Source: Geovibrio thiophilus (GTDB taxonomy: Bacteria; Chrysiogenota; Deferribacteres; Deferribacterales; Geovibrionaceae). From it: 64,000 nucleotides of DNA. Below, in pieces: positions 1 through 64,000 of this stretch. The position numbers were made by a program, and so were the translations under genes. Location of the stretch: positions 434,001 to 498,000 of the forward strand of contig NZ_CP035108.1 in the NCBI RefSeq assembly GCF_004087915.1. Direction: 5' to 3'. Numbering within the stretch: position 1 is the stretch's first letter; each line of letters begins with the position of its first letter. The notes beneath the pieces were generated by a model. That model was not told where the DNA came from. It did no database searches and saw nothing but the letters and a program-made list of their open reading frames with translations.

Positions 1-684
1 CTGAATCTCCTTTGCGTAGGAGGGGCTGACGGTGGTTATTTTATCCGCGTAGGCTATGCCGCCCTTGAGGAAGTTTATTCCGCCGAAGGATTCAAAGCTT
101 TCCGCATGGAAGTCCGCAGGGTCTATTTTGGCATATTCCAGCACATCTGTTCCGAAAATGCCCTGATAGCCTATGTTGTGGATGGTTATAACGGTTTTTG
201 TGCCGTTGAAGAAGAAGTCTTCCTCTTTGCGGATGTAGTAGGGAATAAGCCCCGTCTGCCAGTCGTTGCAGTGAATCACATCCGGCTTGAACCTGAGATC
301 CTTGGCAGTCTGCATCGCCGCACGGCAGAAGAAGGCAAAGCGGTACGCATTGTCAGCGTATTCCCCCGCCTTGGTGTGGTAGATGCCTGTGCGGTCAAAG
401 TATTTGGAAAACTCTATGAAATAGGTGTCAACTCCGCCGAGGGATGCCTTGTATACGCTGTACCACTCCTCACAGTTGCCCATATGGACACAGGAGGAGA
501 GAAACACCTGAGCCAGTCCGTATTTAGCCCGGTCGACAGAGGAGTAAAGGGGCATGACGCTTATCACGTCCGCCCCTTGGGATTTCAATGCCTTAGGCAG
601 GGAGGAACCGACGTCTGCCAGTCCGCCCGTTTTAGCGTAGGGAGCGATTTCGCTCGATACAAAAAGCACCTTCGGCATATTCAT
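1..684 (-). CDS. glgA: Glycogen synthase, N-terminal part (runs off window)
   Basis: The minus strand is open from an ATG at 684 to the window edge (228 codons). The protein begins MNMPKVLFVSSEIAPYAKTG and continues GLADV, the GT5-family N-terminus that holds the K-T-G-G-L loop binding ADP-glucose. A later stretch DVIHCNDWQTGLIP is also typical of bacterial glycogen/starch synthases. The enzyme extends alpha-1,4-glucan chains from ADP-glucose in the cytoplasm. It starts 4 bases after the mrp stop, so the two are probably co-transcribed. The C-terminal catalytic domain lies outside the window. Confidence 0.9.
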   Translation of the reverse strand, partial: MNMPKVLFVSSEIAPYAKTGGLADVGSSLPKALKSQGADVISVMPLYSSVDRAKYGLAQVFLSSCVHMGNCEEWYSVYKASLGGVDTYFIEFSKYFDRTGIYHTKAGEYADNAYRFAFFCRAAMQTAKDLRFKPDVIHCNDWQTGLIPYYIRKEEDFFFNGTKTVITIHNIGYQGIFGTDVLEYAKIDPADFHAESFESFGGINFLKGGIAYADKITTVSPSYAKEIQ

Positions 685-688
685 GGGG

Positions 689-1573
689 TTACCCCTCTTT
701 TTTTATGGTCTGCTCAAGAACCTTTATGGTTACTTCCTTCATGGCTTTTGCGACAGATGAGCCCGGGTGCCCGATGACATGAGGTGTTCCTGAGTCACCG
801 TCCTGCACAACCTGCGCCTCAATTGGGATTCTGCCGAGGAAGGTCACATCAAGCTCCAGAGCCGCCTTTTCGCCGCCGCCGGATTTGAAGAGATCAACCG
901 TGCCGCCGCAGTGGGGACAGCAGAAGCCGCTCATATTTTCTATTATACCGAAAATCGGCACGCCCAGCTTCCTGCTGAAGGTGACAGACTTGCGGGAGTC
1001 AAGCAGGGCGACATCCTGCGGTGTGGTAACTATAACACTGCCGTCCACCTGTCCGATAATATGCGCAACGGAAAGTGGTTCATCGCCTGTTCCGGGGGGC
1101 AGGTCTATGATGAGGAAGTCAAGCTCGCCCCATGACACATCGCTTATAAACTGCTGTATCATGCTGTGCTTGAGTGCGGCGCGCCAGATTATGGCTTCGT
1201 CGTCATTCTCGATCAAAAAGCCCACGGACATAACCTTCAGCCCTTCAATGGGCTCAAAAGGGATTATGCCGTCATCGCTGTTGACAGCGCCCTTTTTTGT
1301 TATGCCCAGCATCTTGGGGATGTTGGGTCCGTGTATGTCAGCATCAAGGATACCCACGGTGTAGCCCATGGCGTTCAGCATTGAGGCGAGGCTGACGCTG
1401 ACAGTGGATTTTCCCACGCCGCCTTTGCCGCTCATTACCATTATTTTGTATTTGATGCTTGAGAGTCTCTTCTGAATCATCTCGTCCGTGTGTTTCTGTT
1501 TTTCGTCGGTACTGCATGCGCCGGCGGAGCCGCAACTGTTGCAGCTCGATTCGTCCTGTGAGCAACCGCCCAT
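689..1573 (-). CDS. mrp: Mrp/Nbp35-type iron-sulfur carrier P-loop ATPase
   Basis: This 294-residue protein has a deviant Walker A (GKGGVGKST, about residue 49) and the DxDxxGPN segment of the Mrp/ApbC/Nbp35 family. These proteins bind and transfer Fe-S clusters to apo-proteins in the cytosol. A C-terminal CCPHCGG supplies the CxxC that bridges a cluster in the dimer. The N-terminus also has four cysteines at residues 4, 11, 14 and 20 (CX6CX2CX5C), reminiscent of the N-terminal ferredoxin-like motif of Nbp35. Many bacterial Mrp proteins lack that motif or have a DUF59 domain instead. It is upstream of glgA in the same orientation. Confidence 0.92.
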   Translation of the reverse strand: MGGCSQDESSCNSCGSAGACSTDEKQKHTDEMIQKRLSSIKYKIMVMSGKGGVGKSTVSVSLASMLNAMGYTVGILDADIHGPNIPKMLGITKKGAVNSDDGIIPFEPIEGLKVMSVGFLIENDDEAIIWRAALKHSMIQQFISDVSWGELDFLIIDLPPGTGDEPLSVAHIIGQVDGSVIVTTPQDVALLDSRKSVTFSRKLGVPIFGIIENMSGFCCPHCGGTVDLFKSGGGEKAALELDVTFLGRIPIEAQVVQDGDSGTPHVIGHPGSSVAKAMKEVTIKVLEQTIKKEG

Positions 1574-1885
1574 TTTTTATACCTCCGCATAGTTGAATAT
1601 GTCTGCGAATATATATAGAAAAGATTTATAATGCCAGAACAAATTTTATACACAGAGGCTGTTGATGAAACATCCGTAAGAGCATATGTTCATAAATGCT
1701 CTTTTTAGGCTGAGAATGCCCGAATAAACACTGTTTTGGCAGTCATTAATTTATTTAATTTTTGTTGAAAAAAGATGTGGGCAGATTCTTTGTGGTTTGG
1801 TGAAAAAAAGGAGAGAAATTGAAGCTGTAAATTGGTATTTTGCAATTTTATACATATAAATAGTGATTTAATTTTTTAAAAATCC

Positions 1886-1916
1886 TTGACATTTTCTGTA
1901 TAAAACAGCATTTAAT
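1886..1916 (+). promoter_or_regulatory. Possible sigma-70 promoter of the receiver-domain gene
   Basis: TTGACA at 1886-1891 is followed after 19 bases by TTTAAT at 1911-1916, in an AT-rich 423-base gap between mrp and the response-regulator gene. The -35 is perfect, but the spacing is long and the -10 imperfect. Nothing else coding was seen in 1574-1996. Confidence 0.35.
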
Positions 1917-1931
1917 ATTAGGATACAGGCG

Positions 1932-1974
1932 TAAGTCTTTTGAATGACTTATAAAAAAGTTAGCAGCATGCTAA
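1932..1974. promoter_or_regulatory. Two adjacent inverted repeats upstream of receiver-domain gene
   Basis: TAAGTC / GACTTA (1932-1937 and 1946-1951, 8-base loop) is followed by TTAGCA / TGCTAA (1960-1965 and 1969-1974, 3-base loop). Both are perfect and lie between the candidate promoter and the start at 1997. They could be operator sites or 5'-leader hairpins; nothing in the sequence decides between these. Confidence 0.4.
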
Positions 1975-1996
1975 TTTAAGCGCCGGTGATTATCTG

Positions 1997-2377
1997 TTGG
2001 TGATTCTATTGGAAACGGGCGCTCTTACGGTTCTTTATGTTGAGGATGATTTTTATGTGCGTGAGTCTCTCCTTCGTCTTCTGCGCAGGAGATTCTCAAA
2101 CGTCATAGAAGCCTGCAACGGACGTGAGGGACTGGAGATGCACAGGCTTCATAATCCTGATTTTATCATTACCGATATACAGATGCCCATTATGGACGGA
2201 CTTGAGATGTGCGAGTGCATAATGAAGGAAAAGCCGGACGCCAAGGTTATCGTGACCACTGCGTTTAACGATCGGGAGTTTATAACCAGAGCCGAGTGTC
2301 TCGGCGTGAAGGCTTATATCAGCAAGCCCGTTATGAAGGACTCGCTGATGAGTGCCATAAGAGCCGCGCTCTCCTAA
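1997..2377 (+). CDS. CheY-like single-domain response regulator
   Basis: This 126-residue protein is one receiver domain and nothing else. It has the acidic pair after LYVEDD, the phospho-acceptor Asp in TDIQMPIMDG, the switch Thr in VTTAF and the conserved Lys in YISKP. It would take phosphate from a histidine kinase that is not in this window. The start is uncertain: TTG at 1997, GTG at 2000 and TTG at 2009 are all possible, and no strong ribosome site marks one. It converges on thiS and overlaps its end by 4 bases. With no output domain, it may act by protein contact (as CheY does) or pass phosphate on. Confidence 0.88.
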   Translation: MVILLETGALTVLYVEDDFYVRESLLRLLRRRFSNVIEACNGREGLEMHRLHNPDFIITDIQMPIMDGLEMCECIMKEKPDAKVIVTTAFNDREFITRAECLGVKAYISKPVMKDSLMSAIRAALS

Positions 2378-2577
2378 CCGCCGCCCACGAAGTTTATCAG
2401 CTCCACCCTGTCGCCGTTATTTATCAGTGTATCGCTGTATTTATCTCTTGTGAGGACATTTCCGTTAACTTCCGCCACCACTCTCTCGGGGTTGAGCTTA
2501 TAAAGCGCAATAACCTCTGCCAGTGTCGAATTCTTTTGTATTTCCGCTTCCTTTCCGTTTATAATAGTCTTGATCAT
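2374..2577 (-). CDS. thiS: Sulfur carrier protein ThiS
   Basis: The 67-residue ubiquitin-fold protein ends in NFVGGG. The C-terminal Gly-Gly of ThiS is adenylated by ThiF and then thiocarboxylated, to deliver sulfur to thiazole synthase ThiG. The body has the usual ThiS pattern, INGKE near the start and RDKYSDTLINNGDRVELINF near the end. The start codon overlaps the thiF stop by 4 bases, so translation is probably coupled in a comEC-thiF-thiS operon. No TPP riboswitch was seen upstream of this operon. Confidence 0.93.
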   Translation of the reverse strand: MIKTIINGKEAEIQKNSTLAEVIALYKLNPERVVAEVNGNVLTRDKYSDTLINNGDRVELINFVGGG

Positions 2578-3386
2578 CTTTTAACCTCCTGCAAATCACC
2601 CAAAATGTATCTCACAGCCAGATTCGCCTGAATATTCGCCGCCACGGCAACCCGAGGTGCCATGAGTCCCTGCCCGGGCTTTGCCTCATTTACGAAGTCG
2701 CCCGCTATCGCCATTTTTCCGGCGAAGCGCACGCTTATAACCGAGGTGTCAGCATATCCCGCGAGCCCGCTTGCGCCGATTATGAAGCTGTCACGGCATT
2801 TTGCCGCGCATTCTCGTATTATCATAGCCTTTGTTTCGGCTTTGTCTATGGCTTCAATGATTACGTCATAGCCCTTAAAAATTTCCGCAGTATTCTCCTC
2901 CGTGAGGAAAATGTCTTTGTAAGTATATGAAGCATAGGGATTTATGCGTTCGAGGTTCGCTCTCAGGGCGTCTGTTTTCTTCATGCCTATCTGATCCACG
3001 AAATACTGCTGACGGTTGATGTTGGACGGCTCCACCACATCATAATCCGCAAGGAGCATATCTCCGGCGCCCATTCTGGCTAGGCTGACAGCTATATTTG
3101 AGCCGAGCCCGCCGAGTCCTGCCACGGCTATTTTCGCCTTTTTCATCTTTTCGTGCACACCGGGGGTATGGCGGGATACAAGAAGGCTCTCAAGCTCGTC
3201 CGCGGGGGGGATTTCACCCTTTTTTATCAGGGATATTCTGTCTCCGTCCTTAAGCGGCATGTCCGCCCCTATGAGGTGTCCGTTGAGAATAACCACATCC
3301 GCGTCAGCTTTAAAAAAAGCCCTCACGGCAAATGCTGAAACGCCTTTTTCCACCGTTCTTTCTTTCTCATTCACATATATTTTCAT
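2574..3386 (-). CDS. thiF: ThiF-family ThiS adenylyltransferase with N-terminal ThiS-like domain
   Basis: The 270-residue protein has two parts. Residues 1-65 resemble a ubiquitin-fold ThiS domain (KIYVNEKERTVEKG, then LKDGDRISLIKKGE) but lack the terminal Gly-Gly. Residues 83-270 form an E1-like nucleotide-binding domain with GLGGLGSN and the Asp/Arg pattern of ThiF (NINRQQYF). Family knowledge: ThiF activates the C-terminus of ThiS with ATP. The fused N-terminal domain has been seen in the ThiF 'family 2' group and probably has a structural role. It overlaps comEC upstream and thiS downstream by 4 bases each, so the three genes form one tight operon. Confidence 0.88.
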   Translation of the reverse strand: MKIYVNEKERTVEKGVSAFAVRAFFKADADVVILNGHLIGADMPLKDGDRISLIKKGEIPPADELESLLVSRHTPGVHEKMKKAKIAVAGLGGLGSNIAVSLARMGAGDMLLADYDVVEPSNINRQQYFVDQIGMKKTDALRANLERINPYASYTYKDIFLTEENTAEIFKGYDVIIEAIDKAETKAMIIRECAAKCRDSFIIGASGLAGYADTSVISVRFAGKMAIAGDFVNEAKPGQGLMAPRVAVAANIQANLAVRYILGDLQEVKR

Positions 3387-5128
3387 TTTTCCGTCCTGCC
3401 CTCCGGCTCATAGTGCAGCGGCGCTGAATCGTATAATTCCACAATATTATCAGCCTTCAGCCTGTTTTTGTAGACAAAATAGGTTTTTTCGGTGTTGATG
3501 TTTGATTTTGTTATGGTGTTCGATCTTGTCATATAAATCAAGGGTTTTAAACATTCCGTATTATTCACGCATATTTCGGAGAACCCTCCGGAGAGCTCGG
3601 CGCTTGTGAAAATTATATTTTCACTGTCATATACTTGTATTTCGGCATAGTCAAAATTTGTCACGCCGAATTTTGCGGCAAAGGGCATGAACGAGTACAG
3701 ATAGTTTGAGCGCATGCCGGAATAAAAAGCTTCCACCCTGTCCCCGTCTTTGTAAATGAACGCCCTGTATCTGCCCAGCTCGGGGAAATAGAGCCCGTCG
3801 TCCATCTCAGCGGGGATGAACACGGCGAGGAATACCGCGGCTGAGAGGAGAACATGCTTCGTCCGGGATACCGCAGCCAGAAAAAGCATAAGCCCCGTAA
3901 AGATGTAAATATTTATGTGTTTGAGGACAAAGAAGACCCCCGTAAGAGATGCCATGAGGTCCGATGTGTATATATTCAGCTTCTCAAGCATGACAAGCGG
4001 CTCAAGGGTAAGCGCCGGAAACAGCATATACAGAAAGCCCGTAATAAGCTGAAGATAAACCACCGGAACCATTACGATTGTACTGAATATGCTTGCGGGA
4101 TTAAATGTTCCGAAAACGTACATGGAAAGGGGCATTGTGAAGGCTGTAGCTGCGATTCCTGCCTTTATTGTTCCCTCAGCCCAGCTTAATCCTTTGAATT
4201 GCAGGGAGGTTATGCCGTATACAGCGGAGAAGGAGAGCAGAAACGATATGTTACCCAGAAGCCCGGGAGCAATAAGCAGAAAGAAGCTCCACAGGAAAAG
4301 AAGCAGCTTTCGGAAGTCCGTACGGCAGTCCAGAATCCATGCGGTCATGGCTGTGACTGCTGTTACGACGGCACGCATCACCGGAACCTTGAACCCCGCC
4401 AGCGGAACAAAAGCCGCAAGAGCGAAACAGGAGATCAGCATTCGCAGCTTCCACGGCAAAAAGAACAGCAGGGTGAAGCAGATCAGCGATATTACGCCCA
4501 CGTGGGTTCCGGAAACTGCCAGAAGATGGCTTAAGCCTGTTTGAAGATAAACATCCTGCACCCGTCCCTCAAGGTGCGACTTATCGCCCAGAAGAAGCGC
4601 CTGAATTATTCTCAGCCTTCCGGCAGATTCGCTGTACATCCTGTCCGAGAGGGCGTCTCTTTTCTCAAGTACGGCTGAGACAAAGGGGATCTCCGTACGG
4701 AAATATACTTTATCCAGAACCAGATACCCCGGGGCAAGCCGTCCTTCCCGTCCCCTGTAGGGCACTTTGGTGTATCTGCCGATGACAGCCTCACCCGCCC
4801 GCAGGGCATAGGTATTGTCCGCAAGCACCGTGCCCCTTGTGGTTTCATATGTGGTGCGTTCCTTGCCCGGGTCTTTTTCCGCTGTCACAAGCACAGTAAA
4901 ATATATGAAGAGCATCAGTGAAATTATAAGAAAACTGAACACCGCAAACATCCGCCGTGAAAGGAAAACAGCCGTCACAATGAGAACACCCGCGATTTGT
5001 GCGTAAAGATAACCGGCTGTCAGTACAGCGGAAATAATCGATGCAAAAAAGAAGCCTTCAACCTTGTACATGCGGATTTTATGTAGTAGCATATAGTGAT
5101 TATCACTGAATTTTGATCCGCAAAGCAA
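3383..5128 (-). CDS. comEC: ComEC/Rec2-family DNA uptake channel, without recognisable hydrolase domain
   Basis: The core shows the ComEC competence signature (ALLLGDKSHL...LLAVSGTHVGVISL) followed by about eight hydrophobic segments. ComEC forms the inner-membrane channel through which single-stranded DNA enters the cell during transformation. At 581 residues it is shorter than the usual 700-800. After the membrane segments only about 110 residues remain, and no metallo-beta-lactamase motif (HxHxDH) is visible in them, so the nuclease-like C-terminal domain is absent. The annotated start at 5128 is the longest; ATGs at 5092 and 5071 are equally plausible. No strong ribosome site separates the options. 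Confidence 0.85.
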   Translation of the reverse strand: MLCGSKFSDNHYMLLHKIRMYKVEGFFFASIISAVLTAGYLYAQIAGVLIVTAVFLSRRMFAVFSFLIISLMLFIYFTVLVTAEKDPGKERTTYETTRGTVLADNTYALRAGEAVIGRYTKVPYRGREGRLAPGYLVLDKVYFRTEIPFVSAVLEKRDALSDRMYSESAGRLRIIQALLLGDKSHLEGRVQDVYLQTGLSHLLAVSGTHVGVISLICFTLLFFLPWKLRMLISCFALAAFVPLAGFKVPVMRAVVTAVTAMTAWILDCRTDFRKLLLFLWSFFLLIAPGLLGNISFLLSFSAVYGITSLQFKGLSWAEGTIKAGIAATAFTMPLSMYVFGTFNPASIFSTIVMVPVVYLQLITGFLYMLFPALTLEPLVMLEKLNIYTSDLMASLTGVFFVLKHINIYIFTGLMLFLAAVSRTKHVLLSAAVFLAVFIPAEMDDGLYFPELGRYRAFIYKDGDRVEAFYSGMRSNYLYSFMPFAAKFGVTNFDYAEIQVYDSENIIFTSAELSGGFSEICVNNTECLKPLIYMTRSNTITKSNINTEKTYFVYKNRLKADNIVELYDSAPLHYEPEGRTEK

Positions 5129-5162
5129 GCGGGTTTTTCAAACCACGGGAGCGGTAGCATCA

Positions 5163-8100
5163 ATGGCAAACGAATTTGTTCATCTCCATTTACATACACA
5201 ATATTCACTTTTGGACGGCGCAATCAAAATCGCGGATCTCACGGACAAGATTAAAGAGCAGGGCAGCAGGTCTGTGGCTATAACCGACCACGGAACTATG
5301 TACGGCATAGTTGACTTTTATAAAAAAGCGAAGGCGGCTGAACTCAAGCCTATTCTCGGCTGTGAGGTTTATGTTGCGCCGGATACGAGGTTCAACAAGA
5401 GCTATGAGAAGGGGGAGGACAAGAACCACCACTTCATCCTCCTTGCGAAGGACAACACCGGATTGGCGAACCTCCGTTTTCTGGCTTCCAGAGCACAGCT
5501 TGAAGGCTTCCATTATAAGCCGAGGATAGACAAGGAGCTGCTGGCGCAGTATTCCGAAGGGCTCATAGGACTTTCCGCCTGCCTTGCGGGAGAGATTCCC
5601 AGAGCGATAATGCGTAACGACCTTCAGCATGCGATCCGTACTGCGGAGACATACAGGGACATTCTCGGGAAGGGGAATTTTTACCTTGAGATACAGGACA
5701 ACGGACTGCCTGAACAGGTGCAGGTAAACAGGCAGCTTATGAAGATGTCCAAGGATATGGGCATCCCCCTTGTCGCCACCAACGACTGCCACTATCTGGA
5801 AAAGGGCGATCACCTCTCCCATGAGGTGCTTATGTGCATCCAGACTCAGTCTGTGCTCAGCTCTCCCAACAGGATGGAGATCCACACCGATCAGCTCTGG
5901 GTCAAATCGCCGGAGGAGATGTGGGCATCGTTCAGGGATGTTCCAGAGGCGTTGACAAATACCGTTGATATAGCCGAAAGATGCGGCAGCTCCATAGAGT
6001 TCGGCAATCTTCACCTGCCGGAGTACGATGTGCCCGATGGCTACAGTATCGACTCATACCTTGAGTATCTGTCAGGGGAAGGGCTGAAGCGGAAGCTCGC
6101 CCACATACCGGAGGAACTCCACAGAGAGTATCACGAAAGACTTGTGATGGAGCTTAAGGTCATCGTGATGAAGGGTTTCGCCGGCTATTTCCTCATAGTG
6201 TGGGACTTCATCAACTACGCCCACACTCAGAAGATACCCGTCGGTCCCGGAAGGGGTTCAGGTGCGGGCTCACTGGTGGCTTATTCTCTTGGGATCACTG
6301 ATATTGATCCGATCCGCTTCAATCTTCTGTTTGAGCGTTTCCTCAACCCCGAAAGAGAGTCTATGCCTGACTTCGATATAGATTTCTGCGTAAACGGACG
6401 TGAAGACGTGATCAGATACGTCCGCCGCAAATACGGAGACGACAAGGTGGCACAGATCATCACCTTCGGTCAGCTTCTGGGCAGGGGCTCGGTGCGTGAT
6501 GTGGGCAGGGTGCTTGAGGTTCCGCTGAAGGATGTGGACAAGCTCGCCAAAACCATACCGGAATCCCCGGGCATGACCATAAATAAAGCGCTTAAGGCGG
6601 ACAGCGATCTGGAATCCGCCTTTGCCGAGATAGAGAAAGGACCTGACATACTCAGACACGCCCGCAAGCTGGAGGGGCTTCTCCGAAACGCAGGCATGCA
6701 CGCGGCGGGGATCGTGATCGGCGATAAGCCGCTGGATTTTTATGTTCCGCTCTGCAAGGGGCAGAACGATGAGGTAGTCACCCAGTTTGAGAAGGACACG
6801 CTGGAGGAGGTGGGGCTTGTTAAGTTCGACTTCCTCGGACTCAAAAACCTTACGATCATAGACTGGGCTGTGAAGAACATAAAAGCCGTTCACGGCACAG
6901 ACATAGACATGCAGAAACTGGATCTGGACGATCAGAAAACCTATGATATGCTCTCCGCCGGAGACACCACAGGTGTTTTCCAGCTTGAAAGCGAGGGCAT
7001 GAAAAACCTTCTGAAGAAGCTCCGCCCCGAGTGCATTGAGGACGTTATCGCTCTTGTGGCTCTCTACCGTCCGGGACCCATAGGCAGCGGGATGCTTGAC
7101 TCTTTCGTTAAAAGAAAGCACGGTGAGGAGACCATCGACTACCCTCTGCCGGAGCTCGTTCCCATACTCAAAGAGACTTACGGCATCATCGTCTATCAGG
7201 AGCAGGTAATGCAGATCGCTCAGGTAGTGGGGGGATACTCTCTCGGCAATGCGGACATTCTCCGCAGGGCTATGGGCAAGAAAAAGGCATCCCTGATGGA
7301 AGAGCATAAAAACATCTTCATCAACGGCGACGAGAAGATGGGCGTTGAAGGCGCCATAAAAAAGGGCTTCACCAAAGAGAAGGCGGAAGAGCTCTTCAAC
7401 CTTATGGAAAAATTCGCCGACTACGGCTTCAACAAAAGCCACTCGGCAGCTTACGCCATAGTCGCCTACCAGACTGCATGGCTCAAGGCGAACTACTCCG
7501 TTGAGTATATGGCGGCTCTCCTCTCCTGCGAGCTTGACAAGGGCGAGAAGGTGGTGACCTTCAAGGAAGAGACGGAGAAGATGGGAATACTTGTCCTTCC
7601 GCCTGATATAAACGAGAGCGGGAAGGACTTCAGTATAAAAAACGGCAACATCCGCTTCGGCATGGGAGCTATCAAAAACGTCGGCTTCAGCGCCATAGAT
7701 TCCATGGTTCAGAACAGAGAGGAAAGACCCTATACATCGATTTACGACCTCTGCGAGCGGATTGACCTCCGTCTTGCCAATAAAAAAGTGCTTGAATCCC
7801 TCATAAAGGCGGGAGCTATGGACAGCTTCGGCAAAAACCGCAGACAGCACCTTCAGGTTCTGGAGCAGGCACTGGAGCAGGGGCAGAGAAAACAGAGGAT
7901 GAAGGAGCAGGGGATAATGTCCATTGAGGACTTTCTCGGCGGCGGGGATGACGACGAAGACGGCGATAATGATGAGTTTTATCCGAATGTGGAGGAGATG
8001 CCCGAGAACGAGCTGCTTGTATTCGAGAAGGAGGTTCTTGGCTTCTATGTCACAAACCACCCCTTGGCACGTTACAGCTCAGTGCTTGACACATTCACCG

Positions 8101-8717
8101 TGTCTTCCAAAGATCTTGCGGATAAGGACGACGACACCTTCGCCATAGCGGGCGGAATGGTGAAGGCTGTGAAGCACCACATCACCAAAACCAAGCAGGA
8201 GAAAATGGCGTTCATCACTCTTGAGGATATGCAGGGCGAGGTTGACGTTCTGGTTTTCCCCAAGATGTATCAGGAGAATATCCGCTATCTGGAAGAGGAT
8301 AAAATAATAGTTATAAAGGGCAGAGTAAGCAAGAAGGACGACCGTGTGAGCTTTAAGGCGGAGCAGATTTTTGATCCTGACGAAACAGTGGAAAAGCTCA
8401 CCGAAACCGTTGTTATAAAGCTTAACGCAGTGGCTTTCTCCGAGGAACGGATGCAGAAGCTCAGACAGCTTCTCGCAGTGCATCACGGAGATGCGGCGGT
8501 TATGTTCGAGGTGGAGATGCCTTCCAAGTTTGTGGTTAAAATGAGCGCCGGTGCTGATTACAAGGTGAAGCCGAGCTTTGCCCTTTTCAAGGAAATAGAG
8601 GATATTTTCGGCGAGAAACGCTTTGATGTGAAAGTGAAATCCGAAGAGCTTCAGGACAACGGAAACGGGCGCAGCAATAACTGGCGCAAAAAGCAGTATT
8701 CCGGAGGGGCGGCATGA
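5163..8717 (+). CDS. dnaE: DNA polymerase III alpha subunit
   Basis: The 1184-residue replicative polymerase begins with a PHP domain (FVHLHLHTQYSLLDGAIK). It contains GPGRGSGAGS and the active-site segment MPDFDIDFC around residue 400, then the FDFLGLKNL stretch. An OB-fold region lies near residue 1000. Length and order match the DnaE1 class, which copies the chromosome at the fork. It is divergent from comEC with 34 bases between the two. The stop overlaps the start of thiD by 4 bases, which couples a housekeeping polymerase to a thiamin gene; that arrangement is unusual. Confidence 0.97.
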   Translation: MANEFVHLHLHTQYSLLDGAIKIADLTDKIKEQGSRSVAITDHGTMYGIVDFYKKAKAAELKPILGCEVYVAPDTRFNKSYEKGEDKNHHFILLAKDNTGLANLRFLASRAQLEGFHYKPRIDKELLAQYSEGLIGLSACLAGEIPRAIMRNDLQHAIRTAETYRDILGKGNFYLEIQDNGLPEQVQVNRQLMKMSKDMGIPLVATNDCHYLEKGDHLSHEVLMCIQTQSVLSSPNRMEIHTDQLWVKSPEEMWASFRDVPEALTNTVDIAERCGSSIEFGNLHLPEYDVPDGYSIDSYLEYLSGEGLKRKLAHIPEELHREYHERLVMELKVIVMKGFAGYFLIVWDFINYAHTQKIPVGPGRGSGAGSLVAYSLGITDIDPIRFNLLFERFLNPERESMPDFDIDFCVNGREDVIRYVRRKYGDDKVAQIITFGQLLGRGSVRDVGRVLEVPLKDVDKLAKTIPESPGMTINKALKADSDLESAFAEIEKGPDILRHARKLEGLLRNAGMHAAGIVIGDKPLDFYVPLCKGQNDEVVTQFEKDTLEEVGLVKFDFLGLKNLTIIDWAVKNIKAVHGTDIDMQKLDLDDQKTYDMLSAGDTTGVFQLESEGMKNLLKKLRPECIEDVIALVALYRPGPIGSGMLDSFVKRKHGEETIDYPLPELVPILKETYGIIVYQEQVMQIAQVVGGYSLGNADILRRAMGKKKASLMEEHKNIFINGDEKMGVEGAIKKGFTKEKAEELFNLMEKFADYGFNKSHSAAYAIVAYQTAWLKANYSVEYMAALLSCELDKGEKVVTFKEETEKMGILVLPPDINESGKDFSIKNGNIRFGMGAIKNVGFSAIDSMVQNREERPYTSIYDLCERIDLRLANKKVLESLIKAGAMDSFGKNRRQHLQVLEQALEQGQRKQRMKEQGIMSIEDFLGGGDDDEDGDNDEFYPNVEEMPENELLVFEKEVLGFYVTNHPLARYSSVLDTFTVSSKDLADKDDDTFAIAGGMVKAVKHHITKTKQEKMAFITLEDMQGEVDVLVFPKMYQENIRYLEEDKIIVIKGRVSKKDDRVSFKAEQIFDPDETVEKLTETVVIKLNAVAFSEERMQKLRQLLAVHHGDAAVMFEVEMPSKFVVKMSAGADYKVKPSFALFKEIEDIFGEKRFDVKVKSEELQDNGNGRSNNWRKKQYSGGAA

Positions 8718-9487
8718 AAAAAGCGCTCACCATTGCCGGAAGCGACTCCGGAGGCGGAGCGGGCATTCAGGCGGATATAAAATCCTTCAGCGCCAACGGT
8801 GTTTTCGGTATGAGCGCAATCACGGCAATCACAGCGCAGAACACTTTGGGCGTCACGGATGTCTTTGAGCTTCCCCTGAGTATAATAAATTCGCAGATAG
8901 ACGCTGTTTTTACTGACATGGGAGCGGACGCTGTTAAAACAGGAATGCTTTCATCGCCTGAAATCGTAATAACTGTTGCGGAAGCAATGAAGAAATACGG
9001 CGTGAAAAATCTTGTGGTGGATCCCGTCATGGTGGCTAAGGGTGGAAGCCCGCTTCTCAGGGGAGAGGCGGTGGAGACGGTGAAAAAGCATCTGATCCCG
9101 CTGGCGCTTGTTATAACTCCGAATATTCCCGAGGCGGAAGTGCTTCTGGGGCATAAAATAGATAACTTTGAGGAAGCGGCGGAGGAACTGCTTGCCCTAG
9201 GCTCCGCAAATGTTATCCTCAAGGGCGGACACGGCACTGGAGCACATAGCAGAGATCTTCTCTATGACGGCAGGGAGTTTATATGGCTGGACGCTCCGAG
9301 GGTAGCCACTCTTAACACTCACGGAACAGGCTGCACCTTCGCCTCAGCAGTGGCAGCGTGGCTTGCCAAAGGGTATGATATAACCGAGGCTGCTTTCGAG
9401 GCGAAGCGCTACATTACAGAGGCAATCCGCCATGCCGACGCTATGAACATAGGCAAAGGGCACGGTCCGGTGAATCACTTCTACTAA
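8714..9487 (+). CDS. thiD: Hydroxymethylpyrimidine/phosphomethylpyrimidine kinase
   Basis: This 257-residue ribokinase-family protein carries AGSDSGGGAGIQADIKSF at the N-terminus and LNTHGTGCTFASA near the C-terminus, the substrate and anion-hole signatures of ThiD. It phosphorylates HMP and then HMP-P to HMP-PP, the pyrimidine half of thiamin, using ATP in the cytoplasm. ThiC, which makes HMP-P, is encoded 43 kb away. It overlaps dnaE by 4 bases. A cluster of structured repeats begins about 15 bases after the stop. Confidence 0.95.
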   Translation: MKKALTIAGSDSGGGAGIQADIKSFSANGVFGMSAITAITAQNTLGVTDVFELPLSIINSQIDAVFTDMGADAVKTGMLSSPEIVITVAEAMKKYGVKNLVVDPVMVAKGGSPLLRGEAVETVKKHLIPLALVITPNIPEAEVLLGHKIDNFEEAAEELLALGSANVILKGGHGTGAHSRDLLYDGREFIWLDAPRVATLNTHGTGCTFASAVAAWLAKGYDITEAAFEAKRYITEAIRHADAMNIGKGHGPVNHFY

Positions 9488-9502
9488 TGGCATCCTGTCT
9501 TT

Positions 9503-9603
9503 ATAATTCAAAATTTACCATCCATGGAAATTTTGAATACACGCTCGCGCCGCTTAAAAAGCGGCTTCGCTTCGCACGGCGCAGTTCCATCCATGGAACT
9601 GTT
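9503..9603 (-). repeat. Structured modular repeat, copy A1
   Basis: This 101-base unit recurs at 9784-9884 with one mismatch. Read on the minus strand it has three hairpins. Stem 1 is CAGTTCC/GGAACTG; stem 2 is GCCGCTT/AAGCGGC; stem 3 is ATTCAAAATTT/AAATTTTGAAT. They are joined by the fixed linkers CGCCGTGCGAAGCGAA and GCGAGCGTGT. The same linkers join different stems at 18.8, 29.1 and 62.1 kb. It lies directly behind thiD. Confidence 0.85.
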
Positions 9604-9604
9604 T

Positions 9605-9687
9605 GAGACTGCCGCGTCGCATTCGCTCCTCGCAGTGACGCAGAATACTGTCATTGCGAACCCTGCAAGGGTGAAGCAATCTCTCAT
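9605..9687. repeat. Second dispersed repeat type between the structured units
   Basis: The reverse complement contains AGAGATTGCTTCACCCT, then TGCAGGGTTCGCAATGAC, and ends GCGGCAGTCTC. Diverged relatives occur at 18701-18780 and 28907-28957. Elements of this kind (GATTGCTTC...GCAATGAC) are, from general knowledge, common in many bacterial genomes. The ends form an imperfect inverted repeat. Confidence 0.6.
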
Positions 9688-9724
9688 TTAATGGTATCAA
9701 CCCGCACTTCCTGTCGGTTTGATG

Positions 9725-9774
9725 TACACGCTCGCGGACGGATGAACCGTCCTTCGCTCCGCACGGCGCAGTAT
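9725..9774 (-). repeat. Structured modular repeat, partial copy A2
   Basis: The minus strand shows GCCGTGCGGAGCGAA, stem 2 GGACGG/CCGTCC with loop ttcat, and linker GCGAGCGTGT. An imperfect stem 3 follows (ATCAAACC / GGGTTGAT, loop gacaggaagtgc) in 9693-9724. The linkers match the other copies while the stems differ. Confidence 0.75.
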
Positions 9775-9783
9775 CTTTTCTTA

Positions 9784-9884
9784 ATAATTCAAAATTTACC
9801 ATCCATGGAAATTTTGAATACACGCTCGCGCCGCTTAAAAAGCGGCTTCACTTCGCACGGCGCAGTTCCATCCATGGAACTGTT
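9784..9884 (-). repeat. Structured modular repeat, copy A3
   Basis: Direct repeat of 9503-9603 with one substitution (9851-region CTTCACTTCGC against CTTCGCTTCGC). It ends a few bases before the stop of the small gene at 9891. Together with A1 and A2 it fills the gap between thiD and that gene. Confidence 0.85.
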
Positions 9885-9890
9885 GCTATA

Positions 9891-10118
9891 TCAGCTTTTT
9901 CTCATGCTTACGGACATTTCCAGAAAATCCCCTGTGGAAAGTAACTTATCGCTCTTTTCGGGCTGTACCGGCTCCTGTCTGTCGATCTCTTCCACGAGCT
10001 CATCAGACATTCTGTTCCGTTCCGCTATGTACTCGCCGAATGAGCCAAAATCCGTTTTGGCAGTCATTTTAAGGGCTTCAGTGAGGTAAAACTCAAAGCC
10101 CGTTCCATTAACTTTCAT
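9891..10118 (-). CDS. Small hypothetical protein, possible flagellar-regulon member
   Basis: I do not recognise this 75-residue, mostly polar protein. It begins MKVNGTGFEFYLTEALKM and has an acidic middle (DELVEEIDRQEP). The ATG at 10118 is chosen over the upstream one because AAGGA lies seven bases before it. No signal peptide or membrane segment is visible. A good match to a sigma-28 promoter sits 22 bases upstream, at 10141-10166. If that promoter is real, the protein belongs to the late flagellar or chemotaxis regulon. It is followed by repeats and stands alone, with the talA terminator upstream. Confidence 0.6.
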   Translation of the reverse strand: MKVNGTGFEFYLTEALKMTAKTDFGSFGEYIAERNRMSDELVEEIDRQEPVQPEKSDKLLSTGDFLEMSVSMRKS

Positions 10119-10140
10119 AGTGCACATCCTTGTGCTCTAC

Positions 10141-10166
10141 TAATCGTCAGGATTTATTAAACTTTA
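10141..10166 (-). promoter_or_regulatory. Candidate sigma-28 promoter of the small hypothetical gene
   Basis: On the minus strand TAAAGTTT (10159-10166) is followed after 10 bases by GACGATTA (10141-10148). The family consensus is TAAAGTTT, about 11 bases, GCCGATAA. The -35 half is perfect and the -10 half matches 6 of 8. The flgM promoter at 26454-26480 gives an in-window comparison. Confidence 0.5.
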
Positions 10167-10187
10167 GGAGTTATTGAAAACAAATAT

Positions 10188-10214
10188 GAAAAAAGCCGCC
10201 CTTGCGAGGCGGCT
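10188..10214 (-). terminator. Rho-independent terminator of the rpmH-to-tal operon
   Basis: On the minus strand the stem GCCGCC / GGCGGC closes a 7-base loop and is followed by a run of T (plus-strand A-tract 10188-10194). It begins about 20 bases after the transaldolase stop. Confidence 0.85.
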
Positions 10215-10233
10215 CTGAATTTTGAAGGATTTA

Positions 10234-10881
10234 TTATCCCTGAGTTTTTTTCCAGTCGGAAAGAAATTTCTCTATCCCGATGTCCGTCAGCGGGTGCTTA
10301 AACATCTGCATAAGCACACCGTAGGGGACGGTAGCTATGTCTATTCCCATGAGGGCGCAGTCAAGCACGTGGGTAGTGCTTCTTATGCTTGCGGCGATTA
10401 TTTCCGCTTCGTAGTCATAAGCGGAGACTATGTCCTGACACTGCTGGACAACCTCAAGACCGTCATGACCTATGTCGTCAAGCCTTCCGGCGAAGGGGCT
10501 TATGTACGCAGCGCCTGCTTTAGCGGCGAGGAGCGCCTGATTGGGGGAGAAAACAAGTGTAACGTTCACGTTTATTTCATCAGCGGCGAGGATGCTTGTA
10601 GCCTTGACACCGTCCCTTGTGAAGGGAATTTTAACCACAACATGGTCACTGAGCTTTGCGAGCTCTCTGCCTTCCTTGACCATGTTTTCACAGTCAAGGG
10701 CAATGACTTCCGCGCTCACGGGACCGTTCACTATCCCGCAGATCTCTTTTATAACTTCTCTGAAATCGCATCCCTGCTCTTTGGCGATGAGAGAGGGGTT
10801 TGTGGTAACACCGTCTATTATGCCGATGTCCACTGCGTCTTTAATTTCTTTTATATTTGCCGTATCAAGGAAAATTTTCAT
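10234..10881 (-). CDS. tal: Transaldolase, short (Fsa/TalC-like) type
   Basis: The 215-residue protein begins [20 protein letters not shown] and carries the GVTTNPSL motif. The Schiff-base lysine lies in HVVVKIPFT, and [19 protein letters not shown] follows. These features match the short transaldolase / fructose-6-phosphate aldolase subfamily. It transfers a dihydroxyacetone unit in the non-oxidative pentose phosphate pathway. Sequence alone does not separate transaldolase from Fsa activity. It overlaps the preceding small gene by 4 bases and ends the leftward rpmH-rnpA-yidD-yidC-jag operon, where mnmE is often found in other bacteria. Confidence 0.93.
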
Positions 10882-11126
10882 TCTTCACCCTTTTTGTCAG
10901 CGATAAATTTGTCCATGTTCGCTTTCGTGGCGAAGTAGTACATCTTATCGTAGTATTTCACCCTGAACTGAGTTTCCTTGTCTATGTAGAGCCCGCTGAC
11001 CGGGTCCTGAACAAGTTCCACTGCCTGTTCCTCGGTTTTGCCCTTAACCTCTTTTTTGGCTCTCCCTGCGAAGAGCTTGTAAGTAACGAATAAAATGAGT
11101 CCTAAGACTAAGTATTTAATTATCAT
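10878..11126 (-). CDS. Small membrane-anchored protein with YHS-like motif
   Basis: The 82-residue protein has one N-terminal membrane segment ([19 protein letters not shown]), then a charged linker. A C-terminal part reads [30 protein letters not shown], which resembles the metal-binding-like YHS fold or the PP0621 family of short proteins. The histidine of a classical YHS motif is not evident. It lies between jag and tal, overlapping both (11 and 4 bases), so it is co-translated with them. Its function is unknown. Confidence 0.8.
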
Positions 11127-11778
11127 TCTGTCTCGGGGGTCTCCTGCGTACCCTGTTCTCAGGAATTATGAGAATTTCTTTAACGTTACCCTCGCCTTTG
11201 CTTTTGGTGGTAATTCCCGCAACTTCCTTCAGACTCAGATGAATCTCTTTTCTTATCATGGTCACCATGGGCGGAAGCTTAACGGTTTTACCCGTTTTCA
11301 CTGCATTTTTGGCGAGCCTTACCGCTTTTTCCTTAAACTGCTTAACTGTTCTCAAACGGTAATCTTCCACATCGATTACTACGCCGGTTTCGGTTCTTTC
11401 ATCGTTTTTAATCATCTTATCCAGTATATACTGGAAAGAGTCAAGCGTCTGTGCTGTTTTGCCTATAAGAAGGCTGGAATCCTCAGACTTGATATTGAGG
11501 ATAATATCGCTTCCCTGCTCTTTGACTTCAATGCTGAAATCGCTGAAGCCTGCTTTTTCAAGCAGCTCAGAGAGAAGGAGCTTTGATTTTCTTTTCAGAA
11601 ATTCTCCGTCATCGAACTTAACTTTAATAAGAGCAGGCTTGCTTCCTATTCCGAGGAAGCCCTTGGAACCCTGTTCTACGACTTCGTACTCAACGAAATC
11701 CTTGGAGATTCTTTTTTCGGCGAGAAACTTGTTTAAAGCCTCATCCGCCGTTCTTCCTTCTATTTCAAAATATCTCAT
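11116..11778 (-). CDS. jag: Jag (KhpB) RNA-binding protein
   Basis: The 220-residue protein has the Jag_N domain (residues 1-50, RYFEIEGRTADEALNKFL...GSKGFLGIGSKPA). A KH domain follows at about 75-150 (LLIGKTAQTLDSFQYIL), then an R3H domain at about 155-210 (VIDVEDYR...HLSLKEVAGITTKSKGEG). Jag/KhpB binds RNA and affects cell division and envelope growth in bacteria where it has been studied. It lies directly after yidC with a 7-base gap, the conserved position of this gene. Confidence 0.93.
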   Translation of the reverse strand: MRYFEIEGRTADEALNKFLAEKRISKDFVEYEVVEQGSKGFLGIGSKPALIKVKFDDGEFLKRKSKLLLSELLEKAGFSDFSIEVKEQGSDIILNIKSEDSSLLIGKTAQTLDSFQYILDKMIKNDERTETGVVIDVEDYRLRTVKQFKEKAVRLAKNAVKTGKTVKLPPMVTMIRKEIHLSLKEVAGITTKSKGEGNVKEILIIPENRVRRRPPRQNDN

Positions 11779-11785
11779 TTTTACC

Positions 11786-13309
11786 TCAGGCTGTTGTTTT
11801 TTTGTTTATAAAGTACTGCTGCGTTATGGAAAGTATATTGTTCGTAAGCCAGTACAGAACCAGTCCGGACGAAAAGTTGAGGAACAGGAATGTAAAAATT
11901 AAAGGCATGAACATGAAGACTTTCTGCTGCATAGGGTCGCCCGACTGGGGGCTGAGTCTCTGCTGGATAAACATGGTTATACCCATGAGGACGGGGGTTA
12001 TGTAGTAAGGGTCTTTCAGTGAAAGATCCGCAATGTGCAGTATAAAGGGTGAACCCTTAAGTTCAATGGAAACAAGCAGTGACTTGTAAAGCGCGAAGAA
12101 CACCGGAATCTGGATCACAATGGGAAGACAGCCGCCGAAGGGGTTTACTCCCTCTTTTTTGTACAGTTCCATCACAGCCTGATTAAGTTTCTGCTTGTCC
12201 TTGGCGTATTTTTCCCTGAGCTCCGTCATTTTGGGCTGAAGAAGCTGCATTCTCTTCATGGATACCATGCTCTTATGTGTGAGAGGGAAGGTAACAAGCT
12301 TCACCACTACTGTAAGAAGAATGATAGCCAAACCGTAGTTATGAACATAGCTGTAAAAGAAGTTCATAAGGTTGAGAAGGGGGATGGCAAGGAAGGAAAA
12401 ATAACCGAAGTCAATGCTTTTTGTCAGGCTGAATCCGGTTTCCTTAAGAAGAGTATACTTCTTGGGACCTATGTAGAGCTTAAATTCCTTGGTGTATTTT
12501 GACGCGGGGTTTACCACCGCTTTGTCTGTTCCCTTAATAACTGCCGAATCACCTGATTTCTGGATGATTCCTTCGTTAAAGTCGCCGCCGGCAGCGGCAA
12601 AAAGGAAGTATGGGGATGTGTAGCCAATCCATACGGGTTTTTCATAAACCTCGGGGGCTTTGACCTTGTCTTCCTTCTCTCTTCTGATTTTTTTGCCGTC
12701 AAACATGAGCGGACCCTGAAAAACAAGCTTGCTGTCCGCTATTCCGTTGCCGAGACCGGGTCCTATCTGGACAGACAGGGGGATTTCCACGGATATGTTG
12801 CCGGTGTTTGCCACTTCAACCGAAGCGTCAATGAGGTAAGAGCCTTCTTTGATCTGGTACTTTTTGGTAACAATGAGGTCATTCTGTGTTGAGGTAAACA
12901 CGAGGGTTGTCGTGTCACCCTTTTTGATTTCCTGAGACGTGAAAGCCGCGGAAGTTCCTGTTCCGGCGATCATGTAGTCCTGTTTGCCGTCACCGAAAAA
13001 GGTATGGATCGGTTTTCCGTTGTACTGCTGAATTTCCGCTTTCAGGATGTTGCCGCTGATTTCATTGAAAGTAAGGGTGAGATCCGCTGTGGAAATTGTT
13101 GTAAGCTTATCGGGTGAAACGGGTAATGTCTCCCCGAGAACTACCGGTTCTGCGGATGTTTGCTCTGCGGTGTCCGCGGCAGCGACGTTTTCTGTCTCTG
13201 CGGCTGTGGTGACATTGTCAGCCACGGGAGCCTTCGGGGCGAAAAATGCCTGAAAGCCTAAGAGTACAAGTGCGCTGAGCGCAACTGCAAGCAGGGTTTT
13301 CTTGTCCAT
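11786..13309 (-). CDS. yidC: Membrane protein insertase YidC
   Basis: The 507-residue protein begins with a membrane anchor (LLAVALSALVLLGFQAFFA). A large periplasmic domain follows (about residues 70-310), which is typical of Gram-negative YidC. The conserved 60KD insertase core includes VVKLVTFPLTHKSMVSMKRM and GGCLPIVIQIPVFFALYKSL. It inserts and folds inner-membrane proteins, alone or with Sec. It sits between yidD and jag in the classical order. Confidence 0.97.
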   Translation of the reverse strand: MDKKTLLAVALSALVLLGFQAFFAPKAPVADNVTTAAETENVAAADTAEQTSAEPVVLGETLPVSPDKLTTISTADLTLTFNEISGNILKAEIQQYNGKPIHTFFGDGKQDYMIAGTGTSAAFTSQEIKKGDTTTLVFTSTQNDLIVTKKYQIKEGSYLIDASVEVANTGNISVEIPLSVQIGPGLGNGIADSKLVFQGPLMFDGKKIRREKEDKVKAPEVYEKPVWIGYTSPYFLFAAAGGDFNEGIIQKSGDSAVIKGTDKAVVNPASKYTKEFKLYIGPKKYTLLKETGFSLTKSIDFGYFSFLAIPLLNLMNFFYSYVHNYGLAIILLTVVVKLVTFPLTHKSMVSMKRMQLLQPKMTELREKYAKDKQKLNQAVMELYKKEGVNPFGGCLPIVIQIPVFFALYKSLLVSIELKGSPFILHIADLSLKDPYYITPVLMGITMFIQQRLSPQSGDPMQQKVFMFMPLIFTFLFLNFSSGLVLYWLTNNILSITQQYFINKKTTA

Positions 13310-13334
13310 TGTGAGAATGTCCTCCGAGTGTGTC

Positions 13335-13577
13335 CTATTTTACAGGATCGTAACCTCCGGCTGATAGGGGGTTGCATCTGAGAATTCTCCAGACGGCAAG
13401 AAAAAAGCCTTTGAAAATACCTTTCTTCTGTATTGCTTCGATTGCGTATTCGGAGCAGGACGGATAAAATCTGCATCTGGGTCCCAGCATAGGGGAAATA
13501 AACAGCTGATAAAACCTAATAGGTCCTATCAGCAGGTATTTCGGATGCAATTTTTTCCACAAGCCTGAGTGCTTCAT
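13335..13577 (-). CDS. yidD: Membrane protein insertion efficiency factor YidD
   Basis: This 80-residue protein carries the YidD signature: [19 protein letters not shown], then SEYAIEAI and [13 protein letters not shown]. It is thought to help YidC-dependent insertion at the inner membrane. The ATG at 13577 makes it overlap rnpA by 62 bases. A TTG at 13550 would shorten the overlap, so the start is not certain. Confidence 0.93.
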
Positions 13578-13881
13578 TATCTATCTCATCATGTGAGGCT
13601 TTGCCCGCTCCGGGAAGCGCTCTGAAAACGAAATCTCTTTTTGCGGGAAAAAGGCTTTTGTTTTTCCGGCAGAACTCCTTGAAGTACCGCCGAAGCCTGT
13701 TGCGGTCAACAGCTTTCTTGCTGACCTTTTTCCCCGTAATAAAGCCGAATCTGCTTTGTTCACAATCACATGCGTTCCAGTAGACCGTAATAAGCCTTCC
13801 GGCGCATTTTTTCCCTCTAAGAACTTTCAGGTAGTCAGACTTTTTCTTGAGCCGTTCGGAACTTTTCAGCCGTTGGTTCAT
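13516..13881 (-). CDS. rnpA: Ribonuclease P protein component
   Basis: The 121-residue basic protein has the RnpA pattern: [16 protein letters not shown], then [19 protein letters not shown] followed by LRRYFKEF. It assists the RNase P RNA in maturing tRNA 5' ends. The RNA subunit gene (rnpB) was not seen in the window. It follows rpmH after 17 bases and has an AGGA just before the ATG. Confidence 0.95.
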
Positions 13882-13898
13882 TTCCTAGGGGCCGAAGA

Positions 13899-14042
13899 TT
13901 AAACTGTCAGACGCTTGCGTCCCTTAGCGCGTCTTCTGTTAATAACGAGACGACCGTTTTTTGTCTTCATGCGAGCCCTGAAGCCGTGCTTGCGCTTTCT
14001 TTTCAGATTGCTGGGCTTTTTCATTGTCAGCATCTGTGCCAT
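13899..14042 (-). CDS. rpmH: 50S ribosomal protein L34
   Basis: The 47-residue protein contains [18 protein letters not shown] and ends [12 protein letters not shown], the L34 signature. The start at 14042 is favoured over longer frames because GGAGG lies seven bases upstream. The N-terminus ([11 protein letters not shown]) is a few residues longer than the common MKRTYQPS form. It is the first gene of the leftward operon and has a perfect consensus promoter at 14080-14108. Confidence 0.95.
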
Positions 14043-14079
14043 GCTTGTTCCTCCAGTGTTTATATCGGTAGAGCCCGAA

Positions 14080-14108
14080 ATTATAGTGGGGGGCAGTTGC
14101 TTTGTCAA
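14080..14108 (-). promoter_or_regulatory. Consensus sigma-70 promoter of the rpmH operon
   Basis: On the minus strand TTGACA (14103-14108) and TATAAT (14080-14085) are both perfect and separated by 17 bases. The -10 lies 37 bases upstream of the rpmH start. Confidence 0.92.
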
Positions 14109-14302
14109 CCACTATTCTGCGGGCGCATTTTCACCGTATGCACCGTTTATATGAACGGCGCTGATGATCAAAAGTTCATCTTGCAGGTTAAGAGGTATTT
14201 TATTATCCTTCTTAAGTCAAGGAAAAAGAACTTTTCCTCCGCCGGACTTCACTCATATTTTCATGTAAAAGGCATGGTTATTTTATTTCAGCAATTTTTT
14301 TG

Positions 14303-14331
14303 TTGACTGCCTGTTATATTGCGTATATGAT
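14303..14331 (+). promoter_or_regulatory. Sigma-70 promoter of rplU-rpmA
   Basis: TTGACT (14303-14308), a 17-base spacer and TATGAT (14326-14331) lie 49 bases before rplU. The 338-base gap between rpmH and rplU holds this and the divergent rpmH promoter. I saw no DnaA-box cluster in it. Confidence 0.85.
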
Positions 14332-14380
14332 TTCGTTCCTTTTGGATCAGTTTGTAATTATAATTTCGTGAGGTATAGAT

Positions 14381-14692
14381 ATGTTCGCGGTAATCAAACA
14401 GGGCGGGAGACAGTACACTGTTAAGCCCGGTGATGTTATTAAAGTCGACAGGCTCGAAGCCGAGGTTGACAGCGCAGTAGAGCTTACTGACGTTCTTGTC
14501 GTCTCCGGTGATGAGCTCCTTGTGGGCGCTCCCGTTGTTGACGGCGCAAAAGTTCAGGCAACCGTAGTAAGGCATGAGAAAGGCGACAAGATACTTGTTT
14601 TCAAACGCAAACGCAGAAAAGACTACAAAAAGCGTATCGGTCACCGTACTCATTACACAACTCTTAAAATTAACGACATCAAAGTCGGTTAA
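14381..14692 (+). CDS. rplU: 50S ribosomal protein L21
   Basis: The 103-residue protein begins [18 protein letters not shown] and ends with the L21 signature [21 protein letters not shown]. It binds 23S rRNA in the large subunit. It is followed after 11 bases by rpmA, and obgE comes 1.5 kb later. The usual rplU-rpmA-obgE order is therefore interrupted only by a DUF4139-type gene. Confidence 0.97.
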
Positions 14693-14703
14693 GGAGGCGC
14701 ATA

Positions 14704-14973
14704 ATGGCTCATAAGAAGGCAGGCGGTTCTACCCGTAACGGCAGAGACAGCAACAGTAAGCGTCTCGGTGTTAAAAGATATGCCGGTCAGTTCGTGACCG
14801 CAGGAAGCATCATCATCCGTCAGAGAGGAACTCAGTTCAAACCCGGCACAAACATCGGCATGGGAAAAGACCACACTCTTTTCGCCCTTATTGACGGATA
14901 TGTTGAGTTCAGAGACAGAGGCAGCATGGGCAAACACGTGTCCGTTGTTGCCGCTGCCGAAGCTTCCGCTTAA
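14704..14973 (+). CDS. rpmA: 50S ribosomal protein L27
   Basis: The 89-residue protein starts [20 protein letters not shown] and contains [22 protein letters not shown], typical of L27. Its N-terminus reaches the peptidyl-transferase centre. A GGAGG ribosome site lies 8 bases upstream. A terminator follows at 15008-15043. Confidence 0.97.
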
Positions 14974-15007
14974 TACCACCGCTTTACAAATCAGGCTTAA
15001 AATCGCA

Positions 15008-15043
15008 AAAGCCCGCCGCACATCATGCGCTGCGGGCTTTTTT
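15008..15043 (+). terminator. Rho-independent terminator after rpmA
   Basis: The stem AAAGCCCGC / GCGGGCTTT with a short inner GCA/TGC pairing is followed by a T-run at 15038-15043. Confidence 0.88.
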
Positions 15044-15116
15044 GTTATGCACTTTCCTTGAGAAACTCTGTCAGCAATATTAAGATTGTATAAAACGTTT
15101 TTAGGAGACGGCTGAT

Positions 15117-16508
15117 ATGAAACCTGTAATCGCGATCCTTGCCTTTCTGACCTGCGCTAACGCCTTTGCTGCGGAATTTTACCTCCACAGGGACAAGGCG
15201 GAGTACCGCACAGGTGAATATAAGAGCGGTGTAATCGGCTACGGCAGCGCAGTCAAGGCATACTGCGGCACGGCGGAAATGATGCTTATCCCTTCTGCGG
15301 ACGGTGCGGAAGGGTGGCTCGGCGCATTGGCGCAGGAAATAAAAAATAAAGAAAACGATTATATAAAAGCGGAAAGCAGAAAGAAGACCGCCGAGTTCAT
15401 GCTGAACTCCATAGGCGAGGTCTCTTCTGTTGACAAGCTGTCGGACGGCAGGCTTCAGGCATATGCCGCCGCGCGGTTTGCTGAAATATCAAAAGCCGAA
15501 GCGGATATGAAAAAGGCTCAGACAGAGGCAGCCGGACTGCGTGCGCTCTTTGCGAAGGGAGCAGACAGCGAAACCCCTCTGCATTCGCCCTATGCCTGCG
15601 CGGATATGAAGCTGGTGCTTGATAAGATTACGGCAGATTACGAAAACGTTCTCTATATTGATGGTAAGGGCGCCGCAACCGAGCTTGTGCTGAAGGCTGT
15701 GAACAGAAGCGGTGTTGACATAAAAGCGCAGAACGCCTACCTGCTACCCTCTTACCTGAATGAGGCGATCGCTGTTCCGCAGTTTGATCCTTGGTATGTT
15801 CGTCCGTTTGAGCCTGTACCTCTTGCCAAGACGGCGAGAACATCCGCTGCTCCGTTGATGTTTGAAGCCGCCGCGGATTACTCATCGGCTCCGTCACCCG
15901 AGGTTTCAAGAGAGGCTCCGGCACAGTTCAGGGTTAAGGACTTCACACTGATTTCAGACGGCAGGGAGTCAAGAACAGTGCTGGACAGGGCGGATGTCGA
16001 AGCAGAAAGCAGGCTGGCGGTTTATCCGTTCAGAAGCCCCGTTGTTTACAGGGAAACAGTGTTTACGCCCAAGTCCGAAGTGTACGGCAGCAAGTGGCGT
16101 GTCAGCGCTGGCAGGGAAATCTTTGAAAATGTTTACGCTTCCGTTGAGAACGGCAGGATACGCCTTGCCGCCGGAACGGACAAGGATATATCCGTCAAAA
16201 GAAAGAGCCTTCCACTGACAAGGGAGTCCGACGGTTTCTTCGGCACAAAGAAAAGAATGAAAAGAGGCTTTACAATAGAGGCGGCAAACCTTGCGGGGGA
16301 AGCGAAAAAGCTTAATATAACTGATCGTTTGCCCGTTGCGGCGGACGACAGAATAAGCATTGAGAACATCATGCTGAACGGAAAGAGAATTGATGCGGCA
16401 AAGGACGGCAGGCTTGAGATTATAACAGAGCTGAAAGCCGGCGGAACCGCCGTATATACTGTGACCTTTGAACTGGTTGCGGATAAAGATATGGAAGTGG
16501 TATTTTAG
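15117..16508 (+). CDS. Exported DUF4139-type (mucoidy-inhibitor-like) protein
   Basis: The 463-residue protein has a signal peptide (MKPVIAILAFLTCANAFAA) and a helical stretch around residues 75-140 that may form a coiled coil. The C-terminal beta-rich half carries RPFEPVPLAKTARTS, VYRETVF and KKLNITDRLPVAADDRI. This order matches DUF4139 proteins, whose members include the 'mucoidy inhibitor A' group. The molecular function is unknown; it is probably periplasmic or on the cell surface. It sits between rpmA and obgE and stops directly before the obgE start codon, so translation is probably coupled. Confidence 0.78.
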   Translation: MKPVIAILAFLTCANAFAAEFYLHRDKAEYRTGEYKSGVIGYGSAVKAYCGTAEMMLIPSADGAEGWLGALAQEIKNKENDYIKAESRKKTAEFMLNSIGEVSSVDKLSDGRLQAYAAARFAEISKAEADMKKAQTEAAGLRALFAKGADSETPLHSPYACADMKLVLDKITADYENVLYIDGKGAATELVLKAVNRSGVDIKAQNAYLLPSYLNEAIAVPQFDPWYVRPFEPVPLAKTARTSAAPLMFEAAADYSSAPSPEVSREAPAQFRVKDFTLISDGRESRTVLDRADVEAESRLAVYPFRSPVVYRETVFTPKSEVYGSKWRVSAGREIFENVYASVENGRIRLAAGTDKDISVKRKSLPLTRESDGFFGTKKRMKRGFTIEAANLAGEAKKLNITDRLPVAADDRISIENIMLNGKRIDAAKDGRLEIITELKAGGTAVYTVTFELVADKDMEVVF

Positions 16509-17543
16509 ATGAAATTTGTAGATTCACTGATTATAGACGTTGAAGGCGGACACGGCGGCAACGGATGTTGCAGCTTCCGCCGTGAGGCTTATGTGCCCCG
16601 AGGCGGTCCCAACGGAGGCAACGGCGGTAACGGAGGCAATGTTATCCTTGAAGGGGACGACTCCAAGACGACTCTCCTTGACCTGACATATAACGCCATC
16701 TACAAGGCAAAAAGAGGCGTTCACGGCAAAGGGAGCGATCTTCAGGGAAAACGGGGAGAGGATATTCTCCTTAAGGTGCCTGTAGGCACAATGATTTATG
16801 AGACAGAAACAGAAGAGCTGATAGCCGATATAACTCAAAAAGGCGAGCAGGTTATAGTCGCCGCCGGAGGCAGAGGGGGCAGAGGCAACGCCTCATTCGT
16901 TTCCTCAACTCACCGTGCGCCCAGAGAGCACACGGACGGCGAGCCCGGCGAGAAGAAGCGTCTCCGTCTGGAGCTGAAGCTTATAGCGGATGTGGGGATC
17001 ATAGGAATGCCCAACGCAGGGAAGTCCACATTCATCTCCACTGTTTCAGCCGCCAAGCCAAAGGTGGCGGACTACCCTTTCACCACGCTTGTCCCTAACC
17101 TAGGTGTGGTCAGAGGAGCGTTGGGCGAGCCGTTCGTTCTGGCGGACATGCCGGGGCTTGTGGAAGGCGCCCATGAGGGAACAGGGCTTGGTATGAGATT
17201 CCTGCGCCACATTGAGCGTACAAGGGTTCTGGTTCACTTTGTGGACTCCTCCGACTATGACTCAACCATGGTGGAGCGCTACAGCATGATCAGAAACGAG
17301 CTTGAAAAATACGGAATCGGCGTTTCCGAAAAGGCGGAGCTTGTGGCGGCAACGAAGACCGACGCGGCAATGCCTGAAAACCTCATAGAGTTTGAGGAAT
17401 TTATAAAGAAAGAGGGCAAACCCTTTTTTAAAATATGCTCACTGACCAAAGACGGCGTGAAGGAGCTTCTGGACGCGGCGGAGAAAATCCTCGCGGAGAC
17501 GGAAAAACAGAATGAAGAAGATCTCGGAGCTGCTGGACAATAA
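16509..17543 (+). CDS. obgE: GTPase Obg/CgtA
   Basis: The 344-residue protein has the glycine-rich Obg fold at residues 1-158 (DVEGGHGGNGCCSFRREAYV, then PRGGPNGGNGGNGG). The GTPase domain follows: G1 GMPNAGKST, the G2 Thr in PFTTLVPNLG, G3 DMPGLVEGA and a G4-like ATKTD. Obg works in late 50S assembly and stress control. Its G4 reads ATKTD where NKxD is usual; ATKxD-type variants are known in this family. The last 32 bases overlap the next gene. Confidence 0.96.
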   Translation: MKFVDSLIIDVEGGHGGNGCCSFRREAYVPRGGPNGGNGGNGGNVILEGDDSKTTLLDLTYNAIYKAKRGVHGKGSDLQGKRGEDILLKVPVGTMIYETETEELIADITQKGEQVIVAAGGRGGRGNASFVSSTHRAPREHTDGEPGEKKRLRLELKLIADVGIIGMPNAGKSTFISTVSAAKPKVADYPFTTLVPNLGVVRGALGEPFVLADMPGLVEGAHEGTGLGMRFLRHIERTRVLVHFVDSSDYDSTMVERYSMIRNELEKYGIGVSEKAELVAATKTDAAMPENLIEFEEFIKKEGKPFFKICSLTKDGVKELLDAAEKILAETEKQNEEDLGAAGQ

Positions 17544-17952
17544 ACTTGCGGGCGAAGCGAGAGAGCATTCATCACTCGCGAAAACATGGCATCACGCCGT
17601 GGGAGACACGGTGGCGGCTGTCGCTATGCCCTTGAAGATTGACGGAACATGCCTCATTGTAGGCGTGAGCGACAACATGTGGCTGAGTGAGCTTTCCCAC
17701 ATGAAGGATGAAATAATGGAAAATCTCGCCGCCAAGGGGATGAATGTCAAAGACATCCGTTTTGTTTTCAGACAGGCGCCGAGGAGAAAGACTAAGCCTG
17801 TTTTTGTGCCCCGGAACCTGACGGATAAAGAGGAACGGACAGTAAAGCACATGTGCTCCGTGATTAAGGACAAAACCCTTCGTGAAAGCGCGGAAAAGGC
17901 TATGAGAGCCTATTTCGGAAAATATTCGTATGATGATTTCATAGGGCGTTGA
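17512..17952 (+). CDS. DUF721 / DciA-like protein
   Basis: The 146-residue protein begins KKISELLDNKLAG and has LAKTWHHAVGDTVA, LIVGVSDNMWLSELSHMKDEIM and then FVFRQ. This is the W-x-x-x-V...L...W-x-x-EL pattern of DUF721. DciA, in the same family, helps load the replicative helicase where DnaC is absent. That role is suggested here only by family membership. It overlaps obgE by 32 bases. Confidence 0.78.
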   Translation: MKKISELLDNKLAGEAREHSSLAKTWHHAVGDTVAAVAMPLKIDGTCLIVGVSDNMWLSELSHMKDEIMENLAAKGMNVKDIRFVFRQAPRRKTKPVFVPRNLTDKEERTVKHMCSVIKDKTLRESAEKAMRAYFGKYSYDDFIGR

Positions 17953-18002
17953 AAATTCGGAGTAAATCTATTATTTTATCCTGTACCTAAGGAGAATGAA
18001 CA

Positions 18003-18530
18003 GTGATTCTTGATATAAAGACCTTTCCCGATGAAGTTTTGAGAAAGAAGAATGAACCTGTGGCGGTTGTTGACGATTCGGTCAGAAAGCTGCTCTCAGA
18101 CATGGTTGATACAATGCGCAGCGCAAAGGGTGTCGGGCTTGCCGCGCCGCAGGTCGGTGTGAATAAGCGTGTGATTGTGGTGGATATAAGCGCCGGAGAA
18201 GACTCTAACTCGCTTATGAAGATAATTAACCCTGAAATTCTGGAACTTTCCGGCGAGCCGGACGTCAATGAAGAAGGCTGCCTCAGCGTTCCCGGGGAAT
18301 ATGAAGTGGTGACCAGACCCTCAAAAGCAGTGGTCAGATACATGAGAGAGGACGGAACGGAGACGGTCGTCAAATCCGAAGGCTTTCTCGCGAGAGCTCT
18401 CCAGCATGAAATAGACCACCTGAACGGCGTCCTCTTCATAGACAGGCTCTCCGTGAGCAAAAGGGAAACCGTCAAGAAGCGCATACGTAAACGCATCAGC
18501 ATCGGCGATTATGTCGCCGGAAGAGGCTGA
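18003..18530 (+). CDS. def: Peptide deformylase
   Basis: The 175-residue enzyme has all three motifs: GVGLAAPQVG, EEGCLSVPG with the metal-binding Cys, and QHEIDHLNG with the metal-binding HExxH. It removes the formyl group from new proteins. The start is GTG at 18003, with AAGGAGA just upstream. It is followed by the CcmD-like gene. Confidence 0.97.
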   Translation: MILDIKTFPDEVLRKKNEPVAVVDDSVRKLLSDMVDTMRSAKGVGLAAPQVGVNKRVIVVDISAGEDSNSLMKIINPEILELSGEPDVNEEGCLSVPGEYEVVTRPSKAVVRYMREDGTETVVKSEGFLARALQHEIDHLNGVLFIDRLSVSKRETVKKRIRKRISIGDYVAGRG

Positions 18531-18562
18531 TTAAGAATATAAAAAACTTTAAGGAGTTCAAT

Positions 18563-18700
18563 ATGCAGGATTTCTGGTATATAGTCGGAGCTTATTCAAT
18601 AATATGGGTGCTTCTCGGCGGCTACATGCTCGGTCTCGGTACAAAAATAACCGAGCTGAACAAACGCATTGACGCCGTAGAGGCTGATAAGGAAAGATAG
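18563..18700 (+). CDS. CcmD-like small membrane protein
   Basis: This 45-residue protein starts at an ATG eight bases after AAGGAG. It has one membrane helix (about residues 5-27, WYIVGAYSIIWVLLGGYML) followed by TKITELNKRIDAVEA, the layout of CcmD / CycX heme-exporter subunits. Typical CcmD works with CcmABC in cytochrome c maturation, but no other ccm genes are in the window. The call rests on size and pattern only; it could be an unrelated single-pass peptide. Confidence 0.6.
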   Translation: MQDFWYIVGAYSIIWVLLGGYMLGLGTKITELNKRIDAVEADKER

Positions 18701-18883
18701 GAAGCGAAGCCTGACGAAGCAGTCTCTGAAATATAATGAGAGATTGCTTCATCCTTTCAGGATTCGCTATGATTCGGAAAACTCTGCGGCTATACGGTCG
18801 GAAGCTTCGCCGTACGCGGAAAAGGCAGGGTTATCCTGCCGCCGGCGTGTATCAAAAATTCTCGGGAATGGGAAATTTTTGAT
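18701..18883 (+). repeat. Dispersed repeats between the CcmD-like gene and csrA
   Basis: 18701-18780 is a relative of the element at 9605-9687 (AGAGATTGCTTCATCCT, then GGATTCGCTATGA). 18804-18883 is a diverged structured unit: CTTCGCCGTACGCGGAA, stem 2 GGCAGG/CCTGCC, linker GCCGGCGTGT, and stem 3 ATCAAAAATT / AAATTTTTGAT. It ends 6 bases beyond the csrA stop and could terminate transcription from either side. Confidence 0.7.
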
Positions 18884-18889
18884 TGTCTG

Positions 18890-19120
18890 TCAGGTGTTTT
18901 GGTTTTTAAAGAAGTCCACAAGGGAGACAAGGTTTTCCTTTGTGGCGGCCTGAATATTCTCTTCCTTTATCGCCTCGAAGATCTCCTTGCGGTGCACACT
19001 GACATCTCTGGGGGCATCGATTCCGAGCTTAACGCTCTTTCCCGCCACTTCCACTATGCGGATTTCTATATTTTCGCCTATTATTATACTTTCATTTGTT
19101 TTTCGGGACAGTACCAGCAT
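18890..19120 (-). CDS. csrA: Carbon storage regulator CsrA
   Basis: The 76-residue protein reads [15 protein letters not shown], then [16 protein letters not shown], the full CsrA/RsmA pattern with the RNA-contacting N-terminal strand and the VHR segment. CsrA represses translation by binding GGA motifs in mRNA leaders. Its start overlaps the fliW stop (TGATG). It is the last gene of the flagellar flgM-to-csrA unit, where FliW antagonises CsrA to tie flagellin translation to flagellar assembly (known in Bacillus and Campylobacter). Confidence 0.97.
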
Positions 19121-19599
19121 CACTTATCCTTGGCGGCAAAAAGCGGAGCTTTTATCATCCACCTGTCATCTTCCAGTATAACCTGTTTTGCCAGCTTTTT
19201 CCCTGTATTTAACAGAATCGGCGCGCGCAGGTTTACCGTGGCGTTTTTCGGGTCTTCCGGAACAACGACTATTGCGGCGATTTTCAGTTCCTCGTCTTTT
19301 TCGATTCCGAGTATCTTCAGTTCACGCTTGTTTATTTTCGGGTCGTAGTTCGGGTGAAATATCTTCGGTTCGATGAGAATGAAGCATACATCGGGATCCT
19401 GAACAGCCTGAAACCAAAGAAAAGGGAACGACTTATCGCCGGAGATCAGCAGGAAGTCACTGAGATCGGGAAAGCCCAGCAGCGGAGAAGAGAGAGTTAT
19501 TATATCATTCTCCGTATATTCGACCGGACCCAGTTTGGTTGAGGACATTTTTATTTTTTCCATTGAAACCTCTGTGTTTTCTGCAAGGTTGGATTTCAT
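19120..19599 (-). CDS. fliW: Flagellar assembly factor FliW
   Basis: The 159-residue protein has the FliW core ([22 protein letters not shown], with [18 protein letters not shown] after it) and the C-terminal [10 protein letters not shown]. FliW binds flagellin or CsrA and so controls flagellin synthesis. The start at 19599 is supported by GGAG nine bases upstream, giving a slightly longer N-terminus than usual. It lies between flgL and csrA and overlaps csrA. Confidence 0.95.
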
Positions 19600-19619
19600 C
19601 TTGAATTACTCCTTAAATA

Positions 19620-22600
19620 TTAAAGAAAGTCAAGCAGCGAAATATTCATTATTTTCGCGGTTGTCTGAAGCGCAGCCTGATACGCCTGCAAAGCAAGCTG
19701 ATACGAAGTGATGGCGGCGCTCTGGTCTGTCGCTGTGGCACCCAGATACTCTGCCTTTATCTCTTCGTTTTTTGTGCTCATTACAGTGTAGTAGTTGATT
19801 GATGTGTCAACCCTGTTCTGTCTTGTGCCCACGGAGGTGAGAGAGTTTGTTATCTGTGTTTCAGCCTGATCCAGTATGGGCAGCTCATATTCGATGCCGG
19901 AACCCACTGCTGTGGTAAACGAGTCAGTCGCGTAAAGGTAGCCGACATCAAAGCCGCTGTATACTCCGTCCGCAACGTGATATGTCTCGTTTGCGGTATC
20001 TATGGTGTACATGGAGATAAGCTCACCGTCGCTGCCTGTCACCTTTATCTGAGCCTCCGTTCCTGCCTTGGCGAAGCCCAGAGTGCTTTCGTAGTCGCCC
20101 GAAACGTGGAAGCTGTTTATCACCGCATCGTCATAAACGAAGGAGAGATTGCCGCCGTCAACAATTTCGGCGCTTATCATACCGCCGAGACCGGCATTTG
20201 TGAGCTTGTCGTTTACTTCAGCTAATAATTCGTCCACGGATTCATAATCTTTAGCTTCAAGTGTTATTGAAGCGGTTTTCTTTGTTCCGTCATTATAAGT
20301 GAAGCTGATAGTTCTCTGCCCGGTTGTTGTATCCTTAAGGAAAAGCTGTGGAGTGCCGCCTGCTGTTACGCTGTCTGTTGAGGCTGTTTTGTAAAAGCCC
20401 AGAACAGACACCGCTTCACTGCTGAGGTCGGTATTGGCTGATACAGAGAGATTAGTCAGTGTTCCGCCTGCGGTGAAGCTGAGATTGCCGTTGTTGTCCG
20501 CTGTGAGTGTTATCCCGGCGGGAAGCCCGGTCGCCGCGGCAGCCAGCGAGGCGGCGTCAGCATATTCGCCGGAAGGATCCGGCGGGAAAGTGACCTGAGC
20601 AGTTGTCCATGTATCCGTTGCTGTATCGTAATACGTGAGATCAAGCACCTTGTTCACATTGAAGGCGAGCGGAGCGGCACTCTGCCCCGTTGTGGGGTCG
20701 TATGTCTGGAAGAAGGTCATTCTGGTGCCTTCGTTATTGGCGTTCATGGTTATTTCATGAGTTCCCGAACCGGAGTATATCTCAAGCTTGCCGTCGTTGT
20801 TGTACGCGCGCACTCCGAGACCAGCCAGATCCGCGTCTGTTGAGATCATGCTGTTGACAGTGTCGATTATAAGGCTCTCCGGGTCAAAAGAACTGAATCC
20901 GAGGGCGCTGTCGGTGTCACCTGAAACATAGAGGTCGGTTACTGTTCCGCCCGCCGTGAAGCTGATTGTTCCGTCAGCGTTTGCGCCCGCTGTTATTCCT
21001 GCGGGAAGTGTCGGGTCGGAGTTTATGGCGGTTACAATATCGTTCACGCTGGCGTAGCTTCCTGCGGGAACATTAACCGAAGCCTCTGTCCATACTCCTC
21101 CGTCCTGATAATAGAATGTAAGCCCTGCGGCTTCGGTGAAGTTTAGGCGCGCCGCTTCTGTTCCCGTTGAGGGACTTTCAACGGAGGCGAAGATGCTGTC
21201 TCGGTCGATGAATATGTTTCTGGTATAAACATTGTTTCCGTCTTTTACAACCAGATCAAAATCTATGTCGCTGTTCGCTGTATAGTTTACTTCGGAAGTA
21301 ACGCTTTTCAGCTCAGACTGGATGTACATCTCGCTGAGGTTGTTTGTGGTGAGTATCTGGAAGTTAAAGAGGTCATTGTAGTTTCCTCTGAACGTGCCGT
21401 CAAAGTATGGCGTCGCCGTGGAGTTAAGTGTTGTGTCGCTCCATGCGCCGGGCGCTCCGATACCCTGTTCGGGTATGTTGAGGTTCAGCGCGTTGTAAAG
21501 GTTTGTGAGGGAGCGGAAGGTGTCCACGTTTTTGCCTTCCTCTATAACATTTATATCACCGAAGCTCACATTGGAACCGGCGCTGAGATCAACGGTGAAG
21601 CTGGTGGATTCCGTAACCTGCCCGAGGGAAATTTTTACCCCCTTGCTTATTTCAATCTCCTGACCGTAATAGGTGTCCTGCCTGAGAGTCTGGGTCGAGA
21701 CCTTGTTTCCGGCGGAATCGGTGACGTTTATAACTATTTTGTCATAGTCTGACGGATCCATAGGGTCGGCTGCCTGCATTACCACATTGAATGACCATTT
21801 GTCATCTCTGGTGCCTGTGTATTTGCCGCTTAATTTTACGTCCTGCTCAAGCATGGCGTAGCCTATCCCCGTATTGTCCTCATTTATGCTGAAGGTGAGT
21901 CTGCTTGAGCCGCTTCTTATGTCCTGAACAACGAGCTTGCCGTCCACAAGGGAGGCATCCACCGCGTTATCGTACAGATTTTCTATGAAGGTAAGGAAAT
22001 CCCCGAGCCTTTTTTCCGTGGTTATGGGGTAATCGGAGTTCTTCGCCGTTGCGGTTTTGTAATCATTTACTCCGTCAGCCGTAGTCACTTTTGAGGAAAG
22101 GGATGTGTCGTCTCCGTAGTTGACGTTATGGAGCTTCAGTGTGAGGTCGTACATATCCGCTGTGGGTGTGGATTCAACCTGAGCCGTCACGGTAAAGGCG
22201 AAGCCGTTATCCTTGAGAGCCTGATTTATGCTGTTCTGAATGTCTTCAGCGGTGTCGCCTGTATTCACGGTGAAGCTCATGGCGACGCCGTTTACGAATA
22301 TTTCGTTTGTTCCCACGGGGAAGTTAGCTCTGTTGTCGTCTCCGCCTGTGAGGGTTTCGTTTTTATACTCGATAAGCACAGGCTGATCATAGCTGCTGTA
22401 GCCTATTTCAAATACGGTGTCCTTCCCTGTGGCGGAGTATGTAAAATCCGTGGTTGAGGAGGGTGTGGGATCTGTGAAGCCGAGCTTGTTGTTCACTGTT
22501 CCCTTAAGGTCAAGCTGAACATGGTCGCCGCTTCTTGTAGTGATGAACATTACTCTGTCGCCATCGTTTACAGCCTGTATTTCATCCGCAAGCCCTTCGT

Positions 22601-23822
22601 TCTCAAGCTTTCTGTTAAGATCAAATACTACTTCGTCAATGTCGTCATAACCTTTTTGGTCAAGAGTTATGTCAAATTCCTCGTCAGCGTATTTCAGGGT
22701 GACTGTTCTTTCTGCTTCAGTCGCCGTTGACATGTCAAGGGTGACAGCAGCAGGAGCCATAAGCTTGGCTATGCCGACCTTGTAGCCGTTGTGGTCGGTT
22801 CCGTTTATGTTTATGGAGTCCGCGAGGGATGCGTTAGCTCCGTCAAGGTTTGAAAAATAGGTTGTGGATGTGGCGTACAGACCGTTTGTCTTATTGGTTA
22901 CAGTGCCTCTCAGGGTCTTGTACGTCTCCATGAAGATTTCCTGCCCTGTCATGTTTATGTCCACATCCTGACTGTAGCCGATTTTGGTGGTGACTATACC
23001 GTCATCGCCGTAGTAGCTGACATTGTCCCCCGGAGTGTAGTAGAAGCTTGTGGTAAGTGTGCGCCCTTCCATATCCGTATCGGGAAGCTTGATGCCCGCA
23101 CCCGTTCCCGTATTTATGACCATCCCTTTGGCATATGCGGTAGTGAGTGTGTATGATGTATTGTTTCCGTCTCCGGCTGTTTCATCTGTGCCGTTTGTAT
23201 CAAGGAGAACCTTATTATTGTTTTTGTCAAAAAGCTGAACAGTCGCTGTGCCGTTTGTGACTGTCACCTTCATGGTGTACGAGCCTTCCTTAAGTTCCGG
23301 CATGTCGTTGTACTGCTTCTGTACCATGGCATCGGCGCCGTTTATGTTGGAAACAACCGAACTTACCTGCCTTTCCTGAGTCTGGAACGGCTGTGTCTGT
23401 GTGGCGTATCCTGAGAAGAGGTAGCGTCCGTTGTAGTACGCGTTGCCCACACCGAGAAGACTTTCAATGACTCCCTGAACATCACCGGCGAGAGCCTTGC
23501 GGCTTTCCGCGCTCTGGCTGTCGTTCATGCCGTATATGGCGTATTCGTTGAGAGCCTTGCTTATCAGTTCGGATGCGGACTGAAGTTCACTGTCGCTGTT
23601 TGTAAGCCATGTGAGGGCATTTTCAGCGTTTCGCTTAAACTGTGCGGATTCATCGAGCATCGTCTGTATGGTCAGGGCGGATATGTAGTTTACCGGATCC
23701 TGCTCGGGAGTGAGCAGGTTGCGCCCTTTTGTGACTGCGTCCAGACTGTTGGAAACCGAGTTGAGATTATTCTGGATACCTGTGAGGTATCTCATTGTCA
23801 TGTAGTTATATGTAACTCTCAT
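19620..23822 (-). CDS. flgL: Very long flagellar hook-associated protein 3
   Basis: The N-terminal 160 residues (VTYNYMTMRYLTGIQNNLNS) and the C-terminal 90 residues (TSVGTRQNRVDTSINYY...SYQLALQAYQAALQTT) are the FlgL/flagellin D0-D1 coiled coils. FlgL joins the hook to the filament. Typical FlgL is about 300-500 residues; this has 1400. The central 1100 residues are Thr/Ser/Asp-rich beta-type sequence. They hold recurring flagellin-hook-IN-like segments, for example around residues 445, 960, 1120 and 1235 (SFTAGGTVTDLYVSGD and relatives ending in LGF). The reading frame is intact throughout. It lies between flgK and fliW. Confidence 0.92.
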   Translation of the reverse strand: MRVTYNYMTMRYLTGIQNNLNSVSNSLDAVTKGRNLLTPEQDPVNYISALTIQTMLDESAQFKRNAENALTWLTNSDSELQSASELISKALNEYAIYGMNDSQSAESRKALAGDVQGVIESLLGVGNAYYNGRYLFSGYATQTQPFQTQERQVSSVVSNINGADAMVQKQYNDMPELKEGSYTMKVTVTNGTATVQLFDKNNNKVLLDTNGTDETAGDGNNTSYTLTTAYAKGMVINTGTGAGIKLPDTDMEGRTLTTSFYYTPGDNVSYYGDDGIVTTKIGYSQDVDINMTGQEIFMETYKTLRGTVTNKTNGLYATSTTYFSNLDGANASLADSININGTDHNGYKVGIAKLMAPAAVTLDMSTATEAERTVTLKYADEEFDITLDQKGYDDIDEVVFDLNRKLENEGLADEIQAVNDGDRVMFITTRSGDHVQLDLKGTVNNKLGFTDPTPSSTTDFTYSATGKDTVFEIGYSSYDQPVLIEYKNETLTGGDDNRANFPVGTNEIFVNGVAMSFTVNTGDTAEDIQNSINQALKDNGFAFTVTAQVESTPTADMYDLTLKLHNVNYGDDTSLSSKVTTADGVNDYKTATAKNSDYPITTEKRLGDFLTFIENLYDNAVDASLVDGKLVVQDIRSGSSRLTFSINEDNTGIGYAMLEQDVKLSGKYTGTRDDKWSFNVVMQAADPMDPSDYDKIVINVTDSAGNKVSTQTLRQDTYYGQEIEISKGVKISLGQVTESTSFTVDLSAGSNVSFGDINVIEEGKNVDTFRSLTNLYNALNLNIPEQGIGAPGAWSDTTLNSTATPYFDGTFRGNYNDLFNFQILTTNNLSEMYIQSELKSVTSEVNYTANSDIDFDLVVKDGNNVYTRNIFIDRDSIFASVESPSTGTEAARLNFTEAAGLTFYYQDGGVWTEASVNVPAGSYASVNDIVTAINSDPTLPAGITAGANADGTISFTAGGTVTDLYVSGDTDSALGFSSFDPESLIIDTVNSMISTDADLAGLGVRAYNNDGKLEIYSGSGTHEITMNANNEGTRMTFFQTYDPTTGQSAAPLAFNVNKVLDLTYYDTATDTWTTAQVTFPPDPSGEYADAASLAAAATGLPAGITLTADNNGNLSFTAGGTLTNLSVSANTDLSSEAVSVLGFYKTASTDSVTAGGTPQLFLKDTTTGQRTISFTYNDGTKKTASITLEAKDYESVDELLAEVNDKLTNAGLGGMISAEIVDGGNLSFVYDDAVINSFHVSGDYESTLGFAKAGTEAQIKVTGSDGELISMYTIDTANETYHVADGVYSGFDVGYLYATDSFTTAVGSGIEYELPILDQAETQITNSLTSVGTRQNRVDTSINYYTVMSTKNEEIKAEYLGATATDQSAAITSYQLALQAYQAALQTTAKIMNISLLDFL

Positions 23823-23837
23823 ATCTGCACCTTTTAA

Positions 23838-25595
23838 TTATCTGCCCACAAGCCCCGTACCGTTTATCAGCTTATCGATCATGCTGTCCACGGTGGTGAT
23901 GAATCTTGCGCTTGCCTCGTATGAACGCTGGAACTTCATCAGGTTGGTGAGTTCCTCATCCATAGATACGCCCTGTATCTCCTCCATCTTAAGCTGGAGC
24001 TCGCTTAAGGAGTAGGTTATCGTGGTTACGAATGTGTCCACCTGACTTTTTTCGCTGGCTATTGTCGCCACGAAGTAGCTGTAGAAGCCGTCTATGGTTA
24101 TGCCTTTATCTTCAAAAACATCTTCATATTTGAGATCGGCGAGTGCCTTGGCGACAGTGTTGTCCCCCTCTGCGCCGCTTGTGCCCGCTGCTATATACAG
24201 GTTGTTCTCCTGTATCTGGCTGGAAAGCTGAATATCACCCGCTCCGGTTCCCGAGAAATAGGAATTGAGACCGGCAGCCACTAGGAAGTTTGATGTATCC
24301 TCAGTGAATGCGAAGGTGTAGCCCGCTTCGGTGGAGATCTTAATTGAGTTGTCCAGAGCTATGGAAGCCTGAAGCTTGCCTCCGGTCATATCACCGTCCG
24401 CGCCGGAGATTTTCTGTATAACGCTGTTGAGGTTATCCTTGTCAGGATCTATGTCTATATCGTAGGTGCCCGCTACTGCCCCGTCAGAGTCGTAAACCGT
24501 TACCCGCACCGTGCCTTTGGTAATTTCAGCGGCAGGAAATGAGCCCGCCTCCTGAGAAAATACGAAGGACGGATTCGCAACACCGTTTGTGGAGGTTATC
24601 TGGGTAAATCTGTTAACGCCCTGACCGAGAGAGTGTATCCTGTTGGTTTCGTTAATCAGTGTAACCGCCAGTTCATCAAGCTGACCCATGTAGTCTGTCA
24701 GTATCTCGTCCCGGGTTATCAGTTCTGCGCCCATTGCGCCGCCTGTTATGTATTGAGTTAGCTCTGTCTGTCCTTTGGAATCTATAGAGGTTCCCCAAGT
24801 GATCTTATAGTGACCGTCATTTTCGTTGTCGCTTTCGGCGAAGAGCTTGTAGCTCACCTTGTCGTCAACGAGGGCGCTGCCGCCTAGGTATACAGTGACC
24901 TGACCGTTGTCTTTCTCATTAACGGTTACATTGGCTATTTCGGAAAGTCTGGCGAGTATCTGGTCTCTCTGGTCTCTGTAATCATTTGCGGTGCTGCCGA
25001 CAGACTCAATCTTGGCTATTTCGCCGTTGATTTTCGCGAGGGCTTCGGAAAGCTGATTTATCTCGCTGACGTACGCAGATATGTTGTAGTCCGATTCATC
25101 TCTGAAGCTTTCAAGCTGATTGTAGCTGCTCTGAATTTTCTGTGTGAGAGTGTTGGTTGTCTCAACAAGGGTAACCCTTTTTGCCATAGCCTCTTCGGAC
25201 TGGTCTGTGGGGTTGTTTGAAAAGTCGCTCCACGCATTAAAATAATCTCTCAGTGATTCGCCAAGCCCGGAGCCTTCCTCAAGTTCATTAAAATAAATCG
25301 TAACTTTTGAAAGCGTCGTCTGGACTGAGGAGTAGAAGCTGAGCTGAGATTCTTCGTTACGGATGCTTTCCGCCAGAATCTCGTCATATACCCTTGTGAT
25401 TGACGTTATCTGAACGCCTCTTCCGTATACCTGTGAGCCGGATATATTGGGAGTCTGGGTGGTGAGGCTCACTGTCTGTCTGGAATAGCCTGCGGTATTG
25501 ACATTGGCTATGTTGTGCCCTGTCACGTCTATGCCCGCCTGAGAAGCCATGAGACCGGAAACACCGCTGTTGAAAATGCCGAAAATATTGGACAT
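23838..25595 (-). CDS. flgK: Flagellar hook-associated protein 1
   Basis: The 585-residue protein begins with the rod/hook-type motif GVSGLMASQAGIDVTGHNIA followed by NVNTAGYSRQ. It ends with LMKFQRSYEASARFITTVDSM, both standard for FlgK. It forms the first hook-filament junction layer under FlgL and is exported by the flagellar type III system without a cleaved signal. It is followed by flgL after 15 bases. Confidence 0.97.
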   Translation of the reverse strand: MSNIFGIFNSGVSGLMASQAGIDVTGHNIANVNTAGYSRQTVSLTTQTPNISGSQVYGRGVQITSITRVYDEILAESIRNEESQLSFYSSVQTTLSKVTIYFNELEEGSGLGESLRDYFNAWSDFSNNPTDQSEEAMAKRVTLVETTNTLTQKIQSSYNQLESFRDESDYNISAYVSEINQLSEALAKINGEIAKIESVGSTANDYRDQRDQILARLSEIANVTVNEKDNGQVTVYLGGSALVDDKVSYKLFAESDNENDGHYKITWGTSIDSKGQTELTQYITGGAMGAELITRDEILTDYMGQLDELAVTLINETNRIHSLGQGVNRFTQITSTNGVANPSFVFSQEAGSFPAAEITKGTVRVTVYDSDGAVAGTYDIDIDPDKDNLNSVIQKISGADGDMTGGKLQASIALDNSIKISTEAGYTFAFTEDTSNFLVAAGLNSYFSGTGAGDIQLSSQIQENNLYIAAGTSGAEGDNTVAKALADLKYEDVFEDKGITIDGFYSYFVATIASEKSQVDTFVTTITYSLSELQLKMEEIQGVSMDEELTNLMKFQRSYEASARFITTVDSMIDKLINGTGLVGR

Positions 25596-25604
25596 GGCGT
25601 CCTC

Positions 25605-26084
25605 CTATCCTCTTTTGTCGAGCAGGGAATTAACGCCTCTGGACTTGCCGTGCGTGCCGTAAGTGCTGCCTGCGGTGATGCCCAGTCTGTCGAAAAAGTC
25701 GTTAACGAGACCTATGTTTGTCCTGTAGAGGATTTTGAGGGCGAGGTTTTCGTCATTAAGCCTGTGCATTACGTTTTTCAGGTCAGTGCGCACCTGATTG
25801 AATTCCCGCTTAAGTCCGTCCTCGTCCATGAGGGCTATAATATCGGTCAGAGACATGTCATCCCTGCCTTCATCCATGCTGATTTTTTTGATTATTGTGC
25901 GTCTGGCTTCTTCAAGGAGTTTCTCCTTGTACACAAGGGTATCCTTACGCTTGGTGAGCTCCAGCGTGTCATCGACATTCCATCTGGCTACGGTTTCTTT
26001 CTCAATAGCCATAACGGACGCAAGCTCAGAATAAAGCTCGCACTGCGACTTCAGTATATCAAGAAGGTTTCTGAATCTGTCCAT
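25605..26084 (-). CDS. flgN: FlgN-family export chaperone
   Basis: The 159-residue, mostly helical protein (FRNLLDILKSQCELYSELASVMAIEKETV) matches the FlgN heptad pattern. FlgN chaperones FlgK and FlgL to the export gate. Its position directly before flgK (9-base gap) and after flgM supports the call, which is otherwise based on a weakly conserved family. Confidence 0.85.
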   Translation of the reverse strand: MDRFRNLLDILKSQCELYSELASVMAIEKETVARWNVDDTLELTKRKDTLVYKEKLLEEARRTIIKKISMDEGRDDMSLTDIIALMDEDGLKREFNQVRTDLKNVMHRLNDENLALKILYRTNIGLVNDFFDRLGITAGSTYGTHGKSRGVNSLLDKRG

Positions 26085-26132
26085 CCCTTGCCTCCATATG
26101 CGGGGGTTTGAGATGTGCGGGAAAGGGCTTGT

Positions 26133-26429
26133 TTAGAAAATATCGTCTATGGCAGCATTGACGACTTTTTCCGCGACCTGCTTGCCGGAGACCTCATAGG
26201 TTCCGTTTTCGATTTTGCCGCGGATTTCGTTCACAAGGTCAATGCGTATGTCGGAAGCCGCCTTAAGCTTCTTGGAAACGGCAACTGCTTCTTTGGCGCC
26301 GGAGGATAAGGAGACACTGTCAGTTTCGGCAGACTTTTTTACAGAGGAAGATTCGCTCTTCTTTGTTTTTGTCTGTTCAGACTGTTCTGTCTTTTTCAGC
26401 GAGAGGCTGATTTTGTCTTCGATCCTCAT
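26133..26429 (-). CDS. flgM: Anti-sigma-28 factor FlgM
   Basis: The 98-residue protein has a low-complexity Ser/Lys-rich N-terminal half. Its C-terminal half is typical of FlgM (IRIDLVNEIRGKIENGTYEVSG followed by KQVAEKVV). FlgM holds FliA (sigma-28) until it is exported after hook completion. GGAGGAGC lies just before the start. A near-perfect sigma-28 promoter at 26454-26480 would give autoregulated expression. Confidence 0.94.
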   Translation of the reverse strand: MRIEDKISLSLKKTEQSEQTKTKKSESSSVKKSAETDSVSLSSGAKEAVAVSKKLKAASDIRIDLVNEIRGKIENGTYEVSGKQVAEKVVNAAIDDIF

Positions 26430-26453
26430 GATAATGCTCCTCCGATGTCTTAT

Positions 26454-26480
26454 ATATCGGCAGATTACATTCCGACTTTA
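26454..26480 (-). promoter_or_regulatory. Sigma-28 promoter of flgM-flgN-flgK-flgL-fliW-csrA
   Basis: On the minus strand TAAAGTCG (26473-26480), an 11-base spacer and GCCGATAT (26454-26461) match the FliA consensus (TAAAGTTT, 11 bases, GCCGATAA) at almost every position. The flgM ATG lies 25 bases downstream. Confidence 0.88.
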
Positions 26481-26540
26481 GCAGTATTTGCCTTCAGTTT
26501 CCACTGAAACTTGCCTTTCACGCAATCTCGTTCGTATTTA

Positions 26541-26945
26541 TTAAATAGCAACGTTTATGCCATTGCCTTTCCTGTTGTTGATCAGCGTGTTTGCGCCGTT
26601 ATAGGGGCTTTTGAGATCAGTTTTCTTTTCCCCGTGGTAATTGTTTCCCTGATCCGATCCGGGAATATATTTCTTCATTTGTTCAAAAAGCATGTCGCCT
26701 ATGCCGCCCTTGGACTCTTCCGCGGCTTTTTTGGACATCTCGGTATCGAGCATCTCGGTGAAGTATTTTTCGCCTGCGCTCTTTTTGATCAGGTCTGATT
26801 CCATTGTGGCTTTTCTCATGGTTTTGTAGATCATGTCATAGAACATAGCCTCAAAGTCCTGACAAACCTCTTTCAGTCTTTTCTCCTGATCTATGGTTGT
26901 GTAGCCGTCAAAGCTGCGGGCTTCCCTTACTGTCTCTGCGAACAT
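26541..26945 (-). CDS. flgJ: FlgJ-like rod-binding protein (no hydrolase domain)
   Basis: The 134-residue protein has the rod-binding domain (LKEVCQDFEAMFYDMIYKTMRKA...GEKYFTEMLDTEMSKK). It helps rod assembly in the periplasm. The muramidase domain found at the C-terminus of enterobacterial FlgJ is missing, as in many other phyla, so a separate enzyme must open the peptidoglycan. The start codon shares one base with the flgI stop. Confidence 0.9.
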   Translation of the reverse strand: MFAETVREARSFDGYTTIDQEKRLKEVCQDFEAMFYDMIYKTMRKATMESDLIKKSAGEKYFTEMLDTEMSKKAAEESKGGIGDMLFEQMKKYIPGSDQGNNYHGEKKTDLKSPYNGANTLINNRKGNGINVAI

Positions 26946-28030
26946 TACATCACCTCAAGCTCGCCGTGCAGAGCGCCGGCGGAGTTGATTGCCTGAAGAA
27001 CGGATATTAAGTCTCTGGGGGTTACACCTATGGAATTCAGCGCCTTCACAAGGTCGCTTATGCTTATACCTTCGGGAACAACCATCAGCTTATTAGGCTC
27101 TTCCTCAACCTGAATATTCGTGGTTTCCGTTGTTGTCTCCTCAAAGGGGTTGAAGAGGTTGCGCTCGGTGTCAACTGTGCTGCTTATGGTTATGGTGAGG
27201 TTTCCGTGAGATACGGCGACAGTGCTTATTCTCACATCCGCGCCCATAACGATTGTTCCCGTGCGCTCATCAACAACAACTTTCGCTTTTCCGGCGGGTT
27301 CAACAGGCACGCTGAGAACCGAGTCCATGAAGTCATAGAAGTTGGTGCGGAAAACATCCGGTATATCAACTTTGATGCTGGTGGGTGAGGTGATTGACGC
27401 AACTTCTGAACCTATATAGGCGTTGATGGCGTCTTTTGCTCTTACCACGTTTGTCATGTTGTATGTGTTAAAGGCTATTTCAAAGAAGTTGGTATTCATC
27501 TGGAAATCTATTTCACGCTCGACAAGCGCCCCGTTGGGGATCATGCCTACAGTCGGGTGGTTTTTTATCGCTCCAGCTCCGCCGGAGGAAACATTCATGC
27601 CGCCCACGGATATGGGTCCCTGCGCAACGGCGTAGGTCTGCCCGTTTGCCGCTGAAAGTGGAGTCATAAGAAGTGTTCCTCCCTCAAGACTTTTCGCGTC
27701 CCCGATGGAGGAGACTACAACATCAGTCTTGCTGCCGTTTTTAGCGAAGGCGGGAAGCTTGGCGGTGACCATGACCGCGGCGACGTTTTTCACCTTAACG
27801 TCATCCTTGTTTACCGTAATGCCCATTCTCTCAAGCATGTTTACGAGAGACTGAATGGTGAACTCCGTTCCGGTTTTATCTCCTGTTCCGTTAAGCCCCA
27901 CAACGAGACCGTAACCGATGAGCTGGTTGTCTCTGATCCCTTTTACGTTTACAAGGTCACGGATTTTGACATTTGCTGAAGCCTGAAGACTTATGAAAAA
28001 AACAAGCAGAATTACGGTAAATTTCTTCAT
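26945..28030 (-). CDS. flgI: Flagellar P-ring protein
   Basis: The protein (361 residues from the ATG at 28030) has a signal peptide (KKFTVILLVFFISLQASA) and the FlgI opening VKIRDLVNVKGIRDNQLIGYG, then LVVGLNGTGDKT. It forms the peptidoglycan-level bushing around the rod. The start at 28030 is chosen because GGAG lies nine bases upstream and it avoids overlap with flgH. A longer frame begins at 28054. Confidence 0.97.
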   Translation of the reverse strand: MKKFTVILLVFFISLQASANVKIRDLVNVKGIRDNQLIGYGLVVGLNGTGDKTGTEFTIQSLVNMLERMGITVNKDDVKVKNVAAVMVTAKLPAFAKNGSKTDVVVSSIGDAKSLEGGTLLMTPLSAANGQTYAVAQGPISVGGMNVSSGGAGAIKNHPTVGMIPNGALVEREIDFQMNTNFFEIAFNTYNMTNVVRAKDAINAYIGSEVASITSPTSIKVDIPDVFRTNFYDFMDSVLSVPVEPAGKAKVVVDERTGTIVMGADVRISTVAVSHGNLTITISSTVDTERNLFNPFEETTTETTNIQVEEEPNKLMVVPEGISISDLVKALNSIGVTPRDLISVLQAINSAGALHGELEVM

Positions 28031-28041
28031 TCCATCAGCTC

Positions 28042-28776
28042 CTAGAACGGCCATACCCAGCCGAGAACCGTTCCCAGCCAGCCTTTTTTGTTGGAATCGG
28101 ATAATATGCCCTTGCCGCTGTAAGATATGCGGGCATCGGCTATGGCTGTGGAGGCTACGGTGTTTTCCGCGCTTATATCCTTCTGCCTTATTATCCCTGT
28201 GAGTTTTATTATCTGTTTTTCCTGATCGACTATTATCTCGCGGTTGCCCTCTATGACGAGGTTGCCGCTGGGAAGAATCTCTATCACCCTTGCGGCTATT
28301 GTAGCGCTCACTGTGTCGGATTTACTTTTGCTGCCGTTGCCAGCGAAGGATTCGGATGTATTTGTGCCTATGGTCGGGTTAAATTCGTTGCCCGTGCCGA
28401 GGAAGTTGTTCATGCCGAGGTTAAGAGGAAGCCCGAGAGCGGCGGTTACTGAGGAGTTGTTGCTGCCGGATTTGCTGGTCTGTGTGGAGTTGGAGTTGCT
28501 GGCGGAGGATGATTCCACAATGTTCACCACGATGAGGTCGCCGACCTGACGTGCTTTGTAATCCAGAAACAGAGTTCCGCGCACGCCTGAATCCGCCCAG
28601 AGGGAGGCAGTCGGAACCTTTTCTCTCTGCTGCTTGGCGTAGAGTTCAAGGTCTTCTTTATAGCTCGGCGCATACGCTTCAGGTTCAAAGTCGTATTGCT
28701 TCGCGCAGCCTGAGAATATGAAAAGGGCAGTGAGAACCAAGACCGCCGTGAAAAATTTTCTCTTCTTTGTGCTCAT
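28042..28776 (-). CDS. flgH: Flagellar L-ring lipoprotein
   Basis: The 244-residue protein has a lipoprotein signal (ALFIFSGCAKQ, lipid on Cys). Typical FlgH segments follow: SLWADSGVRGTLFLDYKARQ, then VGDLIVVNIVESSSASNS, and the C-terminal VASTAIADARISYSGKG. It forms the outer-membrane ring with FlgI. It is the first gene of a flgH-flgI-flgJ unit, with a sigma-54-like site at 28810-28825. Confidence 0.97.
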   Translation of the reverse strand: MSTKKRKFFTAVLVLTALFIFSGCAKQYDFEPEAYAPSYKEDLELYAKQQREKVPTASLWADSGVRGTLFLDYKARQVGDLIVVNIVESSSASNSNSTQTSKSGSNNSSVTAALGLPLNLGMNNFLGTGNEFNPTIGTNTSESFAGNGSKSKSDTVSATIAARVIEILPSGNLVIEGNREIIVDQEKQIIKLTGIIRQKDISAENTVASTAIADARISYSGKGILSDSNKKGWLGTVLGWVWPF

Positions 28777-28809
28777 AGGACACCTCTGTTAAGGATTCAG
28801 TGATGTAAT

Positions 28810-28825
28810 AGAAAGAAACGTGCCA
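28810..28825 (-). promoter_or_regulatory. Sigma-54-like promoter of flgH-flgI-flgJ
   Basis: On the minus strand TGGCACG is followed after 4 bases by TTTCT (consensus TGGCACG, 4 bases, TTGCT). The -24 half is perfect; the -12 half has T for G. The flgH start is 34 bases downstream. Confidence 0.6.
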
Positions 28826-28906
28826 AAGATGTTAAATTCATGGTTATCAGGTGTTTAAGATATAAGGTGATTGGAAGGGGGAATATATTTCCCTGTTTTA
28901 ATGAGA

Positions 28907-29020
28907 CGCTGAGAGACCGCTTCACCCCCGAGGGTTCGCTGTGATGCTTTTCAGAGCATGCGGGTATATCAATAAATCCCCCTCAGTCCCCCTTTAATAA
29001 AGGGGGAAGCTGTTGTTAAA
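28907..29020. repeat. Dispersed repeat remnants upstream of flgH
   Basis: 28907-28957 carries GAGAGACCGCTTCACCCC and AGGGTTCGCTGTGATG, a relative of the 9605-9687 element. 28973-29010 contains CCCCCTTTAATAAAGGGGG, a perfect hairpin of a kind common in bacterial genomes. No gene is visible in 28777-29333. Confidence 0.55.
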
Positions 29021-29059
29021 ACTAAAGCCTCCGTGTGGGAGTTTACCGCGAACGTGTAC

Positions 29060-29339
29060 ATTAAGTCAGAACTCCCAAGGACGGGAGTTCGCCGTGCGGA
29101 GCGAAGGCGGGTTTATCCCGCCGTGAGCGTGTATCCAAAATTTCCAAGGATGGCAAATTTTGGATGTAAAGACAGGATGTGCGGTTTGATGTTATTAAGT
29201 CAGAACTCCCAAGGACGGGAGTTCGCCGTGCGGAGCGAAGGCGGGTTTATCCCGCCGTGAGCGTGTATCCAAAATTTCCAAGGATGGCAAATTTTGGATG
29301 TAAAGACAGGATGTGCGGTTTGATGTTATTAAGTCAGAA
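29060..29339 (+). repeat. Tandem structured repeat, two 134-base units plus 12 bases
   Basis: Units at 29060-29193 and 29194-29327 appear identical, and a third begins ATTAAGTCAGAA at 29328. Each holds stem 1 AACTCCC/GGGAGTT, linker CGCCGTGCGGAGCGAA, stem 2 GGCGGG/CCCGCC, linker GTGAGCGTGT, and stem 3 ATCCAAAATTT/AAATTTTGGAT. A tail AAAGACAGGATG follows. The last 12 bases include the flgA stop codon, so the unit boundary falls on a gene end. Confidence 0.9.
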
Positions 29340-30200
29340 ATTAACCAGCGCCGTTCTGCCGCCCTGATACTTTGCGGTGACTATTTTACCCGAGTCGGCG
29401 TTTTTGACTTTAACCACATTGCCGGAGAAGGCGTTTTCCTGAAGTATTCCTCTTGTCTCAAGCTGCATTCCGCTTCCCTTATAAACCAGTTTCACCGCTG
29501 CGCCTTCGGGCAGATCCGGCTGCTCTGAGACGAACTCACCGGTCAAAGGAACGCCCGCGCCGATGCCTCGTGTCGCGATCAGTCCCTCAGGATTTGTTAT
29601 AGGCTCACCACGTAATCTTGAAAGCTCAACCTTTTCTGTTTTTATGTAGTTCTCCACAGTGTCGCCCTTTCTGATTCTGTCTGTGGTAACAAAGACTTCC
29701 ATATAGCCCTTCACATAAACAGTGAAGCCTGTATCCTTGAACCCGTTGTTCAGTCTGCCGTACATGCCGCCGATTCTGGGGTTTGATATATCAATGCTGA
29801 ATTTTCCGTCTTCTGCTGTGTATATGTCGCTCTGTATGCGGATTTTGTCTATCTGAAGCTCCGCATGGGGGTAAATCTGCGAGAGTCTTTCATATATTTT
29901 CGCCTCTATCTCTGTCTGCTCTATTTTTCTGCCCTTGCGGTTGAAGTATGCCTCACCCGGGGCTGCCTTGATGTTGTATTTATTGATGATATGCGTGGCG
30001 AGCTGAACGCTGAGCTTTCTTGTTTCACCATAATCAAGACCGCAGAAAACCTGATCCTTTATGCCTATGTTCGGGAAAATGTCCTCCACGGTTACGCATT
30101 CATTTTCAATAGAAATGACATTTGCCGCATGTGCGGAAAAAGATGCCGCCGCCGTAAGCACGGAAAAAAGGAAAAGGGTCATAATTGTCTTGGCTTTCAT
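29334..30200 (-). CDS. flgA: Flagellar P-ring assembly chaperone FlgA
   Basis: The 288-residue protein has a signal peptide (MTLFLFSVLTAAASFSAHA). The C-terminal SAF-type domain reads RKGDTVENYIKTEKVELSRL...GAAVKLVYKGSGMQLETRGILQENA, then VVKVKNADSGKIVTAKY. It helps FlgI polymerise in the periplasm. It lies between flgG and the tandem repeats that separate it from flgH. Confidence 0.93.
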   Translation of the reverse strand: MKAKTIMTLFLFSVLTAAASFSAHAANVISIENECVTVEDIFPNIGIKDQVFCGLDYGETRKLSVQLATHIINKYNIKAAPGEAYFNRKGRKIEQTEIEAKIYERLSQIYPHAELQIDKIRIQSDIYTAEDGKFSIDISNPRIGGMYGRLNNGFKDTGFTVYVKGYMEVFVTTDRIRKGDTVENYIKTEKVELSRLRGEPITNPEGLIATRGIGAGVPLTGEFVSEQPDLPEGAAVKLVYKGSGMQLETRGILQENAFSGNVVKVKNADSGKIVTAKYQGGRTALVNF

Positions 30201-30215
30201 ATCATACTCCGTTTA

Positions 30216-31004
30216 CTAACGTTTTAGGTTGTTGACTATCTGGAGCATATCATCTCCGGTCTGAACCGCTTTTGAGTTGATTTCGTACGCTCTCTGTCCG
30301 GTAATCATCGCCACCATCTCTTCCACAAGGCTTACGTTGCTCATTTCCAGAATATTCTGCGCGAGAACACCGAAGCCGTCCTCTCCGGGCACACCAACCT
30401 GAGGATCGCCGCTGGAGCCTGTAACAAGGTACAGGTTTTTACCCATTGCGTGCAGACCTGAGGGGTTTATGAAGCGGGCGAGCTCTATGGCGCCTATCTC
30501 AGTCGGTTCTTCATCCCCCGGGAGAACAACGCTCACCGTGCCGTCTTCGGCGAAGGAGATTTCCGTGGAATCCTCGGGAACAACTATAGCAGGCTCAAGG
30601 AGATAGCCGTTCGGTGTGGTCAGGTTGCCGTTTCCGTCTATCTGGAATGCTCCCGCGCGGGTGTAGGCTATGTTGCCGTCAGGCAGCGCTATCTGGAAAT
30701 ATCCGTCGCCTTCTATTGCCACATCCATGTTATTGCCGGTGTACTGGAAGGAACCCTGAGAGTGTATTTTCTGTATTGCGGTAACTTTTGTACCGAGACC
30801 GATTTCTATGCCGGTGGGGTGTTCAAGCCCTGCTGCCGTGATGGCACCCGCGCGTCTGACCTCCTGATACATCAGGTCGTCAAACAGCACTCTGGATTTT
30901 TTGAAACCCACGTTGTTTACGTTTGAGAGGTTGTTGGCGATTGTGTCCACGTTTGTCTGCTGAGCCGTCATGCCTGTGGCGGCTGTCCAGAGAGTCCGCA
31001 TCAT
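30216..31004 (-). CDS. flgG: Flagellar distal rod protein
   Basis: The 262-residue protein begins MMRTLWTAATGMTAQQTNVD and has NNLSNVNNVGFKKSR and the C-terminal LEMSNVSLVEEMVAMITGQRAYE, the full FlgG pattern. It forms the distal rod. It follows flgF after 12 bases. Confidence 0.97.
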   Translation of the reverse strand: MMRTLWTAATGMTAQQTNVDTIANNLSNVNNVGFKKSRVLFDDLMYQEVRRAGAITAAGLEHPTGIEIGLGTKVTAIQKIHSQGSFQYTGNNMDVAIEGDGYFQIALPDGNIAYTRAGAFQIDGNGNLTTPNGYLLEPAIVVPEDSTEISFAEDGTVSVVLPGDEEPTEIGAIELARFINPSGLHAMGKNLYLVTGSSGDPQVGVPGEDGFGVLAQNILEMSNVSLVEEMVAMITGQRAYEINSKAVQTGDDMLQIVNNLKR

Positions 31005-31016
31005 GTTATATGCTCC

Positions 31017-31781
31017 TTACACCGATTTGCCGACGGTGTTGATTGCTGTACCGTTGATTGAGTCTATACTCTGTATTACTTTCTGGTAGGTTTCAAAACC
31101 GCGCATGGCGTCTATCATGCGCACCATTTCCATTACCGAGTTAACGTTGCTTCCTTCTATGTAGCCTGCCGTAACACCGGGGTTTTCCGCCTGTTCGGGG
31201 ATTACGTCCACTGCTGCGTAGAGGTTATGACCGACTTTCTGAAGGTTGTCGGTATCCTCAAAATACGCAATGCCGAGCTGATCCTGCGCTTCTCCCTCCA
31301 CCAGAATAACGCCCGTTTCGCTTACCGTATAGTTATCCGGCAGAACGATGGGCTGCGGGTTGTCATCATCTATATTGGAGAGTACGGGGTAGCCCTCAGC
31401 AGTTACAAGCTCGTTATTTTCGTTTATTGTGAACGCCCCGTCACGGGTGTAACGGATGCCGAAAGGAGTGTCCACTGTGAAAAAGGTGTTGGGGTCGGTG
31501 AGAGCGAAGTCAAGTTTGTTGCCTGTCTCCCGAAGGTAGCCAATAGAAAAATCCGTTTTGTTTTCAGACATTTTCACTGTGGAGTTCATCGCCTTGTTGT
31601 AATCCGTGGTGCGTATGAAATTCTGCGGGAACTCCTTCTCCGTGGGGAAATACTCTGTGAACACGGGCACATCTTTTTTGTAGCCTGCTGTGTTCACGTT
31701 GGCGAGGTTGTTTGCTATGTTTTCCACCCGCCTGCTCTGCATCATGAGCCCGCTGGTGGCTACATAAAGTCCGTTCAGCAT
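31017..31781 (-). CDS. flgF: Flagellar proximal rod protein FlgF-like
   Basis: The 254-residue protein opens LYVATSGLMMQSRRVENIAN with NLANVNTAGYKKD next, and closes SNVNSVMEMVRMIDAMRGFETYQKV. These are the rod/hook-family ends. Position before flgG and length fit FlgF, in the proximal rod. The flgF/flgG split is based mainly on gene order. Confidence 0.93.
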   Translation of the reverse strand: MLNGLYVATSGLMMQSRRVENIANNLANVNTAGYKKDVPVFTEYFPTEKEFPQNFIRTTDYNKAMNSTVKMSENKTDFSIGYLRETGNKLDFALTDPNTFFTVDTPFGIRYTRDGAFTINENNELVTAEGYPVLSNIDDDNPQPIVLPDNYTVSETGVILVEGEAQDQLGIAYFEDTDNLQKVGHNLYAAVDVIPEQAENPGVTAGYIEGSNVNSVMEMVRMIDAMRGFETYQKVIQSIDSINGTAINTVGKSV

Positions 31782-31784
31782 ATT

Positions 31785-32642
31785 CTATTCCTCCTCTGAG
31801 GATGTTGTATCGTTATCAAGACTTTTAAGATATTCATCAAATTCCTTCTGCCACTGTTCCTCTTTTCTTATTGCTTCCCCTTTTTCTTCAAGCTCACGGA
31901 TCTCCTGCTGCTCGGTTTCGGCGGCTTTGCCTGCCTTCTTCGCTTCCGCCCGTTCTTTCATACGTTTTTCAAACTTCTCCATCTTGGTCACTGGAATGCC
32001 GTAAGCTCTGGGGAGGGCAACGGCGAACATCTGTCCCATCGCTTTCATGGAGAGCGTGCTGGAGGGGATAGCCTGTTTCGTGGGGTAGTACCAGAAGTTT
32101 GCGTCTGCCTTGCTTTCGAGTGTTATCACGCTTGAAAAAACGGGAATGTCGCTCTTGGTCATTATGCTGAGCACAACTGTGCTGGTGTTTTTGTCGTAGC
32201 TTCTTTGAACGGATTCGTTCATGCGGGAAACTATAATATAGTCTGCCTGCTGAATTTTGTCGGTCACTCTGCCCAGTTTGGAAAGCTGAAAATAGTTCCG
32301 CATCATTCTTCCGGTTTCTTCGTCGTAGTATGTTTTACCTTCCCTTGTGATTCTGGCGGGGAGGATGTAGTATGTCTTTCCGATGGGGAGCGTCTCATGC
32401 GCCTGCGCATAGAAGGTTGTGACCTTCTCCTTTGTTTTGTCAAAAATGAGGGAGGATATGTTTGAATTTGCCTCAAGGCTTATGAGAACAAACAGAACGC
32501 CGGAATCCAGACGGGTTGTCAGTTCTATAACCTCGGTCAATGTATCGTCAATGCTTGAAGCCAGCTTGCCGGGGTTTGTCACCTTTGAGGAACAGCCGAC
32601 AAATAAGGCAAGCGCAAGCAGCAGGGGAAATATTTTCTTCAT
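31785..32642 (-). CDS. Lipoprotein leading the flgF operon
   Basis: The 285-residue protein (from the ATG at 32642) has a lipoprotein signal, LLLALALFVGCSSK. The middle part is mixed alpha/beta; the last 80 residues are a charged coiled coil (MEKFEKRMKERAEAKKAGKA...EEKGEAIRKEEQW). I do not recognise a family. It ends 3 bases before flgF and sits behind a sigma-54-like promoter, so it probably belongs to the flagellar basal body or its outer-membrane surroundings. This is inferred from position only. Confidence 0.75.
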   Translation of the reverse strand: MKKIFPLLLALALFVGCSSKVTNPGKLASSIDDTLTEVIELTTRLDSGVLFVLISLEANSNISSLIFDKTKEKVTTFYAQAHETLPIGKTYYILPARITREGKTYYDEETGRMMRNYFQLSKLGRVTDKIQQADYIIVSRMNESVQRSYDKNTSTVVLSIMTKSDIPVFSSVITLESKADANFWYYPTKQAIPSSTLSMKAMGQMFAVALPRAYGIPVTKMEKFEKRMKERAEAKKAGKAAETEQQEIRELEEKGEAIRKEEQWQKEFDEYLKSLDNDTTSSEEE

Positions 32643-32666
32643 CCGATCCTCCGTCATTGGGTTATA

Positions 32667-32682
32667 ATCAAGAAGCGTGCCA
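32667..32682 (-). promoter_or_regulatory. Sigma-54-like promoter of the lipoprotein-flgF-flgG-flgA operon
   Basis: On the minus strand TGGCACG (32676-32682) is followed after 4 bases by TTGAT (32667-32671). The consensus is TGGCACG, 4 bases, TTGCW. Only the C of the -12 GC pair differs. The lipoprotein start is 25 bases downstream. Confidence 0.72.
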
Positions 32683-32705
32683 ATATCCTGTTAGTGAGGT
32701 GATTT

Positions 32706-33527
32706 ATGCTAGAATTTGTCATTGACCGCAAAAAATGCAGACGATGTTCTCTCTGTGTGGAGGATTGCCCTGTTGGGATTATAGAGAAGGATCGCGATGG
32801 CTTCCCTGTCATATCTGAAGAAAAGGAGACTGTCTGCATCCGCTGTCAGCACTGTCTGGCTATCTGTCCTGACGCGGCTTTGTCGATACTCGGCAAAAAA
32901 CCGGAGGACAGCATGCCCGCCTCAGACATGCCCACAGCGAGGCAGGTTGAGGCGCTTATCCGCAACAGACGCTCCGTGAGGCATTTCAAAAAGTACGACG
33001 TGGAATTTGAGACGATCCGTTCACTGCTCTGCGTTACGGCAAACTGCCCCACTGGGGAGAACAGGCGGGAGCTCACTTTTACCATAATAGACAACCGCGC
33101 GGACATGGATAAATTTGTCGAGAAGGCATACGCTCTCCTTGAGAAAAGGGTGGATGAAGGCACTCTGCCCGATGAGTTCAGATTTTACGCAACTCTTCTC
33201 AAAAGATACAAAAACGGCAGGGATATTATTTTCAGGGGCGCTCCGCACCTCATAGTCGCCTCCGCCCCCAAAGGAGAGGGAACGCCCGCAGCGGACTGTT
33301 ATATCGCTCTCAGCTATTTTGAGCTTTACGCATACAGCCTCAAGGTGGGCACTGTGTGGCTGGGTTTTCTGGCGTTTATGTTTGAGTTCATGCCGGAGAT
33401 AAAGGATGTTCTGGGAATCCCCGCTGACCACGAAGCGCCTTATGCCCTCCTTTTCGGCAAGGCGAAATATAAATATCCCCGAGGTGTTCAGAGGGACGAT
33501 TTCAGGATAAGCAGACCGGAGTTTTGA
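32706..33527 (+). CDS. Nitroreductase with N-terminal two-cluster ferredoxin domain
   Basis: The 273-residue protein begins with two 4Fe-4S motifs (CRRCSLCVEDCP and CIRCQHCLAICP). A nitroreductase domain follows from about residue 75 (RNRRSVRHFKKYDVE...LKVGTVWLGFLAFMF). Such fusions pass electrons from iron-sulfur clusters to an FMN site; the substrate is unknown. It is divergent from the flagellar operon and stands alone. Confidence 0.9.
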   Translation: MLEFVIDRKKCRRCSLCVEDCPVGIIEKDRDGFPVISEEKETVCIRCQHCLAICPDAALSILGKKPEDSMPASDMPTARQVEALIRNRRSVRHFKKYDVEFETIRSLLCVTANCPTGENRRELTFTIIDNRADMDKFVEKAYALLEKRVDEGTLPDEFRFYATLLKRYKNGRDIIFRGAPHLIVASAPKGEGTPAADCYIALSYFELYAYSLKVGTVWLGFLAFMFEFMPEIKDVLGIPADHEAPYALLFGKAKYKYPRGVQRDDFRISRPEF

Positions 33528-33550
33528 GGCAGGTATAGCTGCCTCTGTCT

Positions 33551-33922
33551 TTATTTATACGGAACATTTTCCTCATAGTCTTTGAGAAATTCATCTATAA
33601 GATGCTTGTCGACATCGGAAATTTTTGTGAACTGGAAGGCGACGAAGCGTTTTTTAGCGCTGATTTCATCTTTGTTCGCCTCAATACGCCAGACCACGGC
33701 GTGGGCGTGGATAACATCCTTCACTCCGTGGTTGGGGAACTGTATCTTCGCTTCGTAATCGTCATATATTTCAAACGATATGCCCGTGTTGGAGAGAAAA
33801 CCGCCGATGCTGATGTCTAATAGCTCAATAAAAGTGTATTCCCCGTCCTTTTTCAAATAAAGCTTGAGAGGCACACCGCTGTACCGTTTGTGCCTGCGGC
33901 GTTCCTGTTTCTTTTTATACAT
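33551..33922 (-). CDS. PilZ-domain protein
   Basis: The 123-residue protein has the c-di-GMP-binding pattern RRRHKRYSG near the N-terminus and LDISIGGFLSNTG about 25 residues later (RxxxR and D/NxSxxG). It is a lone PilZ domain and so probably acts by contacting a partner after binding c-di-GMP. The flagellar cluster nearby suggests motility control, but nothing here proves it. Confidence 0.85.
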   Translation of the reverse strand: MYKKKQERRRHKRYSGVPLKLYLKKDGEYTFIELLDISIGGFLSNTGISFEIYDDYEAKIQFPNHGVKDVIHAHAVVWRIEANKDEISAKKRFVAFQFTKISDVDKHLIDEFLKDYEENVPYK

Positions 33923-34071
33923 GGTTAATCCCCTGATAAAAATTGTGTAATAATAATTATGACATCTAAAGGATAAACTTTCCAGAACAATTGTATAGAG
34001 GATGGGAAATTAATTATGAACATCTATGAGGAGAGTGTGATTAATTCAATTCTGTTTATGGGTTTGATTTT

Positions 34072-34344
34072 TTAAGGCCATTGCTGCCTGCTATGAAGAA
34101 TGCGCAGAATATCTATTATATTATCTTTTTCTGCATAAATTAATATGTAGCTGGGATGAATGATTAGTTCACGTGTATTTTTGACCCGTCCTTCTTTATA
34201 CATTTGAGGATAAAGGAGCAATCCGTTTACTTTTTCATCTATCAACTCTTTCAGTGCCTGAGAGGCTTCTGTACTATCATCAGCAATATATGCAAGTATG
34301 GTCAGCAAATCCTCAACAGCCTTGTCTTTCCACTCAATACGCAC
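34072..34344 (-). CDS. RelE/ParE-family toxin
   Basis: The 90-residue protein (RIEWKDKAVEDLLTILAYIA...KEGRVKNTRELIIHPSYILIYA...IDILRILHSRQQWP) matches the ParE/RelE toxin fold and its C-terminal RILHxRQ. Such toxins act on ribosomal mRNA (RelE) or gyrase (ParE); the HSRQQWP ending favours the ParE-type group. It overlaps the antitoxin gene by 11 bases. Confidence 0.9.
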   Translation of the reverse strand: MRIEWKDKAVEDLLTILAYIADDSTEASQALKELIDEKVNGLLLYPQMYKEGRVKNTRELIIHPSYILIYAEKDNIIDILRILHSRQQWP

Positions 34345-34624
34345 ATTTTTTCCGGTTTATTAAGATCTGGGCTTTATTCATTACTTCTTTATGCTCTTCT
34401 GACTTTGTACTTTCAAGAGCTTCCCTCACTTTTGCATGAAACCAGAGATCATACGCTTCCGGATCACTTGTCAATCCGATCGGCAGTGCTCCTTCTTTAA
34501 CAATGCGTGTCAAGAGGATTCTTACGGCATCTGAAACAGTTAGCCCGAAATTGGCGAGCGTTTCAGCAGCCTCGGCTTTTAAATCTTCTTCAATTCTGAC
34601 ATGCAGCATGGATGTTTTAGGCAT
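34334..34624 (-). CDS. RelB/DinJ-family antitoxin
   Basis: The 96-residue protein has the RelB/DinJ ribbon-helix-helix start (LHVRIEEDLKAEAAETLANF then GLTVSDAVRILLTRIVKEGALP). Its C-terminal part (residues 55-96) would wrap the toxin. It comes first in the operon, as expected, and probably represses it through the palindrome at 34647-34664. Confidence 0.92.
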   Translation of the reverse strand: MPKTSMLHVRIEEDLKAEAAETLANFGLTVSDAVRILLTRIVKEGALPIGLTSDPEAYDLWFHAKVREALESTKSEEHKEVMNKAQILINRKKCAY

Positions 34625-34646
34625 AAGAACCTCTTTATATTATCTT

Positions 34647-34670
34647 GTATCTCGTTTGAGATACTGTCAA
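34647..34670 (-). promoter_or_regulatory. Promoter and operator of the RelBE-type pair
   Basis: The palindrome GTATCTC / GAGATAC (34647-34653 and 34658-34664, 4-base centre) abuts a perfect TTGACA -35 on the minus strand (34665-34670). Bound antitoxin would cover the promoter. The -10 is less clear (CAAGAT at 17 bases, TAATAT at 22). Confidence 0.65.
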
Positions 34671-34764
34671 GGGCTCTTTTATCGCATACTGTTATAAGTC
34701 ATTTTTCAATTGCGGGTCTCAGTTTTTTTGAAGTATATTATTTCTGAGTTTTCAGGAAGGTGTT

Positions 34765-35373
34765 ATGGCTTCAAATCGGAAAGTATTTGATTCTAAAATG
34801 TTTATGGATAATTTAAATATTTTTATTAATTCTCATTATGAATTTAAATGCAACAGCAAATATAAGGGTTTTTTCGGAAGGATTAAGGCTCAATTAGACA
34901 GAACAGAGGCAGAGGAAAAGGAATCAAGAAAATCAGGCGAGTCATGGATAGACGATCCTGTTATCTACTTTTCTGATCCTTTAAGTGAAGAAGAGTACCG
35001 GAGACACATTGAGCTCAGTCTTGCCAAAACACTTGAAAAGTCTTTCTCTGCAACACTTATGAAGATTATTGAAGCAAAAGATCAAAACCACATAGACATT
35101 TATAAAAAAGCAAATATTGACCGTAAGCTTTTTTCAAAAATTCGCAACGAAAAGCGATACATACCCAGTAAACGAACGGCTATAGCTTTGGCGGTGGCTC
35201 TAGAGCTTTCTCTCAGCGAAACGCAGGATCTTCTGAAACGAGCGGGTTTTACCCTTTCACGCAGTATTTTATTTGATGTAATTATCGAATACTTCATAAC
35301 ACAGGGCAATTATGACATCTACCAGATAAATGATGCGCTTCATTCCCATAAGCAACCCATTTTAGGCGGTTGA
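34765..35373 (+). CDS. Helix-turn-helix protein of unknown function
   Basis: The 202-residue protein has a charged N-terminal part. A C-terminal XRE-like HTH lies at about residues 110-160 (YKKANIDRKLFSKIRNEKRY, then PSKRTAIALAVALELSLSETQDLLKRAGF). Similar proteins are frequent in accessory regions of many bacteria; I do not know a proven function. The low GC content differs from the chromosomal backbone. It stands between a toxin-antitoxin pair and a second HTH gene. Confidence 0.75.
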   Translation: MASNRKVFDSKMFMDNLNIFINSHYEFKCNSKYKGFFGRIKAQLDRTEAEEKESRKSGESWIDDPVIYFSDPLSEEEYRRHIELSLAKTLEKSFSATLMKIIEAKDQNHIDIYKKANIDRKLFSKIRNEKRYIPSKRTAIALAVALELSLSETQDLLKRAGFTLSRSILFDVIIEYFITQGNYDIYQINDALHSHKQPILGG

Positions 35374-35485
35374 CACAGCATGCTCTAAAATATCAAAAAA
35401 ACTTTCTTTTGTCGCTTTCAGGGCGACCACTTATCCTTTTCTTGGTGGTATGTTCTTTTTCATCGGTATTTGTGCAGATGAGCAG

Positions 35486-35800
35486 CTATAGCTGTTCCTG
35501 CAGCAAACCCTTGATATAGGCTGTTACCTTGTCTTTTTGCGGCTGAGACAGGCGTGACCAGTTTTTCAGGAGTTCATTCTGCTCTTCTGTCAGCGTTGAG
35601 CTTGTGACATCTGAGAAAAATTGAGCAAGTGATATACCGAAGGCATCGCATAGGGCACTTAAAGTGGCAATAGTGGGAGAATTTTCACGGCTGTAAAGAT
35701 TTGAAAGCGTGGATTGAGGGATATTAGCATTTTTTGCGAGTTTGTATGAGCTCCATCCCCGTTCATTTTTTAGCTGTGTGATTTTTTCCAATATGTCCAT
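35486..35800 (-). CDS. XRE-family transcriptional regulator
   Basis: The 104-residue protein is a phage-repressor-type HTH (LKNERGWSSYKLAKNANIPQ, then STLSNLYSRENSPTIATLSALCDAFGIS) with a short helical C-terminus (LSQPQKDKVTAYIKGLL). It is divergent from the small-protein genes at 35926 onward. A long inverted repeat directly at its start (35802-35843) is the likely operator. Confidence 0.88.
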   Translation of the reverse strand: MDILEKITQLKNERGWSSYKLAKNANIPQSTLSNLYSRENSPTIATLSALCDAFGISLAQFFSDVTSSTLTEEQNELLKNWSRLSQPQKDKVTAYIKGLLQEQL

Positions 35801-35801
35801 A

Positions 35802-35843
35802 GCATCTCATTCTTTTCAGTAATGTACTACACAAATGAGATGC
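35802..35843. promoter_or_regulatory. Probable operator of the XRE regulator
   Basis: GCATCTCATT (35802-35811) and AATGAGATGC (35834-35843) are perfect 10-base inverted arms 22 bases apart, starting one base upstream of the regulator's start codon. The spacing (about three helical turns centre to centre) fits two repressor dimers or a looped site. Confidence 0.6.
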
Positions 35844-35925
35844 GCATTACATCAATTAAGAGTTGTATTTAGTTCACAAAAGAGATATAAAGTTGTATAA
35901 AAAAACAATAGTTCAGGAGGGCTTT

Positions 35926-36090
35926 ATGAAAAAGCTTTTAATAGTAATGCTTTTATTGATGTTTTCAGTGTCTGCTTTTGCAGCAGTTCTTATGTCGCAA
36001 TGGACTGAAGGACTGAATAGGTACTGTAAATATAGTGACGGGATAATAATCACTATAAAGTCTTATTCTCTTTGTCCCTTGTCAAAATAA
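35926..36090 (+). CDS. Small secreted protein with C-terminal CKYSDG motif
   Basis: The 54-residue protein has a signal peptide (KKLLIVMLLLMFSVSAFA) and a 35-residue mature part, MSQWTEGLNRYCKYSDG then IIITIKSYSLCPLSK. It has two cysteines that could form a disulfide. AGGAGG lies six bases before the ATG at 35926. I recall similar short exported proteins from proteobacteria and mobile regions, but no function. It is the first of four small genes reading right. Confidence 0.7.
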   Translation: MKKLLIVMLLLMFSVSAFAAVLMSQWTEGLNRYCKYSDGIIITIKSYSLCPLSK

Positions 36091-36091
36091 A

Positions 36092-36232
36092 ATGCTGGAA
36101 TTTGTCCTTATATTAGCAATTTTGCCTTTTGCGCTTTATGGGGCAGTTTTGCTTGTTATGGCAGCACTTGGTATCACAGGCGGCGTTTTAAGTCTGATTG
36201 CCAGCCTGTTCAAGTCTAAAGACAATTATTAA
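36092..36232 (+). CDS. Very small membrane protein
   Basis: The 46-residue frame starts 1 base after the previous stop. It is almost entirely hydrophobic (LEFVLILAILPFALYGAVLL, then VMAALGITGGVLSLIASLF) and ends KSKDNY, suggesting one or two membrane helices. No ribosome site is obvious, so translation would depend on coupling. It could be a membrane-active peptide or a chance frame. Confidence 0.45.
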   Translation: MLEFVLILAILPFALYGAVLLVMAALGITGGVLSLIASLFKSKDNY

Positions 36233-36256
36233 TTTATTAAATTTAAGGGGTTAAAC

Positions 36257-36646
36257 ATGAAAAATTTTTTAGCAATATTGGCAGTAATATTTATTTTGTC
36301 TGCTTGCGGCGGGAGCAATGGCGGGGGAGAACTGCAGGGTGACGAATTTCCTCTCAGTAATCTTGAATGCAGCGGGACTATCGCTGGTGTTGACAGCGGC
36401 AGTTTTGAGCTGGACTATTTCTATGAAACAGAAACTATCGCTGTTTCAACTAATACAAAGAATCTTGGTGCAAGAACTTTTCAGGGAACAATAGACTACA
36501 ATGGCGGTGTTTACATTTGGCAGACAAATCTCCATATAGGGAAAGTAGCATTTAATGAAGATAGTTACTCAATAACCGGAACTTGGAAAAACACTAATGA
36601 CGGCGCAACAGGCACAATGAAAGGGACGTGCAGCGAAATCGAGTAA
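36257..36646 (+). CDS. Small lipoprotein
   Basis: The 129-residue protein has a lipoprotein signal (LAVIFILSACGGSNGGG). A beta-rich mature part follows (LECSGTIAGVDSGSFELDYF...YSITGTWKNTNDGATGTMKG) with two further cysteines. AAGGGG is just upstream. No family recognised. The fold pattern suggests a small beta-sandwich or barrel on a membrane surface. Confidence 0.7.
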   Translation: MKNFLAILAVIFILSACGGSNGGGELQGDEFPLSNLECSGTIAGVDSGSFELDYFYETETIAVSTNTKNLGARTFQGTIDYNGGVYIWQTNLHIGKVAFNEDSYSITGTWKNTNDGATGTMKGTCSEIE

Positions 36647-36674
36647 CCTGCTGACAAAATAGAAGGAGATTTAT

Positions 36675-36959
36675 ATGAAGCTTAAATTGATTGCGGTTAT
36701 GTTGCTTGCTTTAACCACTACGGGGTGTCTTGCATCAAAAAACAGGGCAGTCCTCAAAGCACAAACTGTTACAGACTTGAGAGGGTGCACAAAAATAGGA
36801 AGAATAGAGTATTCGGGAGGTCAGGTTTTTGCCGTTCTCATGCTCGGTCGTGTTGCCGCTGATGGTGCTGCAAGATCGACTTGCGAAGATATGGGAGGTA
36901 ATGTCATACTCGGTGAGGATCTTTGTTACCATTGCTCTGATCTGGATACAGAGTATTGA
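36675..36959 (+). CDS. Small lipoprotein with cysteine-rich body
   Basis: The 94-residue protein has a lipoprotein signal (AVMLLALTTTGCLAS), then TDLRGCTKIGRIEYSG and ARSTCEDMGGNVILGEDLCYHC. The layout resembles DUF4156-type lipoproteins (a C-x-x-L/I-G motif, then an A...GGN motif), but the match is loose. AGAAGGAGA lies 7 bases upstream. It is the last gene before the AT-rich HAD-PRTase-DprA operon. Confidence 0.68.
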   Translation: MKLKLIAVMLLALTTTGCLASKNRAVLKAQTVTDLRGCTKIGRIEYSGGQVFAVLMLGRVAADGAARSTCEDMGGNVILGEDLCYHCSDLDTEY

Positions 36960-37001
36960 AATCCGTAATAGTGTAGACGGCAGGACATCACACAGGCAAA
37001 G

Positions 37002-37020
37002 TATTTGATTTTATCAAATA
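37002..37020. promoter_or_regulatory. Palindrome upstream of the HAD-PRTase-DprA operon
   Basis: TATTTGAT / ATCAAATA are perfect 8-base arms around TTT, 13 bases before the first start codon. It is a candidate operator for control of the operon. Confidence 0.5.
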
Positions 37021-37033
37021 AGGGAACAATATA

Positions 37034-37693
37034 ATGTATAAAATTAACAAAGAACTGCATGATTACATCTATCGAGCTATTGGGGCAAAATATTATTATA
37101 ATAGACAGGTGGGCGATAATTTTAAATTTATGAAAATAACAGATACTCATTTCTTATTTTTTGACTTGGATGGAACATTGGTTGATACCGATTACGCCAA
37201 TTTTTTATCATATTCAGAAGCTATTAAACAAGTATTGGGAATAAATGTTGATTACAACCCCAATGTACGATTTACTCGTGAAATAGTTAAAAAGATAATA
37301 CCAAATATTACTGATAAAACATATGAGAAAGTGGTTAAACAAAAAAACTCTTTTTATAAAAAAAATCTCTCAATGACAAAAATAAATGATTCTATTGTAA
37401 AGATACTGAAACAATATAGTGAGACGAACAAAACGGTCTTAATAACTAATTGTCATGCAGAAAGAGCTATAATAACACTGGATTATCACGGACTTAGCAA
37501 TTTTTTCTATCATAAAATATTTAGGCAAGAACCTCTTGGGAATATTAGTAAGTATAAGAATGCGCTGGACTTACTTAGAATTCCAGCAAAGTGCGTATTT
37601 GCGTTTGAAAACGATAAAACAGAAATTGAAGCAGCTGTTGCTGTAGGAATTCCTCGATGTCAAATACTATGTGTTGGAGTCAGTAATGAATGA
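37034..37693 (+). CDS. HAD-like phosphatase, first gene of ShosTA-like operon
   Basis: The 219-residue protein has HAD motif I FFDLDGTLVDTD (about residue 42), motif II VLITNCH and a lysine in GNISKYKNAL. Motif IV is degenerate, FENDKTEIEAA where GDxxxD is usual. These suggest an active or near-active phosphatase of the phosphoglycolate-phosphatase group. The start at 37034 adds 32 residues before the HAD fold; ATG at 37130 is the alternative. The gene is very AT-rich compared with the backbone and overlaps the next gene by 8 bases. HAD enzymes can dephosphorylate sugar phosphates or nucleotides, so a link with the PRTase product is plausible. Confidence 0.78.
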   Translation: MYKINKELHDYIYRAIGAKYYYNRQVGDNFKFMKITDTHFLFFDLDGTLVDTDYANFLSYSEAIKQVLGINVDYNPNVRFTREIVKKIIPNITDKTYEKVVKQKNSFYKKNLSMTKINDSIVKILKQYSETNKTVLITNCHAERAIITLDYHGLSNFFYHKIFRQEPLGNISKYKNALDLLRIPAKCVFAFENDKTEIEAAVAVGIPRCQILCVGVSNE

Positions 37694-38309
37694 ATTTACA
37701 ATTTCGTCTAATAAATACCTGAGTAAAAATATTAGAGCCTTTTACCATATTAATTATGTGCGCATGGGTAATCCAGGGAACCCTGATTACCTTAATGTAT
37801 TAAAAAATACTTATAATAAGGAACACAGTGCAAAACTAAATAAGGCTAGTGAGAATTTAAGAAATGTTTTGAAGGAGGACTTGCCCAAACTGCTACTTGA
37901 ATTGAAGCTTAAAATGCTAACAGTATGTGTTGTGCCTAGGGCTAAGTCAGAGTCTGCTTACGAAGCAGACCAGTTGCTTTTTAAATCAACTGTCAGAAGT
38001 GTGATAAGTGGGTTAATAGGTTTTGAAGATGGTACAGATTATATCGTTAGATATAAAAACACAAGAACAACACACTTCTATAAAGATATACCAAATTATG
38101 ATAATGACGGTTCATCTCCATATCCAGGAATTTCACGTGATACTTGTCACATTGCACCCTGCGTAAAAGGTAAAAATATTTTATTAATTGATGATATATA
38201 CACTAAAAATGTAAACATAGATGAAGATGCTATTCAAGCATTGTTTGTTCATGGAGCATCAAATGTATTTTTTTATTCAGTAGGCAAAACAAATGAACTA
38301 TTCGGATAA
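37686..38309 (+). CDS. Phosphoribosyltransferase-like protein, ShosT-like
   Basis: The 207-residue protein (from ATG 37686, with GGAG upstream) has a late PRPP-loop-type motif, KNILLIDDIYTKNVNIDEDA. It also has an earlier conserved-looking CVVPRAKSESAY segment, which would hold the phosphate end of the substrate. This is the type I PRTase layout, closest in style to ComF. ShosT, the toxic partner of the ShosTA antiphage pair, is known as a PRTase-domain protein next to a DprA homologue. The pairing here with DprA (17-base overlap) is the main reason for the comparison; sequence identity was not measured. Confidence 0.72.
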   Translation: MNEFTISSNKYLSKNIRAFYHINYVRMGNPGNPDYLNVLKNTYNKEHSAKLNKASENLRNVLKEDLPKLLLELKLKMLTVCVVPRAKSESAYEADQLLFKSTVRSVISGLIGFEDGTDYIVRYKNTRTTHFYKDIPNYDNDGSSPYPGISRDTCHIAPCVKGKNILLIDDIYTKNVNIDEDAIQALFVHGASNVFFYSVGKTNELFG

Positions 38310-39261
38310 TGCAATAAATGTTTTATCTGTGAAATCTTACAGGGGTGTCGGTAGAGCATGGATAATGAAAAACATGAAAGGAAATGAGTCTATAAATACA
38401 ATCGTTGATTTGTTGAACCAGCATTTAAAAGAAACTATTACCGTTGAAGATTTCTATACAACAAGACAACTTATGGTTAATAAAATTATGAGATTAAAGA
38501 ACCATATTGATGGCGTTGTCGCTATTGGTGATGACAACTTCCCTTCACATAGAGGCAATGTCAAACAGAGTGAACAACCAGTGGTGCTATTTTATCGTGG
38601 AGATCTAAGTTTATTAAATAAGAGTAATAAAAATATTGCTGTTATCGGTTTGTTAACCCCCGACAGTAATATTGAAGATATTGAAAAAAAAATTGTTTCA
38701 GAATTAATAAAACATAAAATAACGATAGTTAGCGGGCTAGCACTAGGCTGCGATTCTATTGCCCACAAGCAAGCAATAGACTCTAATGGGACAACAATTG
38801 CAATTCTACCAAGTTCATTAGATGATATTTTGCCTGCATCAAACAAAGTCTTGGCTAAAGAAATAATAAGTAAAAATGGTTTATTAGTGACTGAATACTA
38901 TGAAAAAGCTAAATCCAAACAGGAGTTAGCCAGTAGATATCAAGATAGGGATAGATTGCAAGCCTTATTTAGTGATGGAATTATTTTGTCAGCAAGCTAT
39001 GCAAAGAATGATCAAGGAAACGATAGCGGTTCTCGATTGGCAATGAAGTATGCCTTGAATTATTCAATTCCAAGAGCTGTTTTATACAACTTTCAAACCA
39101 ATGGCAACGATCCTAAATATGATCTCAACAGGCAAATAATAAACGAAGATAGTAACGTTATAGTTATAAATTCCGAAAATCTTACGACATCATTAAAAAT
39201 CATAATTGAGAAGACTCATCGTGTAATATATAAACCGCTGAGCATCACTGATTTTTTATAA
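38293..39261 (+). CDS. DprA/Smf-like protein, ShosA-like
   Basis: The 322-residue protein has the DprA Rossmann core: FYRGDLSLLNKSNKNIAVIG, IVSGLALGCDSIAHKQAI, TTIAILPSSLDDILPASN, then LLVTEYYE and RDRLQALFSDGIILSASYA. Housekeeping DprA loads RecA on incoming DNA. This copy has an unusual N-terminus and lies in an AT-rich operon away from competence genes, so it is more likely the ShosA-like partner (antitoxin) of the PRTase. It is followed by an inverted repeat and the tRNA-derived direct repeat. Confidence 0.78.
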   Translation: MNYSDNAINVLSVKSYRGVGRAWIMKNMKGNESINTIVDLLNQHLKETITVEDFYTTRQLMVNKIMRLKNHIDGVVAIGDDNFPSHRGNVKQSEQPVVLFYRGDLSLLNKSNKNIAVIGLLTPDSNIEDIEKKIVSELIKHKITIVSGLALGCDSIAHKQAIDSNGTTIAILPSSLDDILPASNKVLAKEIISKNGLLVTEYYEKAKSKQELASRYQDRDRLQALFSDGIILSASYAKNDQGNDSGSRLAMKYALNYSIPRAVLYNFQTNGNDPKYDLNRQIINEDSNVIVINSENLTTSLKIIIEKTHRVIYKPLSITDFL

Positions 39262-39321
39262 TTTCTTTCACCTATCTGAGAAATTTTATAAATGGTAACG
39301 TTTAACTGGGGTGGTCTAAGT

Positions 39322-39352
39322 GAACCTAAATATCATTATGTTATTTAGGTTC
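39322..39352. terminator. Inverted repeat after the DprA-like gene
   Basis: GAACCTAAATA / TATTTAGGTTC, perfect 11-base arms with a 9-base loop, is followed by five A. It could end transcription of the operon, or mark the edge of an inserted segment, since it touches the direct repeat at 39353. Confidence 0.5.
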
Positions 39353-39420
39353 AAAAAGGCTTCTCTGATTTCTCAAAGAAGCCTTCAGAACCCGTGTTAA
39401 TGGCGGTACAGGTAATTGAA
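39353..39420. repeat. Left copy of 68-base direct repeat (tRNA-Met 3' end)
   Basis: This matches 40214-40281 with 5 mismatches in 68. It contains a copy of the tRNA-Met terminator hairpin (GGCTTCT...AGAAGCC) and the last 20 bases of the tRNA gene. The tRNA is not continued, so this is a fragment. It is the expected trace of site-specific insertion at a tRNA 3' end. Confidence 0.8.
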
Positions 39421-39539
39421 TTTAAGTAAATTACTTTAATACATTCAAATAGGTGTTATATGTGTTGCGTGATTTTACATAAAAAACTGCCTGTAAAATT
39501 AAATGATAAATCAATAGCATTTATTTGTTTTTAAAAACA

Positions 39540-39566
39540 TTGACTTATAACCATGTAGGTTATAAT
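39540..39566 (+). promoter_or_regulatory. Promoter with embedded operator of higBA
   Basis: TTGACT (39540-39545) and TATAAT (39561-39566) flank and overlap the perfect palindrome TTATAACC / GGTTATAA (39545-39552, 39558-39565). A repressor bound there would block the promoter. The spacer is 15 bases, shorter than ideal. No gene is visible from 39262 to 39573. Confidence 0.6.
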
Positions 39567-39573
39567 TCATTAA

Positions 39574-39855
39574 ATGATCAAGTCTTTCGGCGATAAAGAA
39601 ACTGAGAATGTATTTTATGACGGGAAAAGCAAGAAGCTGCCGTCAGATATTTTGTCCAGAGCCGCAAAAATACTGGACAGGATAAATGCCGCCGACACGA
39701 CAGATTTTCTCCGGCTGCCGCCAAGCCAGAGACCGCATAAGTTTTTTGGCTGTTTAGAAGGGTTTTGGAGTATCAGCATCAATATGCAATGGCGTATAAT
39801 CTTCTGGTTTGAAGAGAGTGATGCCTTTGATGTTGAAATAGTCGATTACCACTGA
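39574..39855 (+). CDS. higB: HigB-family toxin
   Basis: The 93-residue protein begins IKSFGDKETENVFYDGKSKK. It has LRLPPSQRPHKFFGCLEGFWSISIN and ends with the RIIFWFE...DVEIVDYH strand pattern of HigB (plasmid-killer, RelE-fold mRNA interferase). It precedes its antitoxin, the usual order for HigBA. GC is near the backbone, unlike the AT-rich operon to the left. Confidence 0.93.
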   Translation: MIKSFGDKETENVFYDGKSKKLPSDILSRAAKILDRINAADTTDFLRLPPSQRPHKFFGCLEGFWSISINMQWRIIFWFEESDAFDVEIVDYH

Positions 39856-39867
39856 AAGGAGGATATT

Positions 39868-40179
39868 ATGGCTATTCGGAGAGATATATACAGAAAGACG
39901 GAACACCAGCCCGAGCATCCGGGAGAATATCTTTCTGAAATCATTGAAGAAACTCATGGGCTCACGCAGAGCAGTCTGGCTGTTTCCCTTGGTGTATCTT
40001 TCAGGACTATTAACCAGATATGCAATAAACGCAGAGGCATAAGCCCTGAAATAGCTCTGAAACTGAGTAAATTTTTCGGAACCACACCGCAGAGCTGGCT
40101 GAATATGCAGCAGGCTTATGATCTGTGGAAGGCTGAGCAAACCACTGATGTAAGCCATATTCAGACCTTATCCGCCTGA
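39868..40179 (+). CDS. higA: HigA-family antitoxin
   Basis: The 103-residue protein has HPGEYLSEIIEETHGLTQSS, then LAVSLGVSFRTINQICNKRR and FFGTTPQSWLNMQQAYDLW, the HigA/VapI HTH pattern. It neutralises HigB and should repress the operon through the palindrome at 39545-39565. It follows higB after 12 bases, with GGAGG before the start. Confidence 0.94.
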   Translation: MAIRRDIYRKTEHQPEHPGEYLSEIIEETHGLTQSSLAVSLGVSFRTINQICNKRRGISPEIALKLSKFFGTTPQSWLNMQQAYDLWKAEQTTDVSHIQTLSA

Positions 40180-40213
40180 CACCCATACACCTGAAAAAAG
40201 ACAACACCAAATA

Positions 40214-40281
40214 AAAAAGGCTTCTCTGATCTCTCAAAGAAGCCTTTAGAACCCATATTAATGGCGGTACAGGGAATTGAA
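40214..40281. repeat. Right copy of 68-base direct repeat
   Basis: It covers the tRNA-Met terminator and the 3' 20 bases of the intact tRNA-Met. With the copy at 39353-39420 it frames a segment of about 0.86 kb holding only higBA. No integrase gene is present between them. Confidence 0.8.
40216..40250 (-). terminator. Terminator of tRNA-Met
   Basis: On the minus strand, AAGGCTTCTTTGAGAG is followed by ATCAGAGAAGCC and a run of T. The stem closes directly downstream of the tRNA 3' end. Confidence 0.8.
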
Positions 40282-40335
40282 CCCCGGACACTGCGGATAT
40301 GAGCCGCATGCTCTAACCATCTGAGCTATACCGCC
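40262..40335 (-). tRNA. tRNA-Met (CAT), probably elongator
   Basis: The 74-base minus-strand gene folds as a cloverleaf. The acceptor is GGCGGTA/TACCGCC, the D arm GCTC/GAGC, the anticodon stem TGCGG/CCGCA around loop CTCATAT (anticodon CAT), and the T arm CGGGG/CCCTG with TTCAATT. CCA is not encoded. The body resembles elongator tRNA-Met of other bacteria; a tRNA-Ile with modified CAT is possible and cannot be excluded. Confidence 0.9.
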
Positions 40336-40351
40336 TTATATCGGGATTGAT

Positions 40352-40380
40352 TTATTAAACTATTTTCTCTTCTTAGTCAA
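40352..40380 (-). promoter_or_regulatory. Probable promoter of tRNA-Met
   Basis: On the minus strand TTGACT (40375-40380) is followed after 17 bases by TAATAA (40352-40357), placing the start of transcription some 10 bases before the tRNA. Confidence 0.5.
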
Positions 40381-40407
40381 CGTAATTTTGGTTTTGTCAG
40401 TAAATTT

Positions 40408-40884
40408 TTAAAGGAAATTTTCCGAAAGTGAGGCGTTGAGAATCCCTGAAAGCCTCTCCTCCAGCTTGAACATTCTTTCTGATACTGTTTTTGCCATTAT
40501 CCACACAAACTTACTGAAAATAACAGGATGTGCCGTCTTCATCTCCGTGAGTCTGTCAGCCGTGATGGAAAGGATTGCCACCATTGTGGACGCGGTCGCG
40601 TTTGCCGAGCGGGGGTAACCGGTAAGGATAGCCATTTCCCCGAAAAAATCCCCGGCTTTGAGATTGTTGAGAAAAATGCACGTCTGATCATTCACGTCTT
40701 TAGATATGCCTACCTCGCCTTCGGCTATGATGCAGAATCTGTCACCCTTGTCCCCTTCCTTGAGGATAAGTCTTCCTGCGTTATACGATTCCTTTGTGAA
40801 ATAGCTTAAAAACTCCTCCATCTCCGCTTCCGAAAAATCGGCGAATTTGGGATTCTTTTTCAGTATCGCTGCACTTGTTTTCAA
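40408..40884 (-). CDS. Cyclic-nucleotide-binding domain protein
   Basis: The 158-residue protein is one CNB domain: LILKEGDKGDRFCIIAEGEV, then LKAGDFFGEMAILTGYPRSANATA, which holds the FGE...RSA phosphate-binding cassette. A short C-terminal helix follows and no DNA-binding domain. It could be a sensor subunit or part of a larger complex. It lies 10 bases downstream of the sirtuin gene, in the same orientation. Confidence 0.88.
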   Translation of the reverse strand: MKTSAAILKKNPKFADFSEAEMEEFLSYFTKESYNAGRLILKEGDKGDRFCIIAEGEVGISKDVNDQTCIFLNNLKAGDFFGEMAILTGYPRSANATASTMVAILSITADRLTEMKTAHPVIFSKFVWIMAKTVSERMFKLEERLSGILNASLSENFL

Positions 40885-40894
40885 TTTCGCACCT

Positions 40895-41722
40895 TCAATG
40901 ATATTTTATTCCCAGTCCGTCTGCTATCGCCGCCAGTGCTTCTTTGGCGCCTGTCTGTATGAATACGTCGGGCTTGCAGACCTTCAGGGACGATTCGTCG
41001 GGGTTTATTGTGATTATCCGGCTGCCCGATGCCTGAAGGCGCAGAGCGAGGTAATCGTTTGTGGGCACACTGCCGCTGGAACCTATGAGCAGGGTAACAT
41101 CGGGTATGCCCGCCCGCTCAAGGAAGTCACGGAAGTTGTTGTACTGATAGGCATGCTCCACATAGTCAAAATCGCCGAACATCAGTACATTCGGGCGCAG
41201 AAGCCCGCCGCATTTGGGGCATACGGGCAGGTTTGAGGCGGTCATACTCTCGCAGTCCAGTCCGCAGAGGGGAACATCGTCATTTTCCTCATACGTATAA
41301 CTGCACCCCAGCCCCGCCATACACTGGAGCCGCCAGATGCTGCCGTGGATTTCGTAAACATGGTCGGCGGATGTGCCTGAGATCATATGGAAGCCGTCAG
41401 TGTTGGTGGTGTGTATGAAAGAGTTTTCAAAGTGGTTGTCAATGAGGGAGTTTATTACGGAGTAACCTTCGTGGGGCTTGTTTTCGCGGGCATTGCGCCT
41501 GCGCCACTCGTAAAAAGCCCACGCATGGGCGGGGCGGGTCTTGAAGCTTCTGGGGTTGGCAAGCTCCACAGCCTCAAGGTTAAGGTTTTTGTAGGCGGGA
41601 AAGTTCCGCCAGTAGCCTTCTTTGTCCCTGAAAGTCGGAATGCCCGATTCGGCGCTCATTCCTGCGCTTGTCAGAAAGAGGCAGCTTCGGGAGCCGCATA
41701 TGATGTCCACTGCTTTGTTCAT
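40895..41722 (-). CDS. Sir2-family NAD-dependent deacylase, divergent
   Basis: The 275-residue protein has LTSAGMSAESGIPTFRD, TTNTDGFH, the catalytic His in YEIHGSIWRLQC and zinc ligands including CPKCGG. Later LLIGSSGSVPTNDY binds the cofactor. Two core motifs differ from the usual forms: SAG for GAG, and TNTDGFH for QNIDxLH. It is probably still active but may belong to a divergent subclass. Sirtuins remove acyl groups from lysine or modify other targets using NAD. Confidence 0.85.
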   Translation of the reverse strand: MNKAVDIICGSRSCLFLTSAGMSAESGIPTFRDKEGYWRNFPAYKNLNLEAVELANPRSFKTRPAHAWAFYEWRRRNARENKPHEGYSVINSLIDNHFENSFIHTTNTDGFHMISGTSADHVYEIHGSIWRLQCMAGLGCSYTYEENDDVPLCGLDCESMTASNLPVCPKCGGLLRPNVLMFGDFDYVEHAYQYNNFRDFLERAGIPDVTLLIGSSGSVPTNDYLALRLQASGSRIITINPDESSLKVCKPDVFIQTGAKEALAAIADGLGIKYH

Positions 41723-41766
41723 GGAAGCACCGCCGTTTTTCTGGTAATTTTACCAAAAAATTCCCG

Positions 41767-42234
41767 TTATTTCCAGTGAGCTCCTTCCGCTTCGAGAAGT
41801 TTTACTTTTTTATGTACTCCGCTGGAATAGTTTCCCAGAGAATCCGACCGCACAACCCTGTGGCAGGGAACGATAAGCGGATAGGGGTTTGTTCCCATTG
41901 CCGTGCCCACTGCTCTTGCGGCTTTTTTGCTTCCGCTGACTTCGGCGAGCCTGCCGTAGGTGATCACTTCACCTTTGGGAAGGTTGAAAAGGTTTTTATA
42001 AACCGTTTTGTGAAAATCGCTTCTGCCTTCAAAGACAAGCTCATCAAATTTCAGAGGGCATTCCCCGTCGGGGTATGATTCCAGATAGGCGCAGATCTCT
42101 TCGTGTTCCTTCTTAACGGGTTTAATGTCGAACTCCTCAGGGCGGATAAGGCAGACCTCCGTGAGCCTGTCAGTATCGTCAAACACGGGGAAAACATCGC
42201 ATATGTGCTTGTTTGTCAGGTGAACCATGTACAT
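41767..42234 (-). CDS. ogt: Methylated-DNA-protein cysteine methyltransferase
   Basis: The 155-residue protein has the acceptor site IVPCHRVVRSDSLGNYSSG and the upstream helix-turn-helix region (LPKGEVITYGRLAEVSGSKK). It moves the methyl group from O6-methylguanine to its own Cys. The ATG at 42234 has GAGG seven bases upstream, inside the end of thiH; the two genes are adjacent and probably co-transcribed. Confidence 0.93.
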   Translation of the reverse strand: MYMVHLTNKHICDVFPVFDDTDRLTEVCLIRPEEFDIKPVKKEHEEICAYLESYPDGECPLKFDELVFEGRSDFHKTVYKNLFNLPKGEVITYGRLAEVSGSKKAARAVGTAMGTNPYPLIVPCHRVVRSDSLGNYSSGVHKKVKLLEAEGAHWK

Positions 42235-42235
42235 A

Positions 42236-43351
42236 TTAAGACCTCACGAGGAAGTTTTTGTCCCAGTCCTTCATGACGGGGTCATAGCCCTTGGAGCGGA
42301 GCATTGCGCAGAATTCCGCAACGGTTCTGTCGTCTTCTACTTTGAACTGCTTGCCGTCGTGCTCCTTGTTATAGCCGCCGGGTTCGGTTTTTGAGCCTGC
42401 GCTCATCTGAGTAACACCGAGAGGGAGAAGATGCTCCCTCATCCCGGCGGGCTCACGTGTGGAGATAACAAGCCCGGCGTCATGGAGGAAAAGCCGTAAG
42501 GCGAGCATGGACTGAACGAGGTTTTTGTCTTTTATAAGCTCATAGGGCGTAAAGTTGCCCGCTGCAAAGCGTATTCGGGGGAATGACACGGTAACGTGGG
42601 TCTTCCAGTACTGCTTCATAAGATAGCGCGCGTGGATGCCGACGAAAAATTCCTCAGTGCGGAAATCCTCAAGTCCCATCAGAGCGCCGATCCCCACCGT
42701 ACGGTACCCTGCTTCCGCTCCTCTGTCCGGTGTTTCAAGGCGCCATTCAAAGTTACGCTTTCTGCCCGCCGGATGCACTCTTGCGTAGGTTTCCCTGTTG
42801 TAGGTTTCCTGATATATGGTCAGTCCGTCGGCGCCGGAGCTGCGCAGAGCCGTGTATTCACCTGTGCTCATAGGGAAAACCTCTATGGAGAGTGAGCTGA
42901 ACATATCCCGCAGCATGTCGCAGGTTCTGGCAAGGTCGGAAACGCTTACGACTTTCGGCGATTCTCCCGTAACCAGAAGGAGATGCTGAATCCCCATATC
43001 CGCTATGGTTTTTGCCTCGGCGAGTATCTCCGCATCGGTCAGGGTGACTCTGGGGATTTCGTTATGTCTGTTGAACCCGCAGTAAACACAGGAGTTTGTA
43101 CATTCGTTGGATGTGTAGATCGGTGCGTATATCTTGATGGTTCTGCCGAATCTCCGCAATGTGATGCTGCTCGCCTCCCTTGCCATCGGCTCCAGAAATT
43201 TTTCCGCGGCGGGGGAGAGGAGGACGGCGAAGTCCGTCTCGGTTATTGTCTCCTTGTTCAGCACGGCGGCAACGTCATCTGCCGTCCTTGAATGGATGAA
43301 GCTTTTGATCTCGTTCCAGTCGTATTCTTTATGTATCTGTGTGAATGTCAT
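42236..43351 (-). CDS. thiH: 2-iminoacetate synthase (tyrosine lyase) ThiH
   Basis: The 371-residue radical-SAM enzyme carries the cluster motif in TSNECTNSCVYCGF (CxxxCxxC). It has the ThiH stretches PMSTGEYTALRSSGADGL, ARYLMKQYWKTHVTVSFPR and MSAGSKTEPGGY. It cleaves tyrosine to dehydroglycine for thiazole synthesis, the oxygen-sensitive alternative to ThiO, which fits an anaerobic life. It follows thiG after 1 base. Confidence 0.95.
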   Translation of the reverse strand: MTFTQIHKEYDWNEIKSFIHSRTADDVAAVLNKETITETDFAVLLSPAAEKFLEPMAREASSITLRRFGRTIKIYAPIYTSNECTNSCVYCGFNRHNEIPRVTLTDAEILAEAKTIADMGIQHLLLVTGESPKVVSVSDLARTCDMLRDMFSSLSIEVFPMSTGEYTALRSSGADGLTIYQETYNRETYARVHPAGRKRNFEWRLETPDRGAEAGYRTVGIGALMGLEDFRTEEFFVGIHARYLMKQYWKTHVTVSFPRIRFAAGNFTPYELIKDKNLVQSMLALRLFLHDAGLVISTREPAGMREHLLPLGVTQMSAGSKTEPGGYNKEHDGKQFKVEDDRTVAEFCAMLRSKGYDPVMKDWDKNFLVRS

Positions 43352-43352
43352 C

Positions 43353-44129
43353 TTAATCTCTTAAAAATCCTGTGAGCGGGCTTGACGCTTCCGCCTTATC
43401 CTTCTGTGAGGGCATTCCTGCATCCCTTGCCAGCACAGCGGCGTCAACCGCCAGCTTAAACGCCGTCGCCATTTTCACGGGGTCTCCCGCTGTGGCTATG
43501 GCTGTGTTTACGAGAACGGCGTCCGCCCCCATCTCTATGGCGAGAGCCGCATGACTGGGAGCGCCTATTCCTGCGTCCACAACCACGGGAACATTAGCCT
43601 GCTCTATTATTATGCGCAGGTTGTCTGCGGTTCTGATTCCCTTGTTGCTGCCTATAGGCGCACCGAGAGGCATGACTGTAACCGTGCCTATCTCCTCAAG
43701 GCGTTTGCAGAGAACGGGATCGGCATTAATATACGGCAGAACCTTGAAGCCTTCCTTCACAAGTATCTGTGCCGCCTTGAAGGTTTCAATGGGATCGGGC
43801 AGAAGGTAGTACGGATCCGGTGTCACCTCAAGCTTGATCCACGGCTCGCAGCCTGCGGCACGGGCGATTCTCGCCAGCCTTACCGCTTCCTCGGCGTCTC
43901 TGGCGCCGGATGTGTTGGGGAGGAGGAGGTATTTTGATGTATCTATGTGGCTGAGTATATCATCCTGAGGGTTATTCACGTCAACTCTGCGCAGGGCGAC
44001 AGTAACTATCTCCGCTCCGCTGGCTTCGGCAGCTTTCGCCATGACATCGCTTCCGGCGAACTTGCCTGTGCCGACCATGAGTCTGCTTCTGAAGGTTCTT
44101 CCGTCTATAACAAGATTTTTTGAGAACAT
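43353..44129 (-). CDS. thiG: Thiazole synthase
   Basis: The 258-residue TIM-barrel protein has [12 protein letters not shown], the Schiff-base lysine in [27 protein letters not shown], then [15 protein letters not shown] and [12 protein letters not shown]. It joins deoxyxylulose phosphate, dehydroglycine and ThiS-bound sulfur into the thiazole ring. No TPP riboswitch is visible in the 200 bases upstream; a plain promoter is likely at 44164-44191. Confidence 0.97.
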
Positions 44130-44163
44130 GCTCTTTTACCGCCTGAGTATTGAATGTATTTCA

Positions 44164-44191
44164 ATAGTAATAGCCGTGGATTAAATGTCAA
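44164..44191 (-). promoter_or_regulatory. Probable sigma-70 promoter of thiG-thiH-ogt
   Basis: On the minus strand a perfect TTGACA (44186-44191) is followed after 16 bases by TACTAT (44164-44169), 34 bases before thiG. Confidence 0.55.
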
Positions 44192-44334
44192 CAATATATT
44201 GATAGATAAATATTGTCCCCGATTCGCCTGAGCCTGCCCCCGAATACCCTTGCGAAAAAATAAAATCGGCGTAAACTTAGTTGCGTAAATTTTGTCAGAT
44301 ACAAGACGAACAATAAACCCGCGAGGATTTCCAG

Positions 44335-45459
44335 ATGGATTTTTGCAATCTTAAAAGCCAGTATTCATTAGTAAAAGAAGACATTGACCGCCGTGTTCTA
44401 GCCGTTTTTGAGCACGGAAGATACATTTTCGGTCCCGAAATAACGGAACTTGAGAAAAAATGCGCCGAATTCTGCGGGGTTAAACACGCCCTTGCTGTTT
44501 CATCCGGCACGGATGCCCTGCTCATGGGGCTCATGGCTTACGATGTGAAGCCCGGTGATTACGTTATCACCACCCCTTTCACATTCATAGCAACCGCCGA
44601 GATGATAGCCCTTCTGGGCGCTGTGCCTCTTTTTGTTGATATAGAAGAAACCACATACAACCTTGATCCGGCAAAGCTTGCGGAAATGCTGAAAACCCCA
44701 CCCGTCGACAAGGCTAAGATAAAAGGCGTTATCGCCGTTGACCTTTACGGTCAGATGCCCGATTACGAGGCTATAGAAAAAGTCATTGCCGACAGCGGGC
44801 TCGACCTCTTCCTCATTGAGGACGCCGCGCAGAGCTTCGGCGCCGTTCAGAGAGGCAAAAGGGCATGCGCCTTCGGTGATATAGCCGCCACATCCTTCTT
44901 CCCCTCCAAGCCCCTTGGCTGCTACGGCGACGGCGGCATGGTCTTTACAAACTGCGACACTCTCGCGGAGAAAATGGGCTGGATCAGAAACCACGGACAG
45001 AACGAAAGATACCGCCACAAAATAGTCGGCATCAACGGCAGGCTGGACAGTGTTCAGGCGGCTGTGCTTCTCGGCAAGTTCGACCTTTTTGTTGATAAGG
45101 AGATAGACGGGCGTGACAGAATCGCCGCTATTTACACCGAGAAACTTTCCAAAATAAAAGGTGTGAAAACACCCGCAGTCACGGACTTCAACCGCTCTGT
45201 GTGGGCTCAGTACTCCATAGTGGTTGAAAACAGGGACGCACTCGCCGCTCACCTCAACGCAAAAGGCGTGCCCACTGCGGTTCATTACCCCATACCCCTG
45301 CACATGCAGGAGGTTTTCGCCGACCTCGGCGTGAAGAAAGGAGCGCTCCCCGTCTCCGAAAAAATAGCCGCTCACATCATGAGCCTGCCCATGTGCGCAT
45401 ACAAAACGCAGGAAGATACAGATACTGTGACGAATGCCGTTGCGGAGTTTTTTAAATAA
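44335..45459 (+). CDS. DegT/DnrJ/EryC1/StrS-family aminotransferase
   Basis: The 374-residue PLP enzyme has HALAVSSGTDALLMGLMA and IEDAAQSFGA. The Schiff-base lysine lies in ATSFFPSKPLGCYGDGG, and a C-terminal WAQYSIV...AVHYPIPLHMQ follows. Family members aminate UDP- or dTDP-keto-sugars for surface glycans or glycosylated proteins. No other sugar-nucleotide genes are close by, so the substrate is unknown. Flagellin or LPS glycan synthesis is possible. Confidence 0.93.
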   Translation: MDFCNLKSQYSLVKEDIDRRVLAVFEHGRYIFGPEITELEKKCAEFCGVKHALAVSSGTDALLMGLMAYDVKPGDYVITTPFTFIATAEMIALLGAVPLFVDIEETTYNLDPAKLAEMLKTPPVDKAKIKGVIAVDLYGQMPDYEAIEKVIADSGLDLFLIEDAAQSFGAVQRGKRACAFGDIAATSFFPSKPLGCYGDGGMVFTNCDTLAEKMGWIRNHGQNERYRHKIVGINGRLDSVQAAVLLGKFDLFVDKEIDGRDRIAAIYTEKLSKIKGVKTPAVTDFNRSVWAQYSIVVENRDALAAHLNAKGVPTAVHYPIPLHMQEVFADLGVKKGALPVSEKIAAHIMSLPMCAYKTQEDTDTVTNAVAEFFK

Positions 45460-45480
45460 TATTTTAAGCTTTCAGATAAC

Positions 45481-45520
45481 AGAGAAACCCTTTTTTACAT
45501 CGAAAAAAAAGGGTTTCTCT
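45481..45520. terminator. Long hairpin between the aminotransferase and methyltransferase genes
   Basis: AGAGAAACCCTTTTTT and AAAAAAGGGTTTCTCT form a stem of about 16 pairs. No T-run follows on the plus side beyond the stem itself. It probably terminates or attenuates transcription after the aminotransferase gene. Confidence 0.6.
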
Positions 45521-45648
45521 GATTCTTCCCCAAAAACTGAATTTTTCTCATACAGTCTTTTGAAATTAAAAGTTTCCCCGTACTTTTTAAAAAGCACAGG
45601 AATTTGATTTTTATTGACTGCGATCCTTTTTCAGGCTTTACTTTCCGG

Positions 45649-46983
45649 ATGGAAAAAAACCGCGCATTCATAGAGCATTTCAGCAGAATTTTTGGCACAG
45701 ATTCCGAGGCGTTTTTCGCTTCCCTTGAACGGCTGCCCTCTAAACATGTACGCATGAACACCAAGCGGGGCATAAACTACCTGCCTGAAATAGCGGAACA
45801 CGGCATAATTCTTGAGAATGACAGGCGTTTCCCCGCAGTTTACAAGGTGCTTGGAGGGGCGGAGAAGCTCACTTCGACCGTCTCTTTCCAGACAGGCGGT
45901 TTTTATATCCAGAATCCTTCGTCAGTTTTTCCGCCGGATGTTCTGTGCAGGTTTCTGCCTGAAAACCCCGCCGTTATGGATGTTTCCGCCGCCCCGGGGG
46001 GCAAAACGGTGGCATTGTGTGATATGCTTAAAAACAGCGGTGTGGTTGTAGCAAACGAGCCTTCGTCAAAAAGGCTGAGGTCACTGGAATTTAACCTTGA
46101 AAAATACGGATGCTGGAGCGCCAAGACTGTCTCCTTTGACGGGCGGGTGCTCCACAGGCATCTGGAGGAAGCCTTCGACGGCATACTTCTGGATGCTCCG
46201 TGCAGCAACGAAAATAAAATTTTCCGCAACGAAACAGTGAACTCCTCATGGGAGCCTGCCCTTGTGGAACGCATGGCGAAGCTTCAGCGGGAGATACTGG
46301 AATCCGCTTTCAAATGCCTTAAGAAGGGCGGGGTGCTGGTCTATTCCACATGCACTTTTTCAGCGGAAGAGAACGAAGGCGTGATAGGCTCATTTCTTGC
46401 GGATAATGACGAAGCGGAGCTTCTGGACATCTCCGAGGGGGAAAACACGTTCGGCATCAGCGGCAATGTCGTTGTGGATGAAAAAGTGCTCAGGGTTATG
46501 CCCCATAAGCTCCCCTATGACGGCTTTTTCATAGCCGCTCTGAGACGTAAAGGTGACAGAGCGGACGGCTGCGCGGTGAAGGTGAAGAGGGATAAACAGC
46601 TTGATTCGCTTTTTTATGAGCTGCCCGCAAACCTTTCCGTTTCTCAGGGGTCAAGTACCGCATACATAGAGACGGGCTGCGTGCTTGAGGCGAGACCGCA
46701 TCTAAGCAAGAGCGGCATCCGCCTATGGAAGCGCGCCCCCGAACTCAGCGCCCAGAGCGCATGGGAGCTGGGCGGCAGCCTCAAAGAGGAATACCGCGCC
46801 GAAACAGGCATGGAAGGGGCATTGCGTTATTTAAAAGGATTTGACACGGATAAGACGTCCGACTATCATACTCCGGTTCTTTACTACGGGGAAATTCCCG
46901 TGGGAACAGTGAAAACCGTTGACGGTAAATTTAAAAACAAGCTGGACAGGTATTTTTTGTATGGAAAAAACATTGAGTTCTAA
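45649..46983 (+). CDS. RsmB/RsmF-type rRNA cytosine-5 methyltransferase
   Basis: The 444-residue protein (from ATG 45649) has the SAM motif MDVSAAPGGKTVALCD. The two catalytic cysteines lie in ILLDAPCSNE and VYSTCTFSAEEN. A C-terminal RNA-binding region after residue 300 resembles RsmF. It methylates cytosine in rRNA; the exact site cannot be read from the sequence. A longer frame from 45604 lacks similarity at its N-terminus. It overlaps the next gene by 23 bases. Confidence 0.88.
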   Translation: MEKNRAFIEHFSRIFGTDSEAFFASLERLPSKHVRMNTKRGINYLPEIAEHGIILENDRRFPAVYKVLGGAEKLTSTVSFQTGGFYIQNPSSVFPPDVLCRFLPENPAVMDVSAAPGGKTVALCDMLKNSGVVVANEPSSKRLRSLEFNLEKYGCWSAKTVSFDGRVLHRHLEEAFDGILLDAPCSNENKIFRNETVNSSWEPALVERMAKLQREILESAFKCLKKGGVLVYSTCTFSAEENEGVIGSFLADNDEAELLDISEGENTFGISGNVVVDEKVLRVMPHKLPYDGFFIAALRRKGDRADGCAVKVKRDKQLDSLFYELPANLSVSQGSSTAYIETGCVLEARPHLSKSGIRLWKRAPELSAQSAWELGGSLKEEYRAETGMEGALRYLKGFDTDKTSDYHTPVLYYGEIPVGTVKTVDGKFKNKLDRYFLYGKNIEF

Positions 46984-48244
46984 ACTTTCAGCACTCTTCA
47001 TCTTATTGGCGGTGGTTTTTGCCGCATTCAGCGCTCAGGCGCAGCAGCAGCTTTCGGGCAATGTTTTTGCTTATAAAAGCGAACCCTTCGTTGCCGTAGT
47101 GGTGGATAAAAGTACCAGCATTCTGTACATAGTCGAAATGAAGGACGACAGACCCGAGATAATAGCAAAAACCTCTGTCCTTGTGGGCGGCGGCGGAGGA
47201 GATAAAAAAGTCTCCGGCGATATGAAAACCCCGGAAGGCGTCTATTACATTACAGGCTTCCTCTCCCCCGAGCAGCTCCGAAAGGCTTACGGCAGCACTG
47301 CGGACGACTACGGCACCGGAGCCTTCCCGCTGAGCTACCCCAACTTCTTTGACCGCATCAGCGGTAAGACCGGCAGCGGAATCTGGATTCACGGCAAAAG
47401 AGTGGACAGAAAGGAACAGACCACAAGAGGCTGTGTGGCTCTTGAAAATGATGTTCTTGATAAATATAAGCAATATCTCAAAAGAGGCGTTCCCGTTGTG
47501 ATAGCGAGAAAGGTGAACTTCGAGCAGCTTCACAATTATGAGTCGGAAAAGGCATTCCTGAAAGAGAAGCTGGACGGTCTTGTGGCATCGTGGGAAGGGC
47601 TTGACTATGACAGCTTCGCCTCAAATTATCATATACAATTCAGGAGCGGTTCCGGCGAGAACTACGCTCAGTATCTCAGGAAGAAAAAAGTCCTCATGGG
47701 ACTTTACCCTGAGCGAAGTATAGAAATATCTTCCGTGAGAGCCTTTAAGGAGAACGGAGACGAGTTTCTTTACGACTTCAACCAGCTTTACTGCGCTGAC
47801 AATCTTCTGGCATACGGGAATAAAAAGCTCTACCTGAAAAAAGAAGTGGATGAGCTGAAGATCATTGCCGAGGAGTTTTTCTCCGAATCCTATGAGCCTG
47901 TGGTGCGCGCCAGAGTGGCAGAGTTTCTTGAAGAGTGGAAAATATCATGGGAGAGTATGGACATCGGAAAATACATGGCGGCTTACTCTTCCTCCTTCTC
48001 CTCAGACGGGTTCAGCTATGAAAGCTGGAAGGCTGACAAGACGGATAAGTTTCAGAAATACTCAACAATTAAAATAAATATAGACAATATAAAAATTTCG
48101 CAAGTATCCCCGAAAAGGGTTAGAGTGAGCTTCATTCAGCACTTCATCGGAGACTCCTACAGTGACACGGGGATCAAAACCCTTGAGCTTGAGGGATGCC
48201 CCGGGGACTACAAAATCAGGAGCGAACTCTGGAGAGCTAAATGA
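46961..48244 (+). CDS. YkuD-fold peptidoglycan carboxypeptidase, Csd6/Pgp2-like
   Basis: The 427-residue protein (from ATG 46961) has a signal peptide (LSALFILLAVVFAAFSAQA). A YkuD-type domain at about residues 40-185 contains the catalytic IWIHGKRVDRKEQTTRGCVAL. A long C-terminal half carries two repeats of an NTF2-like pattern (LVASWEGLDYDSFASNYH and LEEWKISWESMDIGKYMAAY). This layout is that of Campylobacter Pgp2 / Helicobacter Csd6, an L,D-carboxypeptidase that trims peptidoglycan tetrapeptides and sets helical shape. The next gene resembles its partner Pgp1/Csd4. Ordinary L,D-transpeptidase activity is the alternative. Confidence 0.78.
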   Translation: MEKTLSSKLSALFILLAVVFAAFSAQAQQQLSGNVFAYKSEPFVAVVVDKSTSILYIVEMKDDRPEIIAKTSVLVGGGGGDKKVSGDMKTPEGVYYITGFLSPEQLRKAYGSTADDYGTGAFPLSYPNFFDRISGKTGSGIWIHGKRVDRKEQTTRGCVALENDVLDKYKQYLKRGVPVVIARKVNFEQLHNYESEKAFLKEKLDGLVASWEGLDYDSFASNYHIQFRSGSGENYAQYLRKKKVLMGLYPERSIEISSVRAFKENGDEFLYDFNQLYCADNLLAYGNKKLYLKKEVDELKIIAEEFFSESYEPVVRARVAEFLEEWKISWESMDIGKYMAAYSSSFSSDGFSYESWKADKTDKFQKYSTIKINIDNIKISQVSPKRVRVSFIQHFIGDSYSDTGIKTLELEGCPGDYKIRSELWRAK

Positions 48245-49731
48245 AAAAAACTCTGACGCTTTTTATTCTGCTGTTTGCTGCCGCTATGTCGTTTGCTCAG
48301 ACACGTCCCTACATCAAAAACGAGGTGTACTTTAAGGGCACGGAGTACGAGCTTGACGTTTACAGGATATACGGCAGGCAGGACGGCAAAACCATGCTGA
48401 TCATAGGCGGTATTCAGGGGGACGAACCGGGAGGGTTTCTTTCGGCGGATCTTTATGCGGAAATGCGTCTTGAAAAAGGCAATCTCATTGTTGTTCCCAG
48501 AGCGAACTTCAAGTCCGTAATCCTTTTTGACCGTGAAACCGAAGCGGATATGAACCGCCGCTTTACAAAGGATCTGGGCGTTATGGAGATGGACAAGGTA
48601 GTGGAGGTTATCATCAGCCTCATGGAGGAATCCGATGTGTTCCTCAATCTGCATGACGGCTGGGGATACCACAATCCGAAATATATTGATCAATGGCGCA
48701 ATCCTGCCAGATTCGGACAGTCGATCATCACCGACGCTGATGTATTCACCTGCGACGACGGGAGTATGCTTGATCTGAAAACTCCTGCTAAAAAGGTTCT
48801 GGAGGCGGTAAACAGAAGCATAGGCGAGGAGCAGTACTTTATGCACTACTTCAACACCAAAACCGAAGATCCGCTGACGAAGTTCACCGACATGCGGAAA
48901 ACTGCCACTTACTATGCCCTGAAGCATTTCTGCCTTCCGTCCTTCGGCGTGGAGTCCTCAAAAAACCTTCCGTCAGTTGAGCTTAAGGTGCTTTACCACA
49001 ACTATGTTGTGAATGAGTTTATGAAATATTACGATATAGTTCCCGAACATCCTAGGATTTTTCTGAAAGCCCCTCAGCTTAATTATGCCGTGATCAGAGT
49101 TAATGACGAAGTCGTCACTGTCGAAAACGGAAAAACACTTTACGCTGACAGGGGCGATATAATCGAGATAACGAATGTTGACGCAAACTACGACAGGGGC
49201 ATATCCTGCGATATTCTCGGCATGGGCGACCTCAACGACTGCGGCAAAAGGGTGGAGGTCAAGGGTGAATCCCGCATAGTTTTCCGTAAGGACAACCAGA
49301 AAATGGGTGAAATAAGACTCTCGTACAGGACAAAAACAGCCGTCTCTCCCGCTAAGCCCCAGCCAAGAGTTCCGGCGCCGTCCGGCGAGGAAAATCTTGT
49401 ACCCTCAAAGACAAATGTTGTCTTTGTTATGAAGGTGAACGGGATTGAAAGAAGTGTTGCCTCCGGCAGCTCAGTCAAACTGAAAAAGACCGATACTATT
49501 GAATTTATAGAAGCTCTCGGCGGTGATTTCGGTTCGCCGGATGTGCCTGTGAACGTGAAGGGGTATGTCCCGTCCGGAGCGGTAAACAGCGGGGATGACA
49601 GAGGTTATAAAATACGCATGACAGACTATTTTATGCTGAAATATTCCCGTGACGGCAAAGGGAAGGCTTACCCTGTGATAGCGGGCAACAGCCGCAACGA
49701 GATAGGCGGGATCTGGCTAGAGATAGAGTAA
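48241..49731 (+). CDS. M14-like zinc carboxypeptidase, Csd4/Pgp1-like
   Basis: The 496-residue protein has a signal peptide (LTLFILLFAAAMSFA). Its metallopeptidase core has GGIQGDEPGGFLSA and, some 80 residues later, VFLNLHDGWGYH. A Gln-x-x-Glu pair plus a later His as zinc ligands, in place of the usual His-x-x-Glu, is the hallmark of Csd4/Pgp1, the D,L-carboxypeptidase that cuts peptidoglycan tripeptides to dipeptides. The C-terminal part (residues 270-496) is beta-rich with extra repeats. It overlaps the upstream Csd6-like gene by 4 bases. Confidence 0.8.
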   Translation: MKKTLTLFILLFAAAMSFAQTRPYIKNEVYFKGTEYELDVYRIYGRQDGKTMLIIGGIQGDEPGGFLSADLYAEMRLEKGNLIVVPRANFKSVILFDRETEADMNRRFTKDLGVMEMDKVVEVIISLMEESDVFLNLHDGWGYHNPKYIDQWRNPARFGQSIITDADVFTCDDGSMLDLKTPAKKVLEAVNRSIGEEQYFMHYFNTKTEDPLTKFTDMRKTATYYALKHFCLPSFGVESSKNLPSVELKVLYHNYVVNEFMKYYDIVPEHPRIFLKAPQLNYAVIRVNDEVVTVENGKTLYADRGDIIEITNVDANYDRGISCDILGMGDLNDCGKRVEVKGESRIVFRKDNQKMGEIRLSYRTKTAVSPAKPQPRVPAPSGEENLVPSKTNVVFVMKVNGIERSVASGSSVKLKKTDTIEFIEALGGDFGSPDVPVNVKGYVPSGAVNSGDDRGYKIRMTDYFMLKYSRDGKGKAYPVIAGNSRNEIGGIWLEIE

Positions 49732-50003
49732 TGAAACGGCTTGAAATACGTGTAAAAGGAAGAGTTCAGGGAGTCGGTTACAGGGCGTTTGTGCACAACG
49801 GTATAGTTCCTCTCGGCGTGGGCGGATATGTCCGCAACATTGCGGACGGAAGTGTTGAGATAATCGCCGAGGGCACGGACGCTCAGCTTGCTGAGGTGCT
49901 GAAAAAAGCCCGCGCGGGCTCGCCCTTTTCCGAGGTGACGGACATGACCGTTTTGGAGGAAAAGCCCACGGGCGAGTTTTCATCCTTTGAGATAAGACAC
50001 TGA
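49731..50003 (+). CDS. acyP: Acylphosphatase
   Basis: The 90-residue protein has the catalytic VKGRVQGVGYRAFVHN and GYVRNIADGSVEIIAEG, the two acylphosphatase signatures with the active Arg and Asn. It hydrolyses acyl phosphates such as 1,3-bisphosphoglycerate. Its start overlaps the previous stop by one base. Confidence 0.95.
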   Translation: MKRLEIRVKGRVQGVGYRAFVHNGIVPLGVGGYVRNIADGSVEIIAEGTDAQLAEVLKKARAGSPFSEVTDMTVLEEKPTGEFSSFEIRH

Positions 50004-50005
50004 GA

Positions 50006-50656
50006 ATGGATAAATATAAACTTCTGATATTCGACTTTGACGGCACACTCGCCGCAACCGAGCCGGCTATTCAGTTCTGCATGAAGACGGCATTTGAGGA
50101 TTACGGACTTATTCCTCCTCCCGAGAAGGCTGTGCGGGCAGCCATAGGCATTCCGCTTATGAGGATGATAGCAAATCTCGGCGGTCTGGACGATGCTGCA
50201 GCACGGGAAGTAACTGATATTTACCGGAAGTACTACCGCAAAGAGGGGATGGAGATGACGAGACTGTTTCCTTCCGCCTTTGAGACTGTGGAAAGGCTTC
50301 ACTGTACCGGTTACAAAATCGCCGTTGTCAGCAATAAAAACCATGCCGTGGTGGTGCAGTCTGTGGAGATTACGGGGCTTATGCCCTTCTGCGGGCTTGT
50401 TGCGGGGGAAAGGGACGGACAGTTTCAGAAACCCCATCCACAGGCTTTTACGGAAATAATTGTGCCCTGTTTCGGTGTGGCGGCGTCTGAATGCTTAATG
50501 ATAGGCGACGCTGTGCAGGACACGGGCTTTGCCCTTAACTGCGGCATGGATGCGGCATGGGCTTCATACGGTTTCGGGAATGAAACTGAGTGTATGAACG
50601 AAAATGTTAAATTCGTGCTTAATGATATTTCGGAGCTGACCGATATACTTGGTTGA
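50006..50656 (+). CDS. HAD phosphatase, phosphoglycolate-phosphatase-like
   Basis: The 216-residue protein has motif I IFDFDGTLAATEPA, a motif II serine in VVSNKNH, a lysine in QKPHPQAF and motif IV MIGDAVQD, so all catalytic positions are present. It resembles Gph; the substrate is not proven. It overlaps the methylase reading frame by 4 bases if that gene uses the upstream TTG. Confidence 0.88.
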   Translation: MDKYKLLIFDFDGTLAATEPAIQFCMKTAFEDYGLIPPPEKAVRAAIGIPLMRMIANLGGLDDAAAREVTDIYRKYYRKEGMEMTRLFPSAFETVERLHCTGYKIAVVSNKNHAVVVQSVEITGLMPFCGLVAGERDGQFQKPHPQAFTEIIVPCFGVAASECLMIGDAVQDTGFALNCGMDAAWASYGFGNETECMNENVKFVLNDISELTDILG

Positions 50657-50679
50657 CAACGTTTTTTACGGAGATTTCA

Positions 50680-51591
50680 TTGAGTGTGAGACAGGCGATA
50701 CAAATCAGGGAGGATGCGTTTCGCCCCCGTCCGTTTTTAAAATGGGCAGGCGGCAAAAGTAAACTCATTCCTCAGCTTGAACCGTTTTTCCCCAAAAAGA
50801 GAACGGTTTACTTTGAACCCTTCATAGGCGGCGGCGCGGTTTTTCTCCACCTTGCGGCGAAGGGGCTCATAAAAAAAGCGTTCCTCAATGATCTTAATTC
50901 AGATCTTGCAGGTCTTTATTCAGTCATAAAATACACACCCGCAGACTTCATAGAATCATGCTTGGCTTTGTCCTTTGAATATCTTGCTCTGGATGATGTA
51001 GAGCGTGCTGAATACTACTACGATAAAAGAAAGCAGTATAACGCGGGAACAGGCTTTGAATCCGTAACCCGTGCCGCCGCAACGGTTTTTCTGAACAAAA
51101 CCTGCTTTAACGGTCTCTTCAGAGTGAACAGCAAAGGCGAATTCAACGTTCCGGCGGGAAGGTACAAGTCCCCCACCATAATCGATCCGGAAAATATATA
51201 CGCAGTAAGCAGAGCCCTCACAGAAACAGAGGCGGAGATTACCTGCGCCGATTTTAACGAGGCTCTTGATGGGGCTTCAAAAGGCAGCTTCGTATACTAT
51301 GACCCGCCCTACAGACCGCTGAACAAGACGGCGTGCTTCACAACCTATTCCACAGGCGGCTTCGATGACGGCGAACAGGTGCGTCTCGCTTCCTGCTTCC
51401 GAAAACTCGCAGACAGAGGCGCCGTGCAGATGCTCAGCAACTCCGACCCGAAAAACGCAGACCCCGCAGACAGCTTCTTTGAGGAGCTTTACGGGGGCTT
51501 CCGCATCCGCAGGGTTAAAGCCGCCCGCAATATAAACAGCAGCGCGGACAAACGGGGCTCAATCAGCGAGCTTCTGATAACGAATTACTGA
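50680..51591 (+). CDS. dam: Dam-type DNA adenine methyltransferase
   Basis: The protein (about 303 residues) has the SAM motif PFLKWAGGKSKLIPQL, FEPFIGGGAVFLHL and the catalytic YYDPPYRPL, the order of class alpha N6-adenine methylases such as Dam/DpnIIA (GATC specificity is usual). The TTG at 50680 is preferred because GGAG lies six bases upstream; TTG at 50653 would also be open. No restriction enzyme gene is adjacent, so it is an orphan methylase. Confidence 0.88.
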   Translation: MSVRQAIQIREDAFRPRPFLKWAGGKSKLIPQLEPFFPKKRTVYFEPFIGGGAVFLHLAAKGLIKKAFLNDLNSDLAGLYSVIKYTPADFIESCLALSFEYLALDDVERAEYYYDKRKQYNAGTGFESVTRAAATVFLNKTCFNGLFRVNSKGEFNVPAGRYKSPTIIDPENIYAVSRALTETEAEITCADFNEALDGASKGSFVYYDPPYRPLNKTACFTTYSTGGFDDGEQVRLASCFRKLADRGAVQMLSNSDPKNADPADSFFEELYGGFRIRRVKAARNINSSADKRGSISELLITNY

Positions 51592-51656
51592 CATTTCGCT
51601 TTCTAACCTCTTACTTTTCAATTAAGCTGTTTATAATAAAAATATAGGTTTGCAAG

Positions 51657-52116
51657 ATGGGTTTTAAAGCTGATATTCCTTATAATGATTTGCCTCTGCT
51701 TCCGCCTGATTCGGATATTGAAAGTAAAGACGTTCTGAAAAAAGCGATTACAGCCAACAAAGCGTTGGCAGAATTGAAAGGGCTGGGAAGCATGGATTCT
51801 TTATATGCTCGACGCTGTCGAAAAGTCTGCGCTTGATGCACGGAATAAAATACTCCTGATTAAAGAACTGATGTGCAAGGTTTCTGAAAGGGTTAAAAAT
51901 GAGACGCCAAAAATATATTCAAAAGACTTGATCGAAATACTGTTCAGGCAGCCTTACTGTAAAATTAAGTTTTTACAGGATGAAGGAGTAGGGAACAGGC
52001 AGACGGCATCATCGTATCTTAAGGAGCTTGAGGTGCTCGGAATTCTTGCTTCATTTAAACAAGGGCGGGAACTGTATTATGTCAATACTGATTTTTTGAA
52101 GCTTCTTGCAGAATAG
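51657..52116 (+). pseudogene. Fic-family gene with large internal deletion
   Basis: The frame from ATG 51657 encodes [19 protein letters not shown] then [12 protein letters not shown] and LAELKGLG, the N-terminus of Fic/DOC adenylyltransferases. It then shifts. From about 51791 a second frame reads [20 protein letters not shown] and continues to VGNRQTASSYLKELEVLGIL, the winged-helix C-terminus of the same family. The whole catalytic part (HPFxxGNGR) between them, some 200 or more residues in full-length relatives, is gone, and the join is out of frame. The surviving C-terminal frame (51805-52116) could still be translated as a DNA-binding peptide. Confidence 0.85.
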
Positions 52117-52209
52117 ATATGTTTGCCGAACAAACATATCATCTGGACATGTATAAAAAAGGCTTTTTTTTCGACATATCTAAAAAATATGTTTGTTTGG
52201 GAAACATAT
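52116..52209. promoter_or_regulatory. Pair of ATATGTTT palindromes behind the fic remnant
   Basis: GATATGTTTG / CAAACATATC (52116-52125, 52131-52140) and ATATGTTT / AAACATAT (52187-52194, 52202-52209) share the same arm. Half-site-like GACATGTAT and GACATATC lie between them. They look like protein-binding sites and start exactly at the stop codon of the fic remnant. Confidence 0.5.
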
Positions 52210-52283
52210 CATATTTTCAAGCCATTGTCAGAAAACTATCACTTATCCTTGCATTCGCTCAAATCAGAGTGTAAGTTAAACCA

Positions 52284-52373
52284 ACATCCGTGGGGGTGCT
52301 TGCCGGTTAAAAAGGGCAGGCTGAGAGAGTCCCCGTAACCTGATCCGGATAATGCCGGCGTAGGGAAACGGTT
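52284..52373 (+). ncRNA. TPP riboswitch (THI element)
   Basis: The conserved parts are all present in order: TGGGGGTGCTTGCC, GGGCAGGCTGAGAG, CCCGTAACCTGATCCGGATA and ATGCCGGCGTAGGGAAACG. These form the pyrimidine- and pyrophosphate-binding arms of the TPP aptamer. It precedes thiC by 110 bases and should reduce thiC-thiE-thiL expression when thiamin pyrophosphate is abundant. No clear terminator hairpin was seen, so control may be at translation. Confidence 0.96.
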
Positions 52374-52483
52374 ATCTTCTTTGGTCTTTTCGCTTAAGCT
52401 CTTTTCCCATTAATCCCTTGACGGAATATTATCGATGGTTCAAAAAAACTGATTGATGAATATTAATATACGCAGGTGATTTT

Positions 52484-53761
52484 ATGACTCAGCTTGAAGC
52501 AGCCCGCAAGGGCATCATTACCCCCGAAATGAAAAAAATAGCCGCAGACGAATTCATGGACGCCGAAAAGCTCATGAGCCTCATTGCGGACGGAAAAGCA
52601 GTTATTCCCAAAAATAAAAACAGAGATTTCGCACATGTTATGGGCATAGGGCGTGGTCTGCGCACCAAGGTAAACGCCAACATCGGCACATCCGGCGACC
52701 GCCCGTTCATAGACTGCGAGCTGGACAAGCTCAAGGCAGCTCTTGACGCAGGCACGGACAGCGTAATGGATCTCTCCACAGGCGGCGACCTTGAGGCTGT
52801 ACGCAGGGCGATACTTGAGGCTTCCCCCGTTATGGTGGGCGCTGTTCCGCTTTATGCCGTTGCCGCCGAGCTTGCCATGGCTGACAAAAACACAGAGATG
52901 ATGGATCCCGAAGTTCTGCTGCGCAGCATAGAAAAGCAGTGCGAGCAGGGGATAGACTACATCACTGTGCACTGCGGCGTTACCAAGGAATCAGTCGCCA
53001 GAATGGACAGAACCGACAGAGTATGCGGAATCGTCAGCAGGGGCGGCTCAATCACCGCCAACTGGATACGCAGAAACGGTAAAGAAAACCCGCTTTACGA
53101 ATATTATGAAGATCTTCTGGATATAGCCTATAAGTATGACGTAACACTGAGTCTTGGTGACGGCTTCCGTCCGGGAGCAATTGCGGATGCCAGCGACAGA
53201 GCCCAGATAGACGAGCTTATCATTCTCGGTGAGCTTGCCAAAAGGGCAAAGGAGCGCAATGTTCAGGTTATCATCGAGGGTCCCGGGCATGTGCCCCTTA
53301 ACCAGATTGAGGCTAACATGACATTGCAGAAAACCCTCTGCGACGGCGCTCCTTTTTATATTCTCGGTCCTCTGCCCACGGACATAGCCCCGGGCTATGA
53401 CCACATAACCGCAGCCATAGGCGGAGCCATAGCGGGCGCAGCGGGGGCGGATTTCCTCTGCTATGTGACCCCCGCCGAGCACCTCTGCCTGCCGGATGAA
53501 AACGATGTGCGTGAGGGAGTTATAGCTTCCCGCATAGCCGGACACATAGCGGACATAGCAAAAGGCTACCCGGGAGCGATGGAACGTAATATACTTATGA
53601 GTAAGTACAGAAAAGAGCTTAACTGGGAGGGGATGTTTGCCCTTGCCATTGATCCGGTTAAGGCGAGAGAAAAATTTGAAAGGAACAGGGACGTTGATTC
53701 CTGCTCCATGTGCGGGAAATTATGCGCAGTGAAGATAGACAAAAAGCTGCCGACTATTTAA
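52484..53761 (+). CDS. thiC: Phosphomethylpyrimidine synthase ThiC
   Basis: The 425-residue radical-SAM enzyme has VMDLSTGGDLEAVRRAI, IVSRGGSITANWI, IEGPGHVPLNQIEANM and a C-terminal CSMCGKLCAVK (CxxCxxxxC cluster). It converts aminoimidazole ribotide to HMP-P. The ATG at 52484 has AGGTGA upstream. It is downstream of the TPP riboswitch and overlaps thiE by about 40 bases. Confidence 0.97.
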   Translation: MTQLEAARKGIITPEMKKIAADEFMDAEKLMSLIADGKAVIPKNKNRDFAHVMGIGRGLRTKVNANIGTSGDRPFIDCELDKLKAALDAGTDSVMDLSTGGDLEAVRRAILEASPVMVGAVPLYAVAAELAMADKNTEMMDPEVLLRSIEKQCEQGIDYITVHCGVTKESVARMDRTDRVCGIVSRGGSITANWIRRNGKENPLYEYYEDLLDIAYKYDVTLSLGDGFRPGAIADASDRAQIDELIILGELAKRAKERNVQVIIEGPGHVPLNQIEANMTLQKTLCDGAPFYILGPLPTDIAPGYDHITAAIGGAIAGAAGADFLCYVTPAEHLCLPDENDVREGVIASRIAGHIADIAKGYPGAMERNILMSKYRKELNWEGMFALAIDPVKAREKFERNRDVDSCSMCGKLCAVKIDKKLPTI

Positions 53762-54366
53762 GGCTTTACCTCGTTTTTGAGGAAGATATGCTCCTGATGC
53801 CGCTGGATGAGTTCATTCCGGCGGTGATTGAGGGCGGCGTAACGGCAATCCAGCTCCGCAACAAGGGGGCTGATCTCCGCCGGACGCTGATTAGCGGACA
53901 CAGGATTATGGAGCTCATAGAGGGCAGAGATATTCTGTTTGTGGTGAATGACCGCATAGATGTCGCGCTGACTCTGGGCGCTGAGGCTGTGCATCTGGGG
54001 ATAAAGGACATTCCCCTTGAAACGGCGGTAAGCACATGGGCTGAGATGGTTTACGGCTATTCCTGCAACTCGCTTTTGGATCTGGAAACGGCGGTGAACG
54101 GCGGTGCATCATATATCGGTGTGGGTCCGGCGTTTAACACTGATACTAAAAAAGATCTCCGTCCGGTTATCGGACCGGAGGGGATAAGACTTATAACGGA
54201 AAGAAGCCCGCTGCCCGCCATAGCCATAGGCGGCATAAAGGCTTCAAACATAAAAAGTCTCAAAGGCATGGGGCTCTCCGGCGTGGCGGTTTCTTCCGCC
54301 CTTTGCGCCTCGGGTGACCCTTACTGCGATGCCAAACTTATGCGTGAGCTTGCGGAGGAGCTTTGA
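53722..54366 (+). CDS. thiE: Thiamin phosphate synthase
   Basis: The 214-residue protein has AIQLRNKGADLRRTL, VVNDRIDVALTLGAEAVHLG, ASYIGVGPAFNT and AIAIGGIKASNI, all ThiE motifs. It joins HMP-PP and thiazole phosphate. The start is ATG 53722, or GTG 53710, both inside the end of thiC. It overlaps thiL by 4 bases. Confidence 0.95.
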   Translation: MRSEDRQKAADYLRLYLVFEEDMLLMPLDEFIPAVIEGGVTAIQLRNKGADLRRTLISGHRIMELIEGRDILFVVNDRIDVALTLGAEAVHLGIKDIPLETAVSTWAEMVYGYSCNSLLDLETAVNGGASYIGVGPAFNTDTKKDLRPVIGPEGIRLITERSPLPAIAIGGIKASNIKSLKGMGLSGVAVSSALCASGDPYCDAKLMRELAEEL

Positions 54367-55226
54367 AGGAATTTGCCTTTATCAAAAGCCTGAAAAACCT
54401 GAGCTCTGCGGACGGTCTCCATGGAATAGGCGATGACGCCGTGCTTACGGATGGTCTGCTGATCGCTAAGGATATTGTCGCTGAAGGTGTTCACTTTACT
54501 AAATACGCACCGTTACAGAATATAATTTTCAGGCTGTTCACAGCAAACGTAAGCGATATAGCGGCGATGGGCGGACAGGCGGAGAAGGCTCTTCTCGGTG
54601 TCGCCCTGCCCTCTACCCTGAATAAAGAGAAGCTCACTGAGGCAGTACGCTACGCATGTTCATACTATGACATAAAACTCATCGGCGGGGACACCACGTC
54701 TTCAATATCTCACTTTTTCGCATCCCTCACCATAATCGGCTCTCCTTCGGAGAATATCCTCACCAGAAACGGGGCGAAGGAGGGGGATGAGGTGTATCTC
54801 TCCAGACCGGTGGGCGGAGCTGCGGCTATGCTTGCCCGTGAGCTTGCGGGGGAGAGGGTTTACGAACACTATCTTTATAAAGCGGAAACGGAGCTTGGGG
54901 AGTATCTCGGCGGATTCGGCGTTAATTCCTGCATAGATATAAGCGACGGTCTGGGACGGGACGCTTCTCACATAGCCGAAGCAAGCGGAGTGCGCATTGA
55001 GCTTGATTCAAGACTTATTCCCGAATACGGAATCTCTGATGCCGTCAGCTCCGGTGAGGAATTTGCCCTCCTGTTCACCGTGCCCAAAAGCCGTGCCAAG
55101 GAGATGGAGGAACTCATCCACCGTGACCTCAAACGCCCTGTTTACCGCATAGGCAAGGTGAAAAAAGGGGCAGGCGTGTTCATGGACGGCGAGGATATTT
55201 CAGAAAAAGGGTGGGAGCATGGGTAG
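54363..55226 (+). CDS. thiL: Thiamin-monophosphate kinase
   Basis: The 287-residue protein has IGDDAVLTDGLLIAKDI, ANVSDIAAMGGQ, LIGGDTTSS and SCIDISDGLGRDASHIAEAS, the ThiL metal and substrate motifs. It makes TPP from thiamin phosphate, the last step of the pathway. The start is TTG at 54363. It ends the thiC-thiE-thiL operon. The 246 AT-rich bases after it hold no gene and may carry the promoter of the ATPase gene. Confidence 0.95.
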   Translation: MKEFAFIKSLKNLSSADGLHGIGDDAVLTDGLLIAKDIVAEGVHFTKYAPLQNIIFRLFTANVSDIAAMGGQAEKALLGVALPSTLNKEKLTEAVRYACSYYDIKLIGGDTTSSISHFFASLTIIGSPSENILTRNGAKEGDEVYLSRPVGGAAAMLARELAGERVYEHYLYKAETELGEYLGGFGVNSCIDISDGLGRDASHIAEASGVRIELDSRLIPEYGISDAVSSGEEFALLFTVPKSRAKEMEELIHRDLKRPVYRIGKVKKGAGVFMDGEDISEKGWEHG

Positions 55227-55472
55227 AATATAATGAAATTTCAATATACATCTTTGGTTTTGAAATAAACTCAAAACATCAACTTGACTTTTGATTTCAC
55301 CATTTATAAATATGTATATTTATTTGAATGATTTTGTATGTAGTTTTAATCTGATACAAAATATTATGTGTGACAAGTATATTAACATCGGTTAAACTTG
55401 ATATTGAGTAAGAAAACTTCCATTTATAATATATACTAGCATATCGCCAAAAGATTTAAGGGAGAATCAGGC

Positions 55473-56759
55473 ATGATCCAGAATCTCAAACTAAATAATG
55501 TTGGGCCAGCATCAGAAATGGCGATGGATTTTGGTAAAAGACTGAATCTGATTACTGGTGATAACGGATTAGGTAAAAGCTTTTTGCTTGATATAGTTTG
55601 GTGGTCACTTACACGTAAGTGGGCATCTGAAATTAATCCAAAACTGACCACAGGAAATAAAGCACGCCCCAGTTCCAAAGGTGAAGCGAAAATCAGTTTT
55701 TCGTTTGCTGCAAAAAGTAAAAAAAAACTTAGTTACGAAAGCATATTTCACAGAGAGGAGCAATCGTGGCTCGGAACACGTGGACGACCTGCTAATCCGG
55801 GTTTAGTTCTTTATGCCATGTCTGATGGAAGCTTTGCGGTTTGGGATCCCCATAGAAACTACTGGATTACCCGCGGTGGTGTGGATATTCAGGAACGTGT
55901 TCCTGCTTATGTATTCAGCCCCAAAGAAGTTTGGGACGGCTTGCAGGACGATCGAGGTAATTGGCTTTGTAACGGATTGATACGTGACTGGGCAGGTTGG
56001 CAAAAAGAAAAAGGTAAATCTTTTAAGCACCTCAAACAGGTCTTAAGTGTCCTGTCTTCTTCCGATAATGAAAAGCTTGAACCCGGTGAATTGGCAAGAA
56101 TAAGTCTTGATGATGTTCGTGATATTCCTACTATTCGTATGCCTTATCAAAAAGATGTGCCGGTTGTACATGCTTCGTCGGGGATCAGGCGAATCATTGC
56201 TCTGGCGTATTTTCTTGTCTGGGCATGGGAAGAACACGGAAAAGCTGCTAAACAGTTGGGTAAACAGTCTACTGCACAAATTACATTTCTTGTAGATGAG
56301 ATTGAATCACATCTGCACCCAAGCTGGCAGAGAAGGATTATTCCTGCGCTGCTTTCTGTTATGAAGGAATTAACAAAAAGTCCTGAGGTGCAGTTAATCA
56401 CTGCAACACATTCTCCTCTGATAATGGCTTCTGTTGAACCCTTGTTCGATGAAAATCAAGATGCCTGGTTTGATTTGGATTTTGAAAATGAAAAGGTTGT
56501 TTTACGTAAACGCGAGTATGAAAAACGTGGCAATATTGCAAACTGGTTAACTAGTGAGGCGTTTGATCTCCCCAGTGACAGGGGTGCAGTCGAGTATGAG
56601 CGTCTTGTTAATGAGGCATCGGAGCTTTTGAAACAAGTGCCACCATCAGAACAGCAAATAGAATCTATGAATGATAAACTGGTAAAGGCTTTGAACCCTA
56701 AGGATGATTTTTTATTCCGCTGGCGGGCTATCTGCTATAAGAAAGGATTGCTTAAATGA
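55473..56759 (+). CDS. AAA/ABC-type ATPase, Septu PtuA-like
   Basis: The 428-residue protein has a Walker A (LITGDNGLGKSFLLDI, residue 30), an ABC-like signature (VHASSGIRRIIALAYF), Walker B ITFLVDEIESHLHPSW and an H-loop TATHSPLIM. This is the OLD/AAA_21 layout. With an HNH-nuclease-like gene starting 4 bases before its stop, the pair resembles Septu (PtuA/PtuB) and retron-linked PtuAB defence modules. Base composition is lower in GC than the thi and rnj genes on either side. Other ATPase/HNH defence pairs are possible. Confidence 0.8.
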   Translation: MIQNLKLNNVGPASEMAMDFGKRLNLITGDNGLGKSFLLDIVWWSLTRKWASEINPKLTTGNKARPSSKGEAKISFSFAAKSKKKLSYESIFHREEQSWLGTRGRPANPGLVLYAMSDGSFAVWDPHRNYWITRGGVDIQERVPAYVFSPKEVWDGLQDDRGNWLCNGLIRDWAGWQKEKGKSFKHLKQVLSVLSSSDNEKLEPGELARISLDDVRDIPTIRMPYQKDVPVVHASSGIRRIIALAYFLVWAWEEHGKAAKQLGKQSTAQITFLVDEIESHLHPSWQRRIIPALLSVMKELTKSPEVQLITATHSPLIMASVEPLFDENQDAWFDLDFENEKVVLRKREYEKRGNIANWLTSEAFDLPSDRGAVEYERLVNEASELLKQVPPSEQQIESMNDKLVKALNPKDDFLFRWRAICYKKGLLK

Positions 56760-57358
56760 TACCAGTGACTCTTCAGCCTGAACCGGAGGATTTTAATAAA
56801 GAAGTTCGTCAGAAAGGACTTAAGTGGCTTGAGGAGAAGGGAATAGATCCTGCTTCCGCTCCGACGGAAGCATCCGAATTACCCAACTACTGGCGTCATT
56901 CCAATAAACAGCTTTGGGAGGCTTATTCAGGTATTTGCGCTTACCTTGCTATTTATTTTGAGTGGGGCACAGGGGCAAGCTCAACAGATCATTTCATAGC
57001 AAAATCTGAAAATGCTGGACAGGCATATGAATGGTCAAACTATCGTCTTTCATGTTTAGGTTCTAACCGGAATAAGCATAAATTTGACGATGTTCTTGAT
57101 CCTATAGGGCTGCATCCTGATACGTTTTTTATTAATTTTGTTTCAGGAGAAATTTACCCTAACCCGAGTTTGAATCCAGATGAACTTGCACTTGCTTATA
57201 AAACAATCAAGCGCCTGAAATTAGACAGTGCCGAAAATAATAAAATGCGTGCGGAACGTTATGGCACATATGTTTCTGGAGATTGCTCGTTGAATTTTCT
57301 TTTGAGCAAATCTCCTTTTGTATATGCAGAAATTGTCAGACAGAGGTTGACGATTTAG
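56756..57358 (+). CDS. HNH-nuclease-like protein, Septu PtuB-like
   Basis: The 200-residue protein has GICAYLAIYFEWGTGASSTD with HFIAKSENAGQAYEWSNYR and LSCLGSNRNKHK after it. This is the pattern of PtuB/TIGR02646-type HNH nucleases (CAYC...DHFxPKS...WxNLxxxCxxCNxxK). The cysteine pairs that bind structural zinc are reduced to single cysteines here (CAYL and CLGSN), while the catalytic DH and Asn are kept. It probably works with the ATPase in antiphage defence. Confidence 0.75.
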   Translation: MIPVTLQPEPEDFNKEVRQKGLKWLEEKGIDPASAPTEASELPNYWRHSNKQLWEAYSGICAYLAIYFEWGTGASSTDHFIAKSENAGQAYEWSNYRLSCLGSNRNKHKFDDVLDPIGLHPDTFFINFVSGEIYPNPSLNPDELALAYKTIKRLKLDSAENNKMRAERYGTYVSGDCSLNFLLSKSPFVYAEIVRQRLTI

Positions 57359-57467
57359 AACTGCCTGAAAACTGTCTCCCCCATTCTCTTCCCTTAACAT
57401 TCCTTGCCTTTTCATTTAATTGCGTTTACCTTAAAATATCCGTTATCCAGAGAAATTAAGGAGCAAG

Positions 57468-59108
57468 ATGAGGGCATCAGTTGCCGTACTCGGCGGAGTA
57501 GGCGAAATCGGCATGAATATGTATGTTTATGAGACCGAAGACACTGCGGTGATAATCGACTGCGGCGTAATGTTCGCGGACTACACCTATCCGGGCGTGG
57601 ATTACATAATTCCCGACTTTACATATATTCGTGAAATAGAGCATAAGCTTAAGGCGGTTCTCGTTTCCCACGGGCATGAGGATCATATAGGCGCACTGCC
57701 CTATTTCCTCAGCGAGTTTAATGTTCCCGTCTACGGCGGAAAGCTTTCTCTGGGAATACTCGCAGCCAAGCTCGGCTCCAAAAAAGAGAAGCTGAACCTG
57801 ATCTCCGTTGAGGCGAGAGAAACGGTAAAAATAGACGGCTTCTCCGTAACATTTCTTCCGGTGACTCATTCCATAGGCGATACTTTCGGCATTTATCTCA
57901 AGCACGGCTCATTCTCAGCGCTTCACTGCTCGGATTTTAAGATAGACTACACTCCCGTTTCAGGAGAACCCTTCAACGAGGATGACTTCGCTCCGCTCGC
58001 AGAAGGCGGGCTTACATGTCTTCTGCTGGATTCCACCAACTCCCAGAATGAGGGTTTCACCAACTCCGAATCATCCATAAAGGCGGAGCTTAAAGACATA
58101 ATGCGCAGCTCACCCGGGCGGGTGTTTTTTACCACGTTCTCCTCCAATCTGGACAGGCTCAGGCAGGTGATAGAAGCCGCCGAGGAGCTTGGGCGCAAAG
58201 TGGTTCTGGAAGGAACCTCCATAGAGCGTAATGTGGATATAGCCAAGAAAATAGGGCGTCTGGAGATACCTCCGAAGGCGGTTGTTCAGCTCTCCACCGG
58301 AAAAAAAATGCCGGACAACAAGATTGTATACATCATCACCGGATGTCAGGGAGAGACGCAGAGCACCCTCTACCGCATAGCCTCACGGGAGCGCAAGGAT
58401 CTGAAAGTAGAGCCCGGGGACACCTTCATAATATCATCAAGGGTTATCCCGGGAAATGAGAAGAACCTCAACAGGCTTATAAACCTGATCTATGAAAACG
58501 GCGGCGAGGTGATAGATGTAGCCGCACGCAAAATACATGTCTCCGGTCATGCTTCCAGAGGGGAGCTGACAAAAATGATGAACCTTACTAAGCCTTCGTA
58601 CCTCATACCCGTACACGGTGAGGAGATGCACCTTGCTCACATGCGTAAAACGGCGATGAAGACGGGGCTCTTTGAGCGTGAAAGCGTTCTGCCAGTTAAG
58701 GACGGCATGAAAGCGGTTTTTGAGGGCGGAAAGCTGGTAGCCGTTGACGATATACCCCACGGAGCTGTATATATTGACCTGCGGGGCAGAACCGTCATAG
58801 ACGAAGAACTGCTGAAGGATCGTAAAAGCCTTTGCAGAGACGGCGCGGTGTCTGTCGCGGTGCTTTACAGCCCGCTTTACGAAGCGCTTGAGACGCCCCC
58901 CGTGGTCAGGGTGAAGGGCTTCCGGATTGACGATCGCACAACATTTGAGCTCAGGAAGTACCTGAGCGATAACATGGCAAGCCTCATAGAGGAAGCGGGC
59001 GGGGATTACACCCTGCTTGAGGATTTTATTGAAAAACTCGTCAGACGTTTTTTCAGAAAAAGTATGGACAGAAGACCTGCCGTTTCGGTCGCTGTCGTGG
59101 AGGTATAA
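57468..59108 (+). CDS. rnj: Ribonuclease J
   Basis: The 546-residue metallo-beta-lactamase-fold protein has GGVGEIGMNMYVYE, VSHGHEDHIGALPYFL, HSIGDTFGIYL, then TFSSNLDRLRQVIEAA and HVSGHASRGEL, the RNase J / beta-CASP set. It degrades and processes mRNA from the 5' end or internally. It is followed directly by uppP and ftsK. AAGGAG lies just before the ATG. Confidence 0.95.
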   Translation: MRASVAVLGGVGEIGMNMYVYETEDTAVIIDCGVMFADYTYPGVDYIIPDFTYIREIEHKLKAVLVSHGHEDHIGALPYFLSEFNVPVYGGKLSLGILAAKLGSKKEKLNLISVEARETVKIDGFSVTFLPVTHSIGDTFGIYLKHGSFSALHCSDFKIDYTPVSGEPFNEDDFAPLAEGGLTCLLLDSTNSQNEGFTNSESSIKAELKDIMRSSPGRVFFTTFSSNLDRLRQVIEAAEELGRKVVLEGTSIERNVDIAKKIGRLEIPPKAVVQLSTGKKMPDNKIVYIITGCQGETQSTLYRIASRERKDLKVEPGDTFIISSRVIPGNEKNLNRLINLIYENGGEVIDVAARKIHVSGHASRGELTKMMNLTKPSYLIPVHGEEMHLAHMRKTAMKTGLFERESVLPVKDGMKAVFEGGKLVAVDDIPHGAVYIDLRGRTVIDEELLKDRKSLCRDGAVSVAVLYSPLYEALETPPVVRVKGFRIDDRTTFELRKYLSDNMASLIEEAGGDYTLLEDFIEKLVRRFFRKSMDRRPAVSVAVVEV

Positions 59109-59900
59109 ATGACAACGGGTATGGCTGTTCTGCTCGGGCTTATTCAGGGATTCACCGAGTTCCTTCCTGTGAGCAGTTCGGGGCACCTTGTGCTTGCCCA
59201 GTCCCTTATGGGCGGTTTCTCCCAGCCGGGGCTTCTTTTTGATACACTGCTGCATCTGGCGACTCTTTTCGCTGTTCTCCTTTTTTTCAGGGAGAGGGTG
59301 AAGAATCTCATGCTCGCCTTTTTCGGCATATTTTTTCAGCAGTACAGGATAGTCTACTACCAGAACAAGAACTTTCTCTGGGGTATAATTATAGCCAGTA
59401 TACCGACGGCGGTGATAGGTCTTTCTCTTGAAAAATCAGCGGAGCATTTCTTCACAACGCCCTCATTTGTGGGCTATTTTCTGATTCTGACTTCTCTGCT
59501 GCTCGTTTTTTCGGATAAGATGAAGCCGAGGGGCGAGCTCACTCTGCCCCAGTCTTTTATAATAGGCATAGTGCAGGGAATAGCCGTTATACCGGGCATA
59601 TCCCGCTCCGGTTCCACAGTCGCCGCAGGTCTTTTTCTCGGCGTAAAAAGGGAGGACATGGCGGAATTTTCGTTCCTGATGTCCGTTCCGGCGATATTCG
59701 GCGCGGCACTTCTTCAGGTGCGCCATTTGGAAACCCTGCCCACCGATCAGCTTCCCGCTTACGGCGCCGGAATGCTGGCGGCTTTCATAAGCGGGCTTTT
59801 CGCCATAAGCTTTATGGTGTATTTTATAAAGAAGGCGAACCTTAAGATATTCGCCCTTTACTGCCTTGTGCTGGGGATAACAGCTATAATATGGATGTAG
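59109..59900 (+). CDS. uppP: Undecaprenyl-diphosphatase
   Basis: The 263-residue membrane protein has GLIQGFTEFLPVSSSGHLVL near the start and GIAVIPGISRSGSTVAAGL in the middle, the two catalytic BacA/UppP motifs. It dephosphorylates undecaprenyl pyrophosphate to recycle the lipid carrier for cell-wall synthesis. It starts immediately after the rnj stop. Confidence 0.96.
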   Translation: MTTGMAVLLGLIQGFTEFLPVSSSGHLVLAQSLMGGFSQPGLLFDTLLHLATLFAVLLFFRERVKNLMLAFFGIFFQQYRIVYYQNKNFLWGIIIASIPTAVIGLSLEKSAEHFFTTPSFVGYFLILTSLLLVFSDKMKPRGELTLPQSFIIGIVQGIAVIPGISRSGSTVAAGLFLGVKREDMAEFSFLMSVPAIFGAALLQVRHLETLPTDQLPAYGAGMLAAFISGLFAISFMVYFIKKANLKIFALYCLVLGITAIIWM

Positions 59901-62137
59901 AAAACAAAAAAAGCCTGCCGCTCGACATAATTTTTATTCTGAGTGTCGCCGCGCTGATTTTTCTGACGCTGTCCATATATTCCTATTCTTCGTCCGATCC
60001 CTCGTTTTCTCACATAATTTTCAGTGACTACGAGCTCAGGGTGAATAACCTTTTCGGCAAAACCGGAGCCTATTTTGCAGATCTCACCGGAACCTTCTTC
60101 GGGTGGGCTGCTTTGTGCATTCCCGTATTTTTCACAGGCACGGTCTACAGGCTTTATCTGCTCAGAAGCGGCAGGGAGGAAGGACGCTTCGGCGCTGTGT
60201 ACTCCTTTATGGCAATGACTGTTTTCGTGTTCCTGCTGTCTGTAATGTCGGGCTTTTTCGGCGGACATGATTTCTTCTTTGATTCGCAGTACACTGGCGG
60301 CATCTCCGGCAAGGCGTCTTCGGATATTCTGGTCTCTTTCTTAGGCAGGGCAGGAGGGATGATTGTAACCTTCTTTCTGCTCGTTATTTCCTTCATGCTG
60401 TTTTTCGCCGTGACTCTGAGTGATATGAAGCAGGCTTTTTTACGGGTCAAAACCGGAGTTAAGGACGGAACCGGAGGTAGGAGCTTCAGGGGCATGTTCA
60501 TAAACGCCGGACGCACTGTGGAAGCGGCGGAGACCGAGAGCGCGGGCGGCGGAATATATACTGAGCCGGATGAGGGTTATGTGCCTGTGACCAAGCCGCT
60601 GAGTGATGATTATTTTGAGCCGGTGCAGCCGGAAATACTTCCGGAACCGATGGAAGAAGATGAAGAAGTTTTTGAGGTTCCCAAGCCTCAGGCAAACGGT
60701 ATAGATATTAAGCCCAAGGAAACGGTGGAGCAGACATCTGTTAAGTATGATGTTCCGCTGAGCCTCCTTGATAAGCCTTCGGGCAAGATAAAGGGTGAGA
60801 GCGACGAGGAGCTTAAACATAAAGCATCTATCCTTGAGCAGAAGCTTAAGGATTTCGGCGTTCTGGGAAAAGTGCGTGAAATACGCCCGGGACCGGTTGT
60901 CACTCTGTTTGAGTTTGAACCCGCTCCCGGAATCAAGATAAATAAGATAGCAAATCTGTCAGATGACTTGGCTCTCGCCATGAGCGCCCTCAGCGTGAGG
61001 ATAATAGCCCCCATCCCCGGAAAGTCCGTGGTGGGAATAGAGCTTCCCAACGAAAACAGGGAGTCTGTGGTTCTCAGTGAGCTGCTGACTTCACTGAGAT
61101 TCGCAGAGAGCCAGTCGCCGCTGACATTCGCCATGGGTAAGGACGCTTCCGGCAAGCCGTACATCTCTGATCTTACCAAAATGCCCCACCTGCTCATAGC
61201 GGGCACAACGGGCAGCGGTAAGTCCGTCTCAGTGAATGCGATGATCTGCTCTGTTCTGTATAAATCCTCTCCACGGATGGTGAAGTTTGTAATGATCGAC
61301 CCGAAAATGGTGGAACTCAGCATATACGAAGGAATTCCGCATCTTGCTGCCCCTGTTGTCGTGGATGTGCGCAAGGCGGCTACTGTGCTTAAGAATGTCG
61401 TTCAGGAGATGGAATCCCGCTACAGCTTACTTGCCGAATCAAAAGTGAGGAACATCGATTCCTACAACCAGAAGTCCGAAACGGACGGGCACCCTAAAAT
61501 GCCTTATCTTATCGTGGTTGTGGACGAGTTTGCGGATCTTATGATGGTTGCGGGCAAAGAGGTGGAGCAGTCGATCATCCGCATAGCCCAGATGGCGCGC
61601 GCAGTGGGCATACACCTTATTCTCGCCACCCAGAGACCGTCTGTAAACGTCATCACGGGGATTATCAAGGCGAACATGCCGGCAAGGCTCTCGTTCAAGG
61701 TTTCTTCAAAGATTGACTCCCGAACCGTCATAGACTCCAACGGCGCTGAGCTCCTCCTCGGTAAGGGCGACAGCCTTTTCATACCCCCGGGCACGAGCGA
61801 GACTGTGCGTGTCCACGGCTGCTTCGTGAGCGATGATGAGGTGGGCAGAATAACAGAACACCTCAAAACGCTCGGTGAACCGGAGTACAATATGGATCTG
61901 GTTAAGGATGAGGACGCCGGACTTGATGAGATAGACGAATCCGAAATAGACGACAAATATTTCGAGGCGCTTGAACTGGTCAGACAAAAAGGCTTCGCCT
62001 CAATATCAATGATACAGCGTTACCTGCGCATCGGTTACAACCGTGCCGCCCGCATAGTGGAAATAATGGAACAGAAGGGCATAGTCGCCCCGTCCGACGG
62101 CACCTCCAAACCCAGAGAAGTGCTCAAAAGAGATTAA
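59891..62137 (+). CDS. ftsK: DNA translocase FtsK
   Basis: The 748-residue protein has four N-terminal membrane segments (about 1-180), a short linker, and the motor domain with LLIAGTTGSGKSVSVNAM and LIVVVDEFADLMMVAGKEVEQ. A C-terminal gamma winged-helix domain follows (RQKGFASISMIQRYLRIGYN). It pumps chromosome ends across the septum and activates dimer resolution. The gene overlaps uppP by 10 bases. Its stop codon lies in the first unit of the tandem repeat. Confidence 0.97.
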   Translation: MDVENKKSLPLDIIFILSVAALIFLTLSIYSYSSSDPSFSHIIFSDYELRVNNLFGKTGAYFADLTGTFFGWAALCIPVFFTGTVYRLYLLRSGREEGRFGAVYSFMAMTVFVFLLSVMSGFFGGHDFFFDSQYTGGISGKASSDILVSFLGRAGGMIVTFFLLVISFMLFFAVTLSDMKQAFLRVKTGVKDGTGGRSFRGMFINAGRTVEAAETESAGGGIYTEPDEGYVPVTKPLSDDYFEPVQPEILPEPMEEDEEVFEVPKPQANGIDIKPKETVEQTSVKYDVPLSLLDKPSGKIKGESDEELKHKASILEQKLKDFGVLGKVREIRPGPVVTLFEFEPAPGIKINKIANLSDDLALAMSALSVRIIAPIPGKSVVGIELPNENRESVVLSELLTSLRFAESQSPLTFAMGKDASGKPYISDLTKMPHLLIAGTTGSGKSVSVNAMICSVLYKSSPRMVKFVMIDPKMVELSIYEGIPHLAAPVVVDVRKAATVLKNVVQEMESRYSLLAESKVRNIDSYNQKSETDGHPKMPYLIVVVDEFADLMMVAGKEVEQSIIRIAQMARAVGIHLILATQRPSVNVITGIIKANMPARLSFKVSSKIDSRTVIDSNGAELLLGKGDSLFIPPGTSETVRVHGCFVSDDEVGRITEHLKTLGEPEYNMDLVKDEDAGLDEIDESEIDDKYFEALELVRQKGFASISMIQRYLRIGYNRAARIVEIMEQKGIVAPSDGTSKPREVLKRD

Positions 62138-62520
62138 CAGGTATTCCCAAGGAAGGGAATGCGCCGTGCGGAGCGAAGCCGTGTTTATCACGGCGCGAGC
62201 GTGTGGAATAATCCGACAGGATGTACGGATTATTCCGGTAAGACAGAGATTAGCAGGTATTCCCAAGGAAGGGAATGCGCCGTGCGGAGCGAAGCCGTGT
62301 TTATCACGGCGCGAGCGTGTGGAATAATCCGACAGGATGTACGGATTATTCCGGTAAGACAGAGATTAGCAGGCATTCCCAAGGAAGGGAATGCGCCGTG
62401 CGGAGCGAAGCCGTGTTTATCACGGCGCGAGCGTGTGGAATAATCCGACAGGATGTACGGATTATTCCGGCAAGACAGCGATTAACAGGCATTCCCAAGG
62501 AAGGGAATGCGCCGTGCGGG
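62131..62520 (+). repeat. Tandem structured repeat, about 3.4 units of 116 bases
   Basis: Units begin at 62131, 62247, 62363 and 62479, the last cut off at about 62520. Each has stem 1 GCATTCCC/GGGAATGC (TATTCCC in the first two), linker GCCGTGCGGAGCGAA, stem 2 GCCGTG/CACGGC around tttat, linker GCGAGCGTGT, and stem 3 GGAATAATCC/CGGATTATTCC around gacaggatgta. The first unit contains the ftsK stop. Units differ by only a few bases. Confidence 0.9.
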
Positions 62521-62642
62521 ATTCTTCACCCTGTTCAGGATGGCGTACTGATGGTAACTGTATTTTCATACGGTATTTCTGGCTTTACTGTTCATAACAC
62601 AATATAATAAATTACCTGAAAAACTCATTTAAGGAAGGAACT

Positions 62643-63623
62643 ATGGCTGATTTAAGCGTGAACTACATGGGGCTCAAGCTGAAAAGTCCGATAATTCTCG
62701 GCAGCTCCACCATGTCCAAAACCACTGAGAATATGAAAGCGGCGGAAAACGAAGGGGCAGGCGCCATTATTCTCAAATCTCTTTTCGAGGAAGAACTCAG
62801 GCAGGGGGATGCAGGCTACGGCGACAGCTTCCACCCGGAAGCCTATGAATATATAATGAAAGACGCTCTCATGGTTTACGGAACAAAAGGTTACACCGAA
62901 ATCATCGAAAAAACCAAAAACACTGTTCAGATTCCCGTTATAGCCAGCATAAACTGCATGGGCGGCAAATGGTGGGCGGGATTCGCGAAGGATATAGAAA
63001 GTGCCGGCGCTGACGCTGTGGAGCTGAACATTGCCTACGTCCCTTTCAGTATCAAAGACGATCCCCGAGATGTTGAGCAGAGGTATATTGACACCGTAAG
63101 GGCTGTGAAGGCTCAGGTGAAGATTCCTGTTGCGGTCAAGATAGGTCCGAACTTCACCTCAATTCCCTATATGGCTTCAAAACTTAAGGAAGCGGGCGCG
63201 GACAGCCTCACCCTTTTCAACAGATACTACCAGATGGCGATAGATACTGACACGCTTAAGCTTAAGCCTGTGCATTACTACAGCACAGAGAACGAGACGT
63301 ATAACGTTCTTCGCTGGGTTTCCGTGATCACCTCTCAGCTCGGTATAAATGTCAGCTCCTCAACAGGGGTTCACTCCTCATCTGCTGTGCTTCAGCATAT
63401 TCTCGCCGGAGCCTCCGCGGTGCAGATGGTTTCAGAGGTTTATAAAAACGGCTTCGGGCGAATCTCCGCGGTACTGGAAGAGGTTGACCAGTGGCTTGAG
63501 CTCCGCAAAAAATCTTCTCTGGCGGAAATCCGCGGGCTCGCCTCCAAGAAAAACGCCGGTGAGCACATGGGTTTTGAACGCACCCAGTACATGAAGATAG
63601 CAGAGGCGATGCTTGTTCAGTAG
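62643..63623 (+). CDS. Dihydroorotate-dehydrogenase-like flavoprotein
   Basis: The 326-residue protein has the PyrD-like TIM-barrel pattern (LKLKSPIILGSSTMSKT, VIASINCMGG, AVELNIAYVPF, VAVKIGPNFT). It forms a group often annotated 'dihydroorotate dehydrogenase-like', which differs from true PyrD. The usual active-site Cys/Ser loop is not evident. Its substrate is unknown. AAGGAAGG lies just before the start. Confidence 0.85.
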   Translation: MADLSVNYMGLKLKSPIILGSSTMSKTTENMKAAENEGAGAIILKSLFEEELRQGDAGYGDSFHPEAYEYIMKDALMVYGTKGYTEIIEKTKNTVQIPVIASINCMGGKWWAGFAKDIESAGADAVELNIAYVPFSIKDDPRDVEQRYIDTVRAVKAQVKIPVAVKIGPNFTSIPYMASKLKEAGADSLTLFNRYYQMAIDTDTLKLKPVHYYSTENETYNVLRWVSVITSQLGINVSSSTGVHSSSAVLQHILAGASAVQMVSEVYKNGFGRISAVLEEVDQWLELRKKSSLAEIRGLASKKNAGEHMGFERTQYMKIAEAMLVQ

Positions 63624-63632
63624 GCTTTACCC

Positions 63633-64000
63633 ATGAAAATATTCATAGCGGGCGCAGGCGAGGTGGGGTTCCACATCGCCGAGCAGCTCATACTTGAAAA
63701 CCGTGATGTAGTCGTAATTGAGCGTGACAAGGAGCGTGCGAAGCATGCCTCCAATCACCTTGACTGTCTGGTGATAAACGACGATGCCACCAACATCGAG
63801 GTTCTGAAAGACGCGGGACTTGCCAGAGCATCCGCCTTCATCTCTGCAACCGATTCCGATGAGGTGAACATGATAAGCTGCTTTGTCGTTGCCAGTGAAT
63901 TTAACGTTCCCCTTAAAATTGCCCGTGTAAAAAGCCTTAAATACACCGGAACCCGCATTTTCAGCGGCGGCTATGGAGTTGACTACATAGTTAATCCGGA
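63633..64000 (+). CDS. trkA: Trk potassium transport regulator TrkA, N-terminal part
   Basis: The frame from ATG 63633 to the window end reads MKIFIAGAGEVGFHIAEQL, DVVVIERDKERAK and NDDATNIEVLKDAG, the NAD-binding RCK_N domain of TrkA. It gates potassium uptake through TrkH on the inner membrane. The rest lies beyond the window. Confidence 0.93.
   Translation, partial: MKIFIAGAGEVGFHIAEQLILENRDVVVIERDKERAKHASNHLDCLVINDDATNIEVLKDAGLARASAFISATDSDEVNMISCFVVASEFNVPLKIARVKSLKYTGTRIFSGGYGVDYIVNP

Follow-up and report, generated by a model that had tools for sequence, protein, structure and literature searches.

ShosTA is described in the literature as a phosphoribosyltransferase (PRTase) toxin with a DprA-like antitoxin, and a pair of DprA and PRTase gives protection against T7 and lambda (PMC9122126). 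As relayed in PMC12593503, ShosT acts as PRTase and pyrophosphatase and disturbs purine metabolism, ShosA is a DNA-binding antitoxin, and Gp0.7 of T7 is the trigger (Pu et al., 2025). The solved ShosT structures (8zvb, 8zvc and 8zvd) represent the E. coli P2-type protein, and for ShosA the structure 9vzo is available. In the E. coli P2-type ShosT (424 aa), the PRTase is preceded by weak N-terminal matches to HAD (2.9e-4), which do not reach the curated cut-off. The ShosT of Pf phages is annotated as HAD/PRTase, fused HAD-PRTase genes adjoin DprA on Psychrobacter and rhizobial plasmids, and a plasmid of S. meliloti carries three genes in the order PRTase-DprA-HAD. The view of the preliminary description that a HAD protein is not a standard part of such systems therefore had to be abandoned. 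Furthermore, DprA is followed on an E. coli plasmid by a protein of 1110 aa, annotated as HAD hydrolase or RecQ helicase depending on the plasmid; in this PsyrTA/RqlHI-like locus (L089, 3501-6833), the large protein begins with an intact HAD domain. For Ter systems, PRTase and HAD pairs were proposed to produce a nucleoside/nucleotide signal (PMC7824862). On a plasmid of Rhizobium leguminosarum (L092, 1526-5312), a second, oppositely oriented DprA gene was observed alongside a ShosTA pair.

The window analyzed here, a stretch of 64,000 nt from the genome of Geovibrio thiophilus, contains an operon of three genes on the forward strand. It encodes a C1-capped HAD-superfamily hydrolase (37034-37693; Pfam HAD_2, E = 1.5e-9), whose true start could be Met33 (37130), a PRTase-fold protein equivalent to the PRTase portion of ShosT-like toxins (37686-38309), and, at 38293-39261, a DprA-like protein, a ShosA-like putative antitoxin or sensor. 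In agreement with the preliminary description, the genes overlap by exactly 8 nt (37686-37693) and 17 nt (38293-38309), and their G + C contents of 30.0, 32.2 and 32.9% lie far below that of the window (47.8%).

The DprA-like protein was matched by the Pfam family DNA_processg_A (E = 1.5e-39) and by the PADLOC profile for ShosA (E = 1.9e-50). With the DprA equivalog model TIGR00732 it reaches 115 bits, which is under the cut-off of 191. A housekeeping dprA is located elsewhere in the 3.0-Mb genome at position 1157483 and scores 239.6 bits, compared with 136.8 bits for the protein of the operon. The final DprA tree comprised 28 proteins, including 12 housekeeping DprAs, among them that of the genome itself. 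This version leaves out the Streptomyces and RqlI rows, which formed long branches, and the further two DprAs of Deferribacterota; the DprA of the genome was added. In this tree, a branch with support of 100/98 parts the 12 housekeeping DprAs from all ShosA proteins and the DprA-like branch of the window. The DprA-like proteins of the window, Synechocystis, Nitrospinota, Caldilineales and a presumed Deferribacterales genome (G032) form a clade with support of 100/100, and the order among the ShosA branches, including that of the window, is not resolved by the tree. A housekeeping DprA, which would have spoken against a defence system had it been the only one of the genome, was therefore rejected as the identity of this protein, based on the equivalog cut-off, its position outside the housekeeping clade and the separate dprA.

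The PRTase (207 aa) matches no Pfam family. The PADLOC profile for ShosT detects it with an E-value of 8.9e-8, but this profile is promiscuous and gives hits in every one of the phylum's 51 genomes, so that it was rejected as a genome-wide marker. Because the ShosT profile is not specific, the assignment to ShosTA leans on the DprA tree, the adjacency of the genes and the structure. A structural model of the PRTase was built from three sequences (pLDDT 73). Its top structural alignment is to ComF (7p0h, Z 12.1), followed at lower scores by ShosT 8zvc (Z 10.5) and 8zvd (Z 10.3), and residues 1-206 of the model align on residues 168-366 of 8zvc over 174 residues. When compared with E. coli-type ShosT by hhalign, the PRTase profile matched around the PRPP loop with an E-value of 2.8e-5 and a probability of 74%; overall, the similarity of the PRTase to known ShosT is low. 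The loop itself, noted earlier as being of a DDIYTKN type, reads DDIYTKNVNIDED. Six relatives have the form DDIYT[KP]x[VI]N[IV]DED, whereas the usual form is DDxxTxGx[TS].

According to motif spacing and alignment, the HAD of the window retains the catalytic residues D44, D46, T138 and K173. In all five HADs of its branch, 96 residues separate the Asp of motif I from the Thr/Ser of motif II (C1 cap). Other ShosTs with an intact HAD, whether fused or split, have a spacing of 54-59 residues, and the four E. coli-type regions that were measured have 37-43 residues. The nucleophile Asp is missing in six of seven E. coli-type regions: motif I reads FSIAD in E. coli P2, LSIED in Pseudomonas fragi, FSVED in Bermanella, FSLRD in Rhizobium, FGVDG in Piscirickettsia and ISLRD in Paracoccus. 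In the Streptomyces ShosT HAD region (IDYKA), the first Asp is retained and the second is lost. To judge by the sequences, the HAD appears catalytically inactive in E. coli-type ShosT and active in other ShosTs and in the window. The HAD profile of the window matches fused intact HAD-PRTase ShosTs (E = 8.9e-7, probability 91%) and gave no match to the E. coli-type HAD region (E = 0.31); its similarity to known ShosT is low as well. A predicted structure of the HAD, with solved folds of the beta-phosphoglucomutase/phosphoglycolate phosphatase type as nearest neighbors, was of low confidence (pLDDT 55) and was set aside as too poor to serve as evidence. The HAD of the window can be regarded as a separately encoded counterpart of the ShosT HAD region, of another, C1-capped type.

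The order HAD-PRTase-DprA was also found on plasmid pSYLB of Synechocystis sp. PCC 6714, beside an Abi family gene, in a Nitrospinota MAG and in a Caldilineales MAG. The identity to the proteins of the window is 54-57% for the PRTase, 50-58% for the DprA-like protein and 30-36% for the HAD. Since the identical order recurs in three other phyla, the trio is not a chance arrangement, and the absence of such a recurrence, named beforehand as an argument against the system, does not apply. The suggested conservation of the HAD gene next to ShosTA-like pairs holds for these three loci and fails in G032 (88% complete), which has PRTase and DprA with no adjacent HAD and in which no HAD of the window type was found elsewhere. 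A contig from IMG/VR carrying a relaxase, a primase and an integrase (L069) has HAD and PRTase, and no DprA could be detected on it by tblastn. The PRTase is therefore the constant part, and the HAD is common but not the fixed third member it had been taken for.

On L069 (4137-6332), the HAD preceding the PRTase has an extra N-terminal region of about 285 aa carrying CxxC pairs. Scans of viral contigs with the DprA and PRTase alignments gave no relatives, and those with the HAD and an extended PRTase alignment gave one mobile-element contig only. Profile searches in 400 genomes of the group of G052 and 77 genomes of the group of G051 yielded no further strong relatives, from which it follows that the branch of the window operon is rare. 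Neighboring PRTase and DprA genes without HAD were furthermore seen at three loci (L126, L127 and L128) in other genomes of the window's phylum, in more than one branch.

The operon is part of an accessory island (34003-40209) on the 3′ side of a tRNA-Met gene, which was delimited by comparison with a genome of the same genus (G005). That genome matches the window up to position 34002 and resumes at 40210 with about 31 bp in between, so that the insertion at the tRNA-Met amounts to about 6.2 kb. A second genome of the genus (G004) has other cargo at this site, which shares a HigBA-type pair with 90% identity. The repeat described earlier as tRNA-derived could be traced to a 68-nt direct repeat (93%) at 39353-39420 and 40214-40281, which comprises the 3′ end of tRNA-Met with the sequence that follows it, the former being a partial copy and a scar of the island. 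Due to the near-empty site in G005, the other cargo in G004 and the 68-nt copy, the operon is regarded as cargo acquired at an insertion hotspot next to tRNA-Met. The toxin-antitoxin neighbors reported before are a HigB/HigA-type pair (39574-40179) on one flank of the operon and a ParE/RelB-type pair (34072-34624) on the other, both within the island. The PRTase was not found in the other 11 genomes of the family.

The proposed ShosTA-type identity is thus upheld by the ShosA match, the DprA tree, the separate dprA, the alignment of the PRTase model on ShosT and the mobile setting, to which the plasmid-borne relative adds. Like the window operon, ShosTA of E. coli P2 combines a DprA-like protein with a PRTase of the same fold and a HAD-like region N-terminal in ShosT, in a mobile context. 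In E. coli P2, HAD and PRTase form one protein after shosA and motif I is lost, whereas in the window the HAD is separate, first in the operon, intact and furnished with a C1 cap, and the PRPP loop has another form. The systems of Pf phages, Psychrobacter pA3H5 and rhizobia share with the window an intact-motif HAD tied to PRTase and DprA, but their HAD is fused and short-capped, often with C-terminal zinc ribbons. Three separate genes, as in the window, are present on pHRB800 of Sinorhizobium meliloti, which differs by the order PRTase-DprA-HAD, a short-cap HAD and a canonical-like DDFVTRGGT loop. Since S. meliloti has a split form as well, the separate HAD and PRTase genes mark a variant of the single-protein ShosT. 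PsyrTA/RqlHI (RecQ-PRTase and DprA-like antitoxin) resembles the operon in its PRTase and DprA-like pair and, in the E. coli plasmid form, in its HAD, but it has a RecQ helicase, which is absent from the window operon with its 207-aa PRTase ORF. Apparently new here are the separate HAD of another type, the loss of the catalytic motif in E. coli-type ShosT HADs and the altered PRPP loop (DDIYTxxVNIDED).

Taken together, the trio, with its tight gene overlaps and its place in an island beside toxin-antitoxin pairs, is probably a split-toxin, ShosTA-like toxin-antitoxin or abortive-infection module, for which we infer toxicity and a role in phage defence. HAD and PRTase would jointly do the work that fused ShosT does in one chain. 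With the help of PRPP or a comparable pyrophosphoryl sugar, the PRTase may act on a substrate from the nucleotide pool, and the HAD may strip pyrophosphate or phosphate off the substrate or product. This removal would make the reaction one-way and unbalance the nucleotide pool. The DprA-like protein would restrain the toxin or repair its damage through DNA or recombination intermediates, and phage DNA metabolism could occupy it and so release the toxin. Several PRTase-DprA lineages have a seemingly competent HAD hydrolase, and the E. coli-type branch appears to have lost the catalytic motif. A more tentative extension, for which we see a minor though real chance, is that the nucleotide toxin consists of two enzymes, of which the HAD is an ancestral one required for catalysis, that E. 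coli-type ShosT lost it, and that the split operon with its altered loop makes a different product. If so, the chemistry deduced from E. coli-type ShosT structures would miss a phosphatase step. In the split form, the enzymes can be expressed and assayed separately, which makes the role of the HAD, and whether the toxin consists of one enzyme or two, directly addressable.

Alternatively, the HAD could be a second antitoxin rather than a part of the toxin, clearing or recycling a toxic phosphoribosyl product as suggested in the preliminary description. Its intact phosphatase residues and its position as the first gene, frequent for antitoxins, would suit this role, which we nevertheless consider unlikely: a PRTase and DprA pair without HAD exists in G032, and other ShosTs carry the HAD region in one chain with the PRTase, so that a joint enzyme fits better. 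Still less probable is that PRTase and HAD make a small nucleoside or nucleotide second messenger in a Ter-like manner, with the DprA-like SLOG-fold protein binding messenger or DNA as sensor or effector. Ter operons also keep PRTase and HAD together, with the proposed signal mentioned above, HAD and PRTase occur without DprA on L069, and the PRPP loop is unusual. Ter operons, however, have different PRTase families, the PRTase of the window has no match to these or any other Pfam PRTase family, no Ter gene (TerD, TelA or TerC) was found among the scanned neighbors, and the nearest relatives are ShosTA-like. That the genes are a helper set for DNA uptake or recombination, as the top structural match to ComF (Z 12.1) and the function of DprA as a transformation protein might suggest, is very improbable given the separate housekeeping dprA, the ShosA-like branch of the DprA-like protein, the sporadic, horizontally moved occurrence with none in the other 11 genomes of the family, the plasmid location in a relative and the toxin-antitoxin pairs alongside.

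With respect to the flanks of the trio, two small ORFs (36257-36959), predicted to be lipoprotein-like and not matched by any family, are located immediately 5′ of the operon. The palindrome TATTTGATTTTATCAAATA, read from the sequence 5′ of the operon and described earlier as its boundary, exists at 37002-37020 and has no conserved counterpart in front of the homologous operons; situated in AT-rich DNA, it is a possible candidate operator. The inverted repeat at the 3′ side, previously placed at 39322-39352, is present at 39321-39353 with 16-nt arms of 94% identity.
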